A program made the translations under genes and the position numbers. Positions 1 through 64,000 of a stretch of DNA of 64,000 bases are shown here, one piece after another. The notes beneath the pieces were generated by a model that had not been told where the DNA came from, did not search any database, and worked only from the letters and a program-made list of their open reading frames with translations. Source of the DNA: Promicromonospora sp. AC04. Its GTDB lineage: Bacteria > Actinomycetota > Actinomycetes > Actinomycetales > Cellulomonadaceae. Location: positions 248,001-312,000 of the forward strand of contig NZ_QBUG01000003.1 in NCBI RefSeq assembly GCF_003058225.1, in the 5' to 3' direction. Within the stretch, counting starts at the first letter, position 1; each line of letters begins with the position of its first letter.

Positions 1-649
1 GCTGGCCGAGCTCGGTGCCGAGATCCTGTCGCTGCGGGTCCAGCTGGTCGACGCGCTCCGTCCCGCGGTCGCCGCCGCGTACGAGCAGGTGAGCGACGCC
101 GACGGGCACGCGGAGATCGCCTATCGATCGTCGCTGCCAGCGCTCTCGCCGGGTAATCCACCGGAGTTGTCCACAGGCTCTGGGGATAACTTTTCGGACG
201 TCGGACACCTCCGTGACCTGCTGTTGGAGGCTCTCGTCGCGGCCCGGCCGCAGGAGCTCGAGCGTGGAGTCAGCCTTGTCGGCCCCCACCGGGACGACCT
301 CGTCCTGACCCTCGGCGGGCTGCCCGCCAAGGGTTACGCGAGCCATGGCGAATCCTGGTCGTTCGCGCTCGCGCTGCGGCTCGCGTCGTTCCGGCTCCTG
401 GGCGGAGATCCGCAGAATTCGGCGGATTCACCCGCTTTCTGGGACCCCGATCTGGGCACCGACGCGGATCCCGTGCTGATCCTCGACGACGTGTTCGCCG
501 AGCTCGACGTTCGGCGTCGGGAACGGCTCGCGGAGCTGGTGCTCCCCGCCCGCCAGGTGCTGGTGACGGCGGCCGTGCCCGAGGACATCCCCAAGGTCCT
601 CGACGGCGTACGGTTTCACGTGGAACCCGGGACGGTGACCCGTGACTGA
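1..649 (+). CDS. recF: DNA replication/repair protein RecF (5' end outside window)
   Basis: C-terminal part of RecF, the SMC-like ATPase that helps load RecA at single-strand gaps and restart stalled forks. The frame is open from base 2, so the start lies left of the window. Visible are the ATPase signature ASHGESWS (about 338-361) and the Walker B/D-loop stretch [11 protein letters not shown] (about 476-508), followed by a normal RecF C-terminus. The stop at 647-649 overlaps the GTG of the next gene by 8 nt, which points to translational coupling. A recF - DUF721 - gyrB - gyrA order is the standard origin cluster of Actinobacteria; dnaA and dnaN are therefore expected just to the left (inference). 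A DnaA-box-like sequence lies inside the coding region at 167-175. Confidence 0.95.
167..189. promoter_or_regulatory. DnaA-box-like sites inside recF
   Basis: TTGTCCACA at 167-175 matches the preferred actinobacterial DnaA box exactly. A weaker inverted match, TGGGGATAA, follows at 181-189. Both lie in recF coding sequence close to the presumed origin, so they may titrate DnaA or simply reflect codon content. Binding is not shown by sequence alone. Confidence 0.4.
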
Positions 650-1184
650 CGAATCTCCACAGGGGCCTGTGGATAACTCTGAGCCCAGTCTGACCCCGGC
701 GTCGGAGGTGGCACGTGCCGCGCTGAACCGCGCCAAAGCGGCGGCTCGTGCCCGGGGGCTGCGGCCCGGATCGCCCTCGCGCCGCTCCCCCCTGGCAGAG
801 CCCCGTTCGAGTGGATCCGGGCCCGGTGCGCGGGATCCGCAGCTCCTCGGTTCGGTGGTGGGCCGGCTCCTGCGCGAGAAGGGCTGGACCGAGGACGTGT
901 CGGTCGGGGGAGTCATGGGCCGATGGCGCGAGGTCGTAGGCCCGGAGATCGCCGACCACTGCACGCCCGAGACCTTCGAGGACAAGGTGCTCGTGGTGCG
1001 CGCCGACTCGACGGCCTGGGCCACCCAGCTCCGGATGCTGGCGCCGACGCTCATCCGGCGCATGGCGGAGGAGATCGGTGAGGGCGTCGTCGAGGAGGTC
1101 ACGGTGCTCGGGCCGGCCGGACCCGGGTTCCGGCGCGGGCCCCGGTCCGTGCGCGGCCCCGGCCCACGGGACACCTGGGGCTGA
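642..1184 (+). CDS. DUF721 (DciA-like) protein
   Basis: A 180-residue protein of the DUF721 family, whose studied members (DciA) bind DnaA/replicative helicase and act in helicase loading. The N-terminal 65 residues are rich in Arg, Ala and Ser and probably disordered. The conserved DUF721 core begins at about residue 67 ([15 protein letters not shown]) and includes the typical [16 protein letters not shown] and [15 protein letters not shown] blocks. The GTG start at 642 overlaps recF by 8 nt and fits the usual actinobacterial arrangement. A strong terminator-like hairpin follows at 1262-1289, so recF and this gene probably share a transcript ending there. Role in helicase loading is taken from the family, not seen directly. 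Confidence 0.88.
656..676. promoter_or_regulatory. Inverted pair of DnaA-box-like sites
   Basis: The palindrome TCCACAGG-GG-CCTGTGGA spans 656-673 and its right half continues to TGTGGATAA (668-676), a perfect DnaA box on the minus strand. It sits over the first codons of the DUF721 gene. Two facing boxes this close to the origin could bind DnaA cooperatively; this is inference from motif and position. Confidence 0.45.
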
Positions 1185-1261
1185 CGCCGCGGGCCGCGTC
1201 CGACGGCCCAGGTGCACCGCTACGGGGCTCGTAGGCGAGAGCCTCGGCGGGAACGGCAAAA

Positions 1262-1289
1262 GGGCTCCCCGGCCGAAGCCGGGGAGCCC
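1262..1289. terminator. Bidirectional rho-independent terminator
   Basis: A perfect 12-bp stem (GGGCTCCCCGGC / GCCGGGGAGCCC) closes a CGAA loop. An A-run on the left gives a T-run for minus-strand transcripts and CCTCTT follows on the right. It lies between the convergent DUF721 gene and the LAATG surface-protein gene and can serve both. Confidence 0.85.
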
Positions 1290-1333
1290 CTCTTGGCTCA
1301 GCTACGCCGTAGCGTCAGCCAGGAGTCACTTGC

Positions 1334-2128
1334 TCACGCGTTCGACATGCGCTTGCGGGCCCAGACCAGTGCGATGCCACCGGCGGCGAGCAGCGCGGCG
1401 AACGCGATGGCGCCACCGACGGTCGCACCGGTCGCGGCGAGCACCGGGGGCTCCTCGGCCGAGGGGCTGGGGGAAGCCGACGGCTCGTCGACGGGGGCCA
1501 CGGAGGCCTCGTCGCTCGGCTCTACGACCGGCTCGCTCGGCTCGGGCGCGGGCTCGCAGTTCTCCTCGATGACGACGAGCTCGGTCGGCAGCAGCGCCGT
1601 GCCGTCGTCCTGGAGCAGGTAGGCACCCAGGTCCTCGGGGAATGCGAAGGCGTCCGAGTTGAGCGTGGCGATGATGCCGAGGTCGGACTTGGAGTAGGTG
1701 ATCGCCTCGGTGTTCTCCGGCAGGGCGACGTCGTCGAGGCTGGCGGCGCAGCCGGACACGATCTCGGGGGTCAGCGGGGACACGACCTCGGCGGGCGGCG
1801 GCGTCTGGCAGACGCCGATCGAGCCAGAGTCTGCCCAGTCGAACTGGTCGCCGTCATACGCGTCGACGGTGACGGACCACTCGTGCGCTGCGTCGAGCGC
1901 GAGGCCGTCATAGAGCCCCTGGAACCCATCCGAGAACTCGGCGTCCTCGACGGTCGCGCCGTCGATGACAACCGTGACCTTGGCCCCGGAGTAGTACTTG
2001 AGGTCCACGTTCACCCATCCGCAGTCAGCGGAGACGTTGGGGGTGTGCGCAGACGCGGGAGCGGCTCCAGCGATCATGCCGCCGAAAGCCAGTACGGCGA
2101 GAGTTCCGCCGGCGAGAAGCTTCTTCAC
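1334..2128 (-). CDS. Secreted protein with LAATG sortase anchor
   Basis: A 264-residue exported protein of unknown function. It has a signal peptide (MKKLL, then a hydrophobic stretch ending ASA at about residue 28), a roughly 165-residue extracellular part with Cys residues that could pair, a Pro/Glu/Ser-rich spacer (about 195-230), and a C-terminal cell-wall sorting signal: LAATG, a hydrophobic helix, then the basic tail WARKRMSNA. LAxTG is the motif used by actinobacterial class E sortases, and such an enzyme is encoded at 14866-15699. The GTG start has GAAGGG 8 nt upstream. It is likely a monocistronic gene, with promoter in the AT-richer stretch at about 2190-2245 (inference). Confidence 0.85.
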   Translation of the reverse strand: MKKLLAGGTLAVLAFGGMIAGAAPASAHTPNVSADCGWVNVDLKYYSGAKVTVVIDGATVEDAEFSDGFQGLYDGLALDAAHEWSVTVDAYDGDQFDWADSGSIGVCQTPPPAEVVSPLTPEIVSGCAASLDDVALPENTEAITYSKSDLGIIATLNSDAFAFPEDLGAYLLQDDGTALLPTELVVIEENCEPAPEPSEPVVEPSDEASVAPVDEPSASPSPSAEEPPVLAATGATVGGAIAFAALLAAGGIALVWARKRMSNA

Positions 2129-4787
<2,659 letters not shown>

Positions 4788-4906
4788 GGAGAGAGCTCGC
4801 GAGCACCGGCCCGATCGCCCCACCCGGGCGGGCGGCGTCGGGCACGGAAATGGTGGCCCAGGAGACGAAGTGACACGCCTGTCGGCGTGGAAAGGAAGTA
4901 CAGACG

Positions 4907-7567
4907 GTGACGGACGAGACCCCCGGCGTGGAGAGCTCCGACGACGGCATTCCCATCGACGAGGCGCGGGTCGCGGTGCATCATGGCCGCGTCGAGCAGG
5001 TAGACCTGCAGCTGGAGATGCAGCGGTCATACCTCGACTACGCGATGAGCGTGATCGTGGGCCGCGCGCTGCCCGATGTGCGCGACGGCCTCAAGCCCGT
5101 GCACCGCCGCGTCATCTACGCGATGTACGACGGCGGGTACCGGCCCGACCGCGCGTTCTCCAAGTGCTCGCGCGTGGTGGGCGACGTCATGGGCAAGTAC
5201 CACCCGCACGGTGACACCGCGATCTACGACACCCTGGTGCGCCTGGTCCAGGACTGGGTGCTGCGCTACCCGCTGGTCGCCGGCCAGGGCAACTTCGGCT
5301 CGCCGGGCAACGACCCCGCGGCCGCGCCGCGGTACACCGAGTGCAAGATGGCGCCCCTCGCGCTGGAGATGGTGCGCGACATCGAGAAGGGCACCGTCGA
5401 CTTCCGGCCCAACTACGACGGCCGCACGCAGGAGCCGGTGGTCCTTCCGGCGCGCATCCCGAACCTGCTGGTCAACGGCTCGGCCGGCATCGCCGTCGGC
5501 ATGGCCACGAACATCCCGCCGCACAACCTCCGCGAGGTGGCCGACGGCGTGCGGTGGCACCTCGCCCATCCCGAGGCCACGCGCGAGGAGCTGCTCGAGG
5601 CGCTCATGGAGCGCATCAAGGGCCCGGACTTCCCGTCGGGGGCTCAGATCCTGGGCCACAAGGGCATCGAGGACGCCTACCGCACGGGCCGCGGCTCCAT
5701 CACGATGCGGGCGGTGGTGAGCGTCGAGGAGATCCAGAACCGGATCTGCCTGGTTGTCACCGAGCTGCCGTACATGGTCAACCCGGACAACCTGGCGTCG
5801 AAGATCGCGGACCTCGTCAACGACGGCCGCATCCAGGGGATCGCGGACATCCGCGACGAGACGTCCGGACGTACGGGCCAGCGCCTGGTGATCGTGCTGA
5901 AGCGCGATGCCGTGGCGAAGGTGGTGCTGAACAACCTCTACAAGCACACGCAGCTGCAGGAGAACTTCAGCGCGAACATGCTCGCGCTGGTCGACGAGGT
6001 GCCCCGCACGCTCAGCGTCGACGCGTTCGTGCGGCACTGGACCACGCACCAGATCGAGGTCGTGCGCCGGCGCACCGAGTACCTCCTGAAGGAGGCGCAG
6101 GACCAGATCCACATCTACGAGGGCTATCTCAAGGCCCTCGACGCGCTCGACGAGGTCATCGCGCTGATCCGCCGCTCCCCCGACGCCGACGAGGCGCGGA
6201 CGGGCCTGATGGACCTGCTGACCATCGACGAGCAGCAGGCGAACGCGATCCTCGCGCTGCAGCTGCGCCGTCTGGCGGCCCTGGAGCGGCAGAAGATCCT
6301 CGACGATCACGCCAAGCTCCAGACCCAGATCGACGACTACCTGGACATCCTCGCCAAGCCGGACCGTCAGCGGTCCATCGTGGGCGAGGAGCTCGACGAG
6401 GTCACGGAGCGCTGGGGCGACGAGCGTCGCACGACGATCCTCCCCTACGACGGCGACATGTCCATGGAGGACCTCATCCCCGAGGAGGACGTCGTCGTCA
6501 CGATCACGCGCGGCGGCTACGCCAAGCGGACGCGGACGGACAACTACCGCTCGCAGAAGCGCGGCGGCAAGGGTGTGCGCGGCACGCAGCTGCGCGAGGA
6601 CGACATCGTGGACCACTTCTTCACGACGACGACCCACCACTGGATGCTGTTCTTCACCAACCTCGGCCGGGTCTACCGGGCCAAGGGCTACGAGCTGCCC
6701 GAGGGCGGCCGGGACGCGAAGGGCCAGCACGTCGCGAACCTGCTGGCCTTCCAGCCCGGCGAGAAGATCGCCCAGGTGCTCGACATCCCCGACTACGAGG
6801 CCGCCGAGTACCTGGTGCTGGCCACGCGTCGCGGGCTCGTGAAGAAGACCCGCCTGAGCGAGTACAACTCGCCGCGCACGGGCGGCCTCATCGCGATCAA
6901 CCTGCGGGAGGACGCCGACGGCGACGCGGACGAGCTGGTCTCGGCCCGCCTCGTGAACGCCGACGACGACCTCATCCTCGTGTCGCGCAAGGGCCAGTCG
7001 ATCCGGTTCCACGCGGACGACGAGTCCATCCGCCCGCTCGGCCGCGCCACCTCCGGCGTCACCGGGATGAAGTTCCGGGAGGACGACGAGCTGCTGTCCG
7101 CAGCGGTCGTCATCGACGGGGCAGACCTCTTCGTCGTGACCGAGGGCGGCTTCGCGAAGCGCACCCGCATCTCGGAGTACCGGATCCAGGGCCGGGGCGG
7201 CCTCGGCATCAAGGTCGCGAACCTGGTGGAGGCTCGCGGCGACCTGGTCGGGGCGCTCGTCACCCACTCCGACGACGAGGTCCTGGTCATCATGGAGCGC
7301 GGCAAGATCGTGCGCTCGGCGGTTGCCGAGGTCAACCTCACAGGCCGGAACACGCAGGGGGTAACCTTCGCAAAGCCGGACAAGGGGGACAGGATCATCG
7401 CCGTCGCGCGCAACGCGGAGCGTGAGGACGCGGGCGATGCGACGGGTGCCGTGGACGAGAACTCCGACGACGATCCTGCTGAGCGGGTTACCGTGGAAGA
7501 GATTCCGACCCCCGACGAAGTTCCGAGCACCCCTGAGCAGGACAGCACCGGACGCGAGGACAGCTGA
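4907..7567 (+). CDS. gyrA: DNA gyrase subunit A
   Basis: Breakage-reunion subunit of DNA gyrase, 886 residues. The catalytic tyrosine lies in [12 protein letters not shown], and the quinolone-resistance region reads [15 protein letters not shown], with Thr where E. coli has Ser83. The C-terminal beta-pinwheel carries the GyrA box QKRGGKG (about 6556-6576), which is needed for DNA wrapping. The last 60 residues are an acidic, disordered tail. GTG 4907 has AAAGGAAG about 8 nt upstream. The 119-base gap after gyrB suggests co-transcription. The stop TGA shares its A with the ATG of the next gene. Confidence 0.96.
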
Positions 7568-8835
7568 TGACGAGTGACAAGAACGGGCCCGTGCGCACCG
7601 CGACGCCTGCTCTCGAGGACGACCTGGAGATCACCCGGGATCGCAAGGCCCTGACCGAGGACAAGGCTCCGGCCGAGACCCCGGGCACCAAGCCGGCAGG
7701 GGCCGGTTCCGGGAATGGCTCCGCGTCGAACGGGTCGTCGACGGCCAAGAAGGCCGACGCCGACACCACCTCGAGCAGCGAGGCGTCCACGACCGGCGGG
7801 GACAAGGGCGGTGACGCGCTGCCCGAGCCGATCGTGATCGCGTCGCCGAAGGCGGGCGAGCCCAAGCCGGGGACCAAGCCCCCGGCACCGCCCGCACCTG
7901 GCGAGCCGGGTCTGGCCGTTCCCACGACGGGCGGGGTCTGGCGGTCTGCATACGAGGCGGGCCGCCCGGGCAAGGAGCCGAAGCCGCCGCAGCCCGCGCC
8001 GTCGGCGAACGGCGAGCCCAAGGCCCCTCCGGGTCTCGTCTCGGCGATCGGGCGGGCGTCGGCGAAGACCGACGCCCCCGCGCCGCAGGACACCCCCGTA
8101 CCAGGGCCTGACGCGAGCACGAAGTCGTGGAACCGGGTTCCGGCGCCCGGGGCACCGGCGAGCGTTCCGGTTGCCGCCCCCACGGGTGCGGCGGACGGCG
8201 TGAAGGCCGGCGCGATGAAGGCGGCCCAGGCTGCCCTCGACGCGGCCCGCAGCGCGGCGAAGAAGGTGTCGTCAATCATGCCCGACGACGAGAGCCAGAC
8301 GGCGTCGGCCCCGAGCGAGGCGAAGCCGAGGCCGGACATGCACTACACGGCGGCGGGCGTGCGCGGCACAGCGACCCCGGTCGGTGCGCCGGCTGCCGGT
8401 GCGTCGGGACAGCAGGCGCCGGCACACCCGGCGTCGACCCCCACGCCGGAGGTGCCGCGTCCGGCTCCGGCCGGCCCGCGCCGGGTGCGCCTCGCGGTCT
8501 CCCGGGTGGACCCCTGGTCCGTCATGAAGCTGGCGTTCCTGCTGGCGGTCGCGATAGCGATCATGACGGTGGTCGCCACCGCGGTGTTCTGGTCCGTGCT
8601 GGACGGCTTCGGCGTGTTCACCACGGTGCAGAGCTTCGTGGAGGACGCCGTCGGGCCGCAGAGCAACGTGAACCTCACGCAGTTCGTGGAGTTCCCCCGC
8701 GTCATCTCCCTCGCGACCCTGATCAGCATCTGCAACATCGTGCTGCTGACGGCGATCGCGACCATCATGGCGTTCCTGTACAACATCACGGCGGCACTCG
8801 TCGGCGGCGTCCACATGACGCTCACCGACGACTGA
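7567..8835 (+). CDS. DUF3566 transmembrane protein
   Basis: A 422-residue protein with a long Pro/Ala/Lys-rich, probably disordered cytoplasmic part (about 1-310) and a C-terminal DUF3566 domain starting at RRVRLAVSRVDPWSVMK. That domain contains two membrane helices (about 320-345 and 380-410). The position directly after gyrA, overlapping by one base (TGATG), is conserved across Actinobacteria and supports the assignment. Molecular function is unknown. The disordered region is far longer than in many relatives, so only the last 115 residues can be assigned by similarity. Translation is likely coupled to gyrA. Confidence 0.88.
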   Translation: MTSDKNGPVRTATPALEDDLEITRDRKALTEDKAPAETPGTKPAGAGSGNGSASNGSSTAKKADADTTSSSEASTTGGDKGGDALPEPIVIASPKAGEPKPGTKPPAPPAPGEPGLAVPTTGGVWRSAYEAGRPGKEPKPPQPAPSANGEPKAPPGLVSAIGRASAKTDAPAPQDTPVPGPDASTKSWNRVPAPGAPASVPVAAPTGAADGVKAGAMKAAQAALDAARSAAKKVSSIMPDDESQTASAPSEAKPRPDMHYTAAGVRGTATPVGAPAAGASGQQAPAHPASTPTPEVPRPAPAGPRRVRLAVSRVDPWSVMKLAFLLAVAIAIMTVVATAVFWSVLDGFGVFTTVQSFVEDAVGPQSNVNLTQFVEFPRVISLATLISICNIVLLTAIATIMAFLYNITAALVGGVHMTLTDD

Positions 8836-8923
8836 CCGACGTCTTATCGGCGTCACCCAGAGCGTTCCCGTGCGCCCTCGCGCACGACTCGATGCACGTC
8901 ACACCGCGGACCGCGATTTCGGT

Positions 8924-8953
8924 TTGGGACATCGTCCCTACCTGGGGTAATCT
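8924..8953 (+). promoter_or_regulatory. Candidate promoter for the tRNA-Ile/DLW-39/tRNA-Ala unit
   Basis: TTGGGA (8924-8929) and TAATCT (8948-8953) are separated by 18 bp and end 33 bases before the tRNA-Ile gene. The 5-bp inverted repeat GGGAC-ATC-GTCCC (8926-8938) overlaps the -35 element. The call rests on motif and spacing only. Confidence 0.45.
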
Positions 8954-8986
8954 CCAGTGTCGCGTGAGCGTGCGGAACGCTCGCCC

Positions 8987-9060
8987 GGGGCTATAGCTCA
9001 GACGGTTAGAGCGCTTCCCTGATAAGGAAGAGGTCGGAGGTTCAAGTCCTCCTAGCCCCA
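8987..9060 (+). tRNA. tRNA-Ile (GAT)
   Basis: A 74-base tRNA with acceptor stem GGGGCTA/TAGCCCC, anticodon arm CTTCC-CTGATAA-GGAAG (anticodon GAT) and T-arm GGAGG-TTCAAGT-CCTCC. The discriminator base is A and the CCA end is not encoded. The place downstream of gyrA and DUF3566 is typical for Actinobacteria. Confidence 0.97.
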
Positions 9061-9095
9061 CTCCCGGACCTGCAGAGGCTCCCCAGGAGGAACTC

Positions 9096-9215
9096 GTGAA
9101 GAAGCTGCTCGTAGTGCTGCTCGCGGTGGGCGCCGGCTACGTTCTCTGGCGCAAGCTGAGTGAGGACGCAGCGGGGCGTGATCTCTGGTCCGAGGTGACC
9201 GACTCGATCGACTGA
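9096..9215 (+). CDS. DLW-39 family small membrane protein
   Basis: A 39-residue protein, VKKLLVVLLAVGAGYVLWRK followed by a short tail containing the name-giving DLW motif (residues 29-31, R-DLW-SEVTD). Length, motif and place between tRNA-Ile and tRNA-Ala match the actinobacterial DLW-39 family. The N-terminal half is one membrane helix. GTG 9096 has CAGGAGG at 9084-9090. Function is unknown; its invariant placement suggests it is carried in the tRNA transcript. Confidence 0.9.
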   Translation: MKKLLVVLLAVGAGYVLWRKLSEDAAGRDLWSEVTDSID

Positions 9216-9227
9216 GCGGCCCTCAGC

Positions 9228-9303
9228 GGGGCCATGGCGCAATTGGTAGCGCACCTGCTTTGCAAGCAGGGGGTTGCGGGTTCGAGTCCCGCTGGCTCCA
9301 CCA
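9228..9303 (+). tRNA. tRNA-Ala (TGC)
   Basis: Acceptor stem GGGGCCA/TGGCTCC (one G-T pair), anticodon arm CCTGC-TTTGCAA-GCAGG (anticodon TGC), T-arm GCGGG-TTCGAGT-CCCGC. Unlike the neighbouring tRNA-Ile, the CCA end is encoded (9301-9303). Confidence 0.97.
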
Positions 9304-9311
9304 CCTGACCG

Positions 9312-9335
9312 AAGCCCGGATTCGTCCGGGCTTTT
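9312..9335 (+). terminator. Terminator after tRNA-Ala
   Basis: A 9-bp stem AAGCCCGGA/TCCGGGCTT with a stable TTCG tetraloop is followed by T residues. It starts 9 bases after the encoded CCA and should end the tRNA transcript. Confidence 0.88.
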
Positions 9336-9450
9336 GTCGTTCCCGTGGTTGGACGCACCGCATCAGAGATAACACGTAGGCGCGCCTTGTGGCATCCCCG
9401 TACGTTTGGCCTCGACACCCGATTTTTCACCCCCAATCCGGCTCCGACTG

Positions 9451-9479
9451 CTGACAAGTCAGGACCCCTTCCATATCGT
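9451..9479 (+). promoter_or_regulatory. Possible promoter of the GH64 gene
   Basis: CTGACA (9451-9456) and TATCGT (9474-9479) are 17 bp apart, about 60 bases before the GTG start. The -35 is embedded in the palindrome CTGAC-AA-GTCAG (9451-9462), which could be an operator. Support is weak. No CebR-type palindrome was found in 9336-9540. Confidence 0.3.
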
Positions 9480-9540
9480 CGAGCGGGAGGGGCGCGCACC
9501 ACCCAACTGTTTCGGTCCCTCGTCATCCGAGGAGGACAGC

Positions 9541-10743
9541 GTGTCCCTGACCAGGAAAATCATCGGCACTGTCGCCGCACTGACCGCCACCCTGTCGGCC
9601 GCGGTGGTTGCCACGCCGTCGGCCACCGCGGTACCAGACACGATCCCGCTCACCATCACCAACGACTCCGGCCGCGGCGACCAGGTGTTCATCTACGTCC
9701 TGGGTGAGACGGGTGGTCAGCTCGGCTACTCCGACGCCCAAGGAACGTTCCACGCCTGGCCCGACGCCGGGAGCGTCCCGGAGCCGGCACCCGACGCGTC
9801 GATCGCGGGACCCGCGAACGGGCAGGACGTCACGATCCAGCTGCCCAAGCTGTCGGGCCGCGTGTACTTCTCGTACGGCAGCAAGCTCGACCTCAAGATC
9901 GTGAACGACGGCCGGCTCGTGCAGCCCGCCGTGCAGAATCCGAGCGACCCCAACCGGAACATCCTGTTCAACTGGACGGAGTACACGCTCAACGACTCCG
10001 GCCTGTGGATCAACAGCACCCAGGTCGACTTCTTCTCCGCGCCCTACCAGACGGGTCTGCGCTCCTCGAGCGGCGAGCTGAAGCGCACCGGGATGCTCAA
10101 GCCCGACGGCTGGGGCAACGTCGTATCGGCGCTGTCGCAGCAGGACGGCTGGGACGGTCTCGCGCAGGCCGGCCCCGACGGCTCCGTGCTGCGTGTCCTC
10201 TCCCCCGGCCACGGCGTCGGCACGGGTCAGATCGACGCGAACATCCTGTCCGACTATGTCGACCGGGTCTGGAGCAAGTACTCCAGCGAGACCCTTACCG
10301 TCGTGCCGTACGGCGACCAGCCGGACAAGAAGTTCCTCGGCACCGTCTCGGGCGACACGATGACGTTCACCGACACCTCCGGCGCCGTCGTCACCACGTT
10401 CCCGAAGCCCTCCGGCGAGTCGATCTTCGGATGCGCCGGCGACCTGGCGGCGCCGAACAACGACATCGGCGCCATCGCCCGCACGCTGTGCGCCGGCTTC
10501 AACCGGTCCTCGCTGCTCGACAGCACCACGCAGCCCACCCAGGACCCCGCCGGCTTCTACCAGGACCCGGTGACGAACTACTACGCCAAGTACATCCACC
10601 AGCAGATGGCGGACGGCAAGGCGTACGCCTTCGCGTTCGACGACGTCGTGGCGCAGGAGTCACTGGTGCACGACGGCGACCCGACCGAGGCGTTCATCCA
10701 GCTGGACCCGTTCGCCGGCGCGGCCACACCGATCGGCGGCTGA
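9541..10743 (+). CDS. Secreted GH64 beta-1,3-glucanase
   Basis: Exported glycoside hydrolase of family 64, whose members cut beta-1,3-glucans (laminarin, curdlan, fungal wall) and release laminaripentaose. The 400-residue protein has a signal peptide (VSLTRKII to ATPSATA, about 30 residues) and then the complete GH64 domain. The catalytic pair is recognisable as Glu147 (FNWTEYT) and Asp163 (STQVDFFSAPYQTGL), exactly 16 residues apart as in the characterised enzyme (E154/D170). No carbohydrate-binding module is attached. GTG 9541 follows AGGAGG at 9530-9535; upstream in-frame starts lack this site. It is flanked by terminators on both sides, hence a single-gene unit, probably serving degradation of fungal or plant cell walls. 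Confidence 0.92.
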   Translation: MSLTRKIIGTVAALTATLSAAVVATPSATAVPDTIPLTITNDSGRGDQVFIYVLGETGGQLGYSDAQGTFHAWPDAGSVPEPAPDASIAGPANGQDVTIQLPKLSGRVYFSYGSKLDLKIVNDGRLVQPAVQNPSDPNRNILFNWTEYTLNDSGLWINSTQVDFFSAPYQTGLRSSSGELKRTGMLKPDGWGNVVSALSQQDGWDGLAQAGPDGSVLRVLSPGHGVGTGQIDANILSDYVDRVWSKYSSETLTVVPYGDQPDKKFLGTVSGDTMTFTDTSGAVVTTFPKPSGESIFGCAGDLAAPNNDIGAIARTLCAGFNRSSLLDSTTQPTQDPAGFYQDPVTNYYAKYIHQQMADGKAYAFAFDDVVAQESLVHDGDPTEAFIQLDPFAGAATPIGG

Positions 10744-10766
10744 CGCCGGTCCGCTGGTCGCAGGGT

Positions 10767-10813
10767 GCACAACAGGAGGGCCCGGCCATGACGGGCGGGC
10801 CCTCCTGTTGTGC
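10767..10813. terminator. Long bidirectional terminator hairpin
   Basis: A perfect 18-bp stem (10767-10784 with 10796-10813) closes an 11-base loop between the convergent GH64 and coiled-coil genes. There is no clear T-run, as often in high-GC hosts. Confidence 0.82.
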
Positions 10814-10829
10814 TCGGTGGAGGCCGGGG

Positions 10830-11846
10830 TCAGTCCCCCTGCTTGGTCTCCCCCGGCGGAACCTGGTCCACGATCGGCTCGTCCTTCGCGGCCGGAGCCG
10901 GTTCGGTGGCCTTGGGGTCCGCTGGCTTCGGCGTCGTGCCGGCGGAGCTGTCGGCGCCGCTACGACCGGCCTTCTGCGCAGCGTCGGACACCGCGGTGCT
11001 TGCCTTCTGCGCGGTCGACTTCGCCGCGTCGATGACCGGAGCAGCCTTCTCCTTGGCGGCGTCGAACACCGGTGCCGCCTTCTCGAGCACCGGCCCGGCC
11101 TTCTCCTTGGCCGCCTCGAACGCGGGGCTCGCGGCCGAGTAGGCCCGGACGCCGAGGTCCTTGGCCGTCTGCGCGGCCTTGGCCCCCGCCTCCTTGCCCT
11201 TGGCGACGGCGGAACCCGCCGCCGAGCCGACGCCGGACGAGTGCCTCGCAGCGCCGTCGGAGTAGTCGGCACCCGAGCCCTGCTCCCAGGGCTCGGCCCA
11301 CGGGTCGGTCTGGGGCTGCGCGCGCTTCCAGAACACATAACCCGCGACGGCGGCGCCACCAGCGACCAGCGCGACGAGCCAGCCCTTCTTTGAGCCCTTC
11401 GTGCCGGCCTTGTCCGCCGCCTCGGTGACGGTCTCGGCGAGCGATGCCTTGCCCTGTGCCGCCGCGGCGTTGGCCGCCGCCGCGTTGAAGGCGGAGACCA
11501 TCTTCGGCAGCAGGTCGTCCACGAGCTTGTCGTGTGCGGAGTCGATGAGCGGCGCTGCCTTCCCCGCCGCCTTCTCGACCTGCGGGGCAGCGGCCTGGAG
11601 GCTGTCCTGCCAGGCCTTCTCGGCGCGCGGCGTCAGCCAGGCGATGAAGTCGTTGACGCGGGGCTGGGCCCATTCCTTGGCGTTCGAGGCCCGGTCCTTG
11701 GCCTGGGCCGCGATGGACCCCGCCTGTGTCGCGGCTTTGGAGCTGACGTCGGAAAGCAGAGCTGTGGCCTCCGCGGCCTTCTCCTTGACCTTCTCGGTGT
11801 CGATCTTGCTCGTGTCCACGTAGTCGGTCACTTTCTTGCGGGTCAT
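10830..11846 (-). CDS. Ala/Lys-rich coiled-coil membrane protein
   Basis: A 338-residue protein without an enzymatic signature. Residues 1-155 are Ala/Lys/Glu-rich amphipathic helix with repeated KEKAAEA-like heptads. One membrane helix (about 160-178, GWLVALVAGGAAVAGYVFW) follows, and the C-terminal part again has repeated 11-mer-like blocks (EAAKEKAGPVLEKAAPVFDAAKEKA) and a disordered tail. The heptads resemble LEA-like or apolipoprotein-like proteins, and the location beside ppiA recalls the DUF5324-type genes of Streptomyces; this relation is a guess. The ATG at 11846 diverges from ppiA. It may be an envelope or stress-protective protein, but no function can be assigned. Confidence 0.7.
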   Translation of the reverse strand: MTRKKVTDYVDTSKIDTEKVKEKAAEATALLSDVSSKAATQAGSIAAQAKDRASNAKEWAQPRVNDFIAWLTPRAEKAWQDSLQAAAPQVEKAAGKAAPLIDSAHDKLVDDLLPKMVSAFNAAAANAAAAQGKASLAETVTEAADKAGTKGSKKGWLVALVAGGAAVAGYVFWKRAQPQTDPWAEPWEQGSGADYSDGAARHSSGVGSAAGSAVAKGKEAGAKAAQTAKDLGVRAYSAASPAFEAAKEKAGPVLEKAAPVFDAAKEKAAPVIDAAKSTAQKASTAVSDAAQKAGRSGADSSAGTTPKPADPKATEPAPAAKDEPIVDQVPPGETKQGD

Positions 11847-11969
11847 GAAACTCCCCCCGAACTGTTCAAATAGTCCTCAAGGTGCCACTCTGCCATCGCC
11901 TGCCCTTGCTGGCGAGGGCGAGCGGCGACGGTGCAGCACCAGCGGGCCGCTCCGTGGGAGGATTGATAC

Positions 11970-12509
11970 ATGTTCGCAATCCTGCACACCACCTCCGGTG
12001 ACATCCGCATCGAGCTCTTCCCGAACCACGCGCCCAAGACTGTCGAGAACTTCGTCGGCCTCGCGACCGGTGAGAAGGCCTGGACGGACCCGCGGACGGG
12101 TGAGGAGCGCAAGGACCCGTTCTACGACGGCCTGATCTTCCACCGCGTCATCGACGAATTCATGATCCAGGGCGGCTGCCCGCTCGGGACGGGAACCGGC
12201 GGCCCGGGGTACACGTTCAACGACGAGATCCACCCGGAGCTCCAGTTCAACGAGAAGTACATCCTCGCGATGGCCAACGCCGGCAAGCGCCGGAACCCGG
12301 TCACCGGCGAGATCGAGGGCACCAACGGGTCGCAGTTCTTCCTCACCACCGCCGAGACCCCGTGGCTGAACGGCAAGCACACGATCTTCGGCAAGGTGGC
12401 GGACGACGCGTCGCGTGAGGTCGTCGACCGGGTCGGCAAGACGCGCACACGTCCTGGCGACCGCCCGGTCGACGACATCACCATCGAGTCCGTCACCATC
12501 GAGCCCTGA
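11970..12509 (+). CDS. ppiA: Cyclophilin-type peptidyl-prolyl isomerase
   Basis: Cytoplasmic cyclophilin that catalyses cis-trans isomerisation of X-Pro bonds. The 179-residue protein covers the whole fold, with the active-site strand FHRVIDEFMIQGG (catalytic Arg), GTNGSQFFLTT (substrate-binding Gln and Phe) and WLNGKHTIFGKV (Trp and His). No signal peptide is present. The ATG has GGGAGG 7-12 nt upstream. It is divergent from the coiled-coil gene and 83 bases before the rhomboid gene, an order conserved in Actinobacteria, so the two plus-strand genes may be co-transcribed. Confidence 0.93.
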   Translation: MFAILHTTSGDIRIELFPNHAPKTVENFVGLATGEKAWTDPRTGEERKDPFYDGLIFHRVIDEFMIQGGCPLGTGTGGPGYTFNDEIHPELQFNEKYILAMANAGKRRNPVTGEIEGTNGSQFFLTTAETPWLNGKHTIFGKVADDASREVVDRVGKTRTRPGDRPVDDITIESVTIEP

Positions 12510-12592
12510 GGAACGGCGGCGGCCGTGTCGCCCGGGCTGGATCACGCACGACCCTGAGCACCGAGGACCGAGGGGACTGAGGACGTATCGCG

Positions 12593-13474
12593 ATGAACGA
12601 CCCGGCCGCCGATGAGCCGACCGAGGCCGCGGCTCCTGTCTGCCCACGACACCCGGACCGGGTGTCCTACGTGCGCTGTCAGCGTTGTGGTCGACCCGCC
12701 TGCCCGGAGTGTCAGCGGCCGGCCGCCGTCGGCGTGCAGTGCGTGGACTGTGTCCGCGAGTCGAAGCGGGCTGCCCCCCGCGTACGGACGGTGTTCGGCG
12801 GCGCGGCCAGTACCGCGACCGCCGACGGCCGGCCGGTCGTCACGCTCACGATCATCGGTCTCTGTGTCGCGAGCTGGCTGCTGCAGCTGGTGACGGCGGG
12901 CAGGTGGACGGAGATGCTGTGGTTCTGGCCCTGGGGCGGCGCGGTCGAACCGTGGCGCTTCCTCACGGCGTCGTTCCTGCACTCCACGTCGCCGCTGCAC
13001 ATCCTGTTCAACATGTATGCCCTGTGGATAACGGGCCAGTTCCTCGAGCCCCTGCTCGGGCGGATGCGCTTCGCGATCCTGTGCCTGCTCTCCGCCGTGG
13101 GCGGATCGGTCGGGGTGCTGCTCCTGGCGGGCGACCCGCTCACGTCCGCCGCATGGACGACGCCCGTGGTCGGCGCGTCGGGCATGGTGTTCGGCCTGTT
13201 CGGGGCGATGCTTCCGGTGATGCGGCGCCTCGGCCGCAGCATGGGACAGGTGCTCGTCCTGCTCGCGGTGAACGGCGCCATCGGGTTCTTCGTGCCGAAC
13301 ATCTCCTGGCAGGCGCACCTGGGCGGGCTCGTCACGGGTGCCCTGGTGGCGACGGCATACGCGTACGCGCCGAAGGACCGCCGGGCCGTCGTCGCCTGGG
13401 TGGTTCCGGTCGTCGGCGTCGTGGTTCTCGTGGGCCTGGCGGTGTGGCGCTACAGCTCGGTGGGCGTCCTGTGA
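12593..13474 (+). CDS. Rhomboid family intramembrane serine protease
   Basis: A 293-residue polytopic membrane protease. Residues 15-55 hold a B-box-like zinc finger (CPRH, CQRCGRPACPEC, CVDC), common in actinobacterial rhomboids. The catalytic Ser is in VVGASGMVFGLFG, the catalytic His in WQAHLGGLVTG, and HILFNMYALW in helix 2 holds the supporting His/Asn. Substrates are unknown. ATG 12593 is chosen because the zinc finger follows directly; the start-site SD is weak. A DnaA-box match (TGTGGATAA, 13023-13031) lies inside the gene and is forced by the codons for LWIT. Confidence 0.92.
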   Translation: MNDPAADEPTEAAAPVCPRHPDRVSYVRCQRCGRPACPECQRPAAVGVQCVDCVRESKRAAPRVRTVFGGAASTATADGRPVVTLTIIGLCVASWLLQLVTAGRWTEMLWFWPWGGAVEPWRFLTASFLHSTSPLHILFNMYALWITGQFLEPLLGRMRFAILCLLSAVGGSVGVLLLAGDPLTSAAWTTPVVGASGMVFGLFGAMLPVMRRLGRSMGQVLVLLAVNGAIGFFVPNISWQAHLGGLVTGALVATAYAYAPKDRRAVVAWVVPVVGVVVLVGLAVWRYSSVGVL

Positions 13475-13558
13475 GCGAGCGGCCCGCGCCCCGCCGGAGC
13501 CCGGCCAGACATACGGATCCGGACCGGACGAACCAGCTGGCGGTGTGGTACCACTCTC

Positions 13559-13591
13559 TTTTCCCCAGCTTTACCCACAGCTGTGGATAAA
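13559..13591. promoter_or_regulatory. Cluster of DnaA-box-like sites in an intergenic gap
   Basis: Three 9-mers occur within 33 bases: TTTTCCCCA (13559-13567), TTACCCACA (13571-13579) and TGTGGATAA (13582-13590). The last two form a near-perfect 22-bp palindrome (11-base arms at 13570-13580 and 13581-13591, one mismatch). They lie between the convergent rhomboid and crgA genes, outside coding sequence, so codon constraint does not explain them. Confidence 0.5.
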
Positions 13592-13604
13592 TGGGTACAC
13601 GGCC

Positions 13605-13630
13605 CCGCGGCCGCCTCGACGCGGCCGCGG
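13605..13630. terminator. Convergent terminator, rhomboid/crgA
   Basis: A perfect 10-bp stem CCGCGGCCGC/GCGGCCGCGG around a 6-base loop ends 5 bases before the crgA stop codon. It probably serves both converging genes. Confidence 0.65.
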
Positions 13631-13635
13631 AACCG

Positions 13636-13908
13636 CTACTTCCAGCGGGTCGTGAGGCCGAAACCGACGATGATCAGGCCGAAGCCGACCGCGAGGTTCC
13701 ACTGGCCGATCTGCGGGATCGGCAGACCGAGGTCAGCGCTCGTGAGGTAGAACGTCACGATCCAGGCGAGGCCCAGGACCATGAGGCCGACCATGACGGG
13801 GGCCAGCCAGCGCGGGTTGACCGCCTCACCAGGCAGCGCGATCTTGGCCTCGGCCTTCTCAGCCTTGGACGTGGTCTTCTTCTTGTTGCGGGACTTCGAC
13901 TCGGGCAC
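13636..13908 (-). CDS. crgA: Cell division protein CrgA
   Basis: A 90-residue membrane protein that helps place septa and recruits division proteins in Actinobacteria (WhiP/CrgA family). The basic N-terminus PESKSRNKKKTTSK is followed by the conserved NPRWLAPVMVGLMVLGLAWIV helix, the short loop SADLGLPIPQIGQWN and a second helix GFGLIIVGFGLTTRWK. GTG 13908 is chosen because homology begins at PESKSRNKKK; a longer reading frame upstream is spurious. The position next to DUF881, pabA and the pknB operon is as in Mycobacterium and Streptomyces. Confidence 0.93.
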   Translation of the reverse strand: MPESKSRNKKKTTSKAEKAEAKIALPGEAVNPRWLAPVMVGLMVLGLAWIVTFYLTSADLGLPIPQIGQWNLAVGFGLIIVGFGLTTRWK

Positions 13909-14053
13909 GAGGCGGGCTCCTGTCCTGGGGGGTCCGCCCGACGGGTGTGCCGAGCCGACGTCTGCTTGCTCGTGGACTAGCGTAGTGCTCAACAGACCCG
14001 AGTCGTGACCAGACGCGTCCGCGGGTTTGTCGAATGTTGCAGGAGGGACGCGT

Positions 14054-14869
14054 GTGACCGGAGCCGAGCCGACCCCCGCGCCGTCGTCCAAGGGCGGTGT
14101 GGCAGGCTTTTTTCGTGCCCGGATGAACGTGGGATGGCGGCCGTGGCTCAGCGTGGGTGCCGTCGCCGTGCTGGCCGGCCTCATGTTCAGCGCCAGCGCC
14201 CGGCTGTCCGACGGCGGCGGCGCCGGCAACCGCGACCCACAGGACCTCGCGCAGCTGGTGGACGCCGAGACGGGACGTGTCACCGAGCTCACCGAGCGCA
14301 CCGGCGAACTGGACCGCGAGATCGAAGCGCTGACCGCGCGCGCCGGCACCACGGTGCCCACGCTGGACCCCGACCTGGTGGACCGTGAGGGCGTGGTGTC
14401 GGGAACCGAGCCGGTGGAGGGCGCCGGCCTGACTGTGACGCTCGACGACGCGCCGTCGACGTCGGTCGGTGCGGGCCCGGGCGGTGTGGAGCCGCAGCCC
14501 GACGACCTCGTGGTGCACCAGCAGGACCTGCAGCACGTCATCAACGCGCTGTGGGGCGGAGGCGCGGAGGCGATGACGCTGCAGGGCGAGCGCGTGACGT
14601 CGACGTCGGCGTTCCGTTGCTCGGGGAACATCCTGCTGCTGCACGGCAAGGTCTTCTCCCCGCCCTACAAGGTGACGGCGGTGGGCGACCCGGCGAAGAT
14701 GGAGGCGTCGCTGATGAGCTCCGAGGGTGTGCAGACATACCTCGAGTACGTGGACTGGGTGCACCTGGGCTGGGACGTGCAGAGCAGCGACCACCTGGAC
14801 CTCCCTGCCTACGACGGCGGCGGTCTGCAGTACGCGACGGTTCCCGACGGTACGGAGGTCTTTGGATGA
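14054..14869 (+). CDS. DUF881 family membrane-anchored protein
   Basis: A 271-residue protein with one membrane helix (about 30-52, WRPWLSVGAVAVLAGLMFSA), a coiled-coil segment (about 65-100) and an extracytoplasmic DUF881 domain (GAGLTVTLDDAP, VVHQQDLQHVINALWGGGAEAM, GNILLLHG). The family is conserved beside crgA and the sortase in Actinobacteria; function is unknown but context points to division or cell-wall work. GTG 14054 has AGGAGGG at 14041-14047. The stop overlaps the sortase start as ATGA, so the two are translationally coupled. Confidence 0.9.
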   Translation: MTGAEPTPAPSSKGGVAGFFRARMNVGWRPWLSVGAVAVLAGLMFSASARLSDGGGAGNRDPQDLAQLVDAETGRVTELTERTGELDREIEALTARAGTTVPTLDPDLVDREGVVSGTEPVEGAGLTVTLDDAPSTSVGAGPGGVEPQPDDLVVHQQDLQHVINALWGGGAEAMTLQGERVTSTSAFRCSGNILLLHGKVFSPPYKVTAVGDPAKMEASLMSSEGVQTYLEYVDWVHLGWDVQSSDHLDLPAYDGGGLQYATVPDGTEVFG

Positions 14870-15699
14870 CCCACGCGCAGACGGGCCACAACGTGCCCCT
14901 GCCCCAGGAGGTGTTCCCCATCGCGTACCAGCGCGGTCCGTCCGGGATGGGACCGCGCAACGCGCGGCGCCCACGGGGGTCGGGGTCCCCCATGCGGCCC
15001 GTCGCCTGGCTGATCGGCGTGATGGGCGAGCTCCTCGTGACGGCCGGAGTTGTGCTCGGGCTGTTCGTGGTGTGGCAGCTCTGGTGGACCGACGTCGAAG
15101 GCGCGCGTGCGCAGAACGAGATCATCGCCGAGATGGACTGGGACGGCGCCAAGTCGGGTCCCGCAACCGCCACCGAGCACCACGGGCCGCCGCCCGTTAT
15201 GGAGGAGCCGCCCGAGGCGGGGACCCTCTTCGCGCAGATGTTCATCCCGCGATTCGGGGACGACTACGTCAAGCCCGTCGCGGAAGGCACGGACAAGGCG
15301 ACGGTGCTCGACACCATCGGCATCGGGCACTACGTGGGCACCGCCATGCCGGGCGACCTGGGCAACTTCGCCGTCGCCGCGCACCGCACCACGTACGGCA
15401 AACCCTTCAACCAGATCGCGGAGCTCAAGAACGGCGACCCTCTGGTGGTCCGCACCGAGGACACCTGGTACGTGTACAAGGTGACGGAGTCGAAGATCGT
15501 CTACCCGCAGAACGTCGAGGTCATCGCCCCGGTCCCCGGCGTGACCGCCGACCAGCCGATGCCCGAGCTGACCAAGCGGTTCATCACGCTGACCTCCTGC
15601 CACCCGATGTTCTCCGCGACCGAGCGGTACATCGTGCACGGCGAGCTCGAATACTGGTCACCGGTGGGCGAGGGCAAGCCGAAGGAGCTGGTGAGCTGA
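14866..15699 (+). CDS. Class E sortase
   Basis: A transpeptidase of 277 residues that links LAxTG-bearing proteins to peptidoglycan. It has an N-terminal cytoplasmic tail, one membrane helix (about 45-68, GVMGELLVTAGVVLGLFVVW) and the sortase beta-barrel. The catalytic triad is visible: His in AVAAHRTTYG, Cys in TLTSCHPMFS and Arg in ATERYIVHG. Genomic position (DUF881 - sortase - small membrane protein - pabA) and TLTSCHP are typical of class E. A substrate candidate with LAATG is encoded at 1334-2128. The ATG overlaps the DUF881 stop by 4 nt. Confidence 0.92.
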   Translation: MTHAQTGHNVPLPQEVFPIAYQRGPSGMGPRNARRPRGSGSPMRPVAWLIGVMGELLVTAGVVLGLFVVWQLWWTDVEGARAQNEIIAEMDWDGAKSGPATATEHHGPPPVMEEPPEAGTLFAQMFIPRFGDDYVKPVAEGTDKATVLDTIGIGHYVGTAMPGDLGNFAVAAHRTTYGKPFNQIAELKNGDPLVVRTEDTWYVYKVTESKIVYPQNVEVIAPVPGVTADQPMPELTKRFITLTSCHPMFSATERYIVHGELEYWSPVGEGKPKELVS

Positions 15700-15857
15700 T
15701 GTACGCGCTGCTGTGGCGGGCCATCCCGGGCCCCGGCTGGTTCAAGTTCCTGGTCTGCCTCGTGCTCGTGTTCGGCGTGGTCGCCGTGTGCTTCACCGAG
15801 TTCTTCCCGTGGCTCAGCGAGTACATGCCGTTCAACGACACGACCGTCGGCGCGTAG
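15699..15857 (+). CDS. Small membrane protein of the sortase operon
   Basis: A 52-residue protein, MYALLWRAIPGPGWFKFL..., with one central membrane helix (about 17-37) and an acidic/aromatic tail. The ATG shares a base with the sortase stop (TGATG), so it is translated as part of the operon. Short proteins of this kind are found between the sortase and pabA/trpG in many Actinobacteria. It may assist the sortase or DUF881 protein; this is inferred from context only. Confidence 0.8.
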   Translation: MYALLWRAIPGPGWFKFLVCLVLVFGVVAVCFTEFFPWLSEYMPFNDTTVGA

Positions 15858-15866
15858 CATTCCTGC

Positions 15867-16544
15867 ATGACGCGCATCCTCGTCGTCGACAACTACGACT
15901 CGTTCGTCTACACGATCGTCGGCTACCTCGACCAGATCGGCGCCCGGACCGTGGTGGTCCGGAACGACGCCGTGCCCACCCCCGACGCAGACGGCCGCTA
16001 CTGGTACGACGACGGCGACGGCTCCCCCGTGCCCTACGACGGCGTCCTCGTGTCGCCCGGACCCGGGACACCCGCCGAGGCCGGTGCCTCGGAGGACGTG
16101 ATCCGCGCCTGCGCCCGGTCGCGCACCCCGATGCTCGGCGTCTGCCTGGGACACCAGGCGCTCGCCGAGGTGTACGGCGGCAAGGTGACGCACGCACCCG
16201 AGCTCATGCACGGCAAGACGAGCGAAGTGCTCGCGAGCACGAGCGACCTGCACCAGCCCAGTGTTCTCGCCGGCCTGCCGACGCCGTTCACCGCGACGCG
16301 CTACCACTCGCTGGCCGTGACTCCGGACAGCGTGCCCGCTGAGCTCGAGGTGACGTGCTCGACGGCGTCGGGCATCGTCATGGGGCTGCAGCACCGCGAG
16401 CTGCCGCTGCACGGCGTCCAGTTCCACCCCGAGTCCGTGCTCACCGAGGGCGGGCACCGGCTGCTGGCGAACTGGCTCGAGACCTGTGGGCTCGAGGGCG
16501 CCGTCGAGCGGGCAAAGGGAATGGCGCCGCTGGTCACCTCGTGA
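15867..16544 (+). CDS. pabA: Aminodeoxychorismate/anthranilate synthase component II (glutamine amidotransferase)
   Basis: Class I glutamine amidotransferase of 225 residues that supplies ammonia for making 4-amino-4-deoxychorismate (folate) or anthranilate (tryptophan). It shows VDNYDSFVYT at the N-terminus, the nucleophile Cys in LGVCLGHQ and the His-Glu pair in GVQFHPES. The same gene beside pknB in other Actinobacteria is named trpG or pabA; no pabB or trpE is nearby, so the partner cannot be told from this window. It starts 9 nt after the small membrane gene and likely ends the operon. Confidence 0.92.
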   Translation: MTRILVVDNYDSFVYTIVGYLDQIGARTVVVRNDAVPTPDADGRYWYDDGDGSPVPYDGVLVSPGPGTPAEAGASEDVIRACARSRTPMLGVCLGHQALAEVYGGKVTHAPELMHGKTSEVLASTSDLHQPSVLAGLPTPFTATRYHSLAVTPDSVPAELEVTCSTASGIVMGLQHRELPLHGVQFHPESVLTEGGHRLLANWLETCGLEGAVERAKGMAPLVTS

Positions 16545-16593
16545 CCAACGGCGCCATGTCCGCGCTGCTCCGACCGGGACGCCCGGTCGGAGC
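16521..16593. terminator. Tandem terminator hairpins, pabA/pknB
   Basis: Two hairpins follow each other between convergent genes. The first (arms 16521-16537 and 16541-16557, one mismatch) includes the pabA stop codon. The second is a perfect 12-bp stem GCTCCGACCGGG/CCCGGTCGGAGC with loop ACG (16567-16593). Confidence 0.75.
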
Positions 16594-16598
16594 GTGGC

Positions 16599-18611
16599 TC
16601 ACGGGATGATGTCCTCGCCGTCGCCTTCCCCGCCACCATTTTCAGGGCCGAGCGAGATCACCAGGTTGATCGTGGCGCCGATCTCGACGGTCGCACCGGG
16701 AGCCGGGTTCGAGCTGATCACCGTTCCCTCGGGGAAGGTGTCCGAGTACTCCTCCGACGCCTGCTGGCAGGTGATCTGCACGCCAGTGCACGCGACGTAG
16801 GCCTCATCGAGCGTCTTGCCGTAGAGGTCCGCGGGGACTGTCGTCTCCTGGGGAGCCGGAGCCGTCGCGATGTAGACGGTGACGTAGGAGCCCTGGTCGA
16901 CGTCGCCCTCCCCCGGGTCGGTGCGCGCCACCGAACCCTCCGGGACCTGGTCGCTCTCCTCCTCGTCCCATTGGATGTTGAGGCCGAGGGCCTGCAGCTG
17001 CTGCTCGGCCGCGTCGCGAGACTGGCCCACCAGGTTGGGGATCGTGACCTTGCCGCTCGACACGTACAGGACGACCTCCTGGCCCTCCTGCACGGTCTGG
17101 CCGGCGCTGGGCTCGGTCTTGGTCACCATGCCCGCGTCGACGTCCGGGCTGTTCTCGGTCTCTGTGCTGCTGTACTGGAGACCGGCCTCGTCGAGCGCGG
17201 CCTTGGCCGCATCCTCGGTCTGGCCGCTGAGGTCGGGCATGTTGAACTGCCCAGGGGCGCCGGCGACGTAGACGGTGACCGTCGAGCCATCGGAGACCTC
17301 CGTGCCCGCGACCGGGTCGGTAGTGCCGGTGGTCAGGCCCTCGTCGAGGTCGGACTCCTTGTCGATGGCCCGCTGGAACGTCAGCCCGGCGGCCTCGATC
17401 TGCGCCTTGGCCTCGTCGGCGGTCAGGCCGTCCGAGATCGCGGGCACGAGGGTCGTCGTCGGCTCCTCGGTGCCGTTGTTCATCAGCATGGCGATGACGA
17501 TGGCCGCGACGGCCGCCAGGGCGATGCCGAGCAGCCACCACATGAGGGCCCTGCTCTTCTTCTCGGGCTCACGCTGGCCGCGGGTGGGCTGGCCGGGGTA
17601 CCCGCCGCCGGGCGTGACCGGGCTCTGCTGCGCCGTCGCCGGTCCCCAGTTGCCCTGCGCGGGCGTCATGACCTGCGTGGCGCCGTACGCGGGCGGGCCG
17701 GCGACCTGCGTGGCGCCCATCATGGCGCCGACCATCGGAGCGCTGATCTGCCCGCCGCGCATCGCGGCGTTCAGGTCGCTGCGGAACTCCGCAGCGGTGC
17801 TGTACCGGTGGTCGCGGTCCTTGGTCAGCGCCTTGAGGGTGATGCGGTCGAGCACCTCGGGGACGTCGGTGGCGACCTCCGACGGGCGCTGCGGCTCCTG
17901 GCCCACGTGCTGGTAGGCGACGGCGACCGGCGAGTCGCCCTGGAACGGCGGGCGTCCCGTGAGCAGCTCGAACAGCATGCAGCCGGTGGAGTACAGGTCG
18001 GACCGGGTGTCCACCTGCTCGCCGCGAGCCTGCTCCGGCGAGAGGTACTGCGCGGTGCCGATCACGGCGTGGGTCTGTGTCATCGTCGCGGCGGAGTCGG
18101 CCATGGCGCGGGCGATGCCGAAGTCCATCACCTTGACCGCGCCCGTGGGCGTGATCATCACGTTCGCGGGCTTGATGTCGCGGTGCACGATGCCCGCGTG
18201 GTGCGAGTACTCCAGCGCGCTCAGCACGCCGACAGTGATCTCGACGGCCTCCTCGATCGGCACCGCCGCGCCGTCGGTCAGGATGTCGCGGACGGTGTGT
18301 CCCTCGACGTACTCCATGACGATGAACGGCACGTGCACGTCCTCGCCGGCGGCGTTCTGGTGGATGTCCTCGCCGGTGTCGTACACGGCGACGACCGCCG
18401 GGTGGTTCAGTGCGGCAGCGGACTGTGCCTCACGCCGGAAGCGCGTGAGGAAGGACGGGTCGCGAGCGAGGTCGGAACGCAGCACCTTGATCGCGACCGT
18501 ACGACCGAGACGTGTGTCATGGCCGATGTGTACCTCTGCCATGCCGCCACGGCCGATTAGCTCACCGACCTCATAACGGCCGGCGAGTACGCGGGGCGTG
18601 TTCTCCACCAC
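16599..18611 (-). CDS. pknB: Ser/Thr protein kinase PknB with PASTA domains
   Basis: Membrane receptor kinase of 670 residues that senses muropeptide/lipid II through PASTA repeats and controls cell growth and division. The kinase domain (about 12-275) shows GRGGMAEV, AIKVL, HRDIKPANV, DFGIA and GTAQYLSPEQA. A Pro/Gly/Gln-rich linker, one membrane helix (about 358-380) and four PASTA repeats follow, the last containing CTGVQITCQQ. The GTG at 18611 directly follows the pknA stop; an out-of-frame ATG at 18615 must be ignored. It is the last gene of the seven-gene operon. Confidence 0.95.
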   Translation of the reverse strand: MVENTPRVLAGRYEVGELIGRGGMAEVHIGHDTRLGRTVAIKVLRSDLARDPSFLTRFRREAQSAAALNHPAVVAVYDTGEDIHQNAAGEDVHVPFIVMEYVEGHTVRDILTDGAAVPIEEAVEITVGVLSALEYSHHAGIVHRDIKPANVMITPTGAVKVMDFGIARAMADSAATMTQTHAVIGTAQYLSPEQARGEQVDTRSDLYSTGCMLFELLTGRPPFQGDSPVAVAYQHVGQEPQRPSEVATDVPEVLDRITLKALTKDRDHRYSTAAEFRSDLNAAMRGGQISAPMVGAMMGATQVAGPPAYGATQVMTPAQGNWGPATAQQSPVTPGGGYPGQPTRGQREPEKKSRALMWWLLGIALAAVAAIVIAMLMNNGTEEPTTTLVPAISDGLTADEAKAQIEAAGLTFQRAIDKESDLDEGLTTGTTDPVAGTEVSDGSTVTVYVAGAPGQFNMPDLSGQTEDAAKAALDEAGLQYSSTETENSPDVDAGMVTKTEPSAGQTVQEGQEVVLYVSSGKVTIPNLVGQSRDAAEQQLQALGLNIQWDEEESDQVPEGSVARTDPGEGDVDQGSYVTVYIATAPAPQETTVPADLYGKTLDEAYVACTGVQITCQQASEEYSDTFPEGTVISSNPAPGATVEIGATINLVISLGPENGGGEGDGEDIIP

Positions 18612-20402
18612 TCATAGGTCCTTTGATGTCGTGGCCGTGTGCCTCAGGGCATACGACTCGTTGAGGAGCATCATCCCAGAAGCGGCGAGTGCAGCCCCTG
18701 CTGGGGGATTCAGCGTTTCGGCGTAGATTTCGGAGGAACCCCACGGGCCCTGCAGGGCGTTGTCGTCGCCGCCCCCGGTGACCAACATGATGATGAGGAC
18801 CACGAGCAGCAACGCGACCAGCGCGACGAGCGGCCAGGACACGCGGACCCCAACACGATCCTCGATCCCGTTCACCCAACCTCGGATGTCGGACGACAGA
18901 CTCCGGCGTCCCTTCCCAGGGTGCCCTCCCGATCGACCCTGCTGGGGGACCTTCCGCCCGTCCTGGCGTGTCGAGTGCAGGTCACGGCGAGAGGGATAGG
19001 CCCGCGCCGCCCCGTTCCCGGCCGCGCCCCCGGCCGGTGGCGGCATGTACCCGGGAGCGGCCGGCCGGCCGTAGGCGTCCGTGCCGTAGGCGCCCGACGT
19101 CGTGCCGTACCCGGCGGAGTCCGAACCGTACCCGGCGGAGTCCGAACCGTAGCCGGCGGAGTCCGTGCCGTACGCACCAGAGCCGGGACCCCCGGCCGGG
19201 GTGCCCGGCCCAGGCGAGTACGGACGCCCATAGGCGTCCGTTCCATAGGCACCCGACGTCGTGCCGTACCCCGCCGAGTCGGAGCCGTAGGACCCCGAAG
19301 CGTGGGGCCCGGAGCCGTAACCACCCGCCGGGGTGCCCGAACCGTAACCACCGGCCGGCGTGCCGGGATCGGAACCGGGGTGCGGTGGGGCGGACTGCGC
19401 GTTGGCCACAGTGGTGTGCCGACCGCCGCTGCTCTGGCCGAACGGAGCCTGCCGTCGCGCGTGCGACGGGCCGGGCTGCGACGTGCTGCTCCGGCTGCTG
19501 CTCGCCCGCGGCGAGGAGGAGGGCTGCTGCCCGTCGCGGCGCGGGCGGCGCGCGTAGCGCGAGCTGCCGAACGGGTCTTCCGCGATCTCCGCGGCGAGCA
19601 GGTCGAGGTGCCGCGCGAGCTGGTCCGCCGAGGTGATGCGCTGAGCCGGGTCCTTCTCCAGCATCTTCGTGATGGTCTCCGCGAGACCCGGGTGCACCGA
19701 GGTCGGCAGCAGCGGCACAGGTGCGTTGACGTGCGCGATCGCGATGTCGACCGGCGTCCTGCCGGTGAACGGGCGACGGCCCGCCGTCGCCTCGTAGGCG
19801 ACCACGCCGAGCGCGTAGATGTCCGACGCACCCGTGGCCGACTGGCCCACCGCCTGCTCGGGGGAGAGGTACTGCGCGGTGCCCATGACCATGCCAGTGG
19901 CGGTCATGGGGACCTGGTTCTGCGCCACCGAGACGCCGAAGTCCGTGATCTTCACCGTGCCGGAGTGCTCCAGCAGGATGTTGCCCGGCTTCACGTCACG
20001 GTGCACCACGCCGGCAAGGTGCGCCGCGTGCAGGCCACGCGCCGTCTGCGCCAGGATCGGCAGCAGCCGGGCCGGCTGGAGCACCGGCTCACGCTCGAGC
20101 AGGTCGGCGAGCGGCTCGCCCAGGACCAGCTCCATGACGAGGTAGCCGGCGCCGTTCTCCTCGCCGTAGTCGAACATCTGCGCGATGTTGGGGTGGACGA
20201 GGGTCGACGAGTTCCGGGCTTCCGTGCGCAGGCGACGAAGAAAGTCCTCGTTGCCCGTGTACTCCTCGCGAAGCACCTTCACGGCGATCTCGCGCGCGAG
20301 CTTCACGTCGCGCGCGACCCAGACCTCGCCCATGCCGCCCATGGCGATGCGCCGCACCAGCGTGTAGCGCTCGCCGAGCGTCAGACCCTCGACCGGCCTC
20401 AT
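18612..20402 (-). CDS. pknA: Ser/Thr protein kinase PknA
   Basis: A kinase of 596 residues with the catalytic domain at about 10-275 (GGMGEVWVARD, AVKVL, HRDVKPGNI, DFGVS, GTAQYLSPEQA). The long juxtamembrane part (about 290-510) is low-complexity, with many GYGSDSAGYG and GAYGTDAYGRP repeats that are almost identical at DNA level (about 19073-19345). One membrane helix (about 540-560) precedes a 45-residue extracellular tail without a sensor domain. Kinases of this position regulate cell shape and division with PknB. ATG 20402 overlaps the pbpA stop (ATGA); the longer upstream reading frame is out of context. Confidence 0.93.
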   Translation of the reverse strand: MRPVEGLTLGERYTLVRRIAMGGMGEVWVARDVKLAREIAVKVLREEYTGNEDFLRRLRTEARNSSTLVHPNIAQMFDYGEENGAGYLVMELVLGEPLADLLEREPVLQPARLLPILAQTARGLHAAHLAGVVHRDVKPGNILLEHSGTVKITDFGVSVAQNQVPMTATGMVMGTAQYLSPEQAVGQSATGASDIYALGVVAYEATAGRRPFTGRTPVDIAIAHVNAPVPLLPTSVHPGLAETITKMLEKDPAQRITSADQLARHLDLLAAEIAEDPFGSSRYARRPRRDGQQPSSSPRASSSRSSTSQPGPSHARRQAPFGQSSGGRHTTVANAQSAPPHPGSDPGTPAGGYGSGTPAGGYGSGPHASGSYGSDSAGYGTTSGAYGTDAYGRPYSPGPGTPAGGPGSGAYGTDSAGYGSDSAGYGSDSAGYGTTSGAYGTDAYGRPAAPGYMPPPAGGAAGNGAARAYPSRRDLHSTRQDGRKVPQQGRSGGHPGKGRRSLSSDIRGWVNGIEDRVGVRVSWPLVALVALLLVVLIIMLVTGGGDDNALQGPWGSSEIYAETLNPPAGAALAASGMMLLNESYALRHTATTSKDL

Positions 20403-21937
20403 TGTGCGATCGCCGCCTGCATGATCTTCGCGGCGATGGGGCTGGCCAGGGCGCCACCCGTGGACTCGTTGGTGGACTGGCCCTCGTTCTCGAGCACCAC
20501 CGCCACGGCGACCTGCGGGTCGTCGGCAGGGGCGAAGGAGGTGAACCACAGCGTGGGTGACCGCGGGTCGTCCTCGGCGGTACCGGTCTTGCCGGCCACC
20601 TGGACGCCGGGAATCTGCGCGCCCGCGCCGGTGCCGCCGTCGTCGTTCACGACGCTGACCATCATCTCGGTGAGCGCTTCGGCCGTGGACGACGAGAACG
20701 GGCTCTTGTAGCGGTTGGGCTTGGTCTGGCTGACCAGCTCGAGGTCGCTGTCCCGCACGCTCTCGATGAGGTACGGCTCCATGAGGTCGCCGTCGTTCGC
20801 GACGGCGGCCGAGATCATGGCCACCTGGAGCGGCGTCAGGCGGAGGTCACCCTGGCCCATGCCCGACAGTGCGATGCGGGCGTCCGCGTCGTCCTTGGCG
20901 TTCTCGGACAGGCCCGGGTACTCGCCGATCGAGGTGGACATCGGGATGTCGATCGAGTCGGTGAAACCGAAGTCCTGGAACATCTGCTGCATGCCGTCCT
21001 TGCCGACCTCGTCGGCCAGGCCGGTGAACGCGGTGTTGCAGGAGATCTTCAGGGCGTCCTTGAGCGTCATCTCGCCCGTGCCCGAGCAGGTCTCACCACC
21101 GAAGTTCTGCACCTGGCCGTTCGCGTCGGACGTGCCGGGAAGCTGGTAGATGTCCGGTGCAGGGATCGAGGTGTCGGGGGACATGCCCTCGTACTCGATG
21201 GCAGCGGCGGACGTGAGCAGCTTGAACGTCGACCCAGGCGGGTAGAGCGCGTTGATGGCGCGGTTCACCGTCGGGCCGTAGGCGCTGAACCGCTCCGAGC
21301 CGTCGACAGTGTTGACCTGGGGATTCTCGTTCAGGAGCTGGTTGTACGCAGCGGTCGCCTCGGCGGCGTCGTGCACCGCGATGGTGTTCGGGTCGAAGGA
21401 CGGCTTGGAGACCATCGCGAGGATGGCGCCCGTCTTCGGGTCCAGGGCAACGGCCGCTCCGGTGTAGTCCCCGAGGGCGTCCCAGGCGGCCTTCTGCACC
21501 TTGGGGTCGATGGTGAGCTCGACCGAGGAGCCCTGCGCCTCCTCACCCGTGATGAGGTTCTGCAGCCGGTCGAGCCACAGCGAGTCGTCCTCGCCGCCGA
21601 GGTACCCGTTCGCGTAGCGCTCGAGCCCTGTGTAGGTGCCCGTCACGGCGAAGAAGCCGGTCAGCGGCGCGTACACGGCGGCAGCGCCGGCGTCACCGCC
21701 CGAATAGGTGCGCTGGTACTTGAAGTTGTCGTCGACCGGCTCGGAGGTGACGATCGGCTCGCCACCCACCACGATCGGCCCGCGGTCGCGGCCCAGCTCG
21801 CTGTAGATGTTGCGGAAGTTGCGGGGGTCCTCGTTCAGGTCGCCCGCGCTGACGAACTGGATCCAGGTGGTCGCCACCATGAGGCTGAGGAACATGGCCA
21901 TCACGATGGTCGACAGGCGGCGCAGGGTTGCGTTCAC
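20399..21937 (-). CDS. pbpA: Penicillin-binding protein PbpA (transpeptidase)
   Basis: Class B penicillin-binding protein, 512 residues, that crosslinks peptidoglycan with RodA. An N-terminal membrane helix (about 10-30) precedes the dimerisation domain (DRGPIVV) and the transpeptidase domain. Active-site motifs are PPGSTFKLLTS (SxxK), SCNTAF (SxN) and KTGTAED (KTG). It overlaps both neighbours by 4 nt, rodA upstream and pknA downstream, as in the mycobacterial operon. Confidence 0.94.
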   Translation of the reverse strand: MNATLRRLSTIVMAMFLSLMVATTWIQFVSAGDLNEDPRNFRNIYSELGRDRGPIVVGGEPIVTSEPVDDNFKYQRTYSGGDAGAAAVYAPLTGFFAVTGTYTGLERYANGYLGGEDDSLWLDRLQNLITGEEAQGSSVELTIDPKVQKAAWDALGDYTGAAVALDPKTGAILAMVSKPSFDPNTIAVHDAAEATAAYNQLLNENPQVNTVDGSERFSAYGPTVNRAINALYPPGSTFKLLTSAAAIEYEGMSPDTSIPAPDIYQLPGTSDANGQVQNFGGETCSGTGEMTLKDALKISCNTAFTGLADEVGKDGMQQMFQDFGFTDSIDIPMSTSIGEYPGLSENAKDDADARIALSGMGQGDLRLTPLQVAMISAAVANDGDLMEPYLIESVRDSDLELVSQTKPNRYKSPFSSSTAEALTEMMVSVVNDDGGTGAGAQIPGVQVAGKTGTAEDDPRSPTLWFTSFAPADDPQVAVAVVLENEGQSTNESTGGALASPIAAKIMQAAIAQ

Positions 21938-23433
21938 CGGTCCACCCCCCGAACGATCTGGGTGGCCTCGTCGGGCGTCGTGCCCCGGCCTGCCCCGGCC
22001 TCGGTCCCCGCCTGCACGGGGCCTGCGCCCCCTACTTCGATGGCGTCGCCGCCGCCCATAGCGGGAGCCGGGTCGGCCAGGGCGCCACGGGTGGGCAACG
22101 CCGACGGACGCCGGGCAGCGTCGGAGATGCGTAGCAAGAGTGCGATGACTATCCAGTTCGCGAGCAGTGACGACCCGCCCTGCGCGATGAAGGGCAGGGT
22201 CAGGCCGGTGAGCGGGATGATGCGGGTGATGCCGCCGACCACGACGAAGAGCTGCAGTGCCATGACGAACGCGAGGCCGCCCGCGAGCAGCTTGCCGAAG
22301 CCGTCGCGGACGCCGACCGCGTGCCGCAGGCCGCGCTGCACGATCACCAGGTAGATCAGCAGGATCGCGAGCAGGCCCGTCAGACCGAGCTCTTCGCCGA
22401 GCGCGGCGTAGATGAAGTCGGAGTAGGCGAACGGCACGCGGTCCGAGTACCCCTCACCCCAGCCCGCGCCGAACATGCCGCCGTGGGCCATGCCGAACAG
22501 GCCCTGGACGATCTGGTACGAGCTGCCGAACTCGCGGTCGTAGAGGTCGGGGTTGAGCGGGTCGAGCCAGACGTCCACACGGGCCTGCACGTGGCTGAAG
22601 ATCGACCAGGCGACCACGGCGCCCGCGGCGAACATGGTGAGGCCGATGACTATCCAGCCCACCCGGTCGGTGGCGAGGTACAGCATGCCGACGAACAGGC
22701 CGAAGAACAGCAGCGAGGTACCGAGGTCCTTCTCGCCGATGAGAACGGCCAGGGACACGGCCCAGACGATCAGGATCGGGCCCAGGTCGCGCAGGCGGGG
22801 AAGCTGCAGGCCCAGGAACTTCTTGCCGGCCAGCGCCAGGGTGTCCCTGTTCGCGACCAGATAGCCGGCGAAGAACACCGCGAACGCGATCTTGGCGAAC
22901 TCGGCGGGCTGCAGCGAGAACGGGCCGATGAAGATCCAGATCTGGGCGCCGTTGATCTCCCTGCCGAGCCCGGGGACCAGGGGGAGGACCACCAGGACGA
23001 TGCCCACGATCATCGCCGTGTAGGTGAGGCGGCGCAGGCTGCGGTGGTCGCGGATGACGAAGATGATGGCGCACGCGAGGAGGATGCCGATCGCCGACCA
23101 CATGATGTGGCGGGGCGCGTTGGCGCCGACCATCATGTCCAGCGGCGAGAGGTCCAGGCGCAGGACCATCGCCATGCTCACGCTGTTCAGCAGCACCACG
23201 GCCGGCAGGATCACCTGGTCGGCGTAGGGCGCGCGGAGCCGCAGCACGATGTGCGTGGTGAACGCCAGCGCGGCCAGCACTATCGAGTAGGTCCAGAACC
23301 CCTCGGGCAGGCCGTCCTCGAGGGAGTAGCCCACCATCCACATGCCACCCATGCCGAGCGCGAGCGCGACGACGAGCAGCACGGCCTCCGCGATACGCGC
23401 CGGGGCGTTCTCCTCGGGCCGGAGGGCGCTCAT
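21934..23433 (-). CDS. rodA: SEDS peptidoglycan polymerase RodA/FtsW
   Basis: A polytopic membrane protein of 499 residues with about ten to twelve helices, belonging to the SEDS glycosyltransferases that polymerise lipid II. Typical blocks are PGLGREINGAQIWI, LQPAEFAKIA, GEKDLGTSLLFFG and FAQGGSSLLANW-like LPFIAQGGSSLLANW near the end. The partner pbpA directly downstream makes RodA the better name than FtsW. The start overlaps the pstP stop by 4 nt. Confidence 0.92.
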   Translation of the reverse strand: MSALRPEENAPARIAEAVLLVVALALGMGGMWMVGYSLEDGLPEGFWTYSIVLAALAFTTHIVLRLRAPYADQVILPAVVLLNSVSMAMVLRLDLSPLDMMVGANAPRHIMWSAIGILLACAIIFVIRDHRSLRRLTYTAMIVGIVLVVLPLVPGLGREINGAQIWIFIGPFSLQPAEFAKIAFAVFFAGYLVANRDTLALAGKKFLGLQLPRLRDLGPILIVWAVSLAVLIGEKDLGTSLLFFGLFVGMLYLATDRVGWIVIGLTMFAAGAVVAWSIFSHVQARVDVWLDPLNPDLYDREFGSSYQIVQGLFGMAHGGMFGAGWGEGYSDRVPFAYSDFIYAALGEELGLTGLLAILLIYLVIVQRGLRHAVGVRDGFGKLLAGGLAFVMALQLFVVVGGITRIIPLTGLTLPFIAQGGSSLLANWIVIALLLRISDAARRPSALPTRGALADPAPAMGGGDAIEVGGAGPVQAGTEAGAGRGTTPDEATQIVRGVDR

Positions 23434-24956
23434 CCGTTTGCCCCTTCAGCGGACTCGTTCGACGCGGTGGGCGTGGACTTGGGCGACGAGTCCCCGCTCG
23501 GCTCGTCGCTCGTGCTGGGTGACGGCGAGGACGAAGGGGAGGGCGAGGACGACGGCTCGGTCTCCCCGGCGGCGTCCGAGATGAGGCGCTCGGCGCGCCC
23601 GCGGGCGTCCTCGAGCGACGTGGCCCGGATGGTCTCGTGCAGACGGTCGGCGACGAACACGGGCAGCTCGTCGACCTGGGTGCCCGTGAGCTCGACCGGT
23701 GTCGAGAACGTCAGGGGGCCAACCGTCGCCGGGATGCCGCGGAACACGGCCACCTGGCCGTCGGCCTCGCCCACGTAGTACTGGGTCTGGGTCCAGCGGT
23801 AGCCGCCCCAGCCCGCCAGGCCCAGGCCCACGACGAGCAGGAGGGCGCCGAGCACGGTCAGCCAGGCGCGCTTCTTCGGCGCGGTCGTCGCCTTGTCGGC
23901 CTCGTCGTCCAGGCCGTCGTCGGGCTGGATGTCGGGCTGGTACTGCTCCTCGTCGGTCGAGCCGGCGATCATTGCCTGCTCGAGCGTGTCGGCAAGGTCG
24001 TCCTGTGCTGCGGGGTCGGGCAGGACGCCCACCGCCACGGGCGACGTCGCCTGCTGTCCGCCCGGCGCGGTCGCGGCCCGGCTGAAGCCGGTCACGGTGT
24101 CGCCGTCGATGTCGGCGCCGGGCAGAGCGGTGGCGGACGGCGCGCCGCCGCCCGCCGCGGTCACGCCAGCGAGGGCTGCCGAGCCGACGATCTCGGGGGT
24201 GACGGTGGCGGCCGTGGTGGCCGCCGCGCTCTCGTCCAGGACGTCTGCCACGACGACGGTGATGTTGTCGGTGCTGCCCGCACGCATGGACATCGAGACA
24301 AGGCGCTCGACGGCGTCCTGCGGGGCGGGGACCGAGATGAGGACCTCGGCGATCTCCTCGTCGGGGACGAATCCGGACAGGCCGTCGGAGCAGAGCATCC
24401 AGCGGTCGCCGGGTACCGCCTCACGGATCGACAGGTCGGGCGTGAGGTCCAGGTCGAAGTCGCCGAGCACCCGCATGACGACGTTGCGCTGCGGGTGGGT
24501 CTCGGCCTCGTCGGGGGTGATGCGGCCGGTGTCGACCAGGTGCTGCACGAAGGTGTGGTCCACCGTGACCTGCGCCAGGGTGCGGTCCCGCAGCAGGTAC
24601 GCGCGCGAGTCGCCCAGGTGGGCCATGGCAAGCGTGTTGCCGGACTTCAGCAGCGCGGTGACGGTGGTGCCCATGCCCGCCAGGTCCGGGTCGGCCGTCG
24701 TCGCATCGACGAGGTCCTGCCGGGCGCGGTCGATCGAGCGTTCCAGCTCGGACATCGACTGGTCGGAGCTGTGGTCGGGCCGGTCGAGGCCCACCAGGGC
24801 CGCGATGGTCAGCGCGGACGCGACGTCGCCGCCTGCGTGTCCGCCCATCCCGTCGGCCACGACGAGGAGGTTGGGCCCCGCATAGGCGGAATCCTGGTTG
24901 TTGGAGCGGACGAGGCCGACGTCGGAGCGCGCGGCATACCGCAAGGTCACGGTCAC
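23430..24956 (-). CDS. pstP: PP2C-type protein phosphatase PstP
   Basis: Metal-dependent Ser/Thr phosphatase, 508 residues, that reverses PknA/PknB phosphorylation. The PP2C core (about 1-240) has the metal ligands in VADGMGGHAGGDVAS, HLGDSRAYLLRD, MLCSDGLSG and GSTDNITVVV. A linker, one membrane helix (about 380-400), a 75-residue extracellular domain and a Ser/Pro-rich tail follow. GTG 24956 (VTVTLRYAARSDVG) is chosen because homology starts there, 7 nt after the fhaB stop; an upstream ATG would read 18 residues through fhaB. Confidence 0.93.
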   Translation of the reverse strand: MTVTLRYAARSDVGLVRSNNQDSAYAGPNLLVVADGMGGHAGGDVASALTIAALVGLDRPDHSSDQSMSELERSIDRARQDLVDATTADPDLAGMGTTVTALLKSGNTLAMAHLGDSRAYLLRDRTLAQVTVDHTFVQHLVDTGRITPDEAETHPQRNVVMRVLGDFDLDLTPDLSIREAVPGDRWMLCSDGLSGFVPDEEIAEVLISVPAPQDAVERLVSMSMRAGSTDNITVVVADVLDESAAATTAATVTPEIVGSAALAGVTAAGGGAPSATALPGADIDGDTVTGFSRAATAPGGQQATSPVAVGVLPDPAAQDDLADTLEQAMIAGSTDEEQYQPDIQPDDGLDDEADKATTAPKKRAWLTVLGALLLVVGLGLAGWGGYRWTQTQYYVGEADGQVAVFRGIPATVGPLTFSTPVELTGTQVDELPVFVADRLHETIRATSLEDARGRAERLISDAAGETEPSSSPSPSSSPSPSTSDEPSGDSSPKSTPTASNESAEGANG

Positions 24957-24963
24957 GTGGTGG

Positions 24964-25455
24964 TCATCCCTGGAGCTCGACGACGGACTGTCCGATCTGC
25001 ACGCCCACACCTGGAGCGAGCGGGATGATGCCCTGCACCCGCTCCTCTCCGATGTAGGTGCCGTTCGTGGAACCGAGGTCCTCCACGAACCACTGGCCGC
25101 CCTGGGGGAAGATCCGCGCGTGGCGCGACGACGAGTAGTCGTCGTCCAGCACGAGGGTGCAGCTCGGTGCGCGGCCGATCAGCACACCGGACGAGGTGAG
25201 CGGAATGGTCGTCCCGGTGAGCGGGCCGGCCACCACGACGAGCCGCGACGGACCACCGCGCTGGGGCGCGCGGGGTGCGCCGCCACCGGGGGTCGGCGTC
25301 GGCGTCGGCCCGGCGAGCTCAGGCCGGCGACGCCGGCTGCTGGACGTGCGAGGTCCGGCCAGGTCGCGCCGGAGCACGGCGACGGCGGAGAGCACGAACA
25401 CCCACAGCAGCACGAGGTAGCCCAGCCGGAGCAGGGTGAACGTCAGCTCGCTCAT
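24964..25455 (-). CDS. fhaB: FHA domain protein FhaB (FipA)
   Basis: A 163-residue protein with an N-terminal membrane helix (about 8-28), an Arg/Pro linker and a C-terminal FHA domain that binds phosphothreonine on PknA/PknB substrates. Key FHA residues are in IGRAPSCTLVLDD, SSSRHARI and DLGSTNGTYI. In mycobacteria FipA links FtsZ and FtsQ under oxidative stress. ATG 25455 (MSELTFTLL) lies 10 nt after the fhaA stop. Confidence 0.93.
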   Translation of the reverse strand: MSELTFTLLRLGYLVLLWVFVLSAVAVLRRDLAGPRTSSSRRRRPELAGPTPTPTPGGGAPRAPQRGGPSRLVVVAGPLTGTTIPLTSSGVLIGRAPSCTLVLDDDYSSSRHARIFPQGGQWFVEDLGSTNGTYIGEERVQGIIPLAPGVGVQIGQSVVELQG

Positions 25456-25465
25456 GTCGGATTTT

Positions 25466-26182
25466 TCACCAGTCCTCGTTGTCCGAACCGGACGCACTGC
25501 CGGTCCAGAACATGATGCGGGTACGGCCGATGGTCATCGTGTTGCCATCGAGCAGAGTCGCGGCTGGGACCTGGTGGCCCTCCACGTACAGGCCGTTGGT
25601 GGAGCCCATGTCGGTCGCGACGACGCCGTCCGGCGTCACGCGGATCTCGAGGTGACGCCGGGAGACCCCCGGGTCGTCCACCACGATGTCCGCTTCGGCG
25701 TCGCGCCCGATGACGGTCACGGGTCCCGTCAGCAGGTACCGCTGACCATCGATGTCGATGAGCGGGTGCCGGCCGGTCGGCGCGCCGGAGGTCGCCGGGG
25801 CGACGCTTCCCTGCACGCTGCGCGAGCGCACGGTGAAACGGCCGGGTACCAGCTCGTACTGTTCGTCGAACGTCACGCTCACGGGACCCACGAACGCATA
25901 GTGCTGCGTCGCGGCGTATGCCGTGATGTTGGACGCGAGCTCGTCGGCGAGGGTCTGTGCGCCCCACGCCTCGATCTGGGCGAAGTCGTCGGGAGCGAGC
26001 TCGATAGTGAACTCGTTCGGTGCGACGGTACGGTCGCGTCCGACGACCGCGGCACGGTCGTCCAACTCACGCCGCAGCCTGCTCGCCAGCTCGACGGGTT
26101 TCACTTCGCCACGTCCCACCTTGGCGAACGCGTTGTTCATCATGCGCTCCACGCTCTTCTCGAAGCGGTCCAGGGCGCCCAT
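25466..26182 (-). CDS. fhaA: FHA domain protein FhaA (DUF3662)
   Basis: First gene of the operon. The 238-residue protein has an N-terminal DUF3662 domain (MGALDRFEKSVERMMNNAFAKV to VTFDEQYELVPGRF) and a C-terminal FHA domain (IGRDAEADIVVDD, VSRRHLEI, DMGSTNGLYV). In mycobacteria FhaA regulates the lipid II flippase MurJ via its FHA domain. The linker is much shorter than in M. tuberculosis FhaA. An excellent SD, AAGGAGGT, precedes the ATG. Confidence 0.94.
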   Translation of the reverse strand: MGALDRFEKSVERMMNNAFAKVGRGEVKPVELASRLRRELDDRAAVVGRDRTVAPNEFTIELAPDDFAQIEAWGAQTLADELASNITAYAATQHYAFVGPVSVTFDEQYELVPGRFTVRSRSVQGSVAPATSGAPTGRHPLIDIDGQRYLLTGPVTVIGRDAEADIVVDDPGVSRRHLEIRVTPDGVVATDMGSTNGLYVEGHQVPAATLLDGNTMTIGRTRIMFWTGSASGSDNEDW

Positions 26183-26421
26183 GCCACCTCCTTCCAGGGT
26201 CTGCGCCGGGCAGACTACCTAGATCGTATAGACCGGTAGGTCCCCGCAGACTCCAATACTGTGGATGTCCTGCGGATCTTCTCCGATCTTCCCTCAGGTG
26301 GCGCGGCGAGGAGAGACGTGGGCGGATCCGCACGCTACTAGACCTGCGGCGGGACGTGAACCACTTCACCGTTATTGGATTCGGAGTGGGCCTCTGTGCC
26401 GTGCTAGCCTCATCCAGCAGC
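26183..26421. other. Divergent promoter region, fhaA operon / tRNA-Leu
   Basis: Upstream of the fhaA SD the gap contains an imperfect dyad with CTACC and GGTAG arms at about 26215-26240, holding TATA-like sequence that could be the operon promoter. TGCTAGCCT at 26402-26410, 12 bases before tRNA-Leu, resembles an extended -10. No firm -35 was found for either. Confidence 0.35.
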
Positions 26422-26505
26422 GCGCGAGTGGCGGAATAGGCAGACGCGCACGGTTCAGGTCCGTGTGCCCGAAAGGGCGTGGGGGTTCAACTCCCCCCTC
26501 GCGCA
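26422..26505 (+). tRNA. tRNA-Leu (CAG)
   Basis: An 84-base class II tRNA. Acceptor stem GCGCGAG/CTCGCGC, anticodon arm CACGG-TTCAGGT-CCGTG (anticodon CAG), variable arm TGCCC-GAAA-GGGCG, T-arm GGGGG-TTCAACT-CCCCC. The discriminator is A and CCA is not encoded. Confidence 0.97.
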
Positions 26506-26515
26506 CGTTGTACGC

Positions 26516-26544
26516 AAGGCCCCGACTCAGAGAGTCGGGGCCTT
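26516..26544 (+). terminator. Terminator after tRNA-Leu
   Basis: A perfect 13-bp stem AAGGCCCCGACTC/GAGTCGGGGCCTT with loop AGA, ending in T residues, 11 bases after the tRNA. Confidence 0.9.
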
Positions 26545-26665
26545 CGTCATACCTGGACCCGGGTCTAGGGAGGTGCCTGACATGGGTACTTCTCCCCAGA
26601 GATCCGGCCCGTCAGGCGGGGTCCGAGACCTTCGGTCGCCTCGGGTCCCGCACTCCCAGGAACGG

Positions 26666-26702
26666 CCGAGGCAGCAACATCCCGCGGATGTCACTGCCTC
26701 GG
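26666..26702 (-). terminator. Terminator of the RCC1-like secreted protein gene
   Basis: A two-part hairpin: outer stem CCGAGGCAG/CTGCCTCGG, a symmetric CA/CA internal loop, inner stem ACATCC/GGATGT with loop CGC. It lies 24 bases past the stop codon of the minus-strand gene. Confidence 0.65.
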
Positions 26703-26725
26703 CAGACCTGGGACTGTCCCGCGTG

Positions 26726-29479
26726 TCAGCGGATCGTCGCAGTCCGGAAGCTCGTCACCGACTTGGTCGTGTAGCCGGTCCGGGAACCGATCACCGTGAC
26801 CGTCAGCTGCTTGCCGCGGGCTCGCGACGGGATGACGAACCGGTTGCTCGTCCGCGTCGCTATCGTCACGCCGTCCGCCTTCCACACGTACGTGTCCGAC
26901 GACGGCGCCGGCGACCAGGATCCACGATTTGCCGTCAGGGTCGACCCGACCCTCGTCGTCCCCGTGATCGTCGGCCGCGGCGCCGTGAAGGTCCCGGACG
27001 CGACCGTCGCGGTCGCCGCGCTGGCCACGGTCTTCGTCGTGTACCCGGTCCGGGAGCCGATCACCGTGACGGTCAGCCGCTTTCCCTTGGCGGAGGCCGG
27101 CACCACGAACGTGCTGGTTGTCCGCGTCGAGATCGGGACCCCGTTCGCCTTCCACACGTACTTCACCGACGACGGCGCGGGTGACCACGTTCCGCGGCTG
27201 GCCGTCAGCGTCCTGCCGACCTTCACCGTGCCCGTGATCGTCGGCCGCGGGGCGGTGAACGTGCCGGGAGCGACGACGGCGGTGGGGGCGCTGGTCGCCG
27301 ACGCCGTCGTGTAGTACTGCCGGTCACCGATCACCGTGACCGTGATCTTCTTGCCCGCTGCTGAGGCCGGTACCGTCAGTACGGAGCTCGTCGCATCCTT
27401 GATCACAACGCCGTCGGCCTTCCAGACATGCTGCACGCCAATCGGCTCGGGCGCCCATGCACCGCGCTCGGCGGTCAGGGCCGCCCCGACCTTTGCCGTG
27501 CCGCTCACCGTCGGTGCGGCTGTCGTGAACAGCGCGGGCAGCACAGTGACCGTCTGCTCGTAGCTCGACGGGAGGGCACCGAAGCCTCCCTCGTACTCAA
27601 AGAGGTAGTGGTGCGTACCCGGTACCGGCTCGGCCCACGTCTCGAAAGCGCCGGTGCCGTCCTCGACCGTCGCACCTGTCGCGTACCGGCCGTTGAGCGA
27701 CAGCCGAACGACCCCCTGTGCGGAAAGCTCCTCCGCGTCGACGGTGAACGGGATCCTGTCGGGGATCTGGCCGTAGCGCCAGGTTGTCGGCAGGTCGACC
27801 CGCAGGGTGCTCACCGCCGGCTCCTGCACGACGACCGTCCCGCTCCAGTCACCACGATCGATCGCGCCCCAGCCGCTGTAGCCGAAGGCCACGGTCCAGG
27901 TACGTGGTTCGAGGCTCAGGTTGTTGACGCACTCGCGGCCTGAGAATCCGCCGCTGATGCTCTTGGTACTGTCCTCCGCCACGCTCATGCTGAACCCTCG
28001 GCCCCACAGCGGGGATCCGTCTACCGACTCCACATCGAAGCAGAGCGTCCCCTCGTTGGCGGTCTGACGCCATGTCGTGAGTCCGGAGGTCACGATCCGC
28101 ACCGGGCTCGGCTCCGCCACGTCTGCCGAGGTCGTCGCCGTCGTGGTGGCGAACGGCGATCCGGTGAACACGGCCGACACGTCCCAAGTCCCCACCCCGT
28201 CACCGGGCTCCAGGAAGGTGTTGACGGCGATCCTGGCGGCTCCGGTCAGCGTGGATCGCCTGGGCGATCGGTCCTCGATCCCCTCCGGGTCGATCGTCCG
28301 GACCGAGATGTGCCCGAACGCGGCAGTCCCGTCCGCAGTGCGGATCGTCAGGTCGACATTCAGGTCGTCCGTGACCCGGAGCGGCCTGTCCGCCGGTTCC
28401 GCGACGTCCGCGGTCACCTCGACCGGGATCGGATCGCCGACCATGATCGCCCAGTGATGGCTGTTGTACGCCCCGTGCTCCACGGCCGAGTACGTCCCCC
28501 GCTCGGCCGGCAGCGCCGGGAGCTCGCCGTCCTCGCCGCTCAGTCCCCACCGGAGGATCGTCCCGTCGTCCAGGACCGCGGCGCCCTGCCCGGCACCCAT
28601 CGCAGCCAGCGAGACTACCGAGCGGCCGTCCGGCACCGCCGGCGGCTGCGCGCCCATGATCGCCACGATCCGACCGTCCGACGTGGCAGCGAGGATCTCG
28701 TCCTCCGACTGGTCGACGCCGACGAAGCGGGTACCCGCGCTCGGCTTCGCCACGACCGTCTCGCCGGACTTGGCGCAGTAGACCAGGGCGCCGTCGGATC
28801 GGAGCGCCGCCCAGAGCGGGTAGTCAGGAAAGCTGCTGATCGCCGTGTACCGAAGGCCCGCACCCGGCCGGCGTCCGGCTGCACACCTGGCACCGTCACC
28901 GCTGAGCGGAGCGATGACGCCGTCGGACCTCAGGGCGTCGTACCCGGACACCGCCGTGTAGACCGTGCCGGTCGGAGGAGTCAGCACGACATTTCCGGAG
29001 GTGTCGACGACCACGCCGTCAGACCGCAGGAGCCGTCCAGCGCTCGCCGAGATCGCCGTGTACGAGGTTCCCGCAGGAGGCGCGGACGGGTCGAGCATGC
29101 CTGCCGAGTCGTACCCGTCGACGAGTCCGTCGCTGCGTAGGACGAGGAGCTCGCTGTTGTACGACGAGATGGCCGTCGCCTGGACGCCGTCAGGCAATGC
29201 CTCGGGAACCACGTCCATGGCTGGCTGGTACGCCCACTCCCGATCACCCCACATCACCACCTGCCCGCCGTGCGGGCTCGGCATGCCCTCCTGGACGAAG
29301 GCCGGGTCGAGCGCTTCGGTGAGGGCCGCAGGAGCCGTGTTCGACGCCGCCGGCGTGGCCTGGGCGGGAGCCGCACCGACAGTCGTCACGGCAAGGCCGA
29401 GGGCGAGGCCGGACGTCAGCGCGGACAAGCAGATCCGCCGGGCCGACAGAAGAAGCCGCAGGTGAATGGAAGTTGGCAT
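26726..29479 (-). CDS. Large secreted protein: RCC1-like propeller plus Ig-like repeats
   Basis: A 917-residue exported protein of unknown role. A Tat/Sec-type signal peptide (residues 1-40, cut after AQA) is followed by an RCC1-like propeller region (about 60-400) with repeated LRSDG-type motifs (LRSDGVVVD, LRSDGVIAP, LRSDGALVY). Next come beta-sandwich-like domains (about 400-640). The C-terminus has three roughly 92-residue repeats (PTxTGTxKVGxxLTAxRGxWxP, YVWKADGVxI, GKxLTVTVIGxRxGYTT). There is no sortase signal. ATG 29479 is chosen because the signal peptide starts there; frames further upstream hit decayed repeat DNA. The same repeat type recurs in the protein at 32168-34204. A surface or adhesion role is possible but only inferred. 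Confidence 0.8.
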   Translation of the reverse strand: MPTSIHLRLLLSARRICLSALTSGLALGLAVTTVGAAPAQATPAASNTAPAALTEALDPAFVQEGMPSPHGGQVVMWGDREWAYQPAMDVVPEALPDGVQATAISSYNSELLVLRSDGLVDGYDSAGMLDPSAPPAGTSYTAISASAGRLLRSDGVVVDTSGNVVLTPPTGTVYTAVSGYDALRSDGVIAPLSGDGARCAAGRRPGAGLRYTAISSFPDYPLWAALRSDGALVYCAKSGETVVAKPSAGTRFVGVDQSEDEILAATSDGRIVAIMGAQPPAVPDGRSVVSLAAMGAGQGAAVLDDGTILRWGLSGEDGELPALPAERGTYSAVEHGAYNSHHWAIMVGDPIPVEVTADVAEPADRPLRVTDDLNVDLTIRTADGTAAFGHISVRTIDPEGIEDRSPRRSTLTGAARIAVNTFLEPGDGVGTWDVSAVFTGSPFATTTATTSADVAEPSPVRIVTSGLTTWRQTANEGTLCFDVESVDGSPLWGRGFSMSVAEDSTKSISGGFSGRECVNNLSLEPRTWTVAFGYSGWGAIDRGDWSGTVVVQEPAVSTLRVDLPTTWRYGQIPDRIPFTVDAEELSAQGVVRLSLNGRYATGATVEDGTGAFETWAEPVPGTHHYLFEYEGGFGALPSSYEQTVTVLPALFTTAAPTVSGTAKVGAALTAERGAWAPEPIGVQHVWKADGVVIKDATSSVLTVPASAAGKKITVTVIGDRQYYTTASATSAPTAVVAPGTFTAPRPTITGTVKVGRTLTASRGTWSPAPSSVKYVWKANGVPISTRTTSTFVVPASAKGKRLTVTVIGSRTGYTTKTVASAATATVASGTFTAPRPTITGTTRVGSTLTANRGSWSPAPSSDTYVWKADGVTIATRTSNRFVIPSRARGKQLTVTVIGSRTGYTTKSVTSFRTATIR

Positions 29480-29550
29480 CGAGCACTCCGGGAAAGCAGG
29501 GCGCATGATCCATGCGCGCGAAAGGTGGGGCATAGGTGTGTCAGCGGCGG

Positions 29551-29616
29551 TCAGCGGATGGTGGCTGTGCGGGAGCTCGTGACCGACCTGGTCGTGTAGC
29601 CCGTGATCGTCGGGTT
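29551..29616 (-). pseudogene. Collapsed remnant of a repeat-protein C-terminus
   Basis: Read on the minus strand, this stretch encodes PTITGYTTRSVTSSRTATIR and a stop. It matches the last 17 codons of the neighbouring 917-residue protein (GYTTKSVTSFRTATIR) with about seven differences in 52 bases. Its PTITG comes from the start of the same repeat, so roughly 75 codons of repeat are missing between them. It has no start and is probably all that remains of a second gene copy. Confidence 0.7.
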
Positions 29617-29737
29617 GCGCGGAACGACAAGTCGCGCGACTGTATCCAGCGCAACACACGCATTCCCGCCAAAATGGGGCCTCCTGCCGTTTATCACCCG
29701 GCGAGATGTCGTCGGCGGCATCCGCGAGACCGCAGGC

Positions 29738-31021
29738 TCAGGCGGGGTGGGCGATCTCCAGCCGCGTGGGCAGGGCGCCGGCGGCGGCCCGGCCCGGCGG
29801 GAAGCGCCCGTCCGCCCCCGGCGTCACCGAGCCCAGCACGCTCGGGCGCCGCGCACCCGTCGGACCAGGCAGCACGCCGGGCAGGCCGTGCCAGGTGTGC
29901 CAGCCCAGCACCGCGAACGCCAGGGCCTCCTTGGCCTGGCTCGGCACACCCAGCTCGTCGGAGGTCCGGACGGCGACACCCGGCAGCTCGTCCCGGAGCG
30001 CCGCCATGAGCACGGGGTTGCGGGTACCCCCGCCGGAGGCGACGACCTCGGTGGCGGTGCGCCGGACGGCGTCGGCCACGGTGCGGGCGGTGAGCGCCAC
30101 GAGGGTGGCGAGCAGGTCCTCCGGCGCCGACAGCGTGGGCCCGAGGCGATCCAGCAGGTAGCCCAGGTGGAAGAGCTCCTTGCCGGTCGACTTCGGTGCC
30201 GGGCGGGCGTAGTACGGATCGTCGAGCAGGCGCTCCAGGAGGTCGGGGAGCACCCGCCCGCGGGCGGCGAGGGCGCCGTCGGCGTCGAAGGCGAGGCGGC
30301 CGCCGGTGACGTGCCGCGTCGCGGCGTCGAGCAACGCGCAGGCGGGGCCGGTGTCGAAGGCGAGCGGGGTCTCGAAAAGCTCGACGGCCGGGGAGGCGGG
30401 CTTGCTCGCCGGCGAGTCGGGCGCGACCGCCGACGGCAGCACCGTCACGTTCGCGATGCCACCCAGGTTGAGCGCAACAGGGGTGCCGGGACGGCCCGCG
30501 AGCCACAGCGCGTCGAACAGGCCGACCAGGGGAGCGCCTTGCCCGCCCGCAGCGACGTCGCGGGTGCGGAGGCCCGAGACGACGGGCAGTCCCGTCGACT
30601 CGGCGATCCACGCGGGCTCGCCGATCTGCAGGGTGCCGCGCACGCCGCCGCCGTCGGACGCCCAGTGGAAGACCGTCTGGCCGTGCGAGACGACGAGGTC
30701 GGCGCGGCCGTCGCAGAGCTCGGCCACGGCGCGCGCGGCGACCTCGGCGAAGGCCTGTCCGATTCCCGTGTCCAGCCGGCACACGGCCTCCATAGTGGTC
30801 GGGGACGGGGGAAGGGCCGCCACGAGGTCGGCGCGGAGCGCTGCCGGGTAGGGGACGGAGAGGTGCCCGAGCGGCGTGAGCATCAGCGTGTCGTCGGCGA
30901 GCCGCAGCTCGCACGCGGCGGCGTCGACGGCGTCGTGGGACGTGCCGGACATCATGCCGACCACCCGGAGCGGAGGCGTCTCCACCGGTGGCAGCCCTTT
31001 TCCGAGTATCTGATCCCCCAT
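29738..31021 (-). CDS. anmK: Anhydro-N-acetylmuramic acid kinase
   Basis: AnmK phosphorylates and hydrates 1,6-anhydro-MurNAc to MurNAc-6-phosphate in peptidoglycan recycling. The 427-residue protein carries the family opening GMMSGTSHDAVDAA (ATP-binding), SHGQTVFHW, LNLGGIANVT, FDTGPACALLD, KSTGKELFHLGYL and VASGGGTRNPVLM. ATG 31021 has GGAGG about 11 nt upstream. No murQ or nagZ is adjacent. It is divergent from the methyltransferase at 31093, with 71 bases between the two starts. Confidence 0.92.
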   Translation of the reverse strand: MGDQILGKGLPPVETPPLRVVGMMSGTSHDAVDAAACELRLADDTLMLTPLGHLSVPYPAALRADLVAALPPSPTTMEAVCRLDTGIGQAFAEVAARAVAELCDGRADLVVSHGQTVFHWASDGGGVRGTLQIGEPAWIAESTGLPVVSGLRTRDVAAGGQGAPLVGLFDALWLAGRPGTPVALNLGGIANVTVLPSAVAPDSPASKPASPAVELFETPLAFDTGPACALLDAATRHVTGGRLAFDADGALAARGRVLPDLLERLLDDPYYARPAPKSTGKELFHLGYLLDRLGPTLSAPEDLLATLVALTARTVADAVRRTATEVVASGGGTRNPVLMAALRDELPGVAVRTSDELGVPSQAKEALAFAVLGWHTWHGLPGVLPGPTGARRPSVLGSVTPGADGRFPPGRAAAGALPTRLEIAHPA

Positions 31022-31092
31022 CGGAACGACTCCTCCGGTCGTGTTTACGCCACTGTTAGCCCTTGCTCCCCGTTTGCGCCACAATCTCCCAC

Positions 31093-31941
31093 ATGCTTGA
31101 CGTCTCGATCGCCCCAGCTCCGGCGCCGGACGCGCCGTTCGAGGACCACATCGAATGGGCGCGCAACGCCCCTGCGACTCCTGCAACACCCGCGGCGCTG
31201 TTCACGCGCGGTCTCGACGACGCTCCCGTCGACGACCGTCTCATGATCGACGCCCCGAAGTGGGACTACCCCGCCCTCGCCCGCGAGATCGTGCTCAAGG
31301 CCCGAGGGGCAGTGCTCGACATCGGCACCGGTGACGGCGACTTCTTCGCGGGCCTCGGCCCGCTCCCGAGGGGTTCGGCCGCGACAGAGCTCGGCCCGGC
31401 CTTCCTCGCCGCCCGACGCCGCCTGGCGCCGCTCGGTGTGGAGGTGCGTCGGGTCGAGCCGTCCTGGACGGGTGACGTGCTGCTGCCCTTCTTCGACGGC
31501 CAGTACAGCGCGGTACTCAGCCGGTTCAGCACCATCGACCCCGACGAGGTTGGCCGGGTGCTGGAGCCGGGCGGGATGTTCCTCACCGAGCAGGTGGACA
31601 CGCGCGACGGGATCGCCCTCAACAATGCGCTGCGGGTGCCGCTCGGCTGGGACCCGGACGGTGTCACTATCGACGTCATCTCCGACGGTCTCGTCGCCTC
31701 CGGCCTCGAGATCGTGGAGGCCACCGAGTACGCGGGCACGCGCACGTTCAAGGACCTGTCGTCCGTGCTCTGGTACCTGCGGATGGCGGCATGGCAGGTG
31801 CCGGACCTCGCCGACCTCAGCCCCGCCGCCGTCGCGCGGCACGAGGCGGCGCTGCGCGGTCTGCACATGCACTTCGCGACGGGCAACGTGCTCGTCGACG
31901 AGGCGCCACGCATCCTGGTCACGGCTCGCCGGCCGTTCTGA
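31093..31941 (+). CDS. Class I SAM-dependent methyltransferase
   Basis: A 282-residue protein with SAM-binding motif I VLDIGTGDGDFF (about residue 76), a motif-II-like acidic strand and motif III RVLEPGGMFLTEQVD. The C-terminal half resembles SAM methyltransferases of unknown substrate annotated broadly in Actinobacteria. ATG 31093 (MLDVSIAPAP) is favoured; an in-frame ATG at 31063 would add ten residues and run into the anmK promoter. Substrate unknown. Confidence 0.8.
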   Translation: MLDVSIAPAPAPDAPFEDHIEWARNAPATPATPAALFTRGLDDAPVDDRLMIDAPKWDYPALAREIVLKARGAVLDIGTGDGDFFAGLGPLPRGSAATELGPAFLAARRRLAPLGVEVRRVEPSWTGDVLLPFFDGQYSAVLSRFSTIDPDEVGRVLEPGGMFLTEQVDTRDGIALNNALRVPLGWDPDGVTIDVISDGLVASGLEIVEATEYAGTRTFKDLSSVLWYLRMAAWQVPDLADLSPAAVARHEAALRGLHMHFATGNVLVDEAPRILVTARRPF

Positions 31942-32167
31942 GCGCGACGGAGCCCCGCCGGTCGAGCTCGTCGAGACCGAGGTCTTGGCGAGCCCGGCCG
32001 GCGAGCGGCTCTGACAGCGGGTGAACTGGCGGGTGAACTCCGACGGAGTTCTGCCGATTCTTGGTAAATGTTGCTTCCGGCACCATTCGAGGCGCGTTAC
32101 GTTCGCGGCGCCCGGGACCGACGACGGTCCCGGCGCCCCGTCCTGTCACGGATCGCGAAGGACCCCA
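31942..32167. other. Gap before repeat protein: GTCGAG motif and 5' stem-loop
   Basis: GGTCGAGCTCGTCGAGACC at 31960-31978 resembles the GTCGAG...TCGAGACC intergenic repeats scattered through many Micrococcales genomes. A stem-loop (32107-32119 with 32126-32137, one bulged C, GGCGCC and GGGACC stems) lies 30 bases before the next start, within the likely 5' UTR. Confidence 0.35.
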
Positions 32168-34204
32168 ATGAATCCCACCCCCCTCGGCGAAGCTCATCCC
32201 GCGTTCGCCACACCCGCACCCACTCACCGCACGGCTCGCCGCTGGCGCACCGGCGCATCGATCGCCGTACTCGCCCTGGTCGGGGCACCGCTCGTCGCGG
32301 TGCCCGCGTCAGCGACGGAGGAGACCTCGGACGCGCCCGTCTTCACCGGCACCCTCGCGGTGAACGGTGCGGCCGCCGTCGGCTCCACGCTCACCATCGA
32401 CCAGACCGGCGGCACCTGGGCGCCCGAGCCCGAGAGCGTCGACTACTCGTGGCTCCTCAGTGCCGACGCGGTGCTGGATGCCTCTGACGTCCGCATCGAC
32501 GACGCCACCGAGCCGACCCTGGCACTCCTGCCCACCTACCTCGACCAGTACGTGATCGGCACCGTCGCCGCGACAGCGGGCGGCGCGACGAGCGAGCCCG
32601 TCGCAGCGGCCGCCGCCGGGCCGGTGGCACCGGGCGAGATCGCCGCCGGCACCCCGAGCATCTCCGGTACGGTCCGCGTCGGCTCGACGCTCACGGCCCA
32701 GGCAGGCACCTGGCCCGAGGGCACCGCGCTCGCCTACGAGTGGCGCGTCAGCGGCCTCACGGTCGCCACCACCTCGACGTTCACGCCCCAGGCCGCGCAC
32801 GCGGGCAAGACGCTGCGCCTCGTGGTGACCGGGACGAAGGACGGCTACACGCCGGAGACCGCCTACAGCGCGTTCGCCACCGTCGCGAACGCCACCTTCA
32901 CCACCACGACGCCGCAGATCAACGGCACGGTCAAGGTCGACGCCCTGGTCGGTGCCACGACGGGCCACTTCTCCCCGACGGCGTCCCTGACGTACCGGTG
33001 GAAGGCGAACGGCAACCCGATCGCCGGCGCGACCAGCCGCACCTACAAGATCCCCGCCAGCCTGCACGGTGACAAGCTCACGGTCACGGTGACGGGCTCC
33101 AAGGCCGGCTACACCACCAAGAGCGTCACGTCGCCGGCGTCCGTCGTCTCGAAGCCGTTCGGGCGGGCGTCCGTGCCGACGATCAGCGGGACGGTCCGCG
33201 TGGGCCAGACCCTCACCGCGAACCGCGGCACCTGGTCGCCCACTCCGTCCGTGGTCACCTACCAGTGGCGGGCCGAGGGCCGGCCGATCCCGGGCGCGAC
33301 CAGCCGCACCTACCGGCTCACGCGCAACGAGCACGGCAAGAACATCTCCGTCGAGATCGTCGGCCGCAAGTACGCGTACCTGCCGACCACGCGCCTCAGC
33401 GCCGCGACCGAGACCGTCAAGTGGCCGGTCGGCGTCAGCACGCCGAACGTGACGACGCACCCGACGCGCTACGTGCAGACCACGGTGGGCCGGACCGTCA
33501 CCCTCAAGGTCTCCGCCACCGGCGGCAGCCTCAGCTACCAGTGGCAGCGCTGGACCCCGGCGACCGGCACCTGGACCGACATGTCCGGGAAGACGAGCTC
33601 CACGCTCACGTTCACCGCCGCGACCATGCACGAGCTCAACCAGTTCCGTGCGGTCGTGTCGAACGTGGCGGGCAAGGACACCAGCAACCGCACGTACATG
33701 TGGGTCCAGTCCTCGTTCGCGAACCCGTTCTCGACGTACCAGTGGTTCAGCCTCTGGAACTTCAACACCGCGCTCAGCGACTCCGTCGACGACTACGAGG
33801 GCTACCTCGCTGCCAACGTCTACATCTGCGCCGCGCCGGGCTACGACCCGACCGGCAACGTGTCCGTGCAGTTCGTCGGCAGCAACGGCACGGTCTACCC
33901 GGGTGCGGGCCAGGAGCAGCCCGACCACATCTCGAACGGGGTAGTCCTGGACGCCGACGGATGCGGCTACTTCGGCGTCTACTCCGAGGCCCCGCAGTCG
34001 GTCCGCGTGGGTGGCCGGTGGCGCGTCACCGACCGTTCGGACGGTCAGGTCACCCACCAGTACGCCAAGTACGAGCGCATGTCCCTGACCGAGCTCGGCG
34101 GCGCACCGTCCGCCCGCGCCCTCTCCGGCGCGGAGACCGCCAAGCTCGACAGCCCGACCGGCTTCGTCCCCGTCGTCGAGCCGCGAGGAACGCTCACGGA
34201 CTGA
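32168..34204 (+). CDS. Secreted Ig-like repeat protein
   Basis: A 678-residue exported protein. The N-terminus is long and basic with a hydrophobic core (about 30-50, SIAVLALVGAPLVAVPASA). Four to five roughly 90-residue repeats follow (PxISGTVRVGxTLTAxxGTWxP, YxWRAxGxPIxGATSRTY, GKxLxVTVTGxKxGYTT), then an Ig-like domain (LSYQWQRWTPATGTW) and a C-terminal domain with two Cys (ICAAPGY, ADGCGYFGVYSE). No LPxTG/LAxTG anchor or membrane helix at the end. Repeats are of the same family as in the protein at 26726-29479, so the two are partial paralogues separated by anmK and a methyltransferase. Function unknown. The 3' end overlaps the convergent hydrolase gene by 11 bases. Confidence 0.82.
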   Translation: MNPTPLGEAHPAFATPAPTHRTARRWRTGASIAVLALVGAPLVAVPASATEETSDAPVFTGTLAVNGAAAVGSTLTIDQTGGTWAPEPESVDYSWLLSADAVLDASDVRIDDATEPTLALLPTYLDQYVIGTVAATAGGATSEPVAAAAAGPVAPGEIAAGTPSISGTVRVGSTLTAQAGTWPEGTALAYEWRVSGLTVATTSTFTPQAAHAGKTLRLVVTGTKDGYTPETAYSAFATVANATFTTTTPQINGTVKVDALVGATTGHFSPTASLTYRWKANGNPIAGATSRTYKIPASLHGDKLTVTVTGSKAGYTTKSVTSPASVVSKPFGRASVPTISGTVRVGQTLTANRGTWSPTPSVVTYQWRAEGRPIPGATSRTYRLTRNEHGKNISVEIVGRKYAYLPTTRLSAATETVKWPVGVSTPNVTTHPTRYVQTTVGRTVTLKVSATGGSLSYQWQRWTPATGTWTDMSGKTSSTLTFTAATMHELNQFRAVVSNVAGKDTSNRTYMWVQSSFANPFSTYQWFSLWNFNTALSDSVDDYEGYLAANVYICAAPGYDPTGNVSVQFVGSNGTVYPGAGQEQPDHISNGVVLDADGCGYFGVYSEAPQSVRVGGRWRVTDRSDGQVTHQYAKYERMSLTELGGAPSARALSGAETAKLDSPTGFVPVVEPRGTLTD

Positions 34205-35021
34205 CACCGAGGAGGCTCGCAACCGCCTCCGCCATCGCTTCCGGCGGCACGTCCGTCCCGTGCCCGGGCAGGGTCACGCGACGTGCCGCCGGAAGCACCG
34301 CCGCCAGCGACTCCGCGGCCGCCGCGACCGTCGCGGCGCTCGCGGTGCCGTCGACCACCAGGACCGGCTGGGAGATCAGGTGCCACCGGCCCATCAGGGC
34401 ACGGCGGCCCAGGGCGACGCTCGCGAGTATCCGCCCGTCGTAGGCGATGGTCGGCGCTATCGACTCGAGGTCCGCCCACGACGCCGATGCCCGCATGCGC
34501 GGCACGAGCCGGCACGGCATGCCCACCACGTCGAGGAACAGCTCGACGGCGCTGCCTGGGTCGCCCACCTCGATGCAGGCCTCGACGCCCGCGATCATCC
34601 GGGGGTCGACGGGCGGCTCGCCGCTCGCCACGTCATAGGCCGCCTCGTAGCAGAGGACGCCGGTGACGCCGTCGCCGAGGTCGGCCGCCGCACGCAGCGC
34701 GAGGAACGCGCCCGAGGAGATGCCCAGCAGCGCGGCCGGGCCGGTGACCTCCAGCAGCGCGGCGATGTCGTCGACCTCCCGGTCCACGCTGTACGGGGGA
34801 TTGTCGCCGCTCCCGCCCCGCCCGCGGCGGTCGTACCGCAGCGTGGTCGCCCGGTCGCCCAGCGCCGACGCCACGGCGAGCGTGACGGGCAGGCGGTGGG
34901 AGAGGACGCCGTCGACCACCACGATCGCCGGCGCCAGGCCGCGGCCTGGCCCAGTGAGGTCGTACGCGATCCGGGTGCCGTCGGCCGACGTCGTGAAGGC
35001 GTCGACGGGGGTGATGGTCAT
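34194..35021 (-). CDS. Alpha/beta hydrolase
   Basis: A 275-residue alpha/beta-hydrolase-fold protein. The oxyanion/strand region LRYDRRGRGGSGDNPPYS, nucleophile elbow LLGISSGAFLAL (Ser in GISSG) and the C-terminal His in TLPGHGTDVPPE are all present. The family includes esterases and haloperoxidase-like enzymes; substrate unknown. The start is ATG 35021 (MTITPVDAFTTSADG). Its last 11 bases overlap the convergent repeat-protein gene, with no terminator visible between them. Confidence 0.85.
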   Translation of the reverse strand: MTITPVDAFTTSADGTRIAYDLTGPGRGLAPAIVVVDGVLSHRLPVTLAVASALGDRATTLRYDRRGRGGSGDNPPYSVDREVDDIAALLEVTGPAALLGISSGAFLALRAAADLGDGVTGVLCYEAAYDVASGEPPVDPRMIAGVEACIEVGDPGSAVELFLDVVGMPCRLVPRMRASASWADLESIAPTIAYDGRILASVALGRRALMGRWHLISQPVLVVDGTASAATVAAAAESLAAVLPAARRVTLPGHGTDVPPEAMAEAVASLLGVSP

Positions 35022-35405
35022 GCAGGGCAGACGGACCGGCGCCGCGAAAGTCGTCGCTCGGACCGGTGCCCGAGGCTATGGATTTCGCCGCGAGGAAAAA
35101 ACCCTGTGCGCACGCCGCCGGGCGGCGTAGGTTCGTGGGCACATGAGAAGGGAGGTGATCCGAGAAGTGATTTCACATCGGACCCATGAGGTGGTCGCGC
35201 GCTAGTCGCGTGACGCGTATGCGTTTCGCGCCGACGGCGCTCAGGGGGCTCAGCACGGGGCCTTCCTGATCGCTCAGGCGCAACGGGACACTGGTGGCGA
35301 TTTCCTCGCGACCACCGGAGCCCGCGGGTGCCGTGCCCTCGTCCAGCACGGCTGACACATGTCGCCCCGCGGGCTTTCCCGCGCCCACCGGCCGCAGGGA
35401 AGAAT
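35022..35405. other. Gap with extended anti-16S SD-like site and short reading frames
   Basis: Bases 35147-35160 (GAAGGGAGGTGATC) continue one more C and are complementary to the 3' end of actinobacterial 16S rRNA over about 15 of 16 positions. A GTG at 35167 opens 12 codons (VISHRTHEVVAR, stop 35203-35205). An ATG at 35186 opens 27 codons in another frame (MRWSRASRVTRMRFAPTALR..., stop 35267-35269). Either may be a leader peptide of the downstream phosphatase gene, 140-200 bases away. No other gene is visible in the gap. Confidence 0.35.
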
Positions 35406-35927
35406 GTGCGCGTGACTGCCTACCGCGTGATGACCGTCTGCACGGGAAACATCTGCAGGTCCCCGATGGCCGAGGTCGTGCTCCGCGACCGTTTCGAGGC
35501 CGCGGGCCTGGGCGACGCCGTGGTGGTGGACTCGTCCGGCGTGAGCGACGAGGAGCACGGTAATCCGGTGGACCGCCGTGCTCGCGCGGTCCTCGCCGAG
35601 CACGGCTACCCCACCGGCGACGGACACCGGGCACGCCGGGTGACCAGGGACGACGTCGGCTCGCGGGACCTGATTCTCGCGATGACGACCCGGCACGCGC
35701 AGGTCCTGCGGAACCTTGCCGGCAGTGCGCAGGCGGACCCCACGATTCGGATGTACCGGTCGTTCGACCCGGCCGCGGACGGCGCTCCCGAGCACCAGCT
35801 CGACGTCGCCGACCCCTGGTACGGCGGACCCGAGGACTTCGAGGTGTGCCTGACCGAGATCGAGGCGGCCGCGGACGGCGTCGTCGACTTCGTGCGCGCG
35901 GAGCTGGGTGTGCCCTCGGGCACCTGA
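35406..35927 (+). CDS. Low-molecular-weight protein-tyrosine phosphatase
   Basis: A 173-residue LMW-PTP. The P-loop is CTGNICRSP (C-x5-R-S/T), and the general-acid loop is DVADPWYGG. These enzymes dephosphorylate tyrosine, and in some bacteria arsenate reductases share the fold; the DPWYGG loop favours a phosphatase. AGGGA at 35396-35400 best fits GTG 35406; GTG 35412 is an alternative. No tyrosine-kinase gene is near. It may be preceded by a leader peptide (see 35022-35405). Confidence 0.88.
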   Translation: MRVTAYRVMTVCTGNICRSPMAEVVLRDRFEAAGLGDAVVVDSSGVSDEEHGNPVDRRARAVLAEHGYPTGDGHRARRVTRDDVGSRDLILAMTTRHAQVLRNLAGSAQADPTIRMYRSFDPAADGAPEHQLDVADPWYGGPEDFEVCLTEIEAAADGVVDFVRAELGVPSGT

Positions 35928-35989
35928 TCGGCACAGGTTTCACCCCCGCACACCCGACCCGGTTGTGATCCGCCGATTACGGTGAGGGA

Positions 35990-36925
35990 ATGACGTCCGC
36001 GTCGCCCGAACGGCTGGTCGTCCTCACGGGGGCTGACGGCCGGCTGGGCTCCAGGCTTGCCTTCCGCGTAGCCGCGGCGGGCGGTCAGCAGCGCCTCCTG
36101 GTCACCGGCCGAGGCGCGGCACCCCGGCTGCCCGACGGCGCCCCGCTGCCTGAGGCCGAGATCGTCGCCACGCCGACCGACGCCGATACCAGGTTCCTGA
36201 CCAGCGCTTTTGCCGGGGCCGAGGCTGTGTTCCTCGTGCCCAGCCGAGAGCGTCCCGGCAGGCTCGGCAAGCACCGCGCGGCGATCGACGCCGCCGTGCT
36301 CGCCGGGGTGCGGCACGTGGTCTACGTGTCGTCGGTCGGCGCGGGACCGAGCGCCATCGCCACCGCCGCCCGGGACGACTGGCTCACCGAGGAGTACCTG
36401 CGAGGCACCGACCTGACGTGGACGATGCTGCGCACCACCATGTTCCATCGCACCTCGACCTTCGCGGTCCACGACGAGTCGTCCAGCCCGGGGCGGAGCG
36501 CGGTGCTCCGCGCACCCGCTGGTCAGGGCCGGGTCGCCTCCGTATCGCACGACGACGTGGCCGACGTCGCCACCGCCGTCCTCCTCGACGAGGACCGGCG
36601 CAGGCACGCGGGCCGGGCGTACCAGCTGACCGGCCCCGAGGCGCTGAGCTTCGACGAGATCGCGGCGGCGCTGTCGGCGGCCGCGGGCCGGACCATCCGG
36701 TACGTGCCGCAGACCGCGGAGCAGGCGCGCGCCCTGTTCTACCGGTCGACCGCCACCGAGGTGGAGGATTGGATCACCCAGTGCCAGGCGATCGAGGCGG
36801 GCGTGTTCGCCGAGGTGAGCCCGGACGTCGGGTACCTGGCCGGGCGGGAAGCGCAGTCGCTCGAGGTCTGGCTCGACGACTACCCAGCAGAATGGGCGCA
36901 CCTCCGGTTACCGTCGGTGGGATGA
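35990..36925 (+). CDS. NmrA-like NAD(P)-binding protein
   Basis: A 311-residue atypical short-chain-dehydrogenase protein of the NmrA/quinone-reductase-like group. The Rossmann motif is degenerate (LTGADGRLGSRLA in place of GxxGxxG). HVVYVSSVGAGPS, TMLRTTMFHRT and the C-terminal substrate part (AYQLTGPEALSFDEIAAALSAA) are typical. It lacks the YxxxK catalytic pair, so it may be a redox sensor or reductase. The stop overlaps the next ATG (ATGA), forming a two-gene operon. Confidence 0.82.
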   Translation: MTSASPERLVVLTGADGRLGSRLAFRVAAAGGQQRLLVTGRGAAPRLPDGAPLPEAEIVATPTDADTRFLTSAFAGAEAVFLVPSRERPGRLGKHRAAIDAAVLAGVRHVVYVSSVGAGPSAIATAARDDWLTEEYLRGTDLTWTMLRTTMFHRTSTFAVHDESSSPGRSAVLRAPAGQGRVASVSHDDVADVATAVLLDEDRRRHAGRAYQLTGPEALSFDEIAAALSAAAGRTIRYVPQTAEQARALFYRSTATEVEDWITQCQAIEAGVFAEVSPDVGYLAGREAQSLEVWLDDYPAEWAHLRLPSVG

Positions 36926-38166
36926 CGAGCCTCTCCCCGGGCCTGGAAGACGGGCCGAAGCCGGAGCCGGACTGGGAGTCAGACGTGCTGCCGGGCTTCG
37001 AACGCCTGACGCTGCCGTTGCAACCCGACGAGGACGAGGCCGAGGTGGTGGCGACGCTGGTGCGTCGCGCCCGCCCGGCCCCCGACCGATCCGGCGATGC
37101 CGGGCAACGCCGGGGCATCCGTCGGGTGGGCGCGGAAAACCCGCAGGTGGCGCGCCTCTGGGACGAGCTGTCGGAGCTGGGGCGGCGGCTGGGCCTGCGC
37201 GGCGCGTCGCGGTTGCATCCCGATGTCGCGTCCGGGGCCGCGACCGAGATCGCGTCCGAGTTCGCGCAGGACGGCGAGCCGCGGGCCGCCGTGCCCGACG
37301 CCGGCGTCGACCTGCTGTACGTGCACGGCTGGCTCGACTACTTCTTCCAGACCCACCTCGCCGACTTCTGGGAGTCGCTCGGCGTGCGGTTCCACGCGCT
37401 CGACCTGCGACGTTACGGTCGCAGCCTGCGCGAGGGGCAGACCCCGGGGTACGTGCGCAACCTGGCCATCTACGACGAGGAGATCGAGGCCGCGCTCGAC
37501 GTCATGGGGCACGGCCCCGACACCCGGCCCGCGCGCAAGCTCGTGCTCATGGGCCACTCCACGGGCGGCCTCATCCTCAGCCTGTGGACGGCGCGCAACC
37601 AGGAGCGCGTCGCCGGGCTCGTGCTGAACGGGCCGTGGCTGGAGTTCCAGACCCGTGAGGTGGGGCGCAAGTTCATGGAGCCCACGATCCGGGTGCAGTC
37701 CGTGCTCGTGCCGCGCAGCCAGCTCGTCAACCTGGACCGCGGCCTGTACGCGCGCTCCATCTCGTCGCGGTTCGACGGCGAGTGGGACTACGACGCAGCC
37801 TGGCGGCCCGACGCCGGCTGGCGCGCCACCCCCGCCTGGCTCGCCGCGATCTTCCGCGGGCAGGAACAGGTGGCGCGTGGTCTGGGCATCGAGGTGCCGG
37901 TCCTGGTGCTGCTCAGCACCCGCAGCACCATCCCGACCCGGTGGAGCGAGGACATGAAGAGCACGGACTCGGTGCTGGACGTGATCGGTATCGCCCGCCG
38001 CGTGCCCGACGTCGGCTTGCTCACCACGCTCGTGCGCATCAGGGGTGGCCTGCACGACGCGACCCTCTCCGCGAAGCCCGCGCGGGAGCAGGTGTGGCGC
38101 GAGACGGGGCGCTGGTTCCGCGGATACGTTCTCGCCCCGGCCGACGCCGAGCCGCCCACCCCCTGA
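36922..38166 (+). CDS. Alpha/beta hydrolase (lysophospholipase-like)
   Basis: A 414-residue protein whose first 115 residues are variable. The hydrolase fold starts at VDLLYVHGWLDYFFQTHLADF. The nucleophile is Ser in LVLMGHSTGGLILSLW, with FHALDLRRYGRS before it and IRGGLHDATLS holding the likely catalytic His. The pattern resembles serine hydrolases annotated as lysophospholipases or monoacylglycerol lipases. It is coupled to the NmrA-like gene by a 4-nt overlap. Substrate unknown. Confidence 0.82.
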   Translation: MTSLSPGLEDGPKPEPDWESDVLPGFERLTLPLQPDEDEAEVVATLVRRARPAPDRSGDAGQRRGIRRVGAENPQVARLWDELSELGRRLGLRGASRLHPDVASGAATEIASEFAQDGEPRAAVPDAGVDLLYVHGWLDYFFQTHLADFWESLGVRFHALDLRRYGRSLREGQTPGYVRNLAIYDEEIEAALDVMGHGPDTRPARKLVLMGHSTGGLILSLWTARNQERVAGLVLNGPWLEFQTREVGRKFMEPTIRVQSVLVPRSQLVNLDRGLYARSISSRFDGEWDYDAAWRPDAGWRATPAWLAAIFRGQEQVARGLGIEVPVLVLLSTRSTIPTRWSEDMKSTDSVLDVIGIARRVPDVGLLTTLVRIRGGLHDATLSAKPAREQVWRETGRWFRGYVLAPADAEPPTP

Positions 38167-38255
38167 TTCTGGCGGCCCCTGGCAAAGAATGGGCCCTGGT
38201 GGGATCCTGGAATCGAGGTGCCCACACCGATGTCGGGCACGAGGGGCGATGCGCC

Positions 38256-38549
38256 ATGACAACGCACCAGGAGACTCACCCCCGGGCTCGCCGGGGCGGG
38301 CCGTTTCTCGCTCGCAGCGAGACCGCCGTCGGGATCGCTGCGCTGATACTCGGGATGCTGATCTCGCAGGGCACCGCCGAGGGGGTGACGATCGCGGGCT
38401 GTCTCGCCATGGCCGCCGGAGCACTGTTCGGCAGGTTCGGGGCCAGCTGGGGGCGCATGGCCGTGGCTGCGGGACTGGGGTTCGCGCTCGGGTCCGTGCC
38501 CTACTGGCTGATGACCGCCATGGTCATCGTCACGGCGTACGGGTTCTGA
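38256..38549 (+). CDS. Small hydrophobic membrane protein
   Basis: A 97-residue protein with a short basic N-terminus (MTTHQETHPRARRGG) and three hydrophobic segments (about 25-45, 48-62, 70-92). GAGGGG at 38241-38246 precedes ATG 38256 by 9 nt. No family is recognised. It lies 89 bases after the hydrolase and before a double terminator, so it may be the last gene of that operon. Confidence 0.65.
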   Translation: MTTHQETHPRARRGGPFLARSETAVGIAALILGMLISQGTAEGVTIAGCLAMAAGALFGRFGASWGRMAVAAGLGFALGSVPYWLMTAMVIVTAYGF

Positions 38550-38558
38550 CTCCGCTCA

Positions 38559-38599
38559 GATGCGGGCACGATTGTGCCCGCATCGGCACTGTTGTGCCG
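38559..38599. terminator. Double hairpin terminator
   Basis: An 11-bp stem GATGCGGGCAC/GTGCCCGCATC with loop GATT (38559-38584) abuts a second stem CGGCAC/GTGCCG with loop TGTT (38584-38599). It lies between convergent genes. Confidence 0.8.
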
Positions 38600-38603
38600 A
38601 GGC

Positions 38604-39242
38604 TCATCTCCAGAACCTCCACCAGGGCCTGACATCCGAGGCCGCCGCCGTCGTGCGCCGCGCAGCCGCCGTCGGGCCGGCGCTCGCGGAACGCCGCGCC
38701 GCGCGGCGGGCCTGCCACCTCCGGACCTCCTCGTCCACGTCCCGCGTCGGGGTGACGATGGGCGGGCCGCCCTGAAGCTGGCGCCGAGCGTCGACGACGC
38801 GGGCGTTGAAGTCCGTGACGATCTCCCGGACGCGGACCTCCATCGCCTCCAGGTCGAGCTTGCCGTCCAGCTCGGCGGCGTCCTTGCGGAGCTGGGCCGA
38901 CGGCAGGACGCCGGTGATGTTCTCGCGCTCGATCAGGCCCTTGACCCACCAGTCGGGGTCGTGCGTGCCGCTCAGGCCGGGAATCGGCTTGCCGTGGAGG
39001 GGGAGGTTGTCGAACTCGCCGCGACGCATCGCCTGGTCGACCACCACGTCGACGTAGCGGGAGCGCTCCTCGGGGCTCATGCCGCCGGGCGACTTCTTCC
39101 CGTCGGACTCGTTCGCGTCGTCGGGCTCGGCCTCGGGGGACTCGGCCGGTTCGCCGGCGAGCTCTGCCTCCCGGTCCACGCGGTACTGCGCGGCCCGGCG
39201 GAGGGGGTCGTTGTCTGCGTCATCGCGCGATCCCGGCGCCAT
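38604..39242 (-). CDS. DUF1992 (DnaJ homologue C28-like) protein
   Basis: A 212-residue protein with a DUF1992 domain in the middle: YVDVVVDQAMRRGEFDNLPLHGKPIPGL and DPDWWVKGLIERENITG are the family hallmarks. The first 60 residues are acidic and disordered and the last 60 Arg/Ala-rich. There is no J domain (no HPD). Function is unknown; the domain is shared with eukaryotic DNAJC28 and E. coli YdiE/YhdN-type proteins only by name and motif. ATG 39242 is the only plausible start. Confidence 0.85.
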   Translation of the reverse strand: MAPGSRDDADNDPLRRAAQYRVDREAELAGEPAESPEAEPDDANESDGKKSPGGMSPEERSRYVDVVVDQAMRRGEFDNLPLHGKPIPGLSGTHDPDWWVKGLIERENITGVLPSAQLRKDAAELDGKLDLEAMEVRVREIVTDFNARVVDARRQLQGGPPIVTPTRDVDEEVRRWQARRAARRSASAGPTAAARRTTAAASDVRPWWRFWR

Positions 39243-39303
39243 GGCGTCATGTTACAACTTTCACAAGCGGCCGGGAAGAGGTGATCGGCGCCTCCCACGC
39301 GAA

Positions 39304-39714
39304 CTAGCTCAGGTGCACGTCCAGCGCGTCGACGAGCGCACGGGCGTTCTTGATCATGCTCAGCGTCTCCGCTCCGCTCAGGTAGGTCGTCCCGTAATGA
39401 GCGTTGGATTTCTCTGCGAGGACACGGGAGAGCCTCTTCGCGAGTTCTCGGCCATCGGGATTGACCGTGGCGAGAAGGTTCTCTGCTTGTGCATGGTCCT
39501 GTCCGATGGCGCAGCGCCCGAGTCGGGCTCCACAGATCGCATCAGACGCAGCAATGGCCGCCAATGCGGCCAATCCGCCGGCAACCTGTCGTTCGTCGGG
39601 CGCCTCGCCTAGGACCATCTCGCCGACCTCTTGATACTTGCGCGCTGTTGCGGCGCGTACCCGGACGTCACCGACAGTCATGGTTCGCGTTCGAGGCTGC
39701 TGGCGTGGGGTCAT
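39304..39714 (-). CDS. HEPN-domain protein, toxin of a HEPN/MNT pair
   Basis: A 136-residue, mostly helical protein. RCAIGQDH (about residues 67-74) fits the HEPN ribonuclease motif R-x4-6-H. Such proteins are RNases held in check by a cognate nucleotidyltransferase, which in studied pairs adds AMP to the toxin. The length and the DAICGARLGR helix resemble the actinobacterial SAV_6107-type HEPN group; family placement is tentative. The ATG overlaps the stop of the nucleotidyltransferase gene (ATGA), so antitoxin precedes toxin in one operon. Confidence 0.72.
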   Translation of the reverse strand: MTPRQQPRTRTMTVGDVRVRAATARKYQEVGEMVLGEAPDERQVAGGLAALAAIAASDAICGARLGRCAIGQDHAQAENLLATVNPDGRELAKRLSRVLAEKSNAHYGTTYLSGAETLSMIKNARALVDALDVHLS

Positions 39715-40340
39715 CGATGCTCCTGGAGATACGTGCGGATATCCGGCCCGGACACAGCACGAGCATCCGAGCGGAACGACTCGACGATCGGGTCCGTGAG
39801 ACGTACGGCGTCGTGTAGCCGTGCGGGCGTGGTCAAGTAGACCTGAATGGCCTGTCCGGTGGCCGCGCCGAGCTCGTGTCGGAGCTCATCGGCGAGGTTT
39901 TCGGCAACGTCGTCCATCTCGCTGACGACGACGGCTAGGTCGACGTCGGAGTCCAGCCTGGCGTCACCGCGTGCGACAGAACCGAAGATGGCAACCGTGA
40001 CCGATTGAGGATCGTCCGGACCATGTTCGGTTACAACCTTGACGACGCGCGACCGGAACTGTGTCCACGGATCGATCGCGTTGAAGGCGGCATCGATCGC
40101 GGCGAAGCCGAGATGGTCCCTGTTCAGGGCATGTGTGGTCGACGCGCCAATCCGGGACGACACGACGATTCCCTGGAGAGCGAGTCGGGAGAGGGCCAAC
40201 CGGATGCCCCCAACGGATCCTTTCCCGGCGAGTCGGTGAATCTCGGAACCGGTCAAAGGCGCTCCTGCTCGCCACAGGACGCGCAGCGCGATCGGCTCGA
40301 GCCCTGACCCGAACACATGCTCCGGGTGTGTCCAGTCCAT
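39711..40340 (-). CDS. Winged-helix plus MNT nucleotidyltransferase antitoxin
   Basis: A 209-residue protein with an N-terminal winged-helix DNA-binding domain (about 10-70, LTGSEIHRLAGKGSVGGIRLALSRL) and a C-terminal minimal nucleotidyltransferase. The NTase motif is complete: FGSVARGDARLDSDVDLAVV (GS...D-x-D). It would bind its own operator and silence the HEPN toxin, perhaps by AMPylation. ATG 40340 has AGAGGAG 5-6 nt upstream; an in-frame GTG at 40358 overlaps that SD. Two direct repeats lie in the promoter (40368-40400). Confidence 0.8.
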   Translation of the reverse strand: MDWTHPEHVFGSGLEPIALRVLWRAGAPLTGSEIHRLAGKGSVGGIRLALSRLALQGIVVSSRIGASTTHALNRDHLGFAAIDAAFNAIDPWTQFRSRVVKVVTEHGPDDPQSVTVAIFGSVARGDARLDSDVDLAVVVSEMDDVAENLADELRHELGAATGQAIQVYLTTPARLHDAVRLTDPIVESFRSDARAVSGPDIRTYLQEHR

Positions 40341-40367
40341 GATTGCTCCTCTCGACACGCCACCGCC

Positions 40368-40420
40368 GACACAATTGTATTCCTATCGACATAATTGTGT
40401 GCCTAGGCTCAGAATTATGT
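40368..40420 (-). promoter_or_regulatory. Direct-repeat operator and promoter of the HEPN/MNT operon
   Basis: Two 14-mers, CGACACAATTGTAT (about 40367-40380) and CGACATAATTGTGT (about 40387-40400), match at 12 of 14 positions with 20-bp periodicity. Each centres on an AATT dyad. A third half-like copy AGAATTATGT lies at 40411-40420. On the minus strand TACAAT (40375-40380) is a good -10 inside the first repeat. The patch is strikingly AT-rich for this genome. Confidence 0.6.
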
Positions 40421-40521
40421 GGCTCTCGCGGTGACGAAGGCGGGCAATGGCACCCCGCCGCCGGATGGGCCGGCAGGCATGATGGCCGGGTGAGTCACTC
40501 GGCCGCTTCCGGGAACGAGGC

Positions 40522-40550
40522 AACCTCTGCGTCGCCTCACCCGTGGTGGG
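40522..40550 (+). promoter_or_regulatory. ECF-type promoter motif of the sigma remnant
   Basis: AACCTCT (40522-40528), 13 bases, then CGTGGTGGG (40542-40550), ending 4 bases before ATG 40555. The same arrangement occurs before the two intact sigma-factor loci at 48381-48408 and 54253-54281. The motif is conserved although the gene behind it has collapsed. Confidence 0.6.
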
Positions 40551-40554
40551 CGGT

Positions 40555-40968
40555 ATGAACGTGGAAACAGCCGAGCAACCCGTCGTCGACCCGGCACGCG
40601 CTCGGGTGCAGGTCGTGCGGGACACCGACGCGGAGTTCGCGGCGTTCGTGGGATCGGCCGGCCCGTATGCGCGGCGCATCCTGATGAATCTGCGGATCGA
40701 CGGCTGGCGCAAGGACCGGCGTGCCTGTGTGACGGACGAAGGCGTCGTGCCGCTCCCGGTCACCGCCCTGGACGTGTCCGCAGGGACCGTCGCCTGGTCG
40801 ACCGAGGACGGCTCGGCCTACGCGATGGTGGACAGGGACGGTGCCCCGGGCGTCGTCCGGCTCGCCCGCGAGCAGGCCGCGGTCGGGATCGACGGCGACC
40901 GTATCGCCTGGACCACCCTCGGCAACAACGGAGTCGCATCGACGACGTTCGCCCGCGTGCACTGGTGA
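40555..40968 (+). pseudogene. Internally deleted sigma factor/propeller remnant
   Basis: The 137-codon frame starts like the sigma-propeller fusion at 52221-54248: DTDAEFAAFVGSAGPY equals the beginning of sigma region 2. It then jumps directly to ARRILMNLRIDGWRKDR, the end of region 2, losing about 40 codons. After WRKDRRACV it jumps again to propeller-like sequence (VSAGTVAWSTEDGSAYAM, GIDGDRIAWTTL), losing region 4, the membrane helix and most of the sensor. No core-binding or DNA-binding unit is intact. The frame has stayed open, so a peptide may still be made. Confidence 0.75.
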
Positions 40969-41022
40969 AACCCTCGCCGGCTCGTGCCGCCGTCAGGCAC
41001 CTCGGTGGGCCATGATGGCCGC

Positions 41023-42192
41023 ATGAAGGTCTCTCGTCGGTCCCACGTGCCCCCGTTCGCCGTCATGGAGGTGCTCGCCGCCGCGAACGCGCGCCGGGCC
41101 ACCGGGGCGGACGTGCTCAACCTCTGTGCGGGGGAGCCGTCCACCGGTGCGTCCGACGTCGTGCGGGAGCGAGCAATCGCGCTGCTCCGGGACGGCAACC
41201 TCGGCTACACCGAGGCGATGGGCGTCCCGGCGCTGCGCGCCGAGATCGCGGGCCACTACAAGCGCTGGTACGACGTCGACGTCGACCGGGCGCGTATCGC
41301 CGTCACCACGGGGTCGAGCGGCGGGTTCGTGCTCGCGTTCCTCGCGTCGTTCGACGTCGGCGACCGCGTGGCCCTCGCCCGGCCGGGCTACCCCGCGTAC
41401 AAGAACATCCTGTCGGCGCTGGGCTGCGAGGTCGTGGAGCTCGACTGCGGCCCCGAGACCCGCTACCAGCCCACGGTGTCGCAGCTCAACGAGGCCTACT
41501 ACGGCGGCGGGCTCGACGGCGTCATGGTCGCCTCGCCCGCGAACCCGACCGGCACGATGATCACGCCGGCCGAGCTGGCCGCGATCGCCGAGTGGTGCGC
41601 CGACCACGACGTGCGCCTGATCAGCGACGAGATCTACCACGGCATCGCGTACTCGGACGAGGTGGCGCAGGCGACGGCGGCGACGTTCGTCGGCCAGGGC
41701 GCCGTCGTCGTGAACTCGTTCTCCAAGTACTGGGCGATGACCGGCTGGCGCCTCGGCTGGCTCGTGCTGCCTGATGAGCTGGTGGGGCCCGTCGACGCCC
41801 TCGCGAGCAACGTGGCGCTCTCGCCGCCCGCGCTCGCGCAGCAGGCGGGCATCGCGGCGTTCACGCCCGAGGGATATGAGGCAGCCGCCCAGAACGTGGC
41901 CGCCTACGCGGCGTCGCGCGAGCTGCTCCTGGAGCGGCTCGGCGAGCTCGGCTGGCGGCCCGTCGCCCCCGCCGACGGCGCGTTCTACCTGTACGGCAAC
42001 ATTGCCTCGTTCGGCCTGGACTCCGTCACGTACTGCGCGCGGCTCCTTGCCGAGGCCGACGTCGCGATCACGCCCGGCACCGACTTCGACGGCGTGCACG
42101 GCGGGGACTGGGTGCGGCTGTCGTTCGCGTCGTCGTTGGACACGGTGTCGCGCGCGGTGGACCGGATCGTGGCCTGGCACAAGACGCTCTGA
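41023..42192 (+). CDS. PLP-dependent aminotransferase (class I/II)
   Basis: A 389-residue fold-type I aminotransferase. The PLP lysine lies in NSFSKYWAMTGWRLGW, the ring-stacking and phosphate residues in TTGSSGGFVLAF, and substrate/PLP contacts in ASPANPTGTMI and ISDEIYHGIAY; the C-terminal Arg is in WVRLSFASS. It is close to aspartate/aromatic aminotransferases, so the substrate stays open. ATG 41023 is used; the start lacks a strong SD. Its stop at 42192 directly abuts the stop of the convergent DUF6328 gene. Confidence 0.88.
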   Translation: MKVSRRSHVPPFAVMEVLAAANARRATGADVLNLCAGEPSTGASDVVRERAIALLRDGNLGYTEAMGVPALRAEIAGHYKRWYDVDVDRARIAVTTGSSGGFVLAFLASFDVGDRVALARPGYPAYKNILSALGCEVVELDCGPETRYQPTVSQLNEAYYGGGLDGVMVASPANPTGTMITPAELAAIAEWCADHDVRLISDEIYHGIAYSDEVAQATAATFVGQGAVVVNSFSKYWAMTGWRLGWLVLPDELVGPVDALASNVALSPPALAQQAGIAAFTPEGYEAAAQNVAAYAASRELLLERLGELGWRPVAPADGAFYLYGNIASFGLDSVTYCARLLAEADVAITPGTDFDGVHGGDWVRLSFASSLDTVSRAVDRIVAWHKTL

Positions 42193-42657
42193 TCAGCCGC
42201 GGCGGCGCAGCACCTCGGGGAGTACCACCCACACGACCGCCAGGACCACGAGCACGCAGGCGCCGGCGACCATCCCCGCCGTGCGCCCGACCACGATGTC
42301 GAAGACGAGCAGCGTCGCGCCCGTGATCACCAGGGCGAGCACACCGAGCGCGACCCGGGTGATCCGGTCGCCGAGGGTGACGATGTCGCTCTTCATCTGC
42401 TGGCGGAACAACGACCGGTGCACGCTGACCGGGGCCACGATGAGGGCCGTGGCGGTCACCGACGTCACGACGAGGGCCAGGTAGACGGTGCGCTGGTAGT
42501 CGTCGAGGTCGGCGAACCGCGACTGGAAGGGCAGCGTGAGCAGGAAGCCGGTGAGGATCTGTACGCCGGTCTGCATGACGCGCAGCTCCTGGAGGAGCTC
42601 GATCCAGTTGCGGTCGGCCCGTTCGGTCGGCGTCTCCTTGCGTCCGTCGGTCTGCAT
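42193..42657 (-). CDS. DUF6328 family membrane protein
   Basis: A 154-residue protein with the family block ERADRNWIELLQELRVMQTG followed by VQILTGFLLTLPFQSRF and four membrane helices (about 35-55, 65-85, 105-122, 128-148). The family is common in Actinobacteria and of unknown function. GGGG just upstream favours ATG 42657; ATG 42666 is 3 codons earlier. No terminator separates it from the convergent aminotransferase gene. Confidence 0.82.
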   Translation of the reverse strand: MQTDGRKETPTERADRNWIELLQELRVMQTGVQILTGFLLTLPFQSRFADLDDYQRTVYLALVVTSVTATALIVAPVSVHRSLFRQQMKSDIVTLGDRITRVALGVLALVITGATLLVFDIVVGRTAGMVAGACVLVVLAVVWVVLPEVLRRRG

Positions 42658-42812
42658 AATCCCCATTCTGACTCGGCGTCCTATTTACCGGGCGGGCACG
42701 GCAAAATTCACCCGCTCGCATCACCGCCTCCCGTGGCTCACCCCCGCCGGCCGGGAGAACATGCGGCTGGGCGGGACGCGTCTGCGTCCCCGGGATGAGG
42801 GGGCGTGCCGTA

Positions 42813-44366
42813 ATGAGTTCGAGGATGCGTGTACCACTGAGCATGGCGCTCGGGGCAGCATTGATGGTGACGGGCGTCGCCGCGACGCCGAGCGTCGCGG
42901 CGGAACCGGGCGTCGCTCCGCCGCCCGGTGTCACCGCTGGGGAGACCATGACCGAGCGGGTCGACGACGTCGTCGTCAGCGCGCGGATCTCGCTGCCGCC
43001 GGGAGGTGACGTCGTCGGATCCATCACCGGGACCCTCAGCATCACGCACAACGGGAACTCCGCGGCCATCCGGTCCGGGGAGATCACCATGGTCGACCCG
43101 GAGGACCGGACACTCGTCGGTGAGGAGTTCGTCGCATCGGGGACGGCCAATACGTGGACCTCGACCGTTCCACTGCCCACCGACGCCGCACCCGGCATCT
43201 ACGAGGTCAGCGTGGCCGCCGAGATCGACGTGACCACGGATGACGGTGTGGTCAAGGTGCCGGTCCGCACCACCGATCCGGTCTACGTGCCGTTCCGGGC
43301 CAAGCGGAACATCCCCTTGATCTGGACGTCGGCGGCGAGCGTGCCCGCGGGATCGACGATCTCGGTCTCCGGGGCCGCGAACATCAGAAGCCTGGGAACT
43401 GGCGACTATGCGCCGGCCACGGGGCAGGAGGTGAAGCTGTACTTCGACCCGTCGGGCGACGCGTCGGAGACTCTCAAGGCGACCCTCACGACGGACGCGC
43501 GCGGCTTCTTCACCACCCGGCAGAGGCCCGGCGCGTCCGGAAAATGGCGGGCAGAGATGCCGATGACCGACACCGGTGCACGTGCAGTCTGGACCCTGAC
43601 GTCCGCGGAGCGAGAGCGTGAGACCACCCTGCGGCAGGCTACGGTCCGCGCCACCCAGGACGGCTTCAGCGCGGGCGACCACCTGATGACCCACGACGTC
43701 GTGCTGGGTCTCGCTCCCGTGCAGCGTCGCGTCGACGTCGGCAGCCTCGGCTTCACAGTGGGCGGGACGTCCGGCTGGCTCAGTGCCGAGAGCCGTCGCG
43801 GTGAGGGCGCCTTCCCGGACGGGTACCGGGTGCAGCGGGAGCTGGTGCACTCCGGACTCGGCACGAGCCATGCGACGTTCACCTTCAACCCGACGCTCCC
43901 GGCGGGCATCTACGACATCGGCATCCGGGACGCAATGAAGTCCTGTTCCGCCCCGGACTGGGACGGGCTCAACGGCGGCACCAGCAACTGCACGCACGAC
44001 GTCCTGGTCGAAGACCCCACGGTGACGACCGTGGTGGTGAAGCGCGCGAGCAGCACGAGCGTCGCGGCGTCGGACACGTCGTTCACCGGGCCGAAGACCA
44101 TCACCCTGAGCGGCACGGTGAGCAAGGTGCAGCTGCTCAGCACGGGCGGCGTAGCGGACCGGCCCGCGCCGAACACGCCGGTGGAGCTCTCCTTCGATCC
44201 CGCTGGCTCGGCGGAGCCGGTCTACAAGAAGACGGTCACCACGGGATCTGACGGGACCTACACGACACCGGTCCTGACCAGCGCCTCGGGTCGGTGGATC
44301 GCGAAGTACCCCGGCACCTCTCTGCAGGCGTCCTCGTCGGCGGCGGTGACGATCACGGTGAACTAG
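42813..44366 (+). CDS. Secreted protein A of a tandem paralogue pair
   Basis: A 517-residue exported protein without a recognised family. It has a signal peptide (MSSRMRVPLSM to SVAA, about 30 residues), several beta-rich domains with WT and FDPSG...TLKATLTTDARGFFTT patterns, a Cys pair (SCSAPDW, SNCTHD), and a C-terminal beta-sandwich (VKRASSTSVAASDTSFTGPKT to AAVTITVN). Two segments, around 205 and 475, both read x-L-x-FDPxG...x-V-T-T-x-x-x-G-x-(F/Y)-x-T, typical of repeated Ig-like domains. There is no anchor. AGGGGG at 42799-42803 precedes ATG 42813. A short stem-loop (42773-42790) lies in the 5' UTR. Its paralogue follows at 44613. Confidence 0.78.
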   Translation: MSSRMRVPLSMALGAALMVTGVAATPSVAAEPGVAPPPGVTAGETMTERVDDVVVSARISLPPGGDVVGSITGTLSITHNGNSAAIRSGEITMVDPEDRTLVGEEFVASGTANTWTSTVPLPTDAAPGIYEVSVAAEIDVTTDDGVVKVPVRTTDPVYVPFRAKRNIPLIWTSAASVPAGSTISVSGAANIRSLGTGDYAPATGQEVKLYFDPSGDASETLKATLTTDARGFFTTRQRPGASGKWRAEMPMTDTGARAVWTLTSAERERETTLRQATVRATQDGFSAGDHLMTHDVVLGLAPVQRRVDVGSLGFTVGGTSGWLSAESRRGEGAFPDGYRVQRELVHSGLGTSHATFTFNPTLPAGIYDIGIRDAMKSCSAPDWDGLNGGTSNCTHDVLVEDPTVTTVVVKRASSTSVAASDTSFTGPKTITLSGTVSKVQLLSTGGVADRPAPNTPVELSFDPAGSAEPVYKKTVTTGSDGTYTTPVLTSASGRWIAKYPGTSLQASSSAAVTITVN

Positions 44367-44401
44367 CCCGTCTCGTTCGTCGAGGTCGGGCTCGGCTCGG
44401 A

Positions 44402-44477
44402 AGGTCCGCTTCCACCAAGCGATTAGGCATGCATTCGCGCGATCGAGCATGCCGAACTGCTTGGTGGAAGCGGACCT
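44402..44477. repeat. 76-nt hairpin element, copy 1
   Basis: Arms of 31 bases (44402-44432 and 44447-44477, three mismatches) close a 14-base loop ATTCGCGCGATCGA. It lies 36 bases past the stop of secreted protein A and runs into TTCTCTCT, so it can terminate transcription. Copy 2 is at 46159-46234. Confidence 0.85.
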
Positions 44478-44612
44478 TTCTCTCTGGTGGCTCGCCAGCT
44501 GTGACTGGAGTGGAGAAATCACCCAGGCAGGGGCTGTAAATCGGGCATTCGGAGGCGAGCAGGCTGGGAGGATCCCGGGGTAGCACTGGCCGGGTTAGTG
44601 GAGAGGCGTTTC

Positions 44613-46145
44613 ATGCGGGCGACGACGCGGAGAGCAGTCGGTGTCCTGACTGCACTTCTTCTCACGGCAAGTGGTCTGGTGGCCGGCGCGGTGCCGGCAA
44701 ACGCAGGCTGGGCGACGCTCACGGGGGCGAGCGGTGATGTGCTTGTCACTGCCGACGTTGTTGCCACTGATGAGACCCAGGGCCTGTATGTCCGCATGGA
44801 TCACAATGGGACAGCAATCGAATTGACCACCGCGATGGTTTCGGTGAAGGGACCCTCGGGTGACCTGGTCTACTCGCGCGAGACCTCGTTCCAGCCGAGC
44901 TCCACCGGGTGGTCGGCCACTGACTTCGATCTTCCGGAGAACCTGGAGCTCGGTAGATACCTGCTGTCGTTCGACGCGACCGTTGTCGTACAGACCGAGA
45001 CCGGGCCGGTGGACGTGCGCCTCGCGGGCACAGACGTGGTCGAGTTCTACGAGCGCATCAGACCCAGGCTGGATGACTTCCGGGCGACTCCGCAGAACAT
45101 ACCGGCGGGAGAGAAGGCCGTGGTCTCGGGCATCGCGTGGCGCGGATGGGCCATCGGGTCGAAGCCGTTGGCAGGTGAACAGGTCCAGATCTGGTTCGAT
45201 CCGAAGGGGACTGCCCCGCGCGTCTACCGTGGCACGGCAACGGTCGACTCCCGCGGCGTCTTTCAGACGACGCTGACCGCACCGTCGGACGGCACCTGGC
45301 TGGCAACGGTCCCCGCGTCCGACAGGTTCGAGAATTCTGGATGGTGGGACACCGTGCAGGAGACGCGCGTGACCGATCGGACCGCCCACTCCGGTTCGGC
45401 GGTTGCCTGGACCAAGGGCTATGCGGGCGGTGTGCGGCTGGTCGCGACCGACGTCGTCGTTGGCGTCGACCCCGTGATCGTACGGTTCGATGCGGGCGTC
45501 GTCGGCTTTGGTTGGGCACGGAGCTCGAGCCGTATGTGGATCGACAGTCGGCGCGGTGAGGGGAAGTACCCGAACGGCGTCACTCGCGATCCTTTGCTCG
45601 ACTGGCCGTCGGCTGTGCAGCCCGACAACGAGTCCGAGGCGGAGGCCCAGTCGGACCATGCACTGGTACGGATCAGTCCGCTGATGCCGGCCGGCATCTA
45701 CGACGTCGGGATGATCGACCAGATGATTGCCATCTGCACGGCGCCTCCGTCCGGAGATCGTGGCGGCTGCATCGACGGCGTCTCGGTGACTGACCGGACC
45801 ATCACCACGATGACGGTGAAGCGCGCCAGCAGCACAAGCGTTTCGGCGTCGTCGACGTCGTTCACCGGGCCGAAGACGATCACGCTCCGCGGCGCAGTGC
45901 GGAAGGTGAAGCTGATCAGCGACATCAAGGTCGCGAACCGGCTGTCGCCGAACACGCCGGTGAAGTTGTACTTCGACCCGGCCGGCTCACGCGGCCCGGT
46001 CTACAAGAAGACGGTCCGGACGGGATCCGACGGTTACTACACCACGAGGGTCGGCACGAGCATCTCGGGCCGCTGGATCGCGAAGTACCCGGGAACGGAC
46101 CTGCAGGCTCCGTCGCACTCGGCCGTGACCATCACCGTCAGGTAG
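44613..46145 (+). CDS. Secreted protein B of a tandem paralogue pair
   Basis: A 510-residue exported protein, paralogous along its length to the one at 42813-44366. Shared landmarks are IWFDPKG, DSRRGEGKYPNGV (A: ESRRGEGAFPDGY), MPAGIYDVGMIDQM (A: LPAGIYDIGIRDAM) and the nearly identical C-terminal domain VKRASSTSVSASSTSFTGPKT, VYKKTV, SGRWIAKYPGT. Signal peptide: residues 1-32 (ending ANA). GAGAGG precedes ATG 44613; an in-frame GTG at 44598 is possible. Function unknown; secreted, unanchored. Confidence 0.78.
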   Translation: MRATTRRAVGVLTALLLTASGLVAGAVPANAGWATLTGASGDVLVTADVVATDETQGLYVRMDHNGTAIELTTAMVSVKGPSGDLVYSRETSFQPSSTGWSATDFDLPENLELGRYLLSFDATVVVQTETGPVDVRLAGTDVVEFYERIRPRLDDFRATPQNIPAGEKAVVSGIAWRGWAIGSKPLAGEQVQIWFDPKGTAPRVYRGTATVDSRGVFQTTLTAPSDGTWLATVPASDRFENSGWWDTVQETRVTDRTAHSGSAVAWTKGYAGGVRLVATDVVVGVDPVIVRFDAGVVGFGWARSSSRMWIDSRRGEGKYPNGVTRDPLLDWPSAVQPDNESEAEAQSDHALVRISPLMPAGIYDVGMIDQMIAICTAPPSGDRGGCIDGVSVTDRTITTMTVKRASSTSVSASSTSFTGPKTITLRGAVRKVKLISDIKVANRLSPNTPVKLYFDPAGSRGPVYKKTVRTGSDGYYTTRVGTSISGRWIAKYPGTDLQAPSHSAVTITVR

Positions 46146-46158
46146 CCGCCGCCTCGAA

Positions 46159-46234
46159 AGGTCCGCTTCCACCAAGCGGTTCGGCATGCATTCGCGCGAT
46201 AGAGCATGCCGAACTGCTTGGTGGAAGCGGACCT
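46159..46234. repeat. 76-nt hairpin element, copy 2
   Basis: Same element as at 44402-44477, arms 46159-46189 and 46204-46234, loop ATTCGCGCGATAGA. Only one position of the 31-bp stem is unpaired, and that can form G-U. It starts 14 bases after the stop of secreted protein B. Confidence 0.87.
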
Positions 46235-46264
46235 CTCTGAGCGGCCGCCCACGGACGTCGAACG

Positions 46265-47824
46265 TCAGTCATAGGTGCGGAACACAGCGTCTTCCGGGAC
46301 CGTCACGATCGGCGCTGCAGGCACTGCGCGCGCCCGCGCCTCCCTCTCCGCGGGCTCGCCGGTGCCCAGATCGCCGGTTTCCAGCAGGGTGCCGACGTTC
46401 ACCGTCACATCGGACCCATCGGTCGTGCTCCAGGCGATCCGGTCGCCGGCCAGGCCGACCATCGGCCGTTCTCGCGGACCACTCTGGCCGATCCGCACCA
46501 GGTCCGGGCCGGCAGCACGGCTCGGCGCGGTGTCGCGCACCAGATAGGCGACTGGTCCGGAAACCCAGGCGACGGTGTCGTCCGCAGAGAAGAGGCTGTC
46601 CACGCCGCTGTCTCCCAGATCCACGGTGATCGTCCGCGTCCCCTCGGGGTCGGCCAAGCCGTCCGTCCGCGGCACGACGACGAGGTCGCCGCCCGCCAGC
46701 ACAAACGTGAGCACGTCGTCGGTGATGTCGACGAGCTGAACATAGGTCGTGCGCGGATGTTCCAGCGTGAGGACCGTCGTCTCGCTGCCGTCATCCCCGA
46801 ACGAGGTGAACGCCGTGGTCAGGGTGTCTCCGGACTGCTCGCCGAGCACGGCCACCACGATCTCGTCGTCGTCCGCCCCGATCGCGGTGGCGCGCACCGC
46901 CAGATTCTCGGGTCTTCCCGAGTTGATTGAAGCCGCCCAGGCGGGCATGGTCTCGGGTTCGACTGTCGACCCCACGCCCGTCGAACCTGCCGGAGCGCCT
47001 TCCTGGCGCCATGCCACGCGTTGGGCGGTCACGGCCAGGACGCTGCTGTGCTCGCCCTCGATCTCAGTGATGGAACGAGAGTTGCCGTCCTGGTCGGTCA
47101 TGGAGTCGCTTCGTGTGCCGCCCGCGGACAGGACGATCCGGCGTGGAGTCTGGTCGGCGCTGTCCGTCACGATCTCGAACCATGCGGCCTGGCGTCCGGA
47201 GGGGGTGATACTGCCGATCCTGTATTCCTCCTCGTCCGAGGACGTCATTGGCGTCACGAGCGGAGCCGCGATCGGGTCGCCCGCACCGCCATCGAACGGG
47301 TCGACCCGACGGAGGACGTGGCTGTCGCTCCCCGTAGCGCCTTCCGTCGGCGCTCTCCAGAACGTGCCGTCGTCGGTGAGCGTCTCCGGAGAAAGCCCTT
47401 CGCCCGGCAGTGCGGCGTCGCGCCGGACGTCGAAGCAGTCCGACATCGGGCGCGCGTCAGTCAGCTCGAACGTTATTCCGGGCCGCAGGCTCGTCGTCGG
47501 TTCAACGGGCGTCCGCCGCACCGCCGGCTCTGGCGGCGCGCACTCAGACGCGTCCGCGTCCACCAGGCCGAACAGCTCCCGTACCTGTTCGCTTCCCGGC
47601 AGCGTCACATCGCCGAGTCCCGGCACAGGCACCGGCCCCGCGAGGGCCAGCGAGAAGGTGACCGCGGCCGCCGTCGTGCAGGCGCCTGCCACTTGCCAGG
47701 ACCGCCGACGCCGCAGCGCGCGTCGGCTCCCGGCCAGCACCAGGTCCGGGTCGAAGACACGCTCGGCGACCGTATCGGCACCCGCTCGAAGGCGTGCCAG
47801 GACGTCCGTGTCGTCGATGCTCAT
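46265..47824 (-). CDS. Membrane-anchored propeller-like partner of the sigma factor
   Basis: A 519-residue protein with a 40-residue cytoplasmic N-terminus (VLARLRAGADTVAERVFDPD...SRRALRRRR), one membrane helix (about 43-62) and a large extracytoplasmic domain. That domain has repeated blade-like motifs (VTAQRVAWRQEG, SADDTVAWVSG, LAGDRIAWSTTDG) as in beta-propellers. By position and overlap (ATGA) with the sigma gene it should be an anti-sigma factor or sensor, but no zinc anti-sigma HxxxCxxC motif is present. It aligns with the C-terminal 485 residues of the fused protein at 52221-54248. Function is inferred from the gene pair. Confidence 0.75.
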   Translation of the reverse strand: MSIDDTDVLARLRAGADTVAERVFDPDLVLAGSRRALRRRRSWQVAGACTTAAAVTFSLALAGPVPVPGLGDVTLPGSEQVRELFGLVDADASECAPPEPAVRRTPVEPTTSLRPGITFELTDARPMSDCFDVRRDAALPGEGLSPETLTDDGTFWRAPTEGATGSDSHVLRRVDPFDGGAGDPIAAPLVTPMTSSDEEEYRIGSITPSGRQAAWFEIVTDSADQTPRRIVLSAGGTRSDSMTDQDGNSRSITEIEGEHSSVLAVTAQRVAWRQEGAPAGSTGVGSTVEPETMPAWAASINSGRPENLAVRATAIGADDDEIVVAVLGEQSGDTLTTAFTSFGDDGSETTVLTLEHPRTTYVQLVDITDDVLTFVLAGGDLVVVPRTDGLADPEGTRTITVDLGDSGVDSLFSADDTVAWVSGPVAYLVRDTAPSRAAGPDLVRIGQSGPRERPMVGLAGDRIAWSTTDGSDVTVNVGTLLETGDLGTGEPAEREARARAVPAAPIVTVPEDAVFRTYD

Positions 47825-48351
47825 CGCGCACCCTCCTCGAAGATCTCGCGCAGGCGGGCGATTCCGCGCGCGTTGGCGGACTTGACGGTGCCGAGGGCGA
47901 TTCCGAGCTCGCGGGCGGTCTGCTCCTCGGTGAGATCGAGCAGGTGACGCAGCACAACCACTCGCCGTTGCGACACGGGGAGGAGGGACAACGCGCGCAT
48001 CACTTCGTCGCGCACGGCGACGCCATCGTCAGGCCCTGCGATCGACCCGACTGGGACGACGTCGGACACGACCTCGCCGCGAGACCGGCGCCAGCCGTCG
48101 ATGCGTAGGTTGAGCAGGATGCGCCGGGCGTAGGCGCGCGGCTCACCGTCGCGAGCCTTGTGCCAGGACCGGTAGGAGCGTTCGAAGGTCGCCTGGACCA
48201 GTTCCTCGGCCCGGTGCGGATCGCCGGACAAGAAGAGAGCTGTCTTGTAGAGGTACGGACCGGCGTCGCGTACGAACGCCGTGAACTCCTGGTCCTTGGT
48301 GCGCGTGATGTCGACCCGGACCAGCGGATCGTCGCTCACCTCGGCGGACAT
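47821..48351 (-). CDS. ECF sigma factor (SigE-like family)
   Basis: A 176-residue group IV sigma factor. Region 2 is FTAFVRDAGPYLYKTALFLSG to RRILLNLRIDGWRR (about 23-88). Region 4 is ALSLLPVSQRRVVVLRHLLDLTEEQTARELGIALGTVKSANARGIARLR (about 120-170). It belongs with the actinobacterial SigE-type ECFs of the SGDPHRAEELVQ kind. ATG 48351 is used; GAGGGAG lies about 10 nt upstream. Upstream, at 48381-48408, is an AACC-N17-CGT motif also found before the paralogues, suggesting autoregulation. The gene overlaps its membrane partner by 4 nt. Confidence 0.9.
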   Translation of the reverse strand: MSAEVSDDPLVRVDITRTKDQEFTAFVRDAGPYLYKTALFLSGDPHRAEELVQATFERSYRSWHKARDGEPRAYARRILLNLRIDGWRRSRGEVVSDVVPVGSIAGPDDGVAVRDEVMRALSLLPVSQRRVVVLRHLLDLTEEQTARELGIALGTVKSANARGIARLREIFEEGAR

Positions 48352-48380
48352 GGTCGTGTGCTCTCCCTCGTCATGCTCCC

Positions 48381-48408
48381 CACCACGCGGCGGACCGTGA
48401 GAAAGGTT
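48381..48408 (-). promoter_or_regulatory. ECF-type promoter motif of the sigma operon
   Basis: On the minus strand GGAACCTTT, 14 bases, then CGTGGTG, ending 30 bases before ATG 48351. It matches the sites at 40522-40550 and 54253-54281, with a spacer one base longer. Confidence 0.55.
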
Positions 48409-48618
48409 CCACGGCGCAGGAAGGGGAATCTGAATCCACAGGTCAGAGGGCAAGTTGACCCCACGCCCGGCCCCCACATAGCCTCGAAAGTCGACCAGAT
48501 CAACCAGTCTGGTCACATTTCCACAACGTGGTGGATCGGAGGCGGTGGGCATGAGTGCCGTAGCGACAACCCGGCGGCGGGGGACCGCGCAGCGTCAGGC
48601 GGGGCACGGGGAACCATC

Positions 48619-51231
48619 GTGAACACCGATGTCACGAAGCAACTCGTACTGGCGCTCGCGGACCCCGCGGCGGTCCGGCTGGAGATCACCGGCGGAAAGG
48701 GCTCGTCCCTCGCGCGCCTGGCCGCGGCCGGGCTGCCGGTTCCCGGCGGCTTCCACGTCACCACCGACGCCTACCGCGCGGCGGTGTCCGGCGCGCCGCA
48801 GCAGGCCGTCGTCGCTGCGGCGCGCGACGTCGACCCCGACCGGCCGGAGACCCACGAGGTCGCGGCAGCCCGGATCGCCGAGGTGTTCGCGTCCCTGGAG
48901 ATCCCGGTGGCGGTGGCCGACGCCGTCCGGGCCGGGTACTCGAGCCTCCGCGCCGTGGTCGGTGCGAGCGACCCCGCCGTCGCCGTCCGGTCCTCTGCCA
49001 CCGCCGAGGACCTACCCGGCATGTCGTTCGCCGGCCAGCAGGACTCGTTCCTCGACGTCCGCGGCGAGGACGCGCTGCTGCGCGCGGTCCGCGACTGCTG
49101 GGCCTCCCTGTGGACGGCGCGAGCGATCGGCTACCGGGCACGGCACGGCATCCCCGCCGCCGACGTGACGCTCGCGGTGGTGGTGCAGCACCTGGTCGAC
49201 GCCGACGCGGCCGGCATCCTGTTCACCGTCGACCCGATGACCGGGTCCCGCGATCGCGTGCTGATCAACGCCGCCTGGGGGCTCGGGGAGGCCGTCGTCG
49301 GCGGGCAGGTCACGCCCGACACCTTTACGGTGGCCCGCGTCGGCGGCGCCGTGGAGGTCACGCTGAGCACCAAGGAGGTGCGCACCGTGCGGACCGAGGA
49401 CGGGACCCGGAACGAGCCCGTCCCGGCCGAGCTGCGGGACGCGCCGTCGCTCACCGTCGAGCAGGCCGCGCGGCTCGCCGCGCTCGGCACCCGCATCGAG
49501 GAGCTGTACGGGGTCGCGATGGACGTGGAGTGGGCTGTGCACGACGGCTCGCCGTTCATCCTCCAGGCGCGGCCCATCACCGGGACGGCCGGCCAGGGCG
49601 CGGTCACCGAGGTGTGGAACGACAGCCTGCTCGGCGACTACCTGTGGACGAACGCGAACCTCGGCGAGGCGCTCCCGAGCGTGATGACGCCGCTGACCTG
49701 GTCGCTGGTGCAGATCTTCATGGAGAACGCGATGTCCGACACGGGCCTCGGCTTCCCGGGGCACGGCAACATCGGCGGCCGGTTCTACATGAACCTCAGC
49801 GCGACCGAGACCGTCGCCCGCGCGCTGGGCATCCAGAAGACCGTAGACGCCGCACACCGTGAGGTCTTCGGGCGGCTTCCCGGCCAGATGGAGATCCCGG
49901 TGGTGCTCATGGGCCGCTGGGAGCTGATCAGGAGGCTCCTCCCGGTGGTCGGGCGCAACCTCACGACACTGGTCAAGGACGTCCGGGCAGTCCCGGGATT
50001 CCTGCGCACGGCCGAGCAGGACGGCATCAACCTGCGGCGACGGGCGGCCGACGTCGGCCGGCCCACTGCCCTGGCGGCGTTCTGGCGTGCGGAGCTCGGC
50101 CCGTACCTGGTCGAGTCGTCGAGGGCGCTGCGGGGCGCGAGCAGGCAGGACGGCACCACCCTGCTGACGCTCCGCCGGGACCTGCGCCCGCTGCTCGGCG
50201 ACGCGGACACGGAGACCCTGACGTCCGGCCTGTCCTCCGGCGCCCAAGGCCTGGCCAGCATGGAGACGATGGTCGGCCTGCGCAAGGTGGCCCTCGGGGA
50301 GATCGACAAGGACACGTACGTCTCCCGGTACGGGCACCGGTGCACGGATGAGTTCGAGGTCTCGGTGCCTCGCCCGGCCGAGGACCCCGCCTGGCTCGAC
50401 CGGCAGATCGCGGCGGCGGCCGAGACCTCCGTCGACGCCCTGCTCGACCGGCAGGAGCACGCCCGGGCCGCGGCCTGGGAGCGGCTGGAGCGTGTGTCCC
50501 CGCGCAAGGCCGCGGCCGTCCGCAAGCAGCTCGACCGGTGGGCCAGGAATGCTCGCGACAGGGAGCGCGCGCGGTCCGAGGTGATCCGCACGTTCTGGGC
50601 GCTGCGTACCTTCGCGGTGCGGGCCGGCGAGCTCACCGGCCTGGGCGACGACGTCTTCTACCTGAACATCGACGAGCTGCTCGAGGTGCTCGACCCCTCG
50701 ACAGGACGGCGCGACGGCGAGGCGTTGCGCGGTGTGGTCCGGGTGCGCCGGGCCACGTACGAGCAGTACCGGAGCCTGCCCGCCTACCCGGCGGTGATCC
50801 GCGGCCGGTTCGACCCCGTCACGTGGGCCGCCGACCCGGCTCGGCGGTCGGACGTCTTCGACGAGCACGGCCAGGAGACCGCGGCGTCCGACCAGGTCAA
50901 GGGCTTCCCCGGTGCGGCTGGCGTGGTCGAGGGCGTCGCCCGGGTGGTGCTCTCGATGGACGACGCCGACGCGCTGCTGCCCGGCGAGATCCTGGTCACC
51001 CAGGTCACCAACGTGGGCTGGACGCCGCTCTTCCCGCGCGCGGCCGCCGTCGTGACCGACGTCGGCGCGCCCCTCTCGCACGCCGCGATCGTCGCGCGCG
51101 AGCTGGGTATCCCGGCGGTGGTGGGCTGCGGCAACGCGACGATGCGGCTGCGCACGGGCGATCGGGTGCGGGTGGACGGCGAGCACGGGACGGTGGAGGT
51201 CCTGGAACCGGCGGCCGCCGAGAACGGCTGA
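48619..51231 (+). CDS. PEP synthase/pyruvate phosphate dikinase-like enzyme (rifampin phosphotransferase-like)
   Basis: An 870-residue enzyme of the PEP-utilising dikinase superfamily. The N-terminal ATP-grasp domain (about 1-320) shows GGKGSSLARLAAAGLPVPGG, VRSSATAEDLPGMSFAGQQDSFL and ILFTVDPMTG. A long middle domain follows, and the swivelling domain carries the phosphorylated His in APLSHAAIVARELGIPAVVG near the C-terminus. Length and order (ATP domain - middle domain - His domain, no PEP/pyruvate barrel) match rifampin phosphotransferase/YvkC rather than true PEP synthase. Whether it inactivates rifamycins is not shown. GTG 48619 follows GGGGAA. It is divergent from the sigma operon across 267 bases. 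Confidence 0.82.
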   Translation: MNTDVTKQLVLALADPAAVRLEITGGKGSSLARLAAAGLPVPGGFHVTTDAYRAAVSGAPQQAVVAAARDVDPDRPETHEVAAARIAEVFASLEIPVAVADAVRAGYSSLRAVVGASDPAVAVRSSATAEDLPGMSFAGQQDSFLDVRGEDALLRAVRDCWASLWTARAIGYRARHGIPAADVTLAVVVQHLVDADAAGILFTVDPMTGSRDRVLINAAWGLGEAVVGGQVTPDTFTVARVGGAVEVTLSTKEVRTVRTEDGTRNEPVPAELRDAPSLTVEQAARLAALGTRIEELYGVAMDVEWAVHDGSPFILQARPITGTAGQGAVTEVWNDSLLGDYLWTNANLGEALPSVMTPLTWSLVQIFMENAMSDTGLGFPGHGNIGGRFYMNLSATETVARALGIQKTVDAAHREVFGRLPGQMEIPVVLMGRWELIRRLLPVVGRNLTTLVKDVRAVPGFLRTAEQDGINLRRRAADVGRPTALAAFWRAELGPYLVESSRALRGASRQDGTTLLTLRRDLRPLLGDADTETLTSGLSSGAQGLASMETMVGLRKVALGEIDKDTYVSRYGHRCTDEFEVSVPRPAEDPAWLDRQIAAAAETSVDALLDRQEHARAAAWERLERVSPRKAAAVRKQLDRWARNARDRERARSEVIRTFWALRTFAVRAGELTGLGDDVFYLNIDELLEVLDPSTGRRDGEALRGVVRVRRATYEQYRSLPAYPAVIRGRFDPVTWAADPARRSDVFDEHGQETAASDQVKGFPGAAGVVEGVARVVLSMDDADALLPGEILVTQVTNVGWTPLFPRAAAVVTDVGAPLSHAAIVARELGIPAVVGCGNATMRLRTGDRVRVDGEHGTVEVLEPAAAENG

Positions 51232-51245
51232 AGCCCCGACACGGT

Positions 51246-52106
51246 TCAGAACACCGGGCGTCCGCCAGTCACGCCGAGCACCGTCCCGGACACGTACGAC
51301 GCCGTGATCTGTGACGCCAGGAACACGAACGCCGGGGCGACCTCGGCGGGCTGGCCGGCACGGCCCAGGGGCGTGTCCGCGCCGAACGACGTGATCTTCT
51401 CCGCGGGCTGGGTGGCCGGCTGCAACGGCGTCCATATCGGACCGGGCGCCACGGCGTTCACGCGGATCCCACGGGGCCCCAGCTCGGCGGCGAGGTTCAC
51501 CGTGATGTTGTTGATCGCGGCCTTCGTGGCCGCATAGTCGAGCAGGGCGGTCGACGGCTGGTACGCCTGGATCGACGAGTTGTTGATGATCGACCCGCCC
51601 TCACCCATGTGCCCGAGCGCCGACTGCGTCACCCAGAACAGGGCGTACAGGTTGGTCTTGAGCACTCGGTCCAGCTCGGCGGTCGTCACGTCGGCCAACG
51701 ACCCGCGCCGCGCCATCTGGTAGCCCGCGTTGTTCACCAGCACGTCGAGGCCGCCCAGCTCGCCGGCCGCCCGGTGCGCGACGCCGCGCGCGGTCGGCTC
51801 GTCCCGCAGGTCCCCCGGGAGAAGGGCGCACTGGCGTCCCGCCGCATGCACCCACTCCGCAGTCGCCCTCGCGTCGTGCTCCTCCTCGGGCAGGTAGGAC
51901 AGGGCGACGTCGGCGCCCTCCCGGGCGAACGCGATGGCGACCGCCCGCCCGATGCCGGAGTCGCCGCCGGTCACCAGGGCCTTGTACCCGACGAGCTTTT
52001 CGCTGCCGACGTAGCTGGCCTCGCCGTGGTCCGGCGTCGGGACCATCTGGTCGGTGGTCCCCGGCGGGTTCTGCTGCTGCGGTGGGAAAGTTTGGTCCTG
52101 GCTCAT
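51246..52106 (-). CDS. SDR oxidoreductase (general-stress type)
   Basis: A 286-residue short-chain dehydrogenase with an N-terminal extension (about 35 residues, MSQDQTFPPQQQNPPG). It has the cofactor motif VTGGDSGIGRAVAI, NNAG, the catalytic Ser in NNSSIQAYQ and YAATKAA (Tyr-Lys). The C-terminus GTVLGVTGGRPVF is typical of the YhdF/YdaD/YghA group of stress-inducible SDRs. GGAGGG precedes the ATG by 6 nt. It converges with the dikinase gene, 14 bases apart. Confidence 0.88.
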   Translation of the reverse strand: MSQDQTFPPQQQNPPGTTDQMVPTPDHGEASYVGSEKLVGYKALVTGGDSGIGRAVAIAFAREGADVALSYLPEEEHDARATAEWVHAAGRQCALLPGDLRDEPTARGVAHRAAGELGGLDVLVNNAGYQMARRGSLADVTTAELDRVLKTNLYALFWVTQSALGHMGEGGSIINNSSIQAYQPSTALLDYAATKAAINNITVNLAAELGPRGIRVNAVAPGPIWTPLQPATQPAEKITSFGADTPLGRAGQPAEVAPAFVFLASQITASYVSGTVLGVTGGRPVF

Positions 52107-52220
52107 GTCGCCCTCCAGCGTCGTCTGAGGTCTCGAAACGACGTGGTGGCCTTTCCTCGACTTTCATTCACGCTAACTTGTGCGCTGGCACACCGCATGT
52201 CCCGTGCTGATGGGTGGGGA

Positions 52221-54248
52221 TCAGTCGCGTTCCAGAGTGGGGGCGACAGTGCCCTCGACGAGCCACTGCCGCTGGCCCTGGTTCTCGAGCCAGGCGGTGC
52301 GGTTGCCCGCCAGGCCAGCGGTCACCGACTCGCCCGGGAACCGGGCGAGGTCCGGGCCGTCGTACCCGGAGGCCGACGGCGTGGCGCGGTACAGGTAGGA
52401 CGAGACGGCCGGGTCACCCGCGGTGTCGGTGCTGTTCCACGTGATCAGGCCTCCCGACGCGCGGAGATCCTCGACCACCCTGTCGGTCAGATGCACGATG
52501 CTGTCGGCGTTCCCGCGCCGGTCGAAGACGTACAGGGTCGCCAGGTCGTCGGCGTTCGGGCCGATCGCCACCCACGCGACGACGTCGGCCGTGACGGCGA
52601 CGTTCGTGATCTGGAGCGATGCCCAGTCCTCGTCGTCGACCTGCGCGACGGTGACGCCATCGGTGTCGCCGCCCGCGAGGTTGTCGAACAGCCGGACCGA
52701 CGTGGAGGTCGAGCCGCCCGGGCCCGGTTCGACGACCGCAGCGACCGCGGTGGACGCGTCGCCGCCGAGCGCGGTGATACGCCCGTCGAACTCCAGGACG
52801 GACCCGGTGCCCGAGACGGGCTTGGCGAAGAGGTGCCGGTCGTCGAACGGCCCGGCCGTCCACACCGCGTGCTCCTGGCTGAGGACGACGTCACGCAGGT
52901 CGTCGTCCAGCTCCGCGATGGTCTGGGGCTCGCCCCCGACCTCGACGGTGCGCAGCAGGGTGATCCTCGGCGAAGTCTCCGCGGCAGCGTACTCACCCCA
53001 GGCCACGCGGTCCCCGGCAACCGCGAGCCCAACCGGGAACATCGTCACACCCTGGTACTCCGACACGGGCACCGACACCGTCGGCTCCCCGTCCTCGGAG
53101 AGGCTCGTCCGGATGAAGGCGTCCTGGGTCGAGTCGCTGTTGTCGTAGAGCTGTGCGTTGTCGGCCAGCCAGACCTCGCCCGTGCTCGACAGCCCGCCGG
53201 GTTCGGGCATCGGCCCGCCGTCTTCGGTGACGGGCAGTCCCGTCTCGTCGAACGACCCGCGCGTGACCTCCTCAAGGTCCACGTCGTAGCAGGTCAGCGG
53301 CCGTGCGTCGGCGGCGTCGACCACCAGTGCGTCGTCAAGCAGGTCGAGGTCCTCGCCGGGCTGGCGCAGCAGAGCCGGCGTCGGGTCGGGCACCTGCTCG
53401 GGGCACGCGACCGGGGTGTTGCCGGCCGGCGTCGGGTCGGGACGGACGCTCTCGACGCGACCAGCGTCGAACAGGGGCGCGACCAGCTGCCCGCCCGGCA
53501 GCACGACCGGGCCGACGCCGGGCAGCGGCACCGGGCCGCGCGTCACCACCCCGAGCGCAATCAGGAGCACAAGGCACGCGGCCCCCACGACCTGCGCCAC
53601 CCGACGCCGCCGCAGCGCCGCCCGGCTCCGGTCCAGCACGGCCTGCTCGTCGAACGCCACGGGCTCGATGGCCTCCGTGCCGGCGCGGAGCAGGTCCCGG
53701 AGCCGGGCGAGCCCGCGCGAGTTCGCCGCCTTCACGGTGCCCACCGCGAGCCCGAGCTCGCGGGCGACCTCCGCCTCGGGCAGGTCCAGCAGGTGCCGCA
53801 GCACCACCACCCGGCGCTGAGTTGTCGACAGCTGTGCCAGTCCGCGGATCAGCTCGTCCCGCAGGACGACCTGCCCGGCATGGTCCGACGTCGTCGCGAC
53901 GGGGATCTTCTCGTCCCCCGGGAACGACTCGCGATGTCCGTGCCGCCAGCTGTCGATCCGTAGGTTGACCAGGATCCGGCGCGCGTAGGCCCGCTGCGTG
54001 TCCGGCTTGACCTTGGCCCAGGTGCGGTAGACCCGCTCGAACGTCGACTGGACCAGCTCCTCCGCCCGATGAGGATCCCCGCACAACAGGTACGCGGTCC
54101 GGTGGAGGTACGGGCCCGAGTCCCAGACGAACGCGGTGAACTCCGCGTCGCGGGTACGCGGCACGTCGACGTGCACCTCGCGCGTCCCGCTGTCCGACGG
54201 CCTGCCCCTCCAGAGGTTGCTCACGGTCGCCCCGTTCTCATGCGTCAT
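52221..54248 (-). CDS. ECF sigma factor fused to a membrane-anchored propeller-like sensor
   Basis: A single 675-residue frame. Residues 33-102 are sigma region 2 (AEFTAFVWDSGPYLHRTAYL to RRILVNLRIDSWRH) and residues 128-185 are region 4 (LAQLSTTQRRVVVLRHLL, ELGLAVGTVKAANSRGLARLR). A basic juxtamembrane stretch SRAALRRRRVAQ leads to one membrane helix (about 218-236). The remaining 440 residues are extracytoplasmic with blade-like motifs (LAVAGDRVAWGEYA, LSQEHAVWTAG, LAGNRTAWLENQG). The two-gene locus at 46265-48351 has the same parts as separate proteins. Both sigma regions look intact, so this would be a membrane-tethered sigma factor needing release or acting in situ. ATG 54248 is chosen; GTG 54257 overlaps the promoter motif. 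Confidence 0.85.
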   Translation of the reverse strand: MTHENGATVSNLWRGRPSDSGTREVHVDVPRTRDAEFTAFVWDSGPYLHRTAYLLCGDPHRAEELVQSTFERVYRTWAKVKPDTQRAYARRILVNLRIDSWRHGHRESFPGDEKIPVATTSDHAGQVVLRDELIRGLAQLSTTQRRVVVLRHLLDLPEAEVARELGLAVGTVKAANSRGLARLRDLLRAGTEAIEPVAFDEQAVLDRSRAALRRRRVAQVVGAACLVLLIALGVVTRGPVPLPGVGPVVLPGGQLVAPLFDAGRVESVRPDPTPAGNTPVACPEQVPDPTPALLRQPGEDLDLLDDALVVDAADARPLTCYDVDLEEVTRGSFDETGLPVTEDGGPMPEPGGLSSTGEVWLADNAQLYDNSDSTQDAFIRTSLSEDGEPTVSVPVSEYQGVTMFPVGLAVAGDRVAWGEYAAAETSPRITLLRTVEVGGEPQTIAELDDDLRDVVLSQEHAVWTAGPFDDRHLFAKPVSGTGSVLEFDGRITALGGDASTAVAAVVEPGPGGSTSTSVRLFDNLAGGDTDGVTVAQVDDEDWASLQITNVAVTADVVAWVAIGPNADDLATLYVFDRRGNADSIVHLTDRVVEDLRASGGLITWNSTDTAGDPAVSSYLYRATPSASGYDGPDLARFPGESVTAGLAGNRTAWLENQGQRQWLVEGTVAPTLERD

Positions 54249-54252
54249 GCCA

Positions 54253-54281
54253 CCCACTACGGGGGGAGTGGGTCAAAGGTT
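54253..54281 (-). promoter_or_regulatory. ECF-type promoter motif of the fused sigma gene
   Basis: On the minus strand GCAACCTTT, 13 bases, then CGTAGTGGG, ending 4 bases before ATG 54248. A transcript from it would be leaderless or nearly so. The motif is shared with 40522-40550 and 48381-48408. Confidence 0.58.
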
Positions 54282-54363
54282 GCACGGTTGACGCAGCCGC
54301 GTGCGTCCACGGCGGCCGCGGGCCGGGCTAGCGTTCGCGACCCGGCGGGCCCAAGATCAGGAC

Positions 54364-55275
54364 GTGCGCATCGCCACGTTCAACGTCCAGCACGGCCTCG
54401 GCCCCGACGGTCGCGTCGACAACGGCCGGCTGGCCGACGCCGTCGCCGCGCTCGACGCAGACGTCGTCGGGCTGCAAGAGGTCGACCAGGGGCAGGCGCG
54501 GTCCGGGGGAGCGGACCAGGCGCGGCTCTGCGCTGAGGCGATGGGCGCCGTCGACCACCGGTTCCGGCCGGCGCTCGCCGGCCCGTTCCGCTACCCCGGC
54601 GTCCGACGTCGCGCCCGCCGCGCCGAGCGCCCCGACGCCCCCGGCTACGGCATCGCCCTGCTGTCCAGGTTTCCCGTCCTGAGCTGGCACACCGTCCTCC
54701 TGCCGCCCGCGACGCCATGGGTGTGGGGGCGGGTCCAGCTCGGCACCGACGAGCCACGCGTGGCGCTCGCTGCGCAGATCGACGCGCCGTCGGGGCCGCT
54801 CACCGTCGTGTGCACGCACCTCAGCGTGTACCGGTTCCACTCCGTCACCTGGGCGGGCGGGGTTGCGCGACGCGCCGTCGGGTACCGCCGGGGTGAGCCC
54901 GGAGAGCGGCACGCGGAGCGCCAGGTCGACCACCTCCGACGTCGGCTCGTCGGGCTGCCGCGGCCCCTCGTCCTGCTGGGCGACTTCAACCTGCGCGGAT
55001 CCGTTCCGGCCGACCGCACCGGCTGGCGCCCCCTCGCGACGGGCGACACGTTCCCCCGGCACGACCCGCGGTTCCAGATCGACCACATCCTCCTGGACGA
55101 GGGTTCCGGGGGTGGGCTGCCCGACGGCGACGGGCCGGTCCCGGGCAGCCGGCTCGGCTCCGTTGCGGGTCGAGCGGTGGACACGGGCGTCTCGGACCAC
55201 CGGGCGCTGGTCGTGGACGTCGGTCGCCGAACGGCGAAGGACGCCGCGGCTGAGGGCCGGCGACGTCCTTCCTAA
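54364..55275 (+). CDS. Endonuclease/exonuclease/phosphatase family protein
   Basis: A 303-residue EEP-superfamily metal-dependent phosphodiesterase or nuclease. Conserved residues are in RIATFNVQHG (Asn), VVGLQEVDQG (metal Glu), VCTHLSVY (His), LVLLGDFNLRG (Asp-Asn) and VSDHRALVVDV (Asp-His). There is no signal peptide, so a cytoplasmic enzyme is likely. Members act on DNA, phosphoinositides or sphingomyelin; substrate unknown. GTG 54364 (VRIATFNV) is chosen because the fold starts there. It diverges from the fused sigma gene. Confidence 0.87.
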   Translation: MRIATFNVQHGLGPDGRVDNGRLADAVAALDADVVGLQEVDQGQARSGGADQARLCAEAMGAVDHRFRPALAGPFRYPGVRRRARRAERPDAPGYGIALLSRFPVLSWHTVLLPPATPWVWGRVQLGTDEPRVALAAQIDAPSGPLTVVCTHLSVYRFHSVTWAGGVARRAVGYRRGEPGERHAERQVDHLRRRLVGLPRPLVLLGDFNLRGSVPADRTGWRPLATGDTFPRHDPRFQIDHILLDEGSGGGLPDGDGPVPGSRLGSVAGRAVDTGVSDHRALVVDVGRRTAKDAAAEGRRRPS

Positions 55276-55323
55276 CCTCTCGCGGGGAATGCAACACCGG
55301 AGTAGAGGCGACCGATCCTGAAG

Positions 55324-55728
55324 TCACCCGACGAAGATGCAGAACGGGTGGCCCATCGGGTCCGCGAGGACGTAGAGCGGTTCCTCCGGGTCGCCCGACC
55401 GGTCGAAGAGCAGCGTCGCGCCGAGCGCCAGGGCGTGGTCGCGCGCCTCGGTGAGCGCGGCGAAGTCGGGCACCGTGGTGTCGAGGTGCAGCTGCTGCGG
55501 GATGTCGGGTTCCGGCCAGGTCGACCTCGGCAGCTCGTCGATCTGCTGGAACGCGAGGGGCACACCGTCGTCGTTCCGCAGGACGAGCCAGTCGTTCGGG
55601 TCGGGTTCGCCGAGCGGCGGGGGCTCGTCGCCGGGGCGGTACGAGAGCCCGAAGAGCTCGCGGTAGAACTCGGCGAGGTCGCGGGCGCTCGTGGTGTCGA
55701 GCACCACCTGTCGGATGCGCGGGGTCAT
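55324..55728 (-). CDS. VOC (glyoxalase/bleomycin-resistance fold) protein
   Basis: A 134-residue vicinal-oxygen-chelate protein. It opens with IRQVVLDTTSARDLAEFYREL, has QQLHLDTTVPDF in the second module and ends ADPMGHPFCIFVG. Metal ligands are only partly present, as in many proteins of this broad family. The partner and substrate are unknown. A single gene, minus strand, converging on the EEP gene. Confidence 0.87.
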   Translation of the reverse strand: MTPRIRQVVLDTTSARDLAEFYRELFGLSYRPGDEPPPLGEPDPNDWLVLRNDDGVPLAFQQIDELPRSTWPEPDIPQQLHLDTTVPDFAALTEARDHALALGATLLFDRSGDPEEPLYVLADPMGHPFCIFVG

Positions 55729-55756
55729 CTACCTAGCGCACCACTTCTGGCGCCAA

Positions 55757-55814
55757 ATGACCATGCGTCTGATGCCGAACCTGGGTCGGTTCCCGGCAGC
55801 AGGCGCATGGTCAT
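55757..55814. terminator. Long imperfect hairpin
   Basis: Arms ATGACCATGCG (55757-55767) and CGCATGGTCAT (55804-55814) pair perfectly. Inside, TGCCGAACC and GGTTCCCGGCA extend the stem with a small bulge. It lies after the minus-strand membrane gene and can end its transcript. Confidence 0.6.
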
Positions 55815-55833
55815 CTCGCGGCCTCGCGGAGCG

Positions 55834-56196
55834 TCAGGCGGCCTCGGCGTACGCGCGGTGGCCGACGGCGGGCCGCGCGGCGGGCTCCCTGTGGTCCCGC
55901 GTGGTGCCCTCGACAACCGTCAGCGCCGGGGCGCTCTCCGCTGCCCGCCGCTTGGCGCGGAAGACGGTGAACAGCGCGTTCGCACCGATCGCGATAGCGG
56001 CGATGTTGGAAGCGGCGGACGGCCAGACGCCGTTCGCCGCGGCCACGGTCAGCATCGTCCCGGCCGCCAGCACATTCGTGCACTGGAACGCGAGGGAATC
56101 TGCGCTCCAGCGCCCACGGCTGACCATGGCGTAGGCCACGAGGCCGGCGATTGCGCCGACCCAGCCGAGGGCGGTGACGACCATCATGAGGGACAT
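55834..56196 (-). CDS. Small polytopic membrane protein (CBU_0592-like)
   Basis: A 120-residue protein, MSLMMVVTALGWVGAIAGLVAYAMVSRGRWSAD..., with three membrane helices (about 5-25, 33-52, 56-75) and a hydrophilic tail. The first 80 residues resemble the CBU_0592 membrane family (LGWxGAxxxLxAYxLVSxGRWxxDSxxFQxxNxxGA). CAGGAG precedes ATG 56196 by 8-9 nt. It is divergent from the LysR gene and may be its target. Confidence 0.72.
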   Translation of the reverse strand: MSLMMVVTALGWVGAIAGLVAYAMVSRGRWSADSLAFQCTNVLAAGTMLTVAAANGVWPSAASNIAAIAIGANALFTVFRAKRRAAESAPALTVVEGTTRDHREPAARPAVGHRAYAEAA

Positions 56197-56371
56197 GGGA
56201 AGACTCCTGGAGATAGATACTCGAAACGATTCGAGGATGTAGCGGAGACCGAGCGCCGGAATCCATGCGGGGTGTGGCAGTCGGTCCGGAGGGGGATGGG
56301 TCCGGGGTGCTGCCAAGATCAATCATGAGGGAGATCTGCGTTCAGCACAATCGAATGTTTGTGACTCCCGG

Positions 56372-56388
56372 ATGTAGCATCGCTACAT
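56372..56388. promoter_or_regulatory. LysR-type operator overlapping the lysR start
   Basis: ATGTAGC-ATC-GCTACAT is a perfect 7-bp inverted repeat with the T-N11-A form of LysR boxes. Its right arm enters the ATG (56387-56389) of the regulator, suggesting autorepression and possible control of the divergent membrane gene. Confidence 0.5.
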
Positions 56389-57292
56389 GGCCACTGACCC
56401 GCGGAGACTCGCATTCCTTCTTGCCGTGCATCGTGCTGGGGGAGTTCTTGCCGCGGCGGATCTGCTGCACATCACGCCGTCCGCCGTCTCGCAGCAGATC
56501 TCTCGGCTGGAGGCGGAGGAGGGTGTCGACGTGCTGGACCGGGGACCCCGCGGCGTGACCCTCACGCCCGCCGGCCGGGTCCTTGCCGAAGCCGCCGAGC
56601 GCATCGAGGCGGAGCTGGTCCAGGCGCGCCAGGCCGTTGCGGCTCTGGGCGGCGAGCTCACCGGCCGGGTCTCGATCGGCTCCATCCAGACCGCCATCCG
56701 TGCGGTTGTCGCGCCGGTGCTCGTCACGCTCGCCGAGCGCCACCCGCACATCGAGGTCGACGTCCAGGAGTACGAGCCCGCCGAGTCCGTCCGGCGTCTG
56801 CGCGCCGGTGACCTGGACGCGGTGGTGCTGGAGCGCGACGTCGACGTTGACGCGCCTGCGCCGCGTGGCGCGCACGACGTCCCGCTGCTCGACGAGCCGT
56901 GGCGCATTGTGGTCCCGACGAGCCTGCCCCAGCCCGAGCGCCTCGACGACCTCGCGGCGCTCACCTGGGTGGGCCCGCAGGTCGACTCGGCGGCCGAGCG
57001 TGCCGTCCGCCGCCTCGCCGCGCAGCTCGGCACGACCCTCGAGACCCGCCACGCCTACAACGACTTCGACACCGCGATCTCGCTCGTCGCCGCAGGTCAG
57101 GGCATCGCGATGCTGCCGGCCCTCGCCCTGCAGCAGGAGATGCCCGACGGCGTGGCGGTGGTGGCGCTGGCCGGACTCGGGTCGCGGCGGCTCGTGGCGC
57201 GGCACCGCCGGAACCGGCACGAGCCCGGCCCGATCGTGCGGGCGGTCGTGGACGAGATGGTCGCGGCGGCGCGGGAGATCGACCTGGGGTAG
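56387..57292 (+). CDS. LysR-family transcriptional regulator
   Basis: A 301-residue regulator. The N-terminal winged helix (about 3-62) reads RRLAFLLAVHRAGGVLAAADLLHITPSAVSQQISRLE, and the LysR substrate-binding domain starts at about 90 (GRVSIGSIQTAIRAVVAPVL) and ends with VAAGQGIAMLPALAL. It is divergent from the small membrane gene across 190 bases that contain a LysR-like inverted repeat. The effector is unknown. It is 50 bases upstream of the dehydrogenase gene on the same strand, so it may control that gene as well. Confidence 0.9.
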   Translation: MATDPRRLAFLLAVHRAGGVLAAADLLHITPSAVSQQISRLEAEEGVDVLDRGPRGVTLTPAGRVLAEAAERIEAELVQARQAVAALGGELTGRVSIGSIQTAIRAVVAPVLVTLAERHPHIEVDVQEYEPAESVRRLRAGDLDAVVLERDVDVDAPAPRGAHDVPLLDEPWRIVVPTSLPQPERLDDLAALTWVGPQVDSAAERAVRRLAAQLGTTLETRHAYNDFDTAISLVAAGQGIAMLPALALQQEMPDGVAVVALAGLGSRRLVARHRRNRHEPGPIVRAVVDEMVAAAREIDLG

Positions 57293-57348
57293 CCGCCGCA
57301 GGCGTACCTGGCGATCCTGCGCGGCAGCGCCCACGTAGGGTCATGGGC

Positions 57349-58725
57349 ATGGATGTCGCAGTGATCGGGGCCACCGGCGACGTGGGTCGTCAGATCTGTA
57401 CCCAGCTCATCGCACACGGGGTGCTCTCCCCTACGTCGCGCCTCCAGCTCGTGGGCCGGCCGGACGGGAGCAGCGCCAGCGCGGTGCACGGCCTCCGGAC
57501 CGACTTGATGGACGCCTTCGACGAGCGCGCGCCACTGATCGACGTCGCGTTGCGGCCGACCGAGGTGGTGGCCGACATCGTGGTGGTCGCAGCAGGCCGC
57601 ACTGCCCTCGCCAAGGTCGGTTCCGACACCGACCGCAGAAAGCTGGCGGTCGCGAACACGCAGCTCTTCGAGCAGCACGCGGAGGCGCTGCGCAAGCACG
57701 GGTCGGGCCGCGAGGTGGTGATCGTCGTGTCCAACCCGGTCGAGGTCGGCGTGGGGGTCTTCGCGAACGCGCTCGGCAGGCACCGCGTGATCGGCATGGG
57801 CGCCTGGCTCGACACCCTGCGCTTCCAGCGGGAGATCGCGCTCTCGCTCGGGGTTCGTCGGGCGCGCGTGTCCGGCTTCGTCGCGGGCCAGCACGGGGAG
57901 CGGGCGGTCCCGCTGTGGTCGTCCGTGCGGATCGCGGGGCTCGACGTGACCGAGCGGCAGGCCGCCGTCGAACGCCTGCGCCGTGGCCGCACGCTCGACA
58001 TGTACTCGGACGAGCTGGCCGAGGCCAGGGTGCGCCTCGACGCGGTGGCGGCTCGGAACGTCGCAGAGGCGTTCGCCCTGGTCGACACGTGGCCGCCCGA
58101 TGTTCGCGTCGTCGCCCGGCCGGTCATGACCCATCAGAGCGGCGCCAAGACAGCCACCGGCACGGCGGCCGCGACGGTCGACATGATCGCCACGCTGCTG
58201 GACGGCCGCGAGATCGTGGTCGCCGGCCAGGTCGCCCTCGCGGACGAGGTGCAGATCGGTGGGGCCACCAGCCCAGGCCGGGTGCTCGGCGTCCCGGTGA
58301 TCCTGGGCCCGGAGGGCTGGAGCCGCGTGGTCCTCGACCCGCTGGCCGCCGACGAGGCCGCCGCGCTCGCCGCCTCCGGACGCATGATCGACGGCATGCT
58401 CGACAGCCTCGGCATTGCCCCGGCGGGGGACGACCCTGTGGTCGGCATGGCCGCCGCCATCCCGCCGGCAGCGGATGCCGAGGTTCGGACTTGGGAGGTC
58501 GATGTCGAGGTGCGCGGCGCCGACGAGGTGGGCGTCGTCGCGACCCTGACCAGCGTGTTCTCCACCCGGGGCGTCACCGTCGACGCCGTGTCGACTAGGC
58601 GGGGCAGCTCGAGCTCGGTGCAGCTCCGGTTCCGCGCGGGCGAGCGCCGGGCGCTGTCGCTGGTCCGCACGCTGGAGCGACTGACGTTGGTGACGAAGGT
58701 CGTGGTGCACAGCACGCGGTCTTGA
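57349..58725 (+). CDS. Malate/lactate dehydrogenase-like enzyme with C-terminal ACT domain
   Basis: A 458-residue protein. Residues 1-310 form an NAD-dependent malate/lactate dehydrogenase: VAVIGATGDVGRQI, DIVVVAAGRTA, VVIVVSNPVEVGVGVF, MGAWLDTLRFQREIA and the catalytic-loop His in GFVAGQHGERAVPLWSSV. The C-terminal 75 residues (DVEVRGADEVGVVATLTSVFSTRGVTVD to VHSTRS) look like an ACT domain, which usually binds amino acids. AGGG sits 8 nt before ATG 57349; ATG 57343 is the alternative. An allosteric hydroxyacid dehydrogenase is the likeliest reading. It might be regulated by the LysR protein upstream. Confidence 0.8.
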   Translation: MDVAVIGATGDVGRQICTQLIAHGVLSPTSRLQLVGRPDGSSASAVHGLRTDLMDAFDERAPLIDVALRPTEVVADIVVVAAGRTALAKVGSDTDRRKLAVANTQLFEQHAEALRKHGSGREVVIVVSNPVEVGVGVFANALGRHRVIGMGAWLDTLRFQREIALSLGVRRARVSGFVAGQHGERAVPLWSSVRIAGLDVTERQAAVERLRRGRTLDMYSDELAEARVRLDAVAARNVAEAFALVDTWPPDVRVVARPVMTHQSGAKTATGTAAATVDMIATLLDGREIVVAGQVALADEVQIGGATSPGRVLGVPVILGPEGWSRVVLDPLAADEAAALAASGRMIDGMLDSLGIAPAGDDPVVGMAAAIPPAADAEVRTWEVDVEVRGADEVGVVATLTSVFSTRGVTVDAVSTRRGSSSSVQLRFRAGERRALSLVRTLERLTLVTKVVVHSTRS

Positions 58726-58739
58726 GGGGTTCCGGCGAA

Positions 58740-58917
58740 GGAGGTCCTCGTTCAGGAACGCTCGTGGTAACTTCGGCGTCGCCAAGCTTGCTGCGAACCG
58801 AGGAGGTGAGTCCGATCAAGGCTGTGACAGGTCGGGGCTCCCTCCCTCGTAGGGGCTAGCTCGTATGAGCTAGGGCGAGCGCCCGCACAAGGCATCCCGA
58901 AAGGCTTGAAACGCACA
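58740..58917 (+). other. Structured-looking leader before a decayed hydrolase gene
   Basis: Between the dehydrogenase and the remnant at 58918 lie several complementary segments, the clearest CTAGCTC-GTAT-GAGCTAG (58856-58873). A short frame from GTG 58806 (SPIKAVTGRGSLPRRG, stop 58857-58859) follows GAGGAGG. The block may be an RNA leader left over from the intact hydrolase gene; no known riboswitch was recognised. Confidence 0.3.
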
Positions 58918-59274
58918 TGCGCTTCACCTCCCAGAGGTCGCTCGACGGCGTCAGCTCTTCACCCTCCCCTTCGCCTTCGGTGAGATCCCCGGCGTGCTGT
59001 GGACCCAGGATCCTGATGGAACACGGCGGTGGCCAGCGGCCGGTCGGCTACTGGGGAATGTCACTGGGCTGCGGGCTCGGTGTACCGCTCGTCGCCGCCG
59101 AACTCCCGCATCCGCGCCGCGGTGTTGGGCCTAAACGGAGCGGAGCCCTCGGCCGAGGCCGCCGCACAGCTCACCGTCCCGCCGGAGTTCCTGGTGCAGT
59201 GGGACGACGAGATGGTGCCGCGGGCGGCGAGCCTGGACCGCTCGCCTCTGGTGGTGTCTCCAGGCATGCGGTGA
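58918..59274 (+). pseudogene. Decayed alpha/beta hydrolase (dienelactone-hydrolase-like)
   Basis: Family sequence is spread over different frames. MRFTSQRSLDGV starts at 58918. FAFGEIPGVLWT and RRWPAAG follow in another frame with the nucleophile region missing, then GYWGMSLGCGLGVPLVAAE, RIRAAVLGLNG, ITVPPEFL-like LTVPPEFLVQWDDEMVPRAASL. Intact relatives are about 250 residues, so at least one large deletion and several frameshifts have occurred. The gene is not functional. Confidence 0.75.
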
Positions 59275-59438
59275 CGTCGTCCACCCCGCGCCGCGGCGGG
59301 TAGCCGAGGGAGGCCAGGTGCGCGACGGCGCCGCCAGGAATCTTGCTCTCGGCAAGGCGGGTGCCGCGCGCGACCGAGGCCGGGTAGTAAGAGTCGACCA
59401 GTCCGACCGAGTGATGGAACAGGTGTGCACATTAATTG
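59255..59438 (-). pseudogene. Fragment of a GntR-family (UTRA domain) regulator
   Basis: On the minus strand the frame reads HHSVGLVDSYYPASVARGTRLAE, IPGGAVAHLASLGYPPRRGVDDVTA. This matches the core of UTRA effector domains (LVDSYYP, ARGTPLAE, GGA, LGYRP, EDV). The winged helix and the C-terminal end are absent. It abuts the hydrolase remnant on one side and the TnpB element on the other, which probably truncated it. Confidence 0.7.
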
Positions 59439-59494
59439 CCCGATGAGGCATCTTGAGCAGGCACTTGTCAGTGGTCGGTGGCAGGATGACATGC

Positions 59495-61072
59495 ATGCCC
59501 AGGCACACGTCGTTCCGGTTCTGTCTCGACCTGTCGGTCGAGCAGGAGCGTGTGCTGTCCCGGCACGTGGGCGCGGCAAGGTTCGCGTTCAACCAAGCCC
59601 TGCGCCTGCACAAGGACGCACGCGCCGCCGTCCGCCGGGCCCAGGGCGAGCCGTCAGGGGTTGTGGCCGACGGCGACGAGCCCCGCGCCCGGACCAACGC
59701 CATTGACGGTGACGATGGTGCGCCGAGGGTGCCGTGGACGGGTTTCGACTTGATCAAGGCGTTCAACGCGTGGAAGCGGTCGGAGGCCGCAGGGCGCCGG
59801 TTCCTGGTCGGTATCGACAGGAAGACACGGGTGGAGGTGACGGGTCTTGCATGGCGGGACCAGGTCGTCGCGCAGGTGTTCGAGGAAGCCGCGGTGGACC
59901 TCGGCCGAGGGCTGAAAGCGTGCAACGACTCCTGGACTGGTGCTCGGAAGGGGTCTCGGGTTGGGTTCCCGCGCTTCAAGAAGAAGAGTCCGACCGGTGG
60001 GTCCTTCCGGATCCGGAACAAGACCACCAAGCGCCGGCCGGATATTCGTATCGGTGATGGTGACCGTCCCCGCTCGGTGAGCCTGCCAAAGATCGGCATC
60101 CTGCGGGTCCGGGAGGACACCCGGCGGCTACGCAGGATGATCGCCACCGGCCGGGCCCGGATCCTGTCCGTGACGGTGTCCCGGGGTGCAGCCCGGTGGT
60201 GGATCTCCATCACTGTTGAAGCCGCCGATCTGCACCCCGCACACGGGCATTCGGCAGCACGGCAGGCACCCCTGTCCGTCGAGGTCAGCAGCGAGCAACC
60301 TAACGCCCAGCTCAACTCCGGCTGGGTGGGTGTAGATCGTGGATTGCGTGTCCTGGCCGTCGCCGGTTCGTCGGACGGCAGCGAGGTCCTGCGGGTCGAC
60401 AACCAGCGAGCCCTCCGGCGTGGGCTGCCGCGCCTGCGCCGCCTGTCCCGGGCAGTGTCTCGGAAGAAGAAGGGATCGAAGAACCGTCAGAAGGCTGTCG
60501 TGCGTCTGGGGCGGCAGCATGCCCGGATCCGTAACCGTCGCCGACATGTGCTGCATCAGGTGTCTAATCAGCTGGTCAAGAACCACGCCCGGCTGGTCCT
60601 GGAAGACCTGAACATCACCGGCATGAGATCCAACCGCAAGCTCTCCCGCGCCATCTCGGACGCGGCGTGGGGTGAGCTGGCCCGGCAGATCACCTATAAG
60701 CAGGCCTGGCGCGGCGGGCAAGTCGTCGTGGCGGACCGTTGGTTCCCGTCGTCCAAGACCTGCTCCGCGTGCGGCAGCCTGCGCAAGGACCTTGCCCTCA
60801 AGGACCGCACCTTCGAGTGCCGTGAGTGTGGGCATGTGATGGATCGGGATCTGAATGCCGCCGTCAATCTCGCTGCCTGGGCCGAGAACCACACCCCTAC
60901 CGTCACAGACGGTGCGGGGCGTGGTGCTGCCCGGGTCGGGGACCGTCAAGCAGCCGGCCCCGTCACCAACGCCCACCGACAGGACACCCCCGCCCACCCC
61001 GGCCCTCCTGGCCGTGGTGGTAAGGGACTGGACGACGTGGGAACCAGCCCTCAGGCCGCACCCGCGGCCTGA
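59495..61072 (+). CDS. tnpB: RNA-guided nuclease TnpB
   Basis: A 525-residue TnpB (transposon-encoded, Cas12 ancestor). The RuvC catalytic residues are all present: Asp in VGVDRGLRVLA, Glu in LVLEDLNITGM and Asp in HVMDRDLNAAVN. The zinc ribbon is CSACGSLRKDL...CRECG. The N-terminal part has the usual FRFCLDLSVEQERVL start, and an insert of about 35 residues follows (RAQGEPSGVVADGDE). The C-terminus runs 65 residues past the last Asp, rich in Gly, Pro and Ala, where the omega RNA gene usually overlaps. ATG 59495 follows GGCAGGA; in-frame ATG 59486 is an alternative. Its nuclease would need an omega RNA from its own 3' end. Confidence 0.9.
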   Translation: MPRHTSFRFCLDLSVEQERVLSRHVGAARFAFNQALRLHKDARAAVRRAQGEPSGVVADGDEPRARTNAIDGDDGAPRVPWTGFDLIKAFNAWKRSEAAGRRFLVGIDRKTRVEVTGLAWRDQVVAQVFEEAAVDLGRGLKACNDSWTGARKGSRVGFPRFKKKSPTGGSFRIRNKTTKRRPDIRIGDGDRPRSVSLPKIGILRVREDTRRLRRMIATGRARILSVTVSRGAARWWISITVEAADLHPAHGHSAARQAPLSVEVSSEQPNAQLNSGWVGVDRGLRVLAVAGSSDGSEVLRVDNQRALRRGLPRLRRLSRAVSRKKKGSKNRQKAVVRLGRQHARIRNRRRHVLHQVSNQLVKNHARLVLEDLNITGMRSNRKLSRAISDAAWGELARQITYKQAWRGGQVVVADRWFPSSKTCSACGSLRKDLALKDRTFECRECGHVMDRDLNAAVNLAAWAENHTPTVTDGAGRGAARVGDRQAAGPVTNAHRQDTPAHPGPPGRGGKGLDDVGTSPQAAPAA

Positions 61073-61130
61073 ACCCTGGACGCCCGAGAAGGGCGGTGTC
61101 TCACAAGCCACACGACTTCTGAAACACGCC
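60900..61130 (+). ncRNA. Predicted omega (reRNA) guide region of TnpB
   Basis: In studied TnpB elements the guide RNA is made from the 3' end of tnpB and the right end of the element, with the guide being flanking DNA. Here that is the divergent C-terminal coding part plus 60 bases beyond the stop. No structure was computed; the interval is a prediction by analogy. Confidence 0.3.
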
Positions 61131-61212
61131 GTACGATGTGCGCATAACTGAAGATCTTCAATGGTCCCGGGCTCGAGCAGCTCGACCACCGGGGCCGTGC
61201 CGCCAGAACCGC

Positions 61213-61456
61213 GGCGGGAGAGTCCGGCCCACACCGTCGTCGTACAGACGACGTGGGAGCCGGCGCCGAAGGAGCAATTTCCTCCCCGGGAATCTCTCAG
61301 GCCCCCGTACCGCCACGGTGAGGCAACTCTGGAAAGCGAGCCGCCGCTGTCGGGCAACCGGGTGCGGAGGCTCCACCGACGGTGCAAGCCGGCGCGTCCC
61401 GCCCTCCTCCCCGATTTTCGGGAGGGAACACGACGGACCGGCAAAACTCTCAGGTA
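61213..61456 (+). ncRNA. Tandem glycine riboswitch
   Basis: Aptamer 1 shows GGGAGAG (61216-61222), GCCGAAGGAGCAA (61265-61277) and TCTCTCAGG (about 61293-61301). Aptamer 2 shows ACTCTGGAAAG (about 61326-61336), ACCGACGGTGCAAGCC (61375-61390) and ACTCTCAGG (about 61446-61454). This arrangement is the two-aptamer glycine switch, here before gcvP. A long hairpin (TGTCCGA 61482-61488 with TCGGACA 61527-61533, inner GGGGA/TCCCC) ends just before the SD and could be the expression platform. Confidence 0.9.
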
Positions 61457-61547
61457 GACGCGCGTCCGCGAGCGGGCAGGGTGTCCGATGACAGATCGGG
61501 GAGGGACCGCAGTCGTCCCCACGCCCTCGGACAGCCAGGAGCCCGCC

Positions 61548-64000
61548 GTGAGCACGCCCCACAACCCCGACGTCTTTGCCGACCGGCATCTCGGCCCGCG
61601 CGGCCGCGAGGTCCGCACCATGCTGGACCAGCTCGGCATCGACACGATGGACACCCTCGTCGACCGGGCCGTCCCCAAGGCGATTCGGACGCAGACACCG
61701 CTGAATCTTCCGGCCGCCCGCACGGAGCCCGAGGTGCTTGCTCACCTTCGTGGGCTCGCGGGCAAGAACCAGGTCAAGACCCAGATGATTGGCCAGGGCT
61801 TCTACGGCACGCACACGCCCGCCGTCATCCGCCGCAACGTGCTCGAGTCGCCCGCCTGGTACACCGCCTACACGCCGTACCAGCCGGAGATCAGCCAGGG
61901 CCGGCTCGAAGCGCTCCTCAACTTCCAGACCGCGGTCGAGGACCTCACGGGCCTCGAGATCGCGAACGCCTCCCTGCTGGACGAGGCGAGCGCCGTCGCC
62001 GAGGCCGTCGCCCTGATGTGGCGTGCGTCGAGGGCCAAAGAGGGATACGTCGTCCTGGACGCCGACCTGTTCGGGCAGTCGCTTGCCGTGGCGAAGGGCC
62101 GCGCCGAGGCGATCGGCCTCCCGGTCGTCGTCGCTGACCTCGCCGAGGGCCTGCAGGCAGGCCTCGCAGCAGCGGTGTCCGACGGCGGTGCGCTGCCCGC
62201 CGGCCAGCTGGTCGGCCTCGTGGTCCAGCAGGCGGGCGCATCGGGCCGCGTGCTCGACGCGCGCGGCGTGGTCGCCGAGGCCAAGGCCGCCGGCGCGCTC
62301 GTCACCGTCGCCACGGACCTGCTCGCCCTGACGCTCCTGGCCAGCCCCGGCGAGCTCGGCGCCGACATCTCGGTTGGCTCCGCGCAGCGGTTCGGCGTCC
62401 CGCTGTTCTACGGCGGCCCGCACGCCGCCTACATGGCGGTCAAGAAGGGCCTCGAGCGTCAGCTCCCCGGCCGTCTGGTCGGCGTCTCGATCGACGTCGA
62501 CGGCGCCGCCGGCTACCGCCTCGCCCTGGCCACCCGCGAGCAGCACATCCGCCGCGAGAAGGCCACGAGCAACATCTGCACCGCTCAGGCCCTGCTAGCC
62601 ATCGTGGCCAGCATGTACGCGGTCTACCACGGCCCGGAAGGCCTCAAGGCGATCGCAACAAGGGTCCACACCCACGCCGCCACCCTGGCAGCGGCCCTCA
62701 CCGCGGCCGGTGTCGAGATCGAGCACAACGCCTTCTTCGACACGGTCCGCGCGGTCGTCCCGGGCAAGGCCGAGCAGCTTCGGACGGCGGCCGCAGAGGC
62801 GGGCTACAACCTCTTCGTCCCCGACGCCGACCACATCCAGATCACCACCGACGAGACCACGACGTCGGCCGATATCGCAACGGTCGCCACCGCCCTCCTG
62901 ACCACCCTGGGTCTGGAGCCGACCCCCACCGCAGAAGCCAACTCGGTGCAGGGAGCGGAGAAGTCGGCGAATGCTCGCGCGGGAGTAATCCTTCCCGAAG
63001 TGGAGGGCGCCCTGGCGCCCGTGAACGCTCCCGCACGAGCGTTCGCCGACTTCTCCGCGGACGCAACCCCAGCGATCCCCGCCGAGCTCATGCGAACAAC
63101 GCAGTACCTCCAGCACCCCATCTTCCACAGCCACCGCTCCGAGACCAGCATGCTCCGCTATCTGCGCAAGCTCTCGGACAAGGACCTGGCCCTGGACCGC
63201 ACCATGATCCCGCTGGGCTCCTGCACCATGAAGCTCAACGCCACCGCCGAGATGGAGGCCATCTCCTGGCCCGGCTTCGCGGACATCCACCCGTACGCCC
63301 CGGTCGACCAGACCCAGGGCTACACCGAGCTCGTCACCGCGCTGGAGAGCCAGCTCGCCGAGATCACCGGCTACGCCGCCGTCTCCGTGCAGCCCAACGC
63401 GGGCAGCCAGGGCGAGTTCGCCGGCCTGCTCGCGATCAAGGGCTACCACGCGTCGCGCGGCGAGGAGCACCGCGACATCGTGCTCATCCCGGCGTCCGCG
63501 CACGGCACCAACGCGGCCTCGGCGGCGCTCGCGGGCCTGCGCGTCGTGGTGGTGTCCACGGCGGACGACGGCGAGATCCTGCTCGACGACCTGCGCGCCA
63601 AGCTCGACCAGTACGGTCCGCAGGTGGCGGGCATCATGATCACCTACCCGTCCACGCACGGCGTGTACGAGGAGCACGTGCGCGAGGTCTGCGACCTGGT
63701 GCACGAGGCCGGCGGCCAGGTGTACATCGACGGCGCCAACCTCAACGCGCTGGTCGGCCTGGCCCGGCCGGGCGAGTTCGGCGGCGACGTCTCGCACCTG
63801 AACCTGCACAAGACGTTCTGCATCCCGCACGGCGGCGGTGGCCCCGGCGTGGGCCCGGTCGCGGTGGCCGAGCACCTCGTGCCGTTCCTCCCCAGCGACC
63901 CGACGCCGGGCGTCGGGGCCGGCGAGGCCGGGGCGGCGGGCATCCCCGTGGCCTCGACGCGCTACGGCTCCGCCGGCATCCTGCCGATCTCGTACGCCTA
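61548..64000 (+). CDS. gcvP: Glycine dehydrogenase (P-protein), 3' end outside window
   Basis: P-protein of the glycine cleavage system: PLP-dependent decarboxylation of glycine and transfer of the aminomethyl group to H-protein lipoate. 817 codons are visible of about 960-1000. The N-terminal half has [44 protein letters not shown]. The C-terminal half has [38 protein letters not shown] and the PLP lysine in [23 protein letters not shown] 61548 follows CCAGGAGC. The linker between halves carries an extra 35 residues made by a palindromic insertion (62955-63058). No gcvT or gcvH is in the window. Confidence 0.95.
62955..63058 (+). repeat. Palindromic insertion element inside gcvP
   Basis: 31-base arms (62955-62985 and 63028-63058) are inverted copies with two mismatches. 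Between them a second hairpin GGGCGCC-CT-GGCGCCC (63005-63020) forms. In gcvP frame it encodes about 35 residues ([11 protein letters not shown] to [10 protein letters not shown]) in the linker between the two enzyme halves, where homologues have a short variable stretch. The frame is kept. Confidence 0.75.

Follow-up and report, generated by a model that had tools for sequence, protein, structure and literature searches.

One polypeptide of Promicromonospora that joins an ECF sigma factor of the SigE family through a membrane helix to a predicted propeller sensor

The DNA analyzed here, a stretch of 64,000 nucleotides referred to below as the window, encodes on its minus strand a one-piece protein in which an ECF sigma factor of the SigE family is joined through a basic linker and a single transmembrane (TM) helix to a predicted beta-propeller. 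The frame, its domains and a BLASTP match with an E-value of 1e-17 agree with the initial annotation, which took this protein to be homologous to an adjacent pair of genes that encode the same parts separately. We lean towards the view that it is a membrane-tethered, self-inhibited sigma factor with its own receptor, which would be released by regulated proteolysis and would then activate its own gene. The same annotation had argued that a sigma factor built in this way would either need a release step or act while tethered, and our analysis supports that claim. Fused and split versions of one module lie 4 kb apart in one genome. Orthologues, remnants and a promoter predicted to be autoregulated are available as well. 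This coexistence allows one to ask what an anti-sigma partner must contribute, whether a tether and one helix are sufficient to keep a sigma factor silent, and whether its release occurs by proteolysis.

The fused gene and its product

The gene and the parts of its product are located as follows.

52221..54248, minus strand: fused sigma-TM-propeller gene, 675 aa (ATG at 54248, stop codon at 52221-52223)
53934..54116, minus strand: sigma region 2, residues 45-105 (Pfam PF04542 Sigma70_r2, 41.3 bits, above the cut-off)
53700..53858, minus strand: sigma region 4, residues 131-183 (Pfam PF08281 Sigma70_r4_2, 47.3 bits, above the cut-off)
53601..53690, minus strand: junction or linker, residues 187-216, a D..xVLxxSRxALRRRR stretch without Cys or His
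53538..53600, minus strand: single membrane helix, residues 217-237 (hydropathy 2.65)
53493..53537, minus strand: conserved GPVxxPGxGxVxLPG-like extracytoplasmic segment, residues 238-252
52233..53294, minus strand: predicted beta-propeller sensor, residues about 319-672 (structure model, PDB propellers)

The longest open frame at this locus (52221-54257, minus strand) begins at an upstream GTG and would give 678 aa; the ATG at 54248 is the start common to the relatives and gives 675 aa. Counted from this ATG, the previously described frame of 675 codons with intact ECF regions 2 and 4 stands, both Pfam domains scoring above their cut-offs. The gene end at 54283 given with it had to be abandoned, as the stretch beyond the ATG contains the predicted promoter motif and is non-coding. 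The protein scores 151.9 bits against the NCBIfam model TIGR02983 (SigE-fam_strep; curated cut-off 141.55) over residues 35-191, and by this score and by the ECF layout of its regions 2 and 4 it belongs to the SigE family. The sigma part is followed by the 30-residue basic linker, the single TM helix and about 440 further residues.

Residues 217-237 are the only segment of the protein above the hydropathy threshold used. They are flanked by six Lys or Arg residues at positions 200-216 versus none at positions 238-254, and hydropathy and charge thus agree on a basic stretch followed by one membrane helix, as had been proposed. The full-length predicted model contains a continuous juxtamembrane-TM helix at residues 201-236, the confidence being low to middling over much of residues 190-243. 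On the outer side, G238, P239, V240, P243 and P251 are invariant in 23 aligned fused proteins. A zinc-finger anti-sigma domain of the ECF52 type in the linker was considered and rejected: the protein has no Hx3Cx2C motif and no zf-HC2 Pfam match at E<=1.

The term "propeller-like" had been a guess from sequence, and it is now supported by a predicted structure of the sensor (pLDDT 82.6, pTM 0.82), which aligns across the whole domain with solved propellers in the PDB. Neither Pfam (17 sensor domains, E<=1) nor PDB sequences gave a convincing match to the sensors; one of the 17 touched a propeller Pfam model with an E-value of 0.063. Hence, the propeller assignment comes from fold comparison, the one approach that matched, the sequence searches being unconvincing.

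Relatives, remnants and origin of the fused form

Three further features of the window are related to the fused gene.

47821..48351, minus strand: sigma gene of the homologous split pair, encoding a stand-alone SigE-family protein of 176 aa (TIGR02983 155.6 bits, scored on a longer 243-aa frame)
46265..47824, minus strand: partner gene of the same pair, encoding a single-TM protein of 519 aa that is related to the fused sensor; ATGA overlap with the sigma gene
40555..40968, plus strand: remnant of 137 aa, derived from a group B fused sigma-sensor gene that has lost most of its middle

In a scan of 150 genomes of the family, in which up to 28 candidates per genome were scored, at least 35 copies among the best matches listed span the sigma/membrane junction in one frame, and they come from 13 genomes. 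At least 34 of them belong to 12 of the 13 Promicromonospora genomes, and one was found outside the genus, in 1 of 4 genomes of a genus inferred to be Myceligenerans from L084. The remaining Promicromonospora genome, G012, has no fused copy among the matches listed. The genome studied here carries four fused SigE-family genes. A sample of the phylum (396 genomes, 10 candidates scored in each, E<=1e-20) gave no fused copy outside this genome among the candidates scored. The initial annotation had called one-piece sigma-sensors rare; within the genus this is not so, as each of the 12 genomes has 1-4 fused copies.

Two dangers had been raised with the gene: that an assembly error had joined two genes, and that no related genome would have the same fusion. 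Both are answered by the copies described above. We also compared codons in seven pairs of group A genes, which are not independent of each other. The dN/dS ratio was 0.10-0.29 in the sigma part and 0.07-0.35 in the 30 codons of the junction, from which it follows that the joined frame is under purifying selection and is being kept. The ratios of the TM helix (0.23-0.70, 21 codons) and of the proximal segment (0.15-0.96, 24-25 codons) are noisy on account of the shortness of these parts, and that of the sensor was 0.47-0.74. A sequencing or assembly error is contradicted by the junction-spanning copies in 13 separately assembled genomes and by the selection acting on the junction. Decay does occur in this family, as is shown by the 137-aa remnant and by broken copies in two other genomes, and it would be compatible with an accidental fusion that has been frozen without function. 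Set against the same copies and the same selection, error and accident together are a very improbable explanation of the fused gene.

The syntenic site of the remnant, with the same neighbors, is occupied by an intact fused gene in L075, L078, L080 and L083. The neighborhood of the fused gene studied here is conserved in L064 and L069. In two other genomes of the genus the promoter motif described below precedes broken short frames (L176 around 2497, plus strand; L177 around 3381, minus strand), which are presumably eroded fused genes.

The region 46265-48351 had been described as the same parts in two overlapping genes, and it does consist of a sigma gene and a TM-protein gene sharing an ATGA. 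The BLASTP alignment of the fused protein with the split TM protein (27% identity, many gaps) covers the linker, the TM helix and most of the sensor; the linker of the fused protein aligns with residues 12-41 of its split counterpart, and the GPVxxPGxGxVxLPG-like segment occurs in the partner too. Judged from sequence, the fused gene and the overlapping sigma/TM-sensor pair are related by fusion.

The 94 sigma frames at related loci fall into two clean classes. In the extended class (24 frames), the C-terminal extension is 272-525 residues long, L079 with its 272 residues being the only case below 400, and a TM helix lies 20-39 residues past the sigma match. The split class (70 frames) has 0-33 residues after the match and no TM helix, and in 68 of the 70 genes, from named genomes, the sigma gene shares 4 bp with the next frame, for which a minimum length of 110 residues was set. 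Within their first 45 or so residues, the split partners typically have an LR-containing stretch and then a D..xVLxxSRRxxRRRR-like stretch in front of the hydrophobic segment; in this set of N-termini, L090 and L103 were read in a spurious frame, and L100 and one L134 gene from an upstream start. Where the split partners have the first of these conserved stretches, the fused protein has the end of sigma region 4.

The SigE-family split pairs are thus direct evolutionary relatives of the fused protein, with a homologous sigma factor, linker and TM helix and, for the pair in the window, a homologous sensor. They differ from it in being two genes and in the cytoplasmic part of the partner, which is about 45 residues long and includes an additional N-terminal stretch that is lost at the fusion point. 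In the class II anti-sigma factor CnrY, sigma4 is bound by helix 1 and sigma2 by helix 2; the average length of class I anti-sigma domains is 101 ± 33 residues (excerpts of PMC7406223). The cytoplasmic part of the split partner is similarly short and also has two conserved stretches, the comparison with CnrY being one of anatomy only, whereas the fused form retains only the second stretch. By this analogy, we propose a CnrY-like role. Residues 187-216 of the fused protein are a candidate in-cis anti-sigma helix.

The homology of the fused and split forms across the junction would also suit a simpler arrangement, in which constitutive cleavage of the fused chain soon after it is made, or internal initiation yielding a free sensor, would leave an ordinary sigma/anti-sigma pair. 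An in-frame GTG at codon 197 of 675, with a GGAGG upstream, could serve as an internal start in the window copy. However, the aligned codon is not a start in 4 of the 12 group A copies (L033, L034, L035 and L041), and none of the 26 fused copies has an ATGA in the 96 nt of the junction. We therefore regard this arrangement as quite unlikely.

In a tree of 110 SigE-family sigma domains, 33 of them fused, the fused label requires 2 changes versus a mean of 28.6 for shuffled labels; this tree is also compatible with 1 change. Elsewhere in the same genome (contig C10, 196000-215900; L171) there is a tandem array in which four fused sigma-TM genes stand beside three split pairs. Its members share the basic-linker/TM layout and belong to a diverged SigE-like subfamily; the five of seven that were scanned have TIGR02983 scores of 96.6-124.5 bits, below the cut-off. 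A tree of 42 rows (15 fused), in which the seven array members were combined with a choice of 35 of the 110 domains, needs 3 changes, and its supported branches force at least 2. A single clean origin of the fusion was rejected once this second array had been included. Because the supported branches force at least 2 changes, in either direction, fusion or splitting has, on these trees, happened more than once.

Promoter motif and mode of action

The same promoter-like motif precedes three of the genes described above.

54254..54281, minus strand: predicted ECF-type promoter AACCT-N15-CGTAGTGG, separated by 5 nt from the ATG of the fused gene
48380..48408, minus strand: promoter-like motif with an N16 spacer before the split sigma gene (motif search)
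40522..40549, plus strand: promoter-like motif before the shortened paralogue (motif search and position weight matrix, PWM)

An alignment of the DNA before 24 fused genes, made without L038 and L053 with their variant motifs, shows CAACCT, about 15 bases, CGTnGTGG, a few bases and the ATG, with little conservation beyond; near-copies are included, so that the independence of the rows is overstated, and the last four rows were chosen by the motif itself. We take this layout to resemble that of ECF promoters. In 23 of 26 fused genes, the sigma frame begins with the ATG that adjoins the motif. The exceptions are L032, L041 and L042; in L042, the frame from this ATG is 476 aa long, too short for a fused protein, and it was counted as out of frame. 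At the four group D loci the motif is slightly different and the starts are in the sigma frame. With such spacing the transcript may be leaderless, starting at or near the ATG. The conservation of an ECF-like motif before the gene points to probable self-activation, and positive self-regulation of the fused gene is likely.

With the PWM, the site of the gene scores 43.3 versus a maximum of 16.1 in eight randomized windows, the site itself being part of the training set. The window contains no other strong site besides that of the remnant, the N16 spacing of the split gene lying outside the PWM. Hence, there is no local regulon that would support the circuit. The exact motif has 8 matches in the whole genome versus 1 for the reversed control; six of them precede sigma-sensor genes or the remnant, and two lie inside other coding frames. 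The 13 genomes of the genus have 50 matches versus 16 for the control. By their coordinates, 22 of the 50 coincide with sigma-sensor genes or remnants; the two coding matches are among the remaining 28. Neither the exact motif in these genomes nor the PWM in the window revealed a regulon.

Under the reading that we favor, the propeller would sense a ligand or a state of the envelope outside the cell, and the basic linker would act through a single helix to keep the sigma domain inactive at the membrane. Once the propeller fires, extracytoplasmic trimming would be followed by an intramembrane cut by a site-2 protease, which would set free a soluble sigma factor of about 24 kDa. The freed sigma factor would transcribe its own gene from the conserved promoter, and a regulon in addition. 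A homologue of the M50 site-2 protease is present in the genome, but a match was found in all 14 control genomes as well, so its presence adds little to the case for release. Of the further components that the release model calls for, we identified neither a cleavage site nor a site-1 protease, and neither a ligand nor a target gene. We also count against this model the three of 26 fused genes in which the ATG beside the motif is out of the sigma frame, and the genome G012.

The sigma factor might instead act while tethered, recruiting RNA polymerase at the membrane, with the propeller switching its conformation and no cleavage taking place. Membrane-bound one-component regulators do act tethered and uncleaved, and here a conformational signal could pass through the linker of 30 residues and the juxtamembrane-TM helix, which is continuous in the model; the failure to find a cleavage site also fits. 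However, a holoenzyme must reach dispersed promoters, and a tether would hinder it. Furthermore, IutY of Pseudomonas putida (ECF243), the closest architecture that has been tested, is a single polypeptide with sigma, TM and periplasmic parts that is activated by Prc and then RseP, the latter being required (excerpts of PMC5411451). Action in the tethered state is therefore unlikely, and by analogy with IutY, proteolytic release is the most likely way for the fused protein to work.

Known systems and divergence of the sensor

No mechanism had been thought to be described for such proteins. For this kind of protein one has been published, that of IutY; for the SigE-family/propeller group itself that statement stands, as we found no description of the group in the open-licence literature. 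According to the same excerpts, IutY acts together with the outer-membrane receptor IutA, and its periplasmic domain is an anti-sigma domain of the cell-surface-signalling type. Both proteins have a cytosolic ECF sigma factor, one TM helix and an extracytoplasmic domain in a single chain. In contrast to IutY, the fused protein is actinobacterial, belongs to the SigE family and has a propeller, and no Pfam match links the outer domains; the cell-surface-signalling domain is absent from the Pfam matches of the 17 sensor domains at E<=1. The fused protein is thus like IutY in layout and outside its group by its outer domain.

In the available excerpts of a review (PMC8999054), IutY is the only fused membrane sigma factor whose proteolytic activation has been characterized, and ECF48, ECF52 and ECF53 are expected to be released in a similar manner. 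Proteolytic release has been proposed for the ECF52 protein SCO4117 of Streptomyces coelicolor, and its autoregulation suggested (excerpts of PMC5826349). The extensions of all three groups contain a zinc-finger domain, to which ECF52 adds a proline-rich region and a carbohydrate-binding module (PMC8999054, PMC5826349). These groups share with the fused protein an actinobacterial ECF sigma factor with a C-terminal TM extension, whereas it fails their zinc-finger feature, the groups having been compared by their descriptions in these excerpts. One-piece sigma-sensors as such are therefore already described in IutY and predicted in ECF48, ECF52 and ECF53.

The sensor evolves much faster than the part inside the cell, its dN being about four to ten times that of the sigma part, and this may reflect diversification or loose constraint. 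Such fast-changing propellers raise the testable question of what these bacteria recognize outside the cell. A broader reading, possible though doubtful, is that in Promicromonospora a sigma/anti-sigma system of two genes has become a diversifying family of self-contained receptor-transcription factors, in which a CnrY-like module would have collapsed in cis to one basic helix masking sigma2. We propose for this case that, where the two genes were joined, the tail of sigma region 4 took the place of the partner's first helix. The sigma part, linker and TM helix would be nearly fixed, the genes would be duplicated, lost and perhaps converted, and the same kind of fusion would be present a second time in the diverged SigE-like subfamily of the same genome. 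If this were true, fast propellers and gene turnover would suit a recognition repertoire that faces variable partners outside.

Between the two group A paralogues of this genome, the divergence at fourfold sites is 0.17-0.22 over residues 1-265 and 0.29-0.64 beyond. This step along the gene is suggestive of gene conversion or sensor swapping. In comparisons with L010 and L030, the fourfold divergence is likewise lower in the sigma/TM part (54248 to about 53454) than in most of the sensor.

Two paralogous secreted-looking proteins (42795-44366 and 44598-46145, plus strand) are encoded between the remnant and the split pair, and their relatives adjoin the group B fused gene in other strains. Each of these two repeat-protein genes is followed by a copy of an 89-nt palindromic element (44393-44481 and 46150-46238, 93% identical). 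A further set with its 16-nt core lies on contig C4; the core has 8 matches in all versus 0 for the control.
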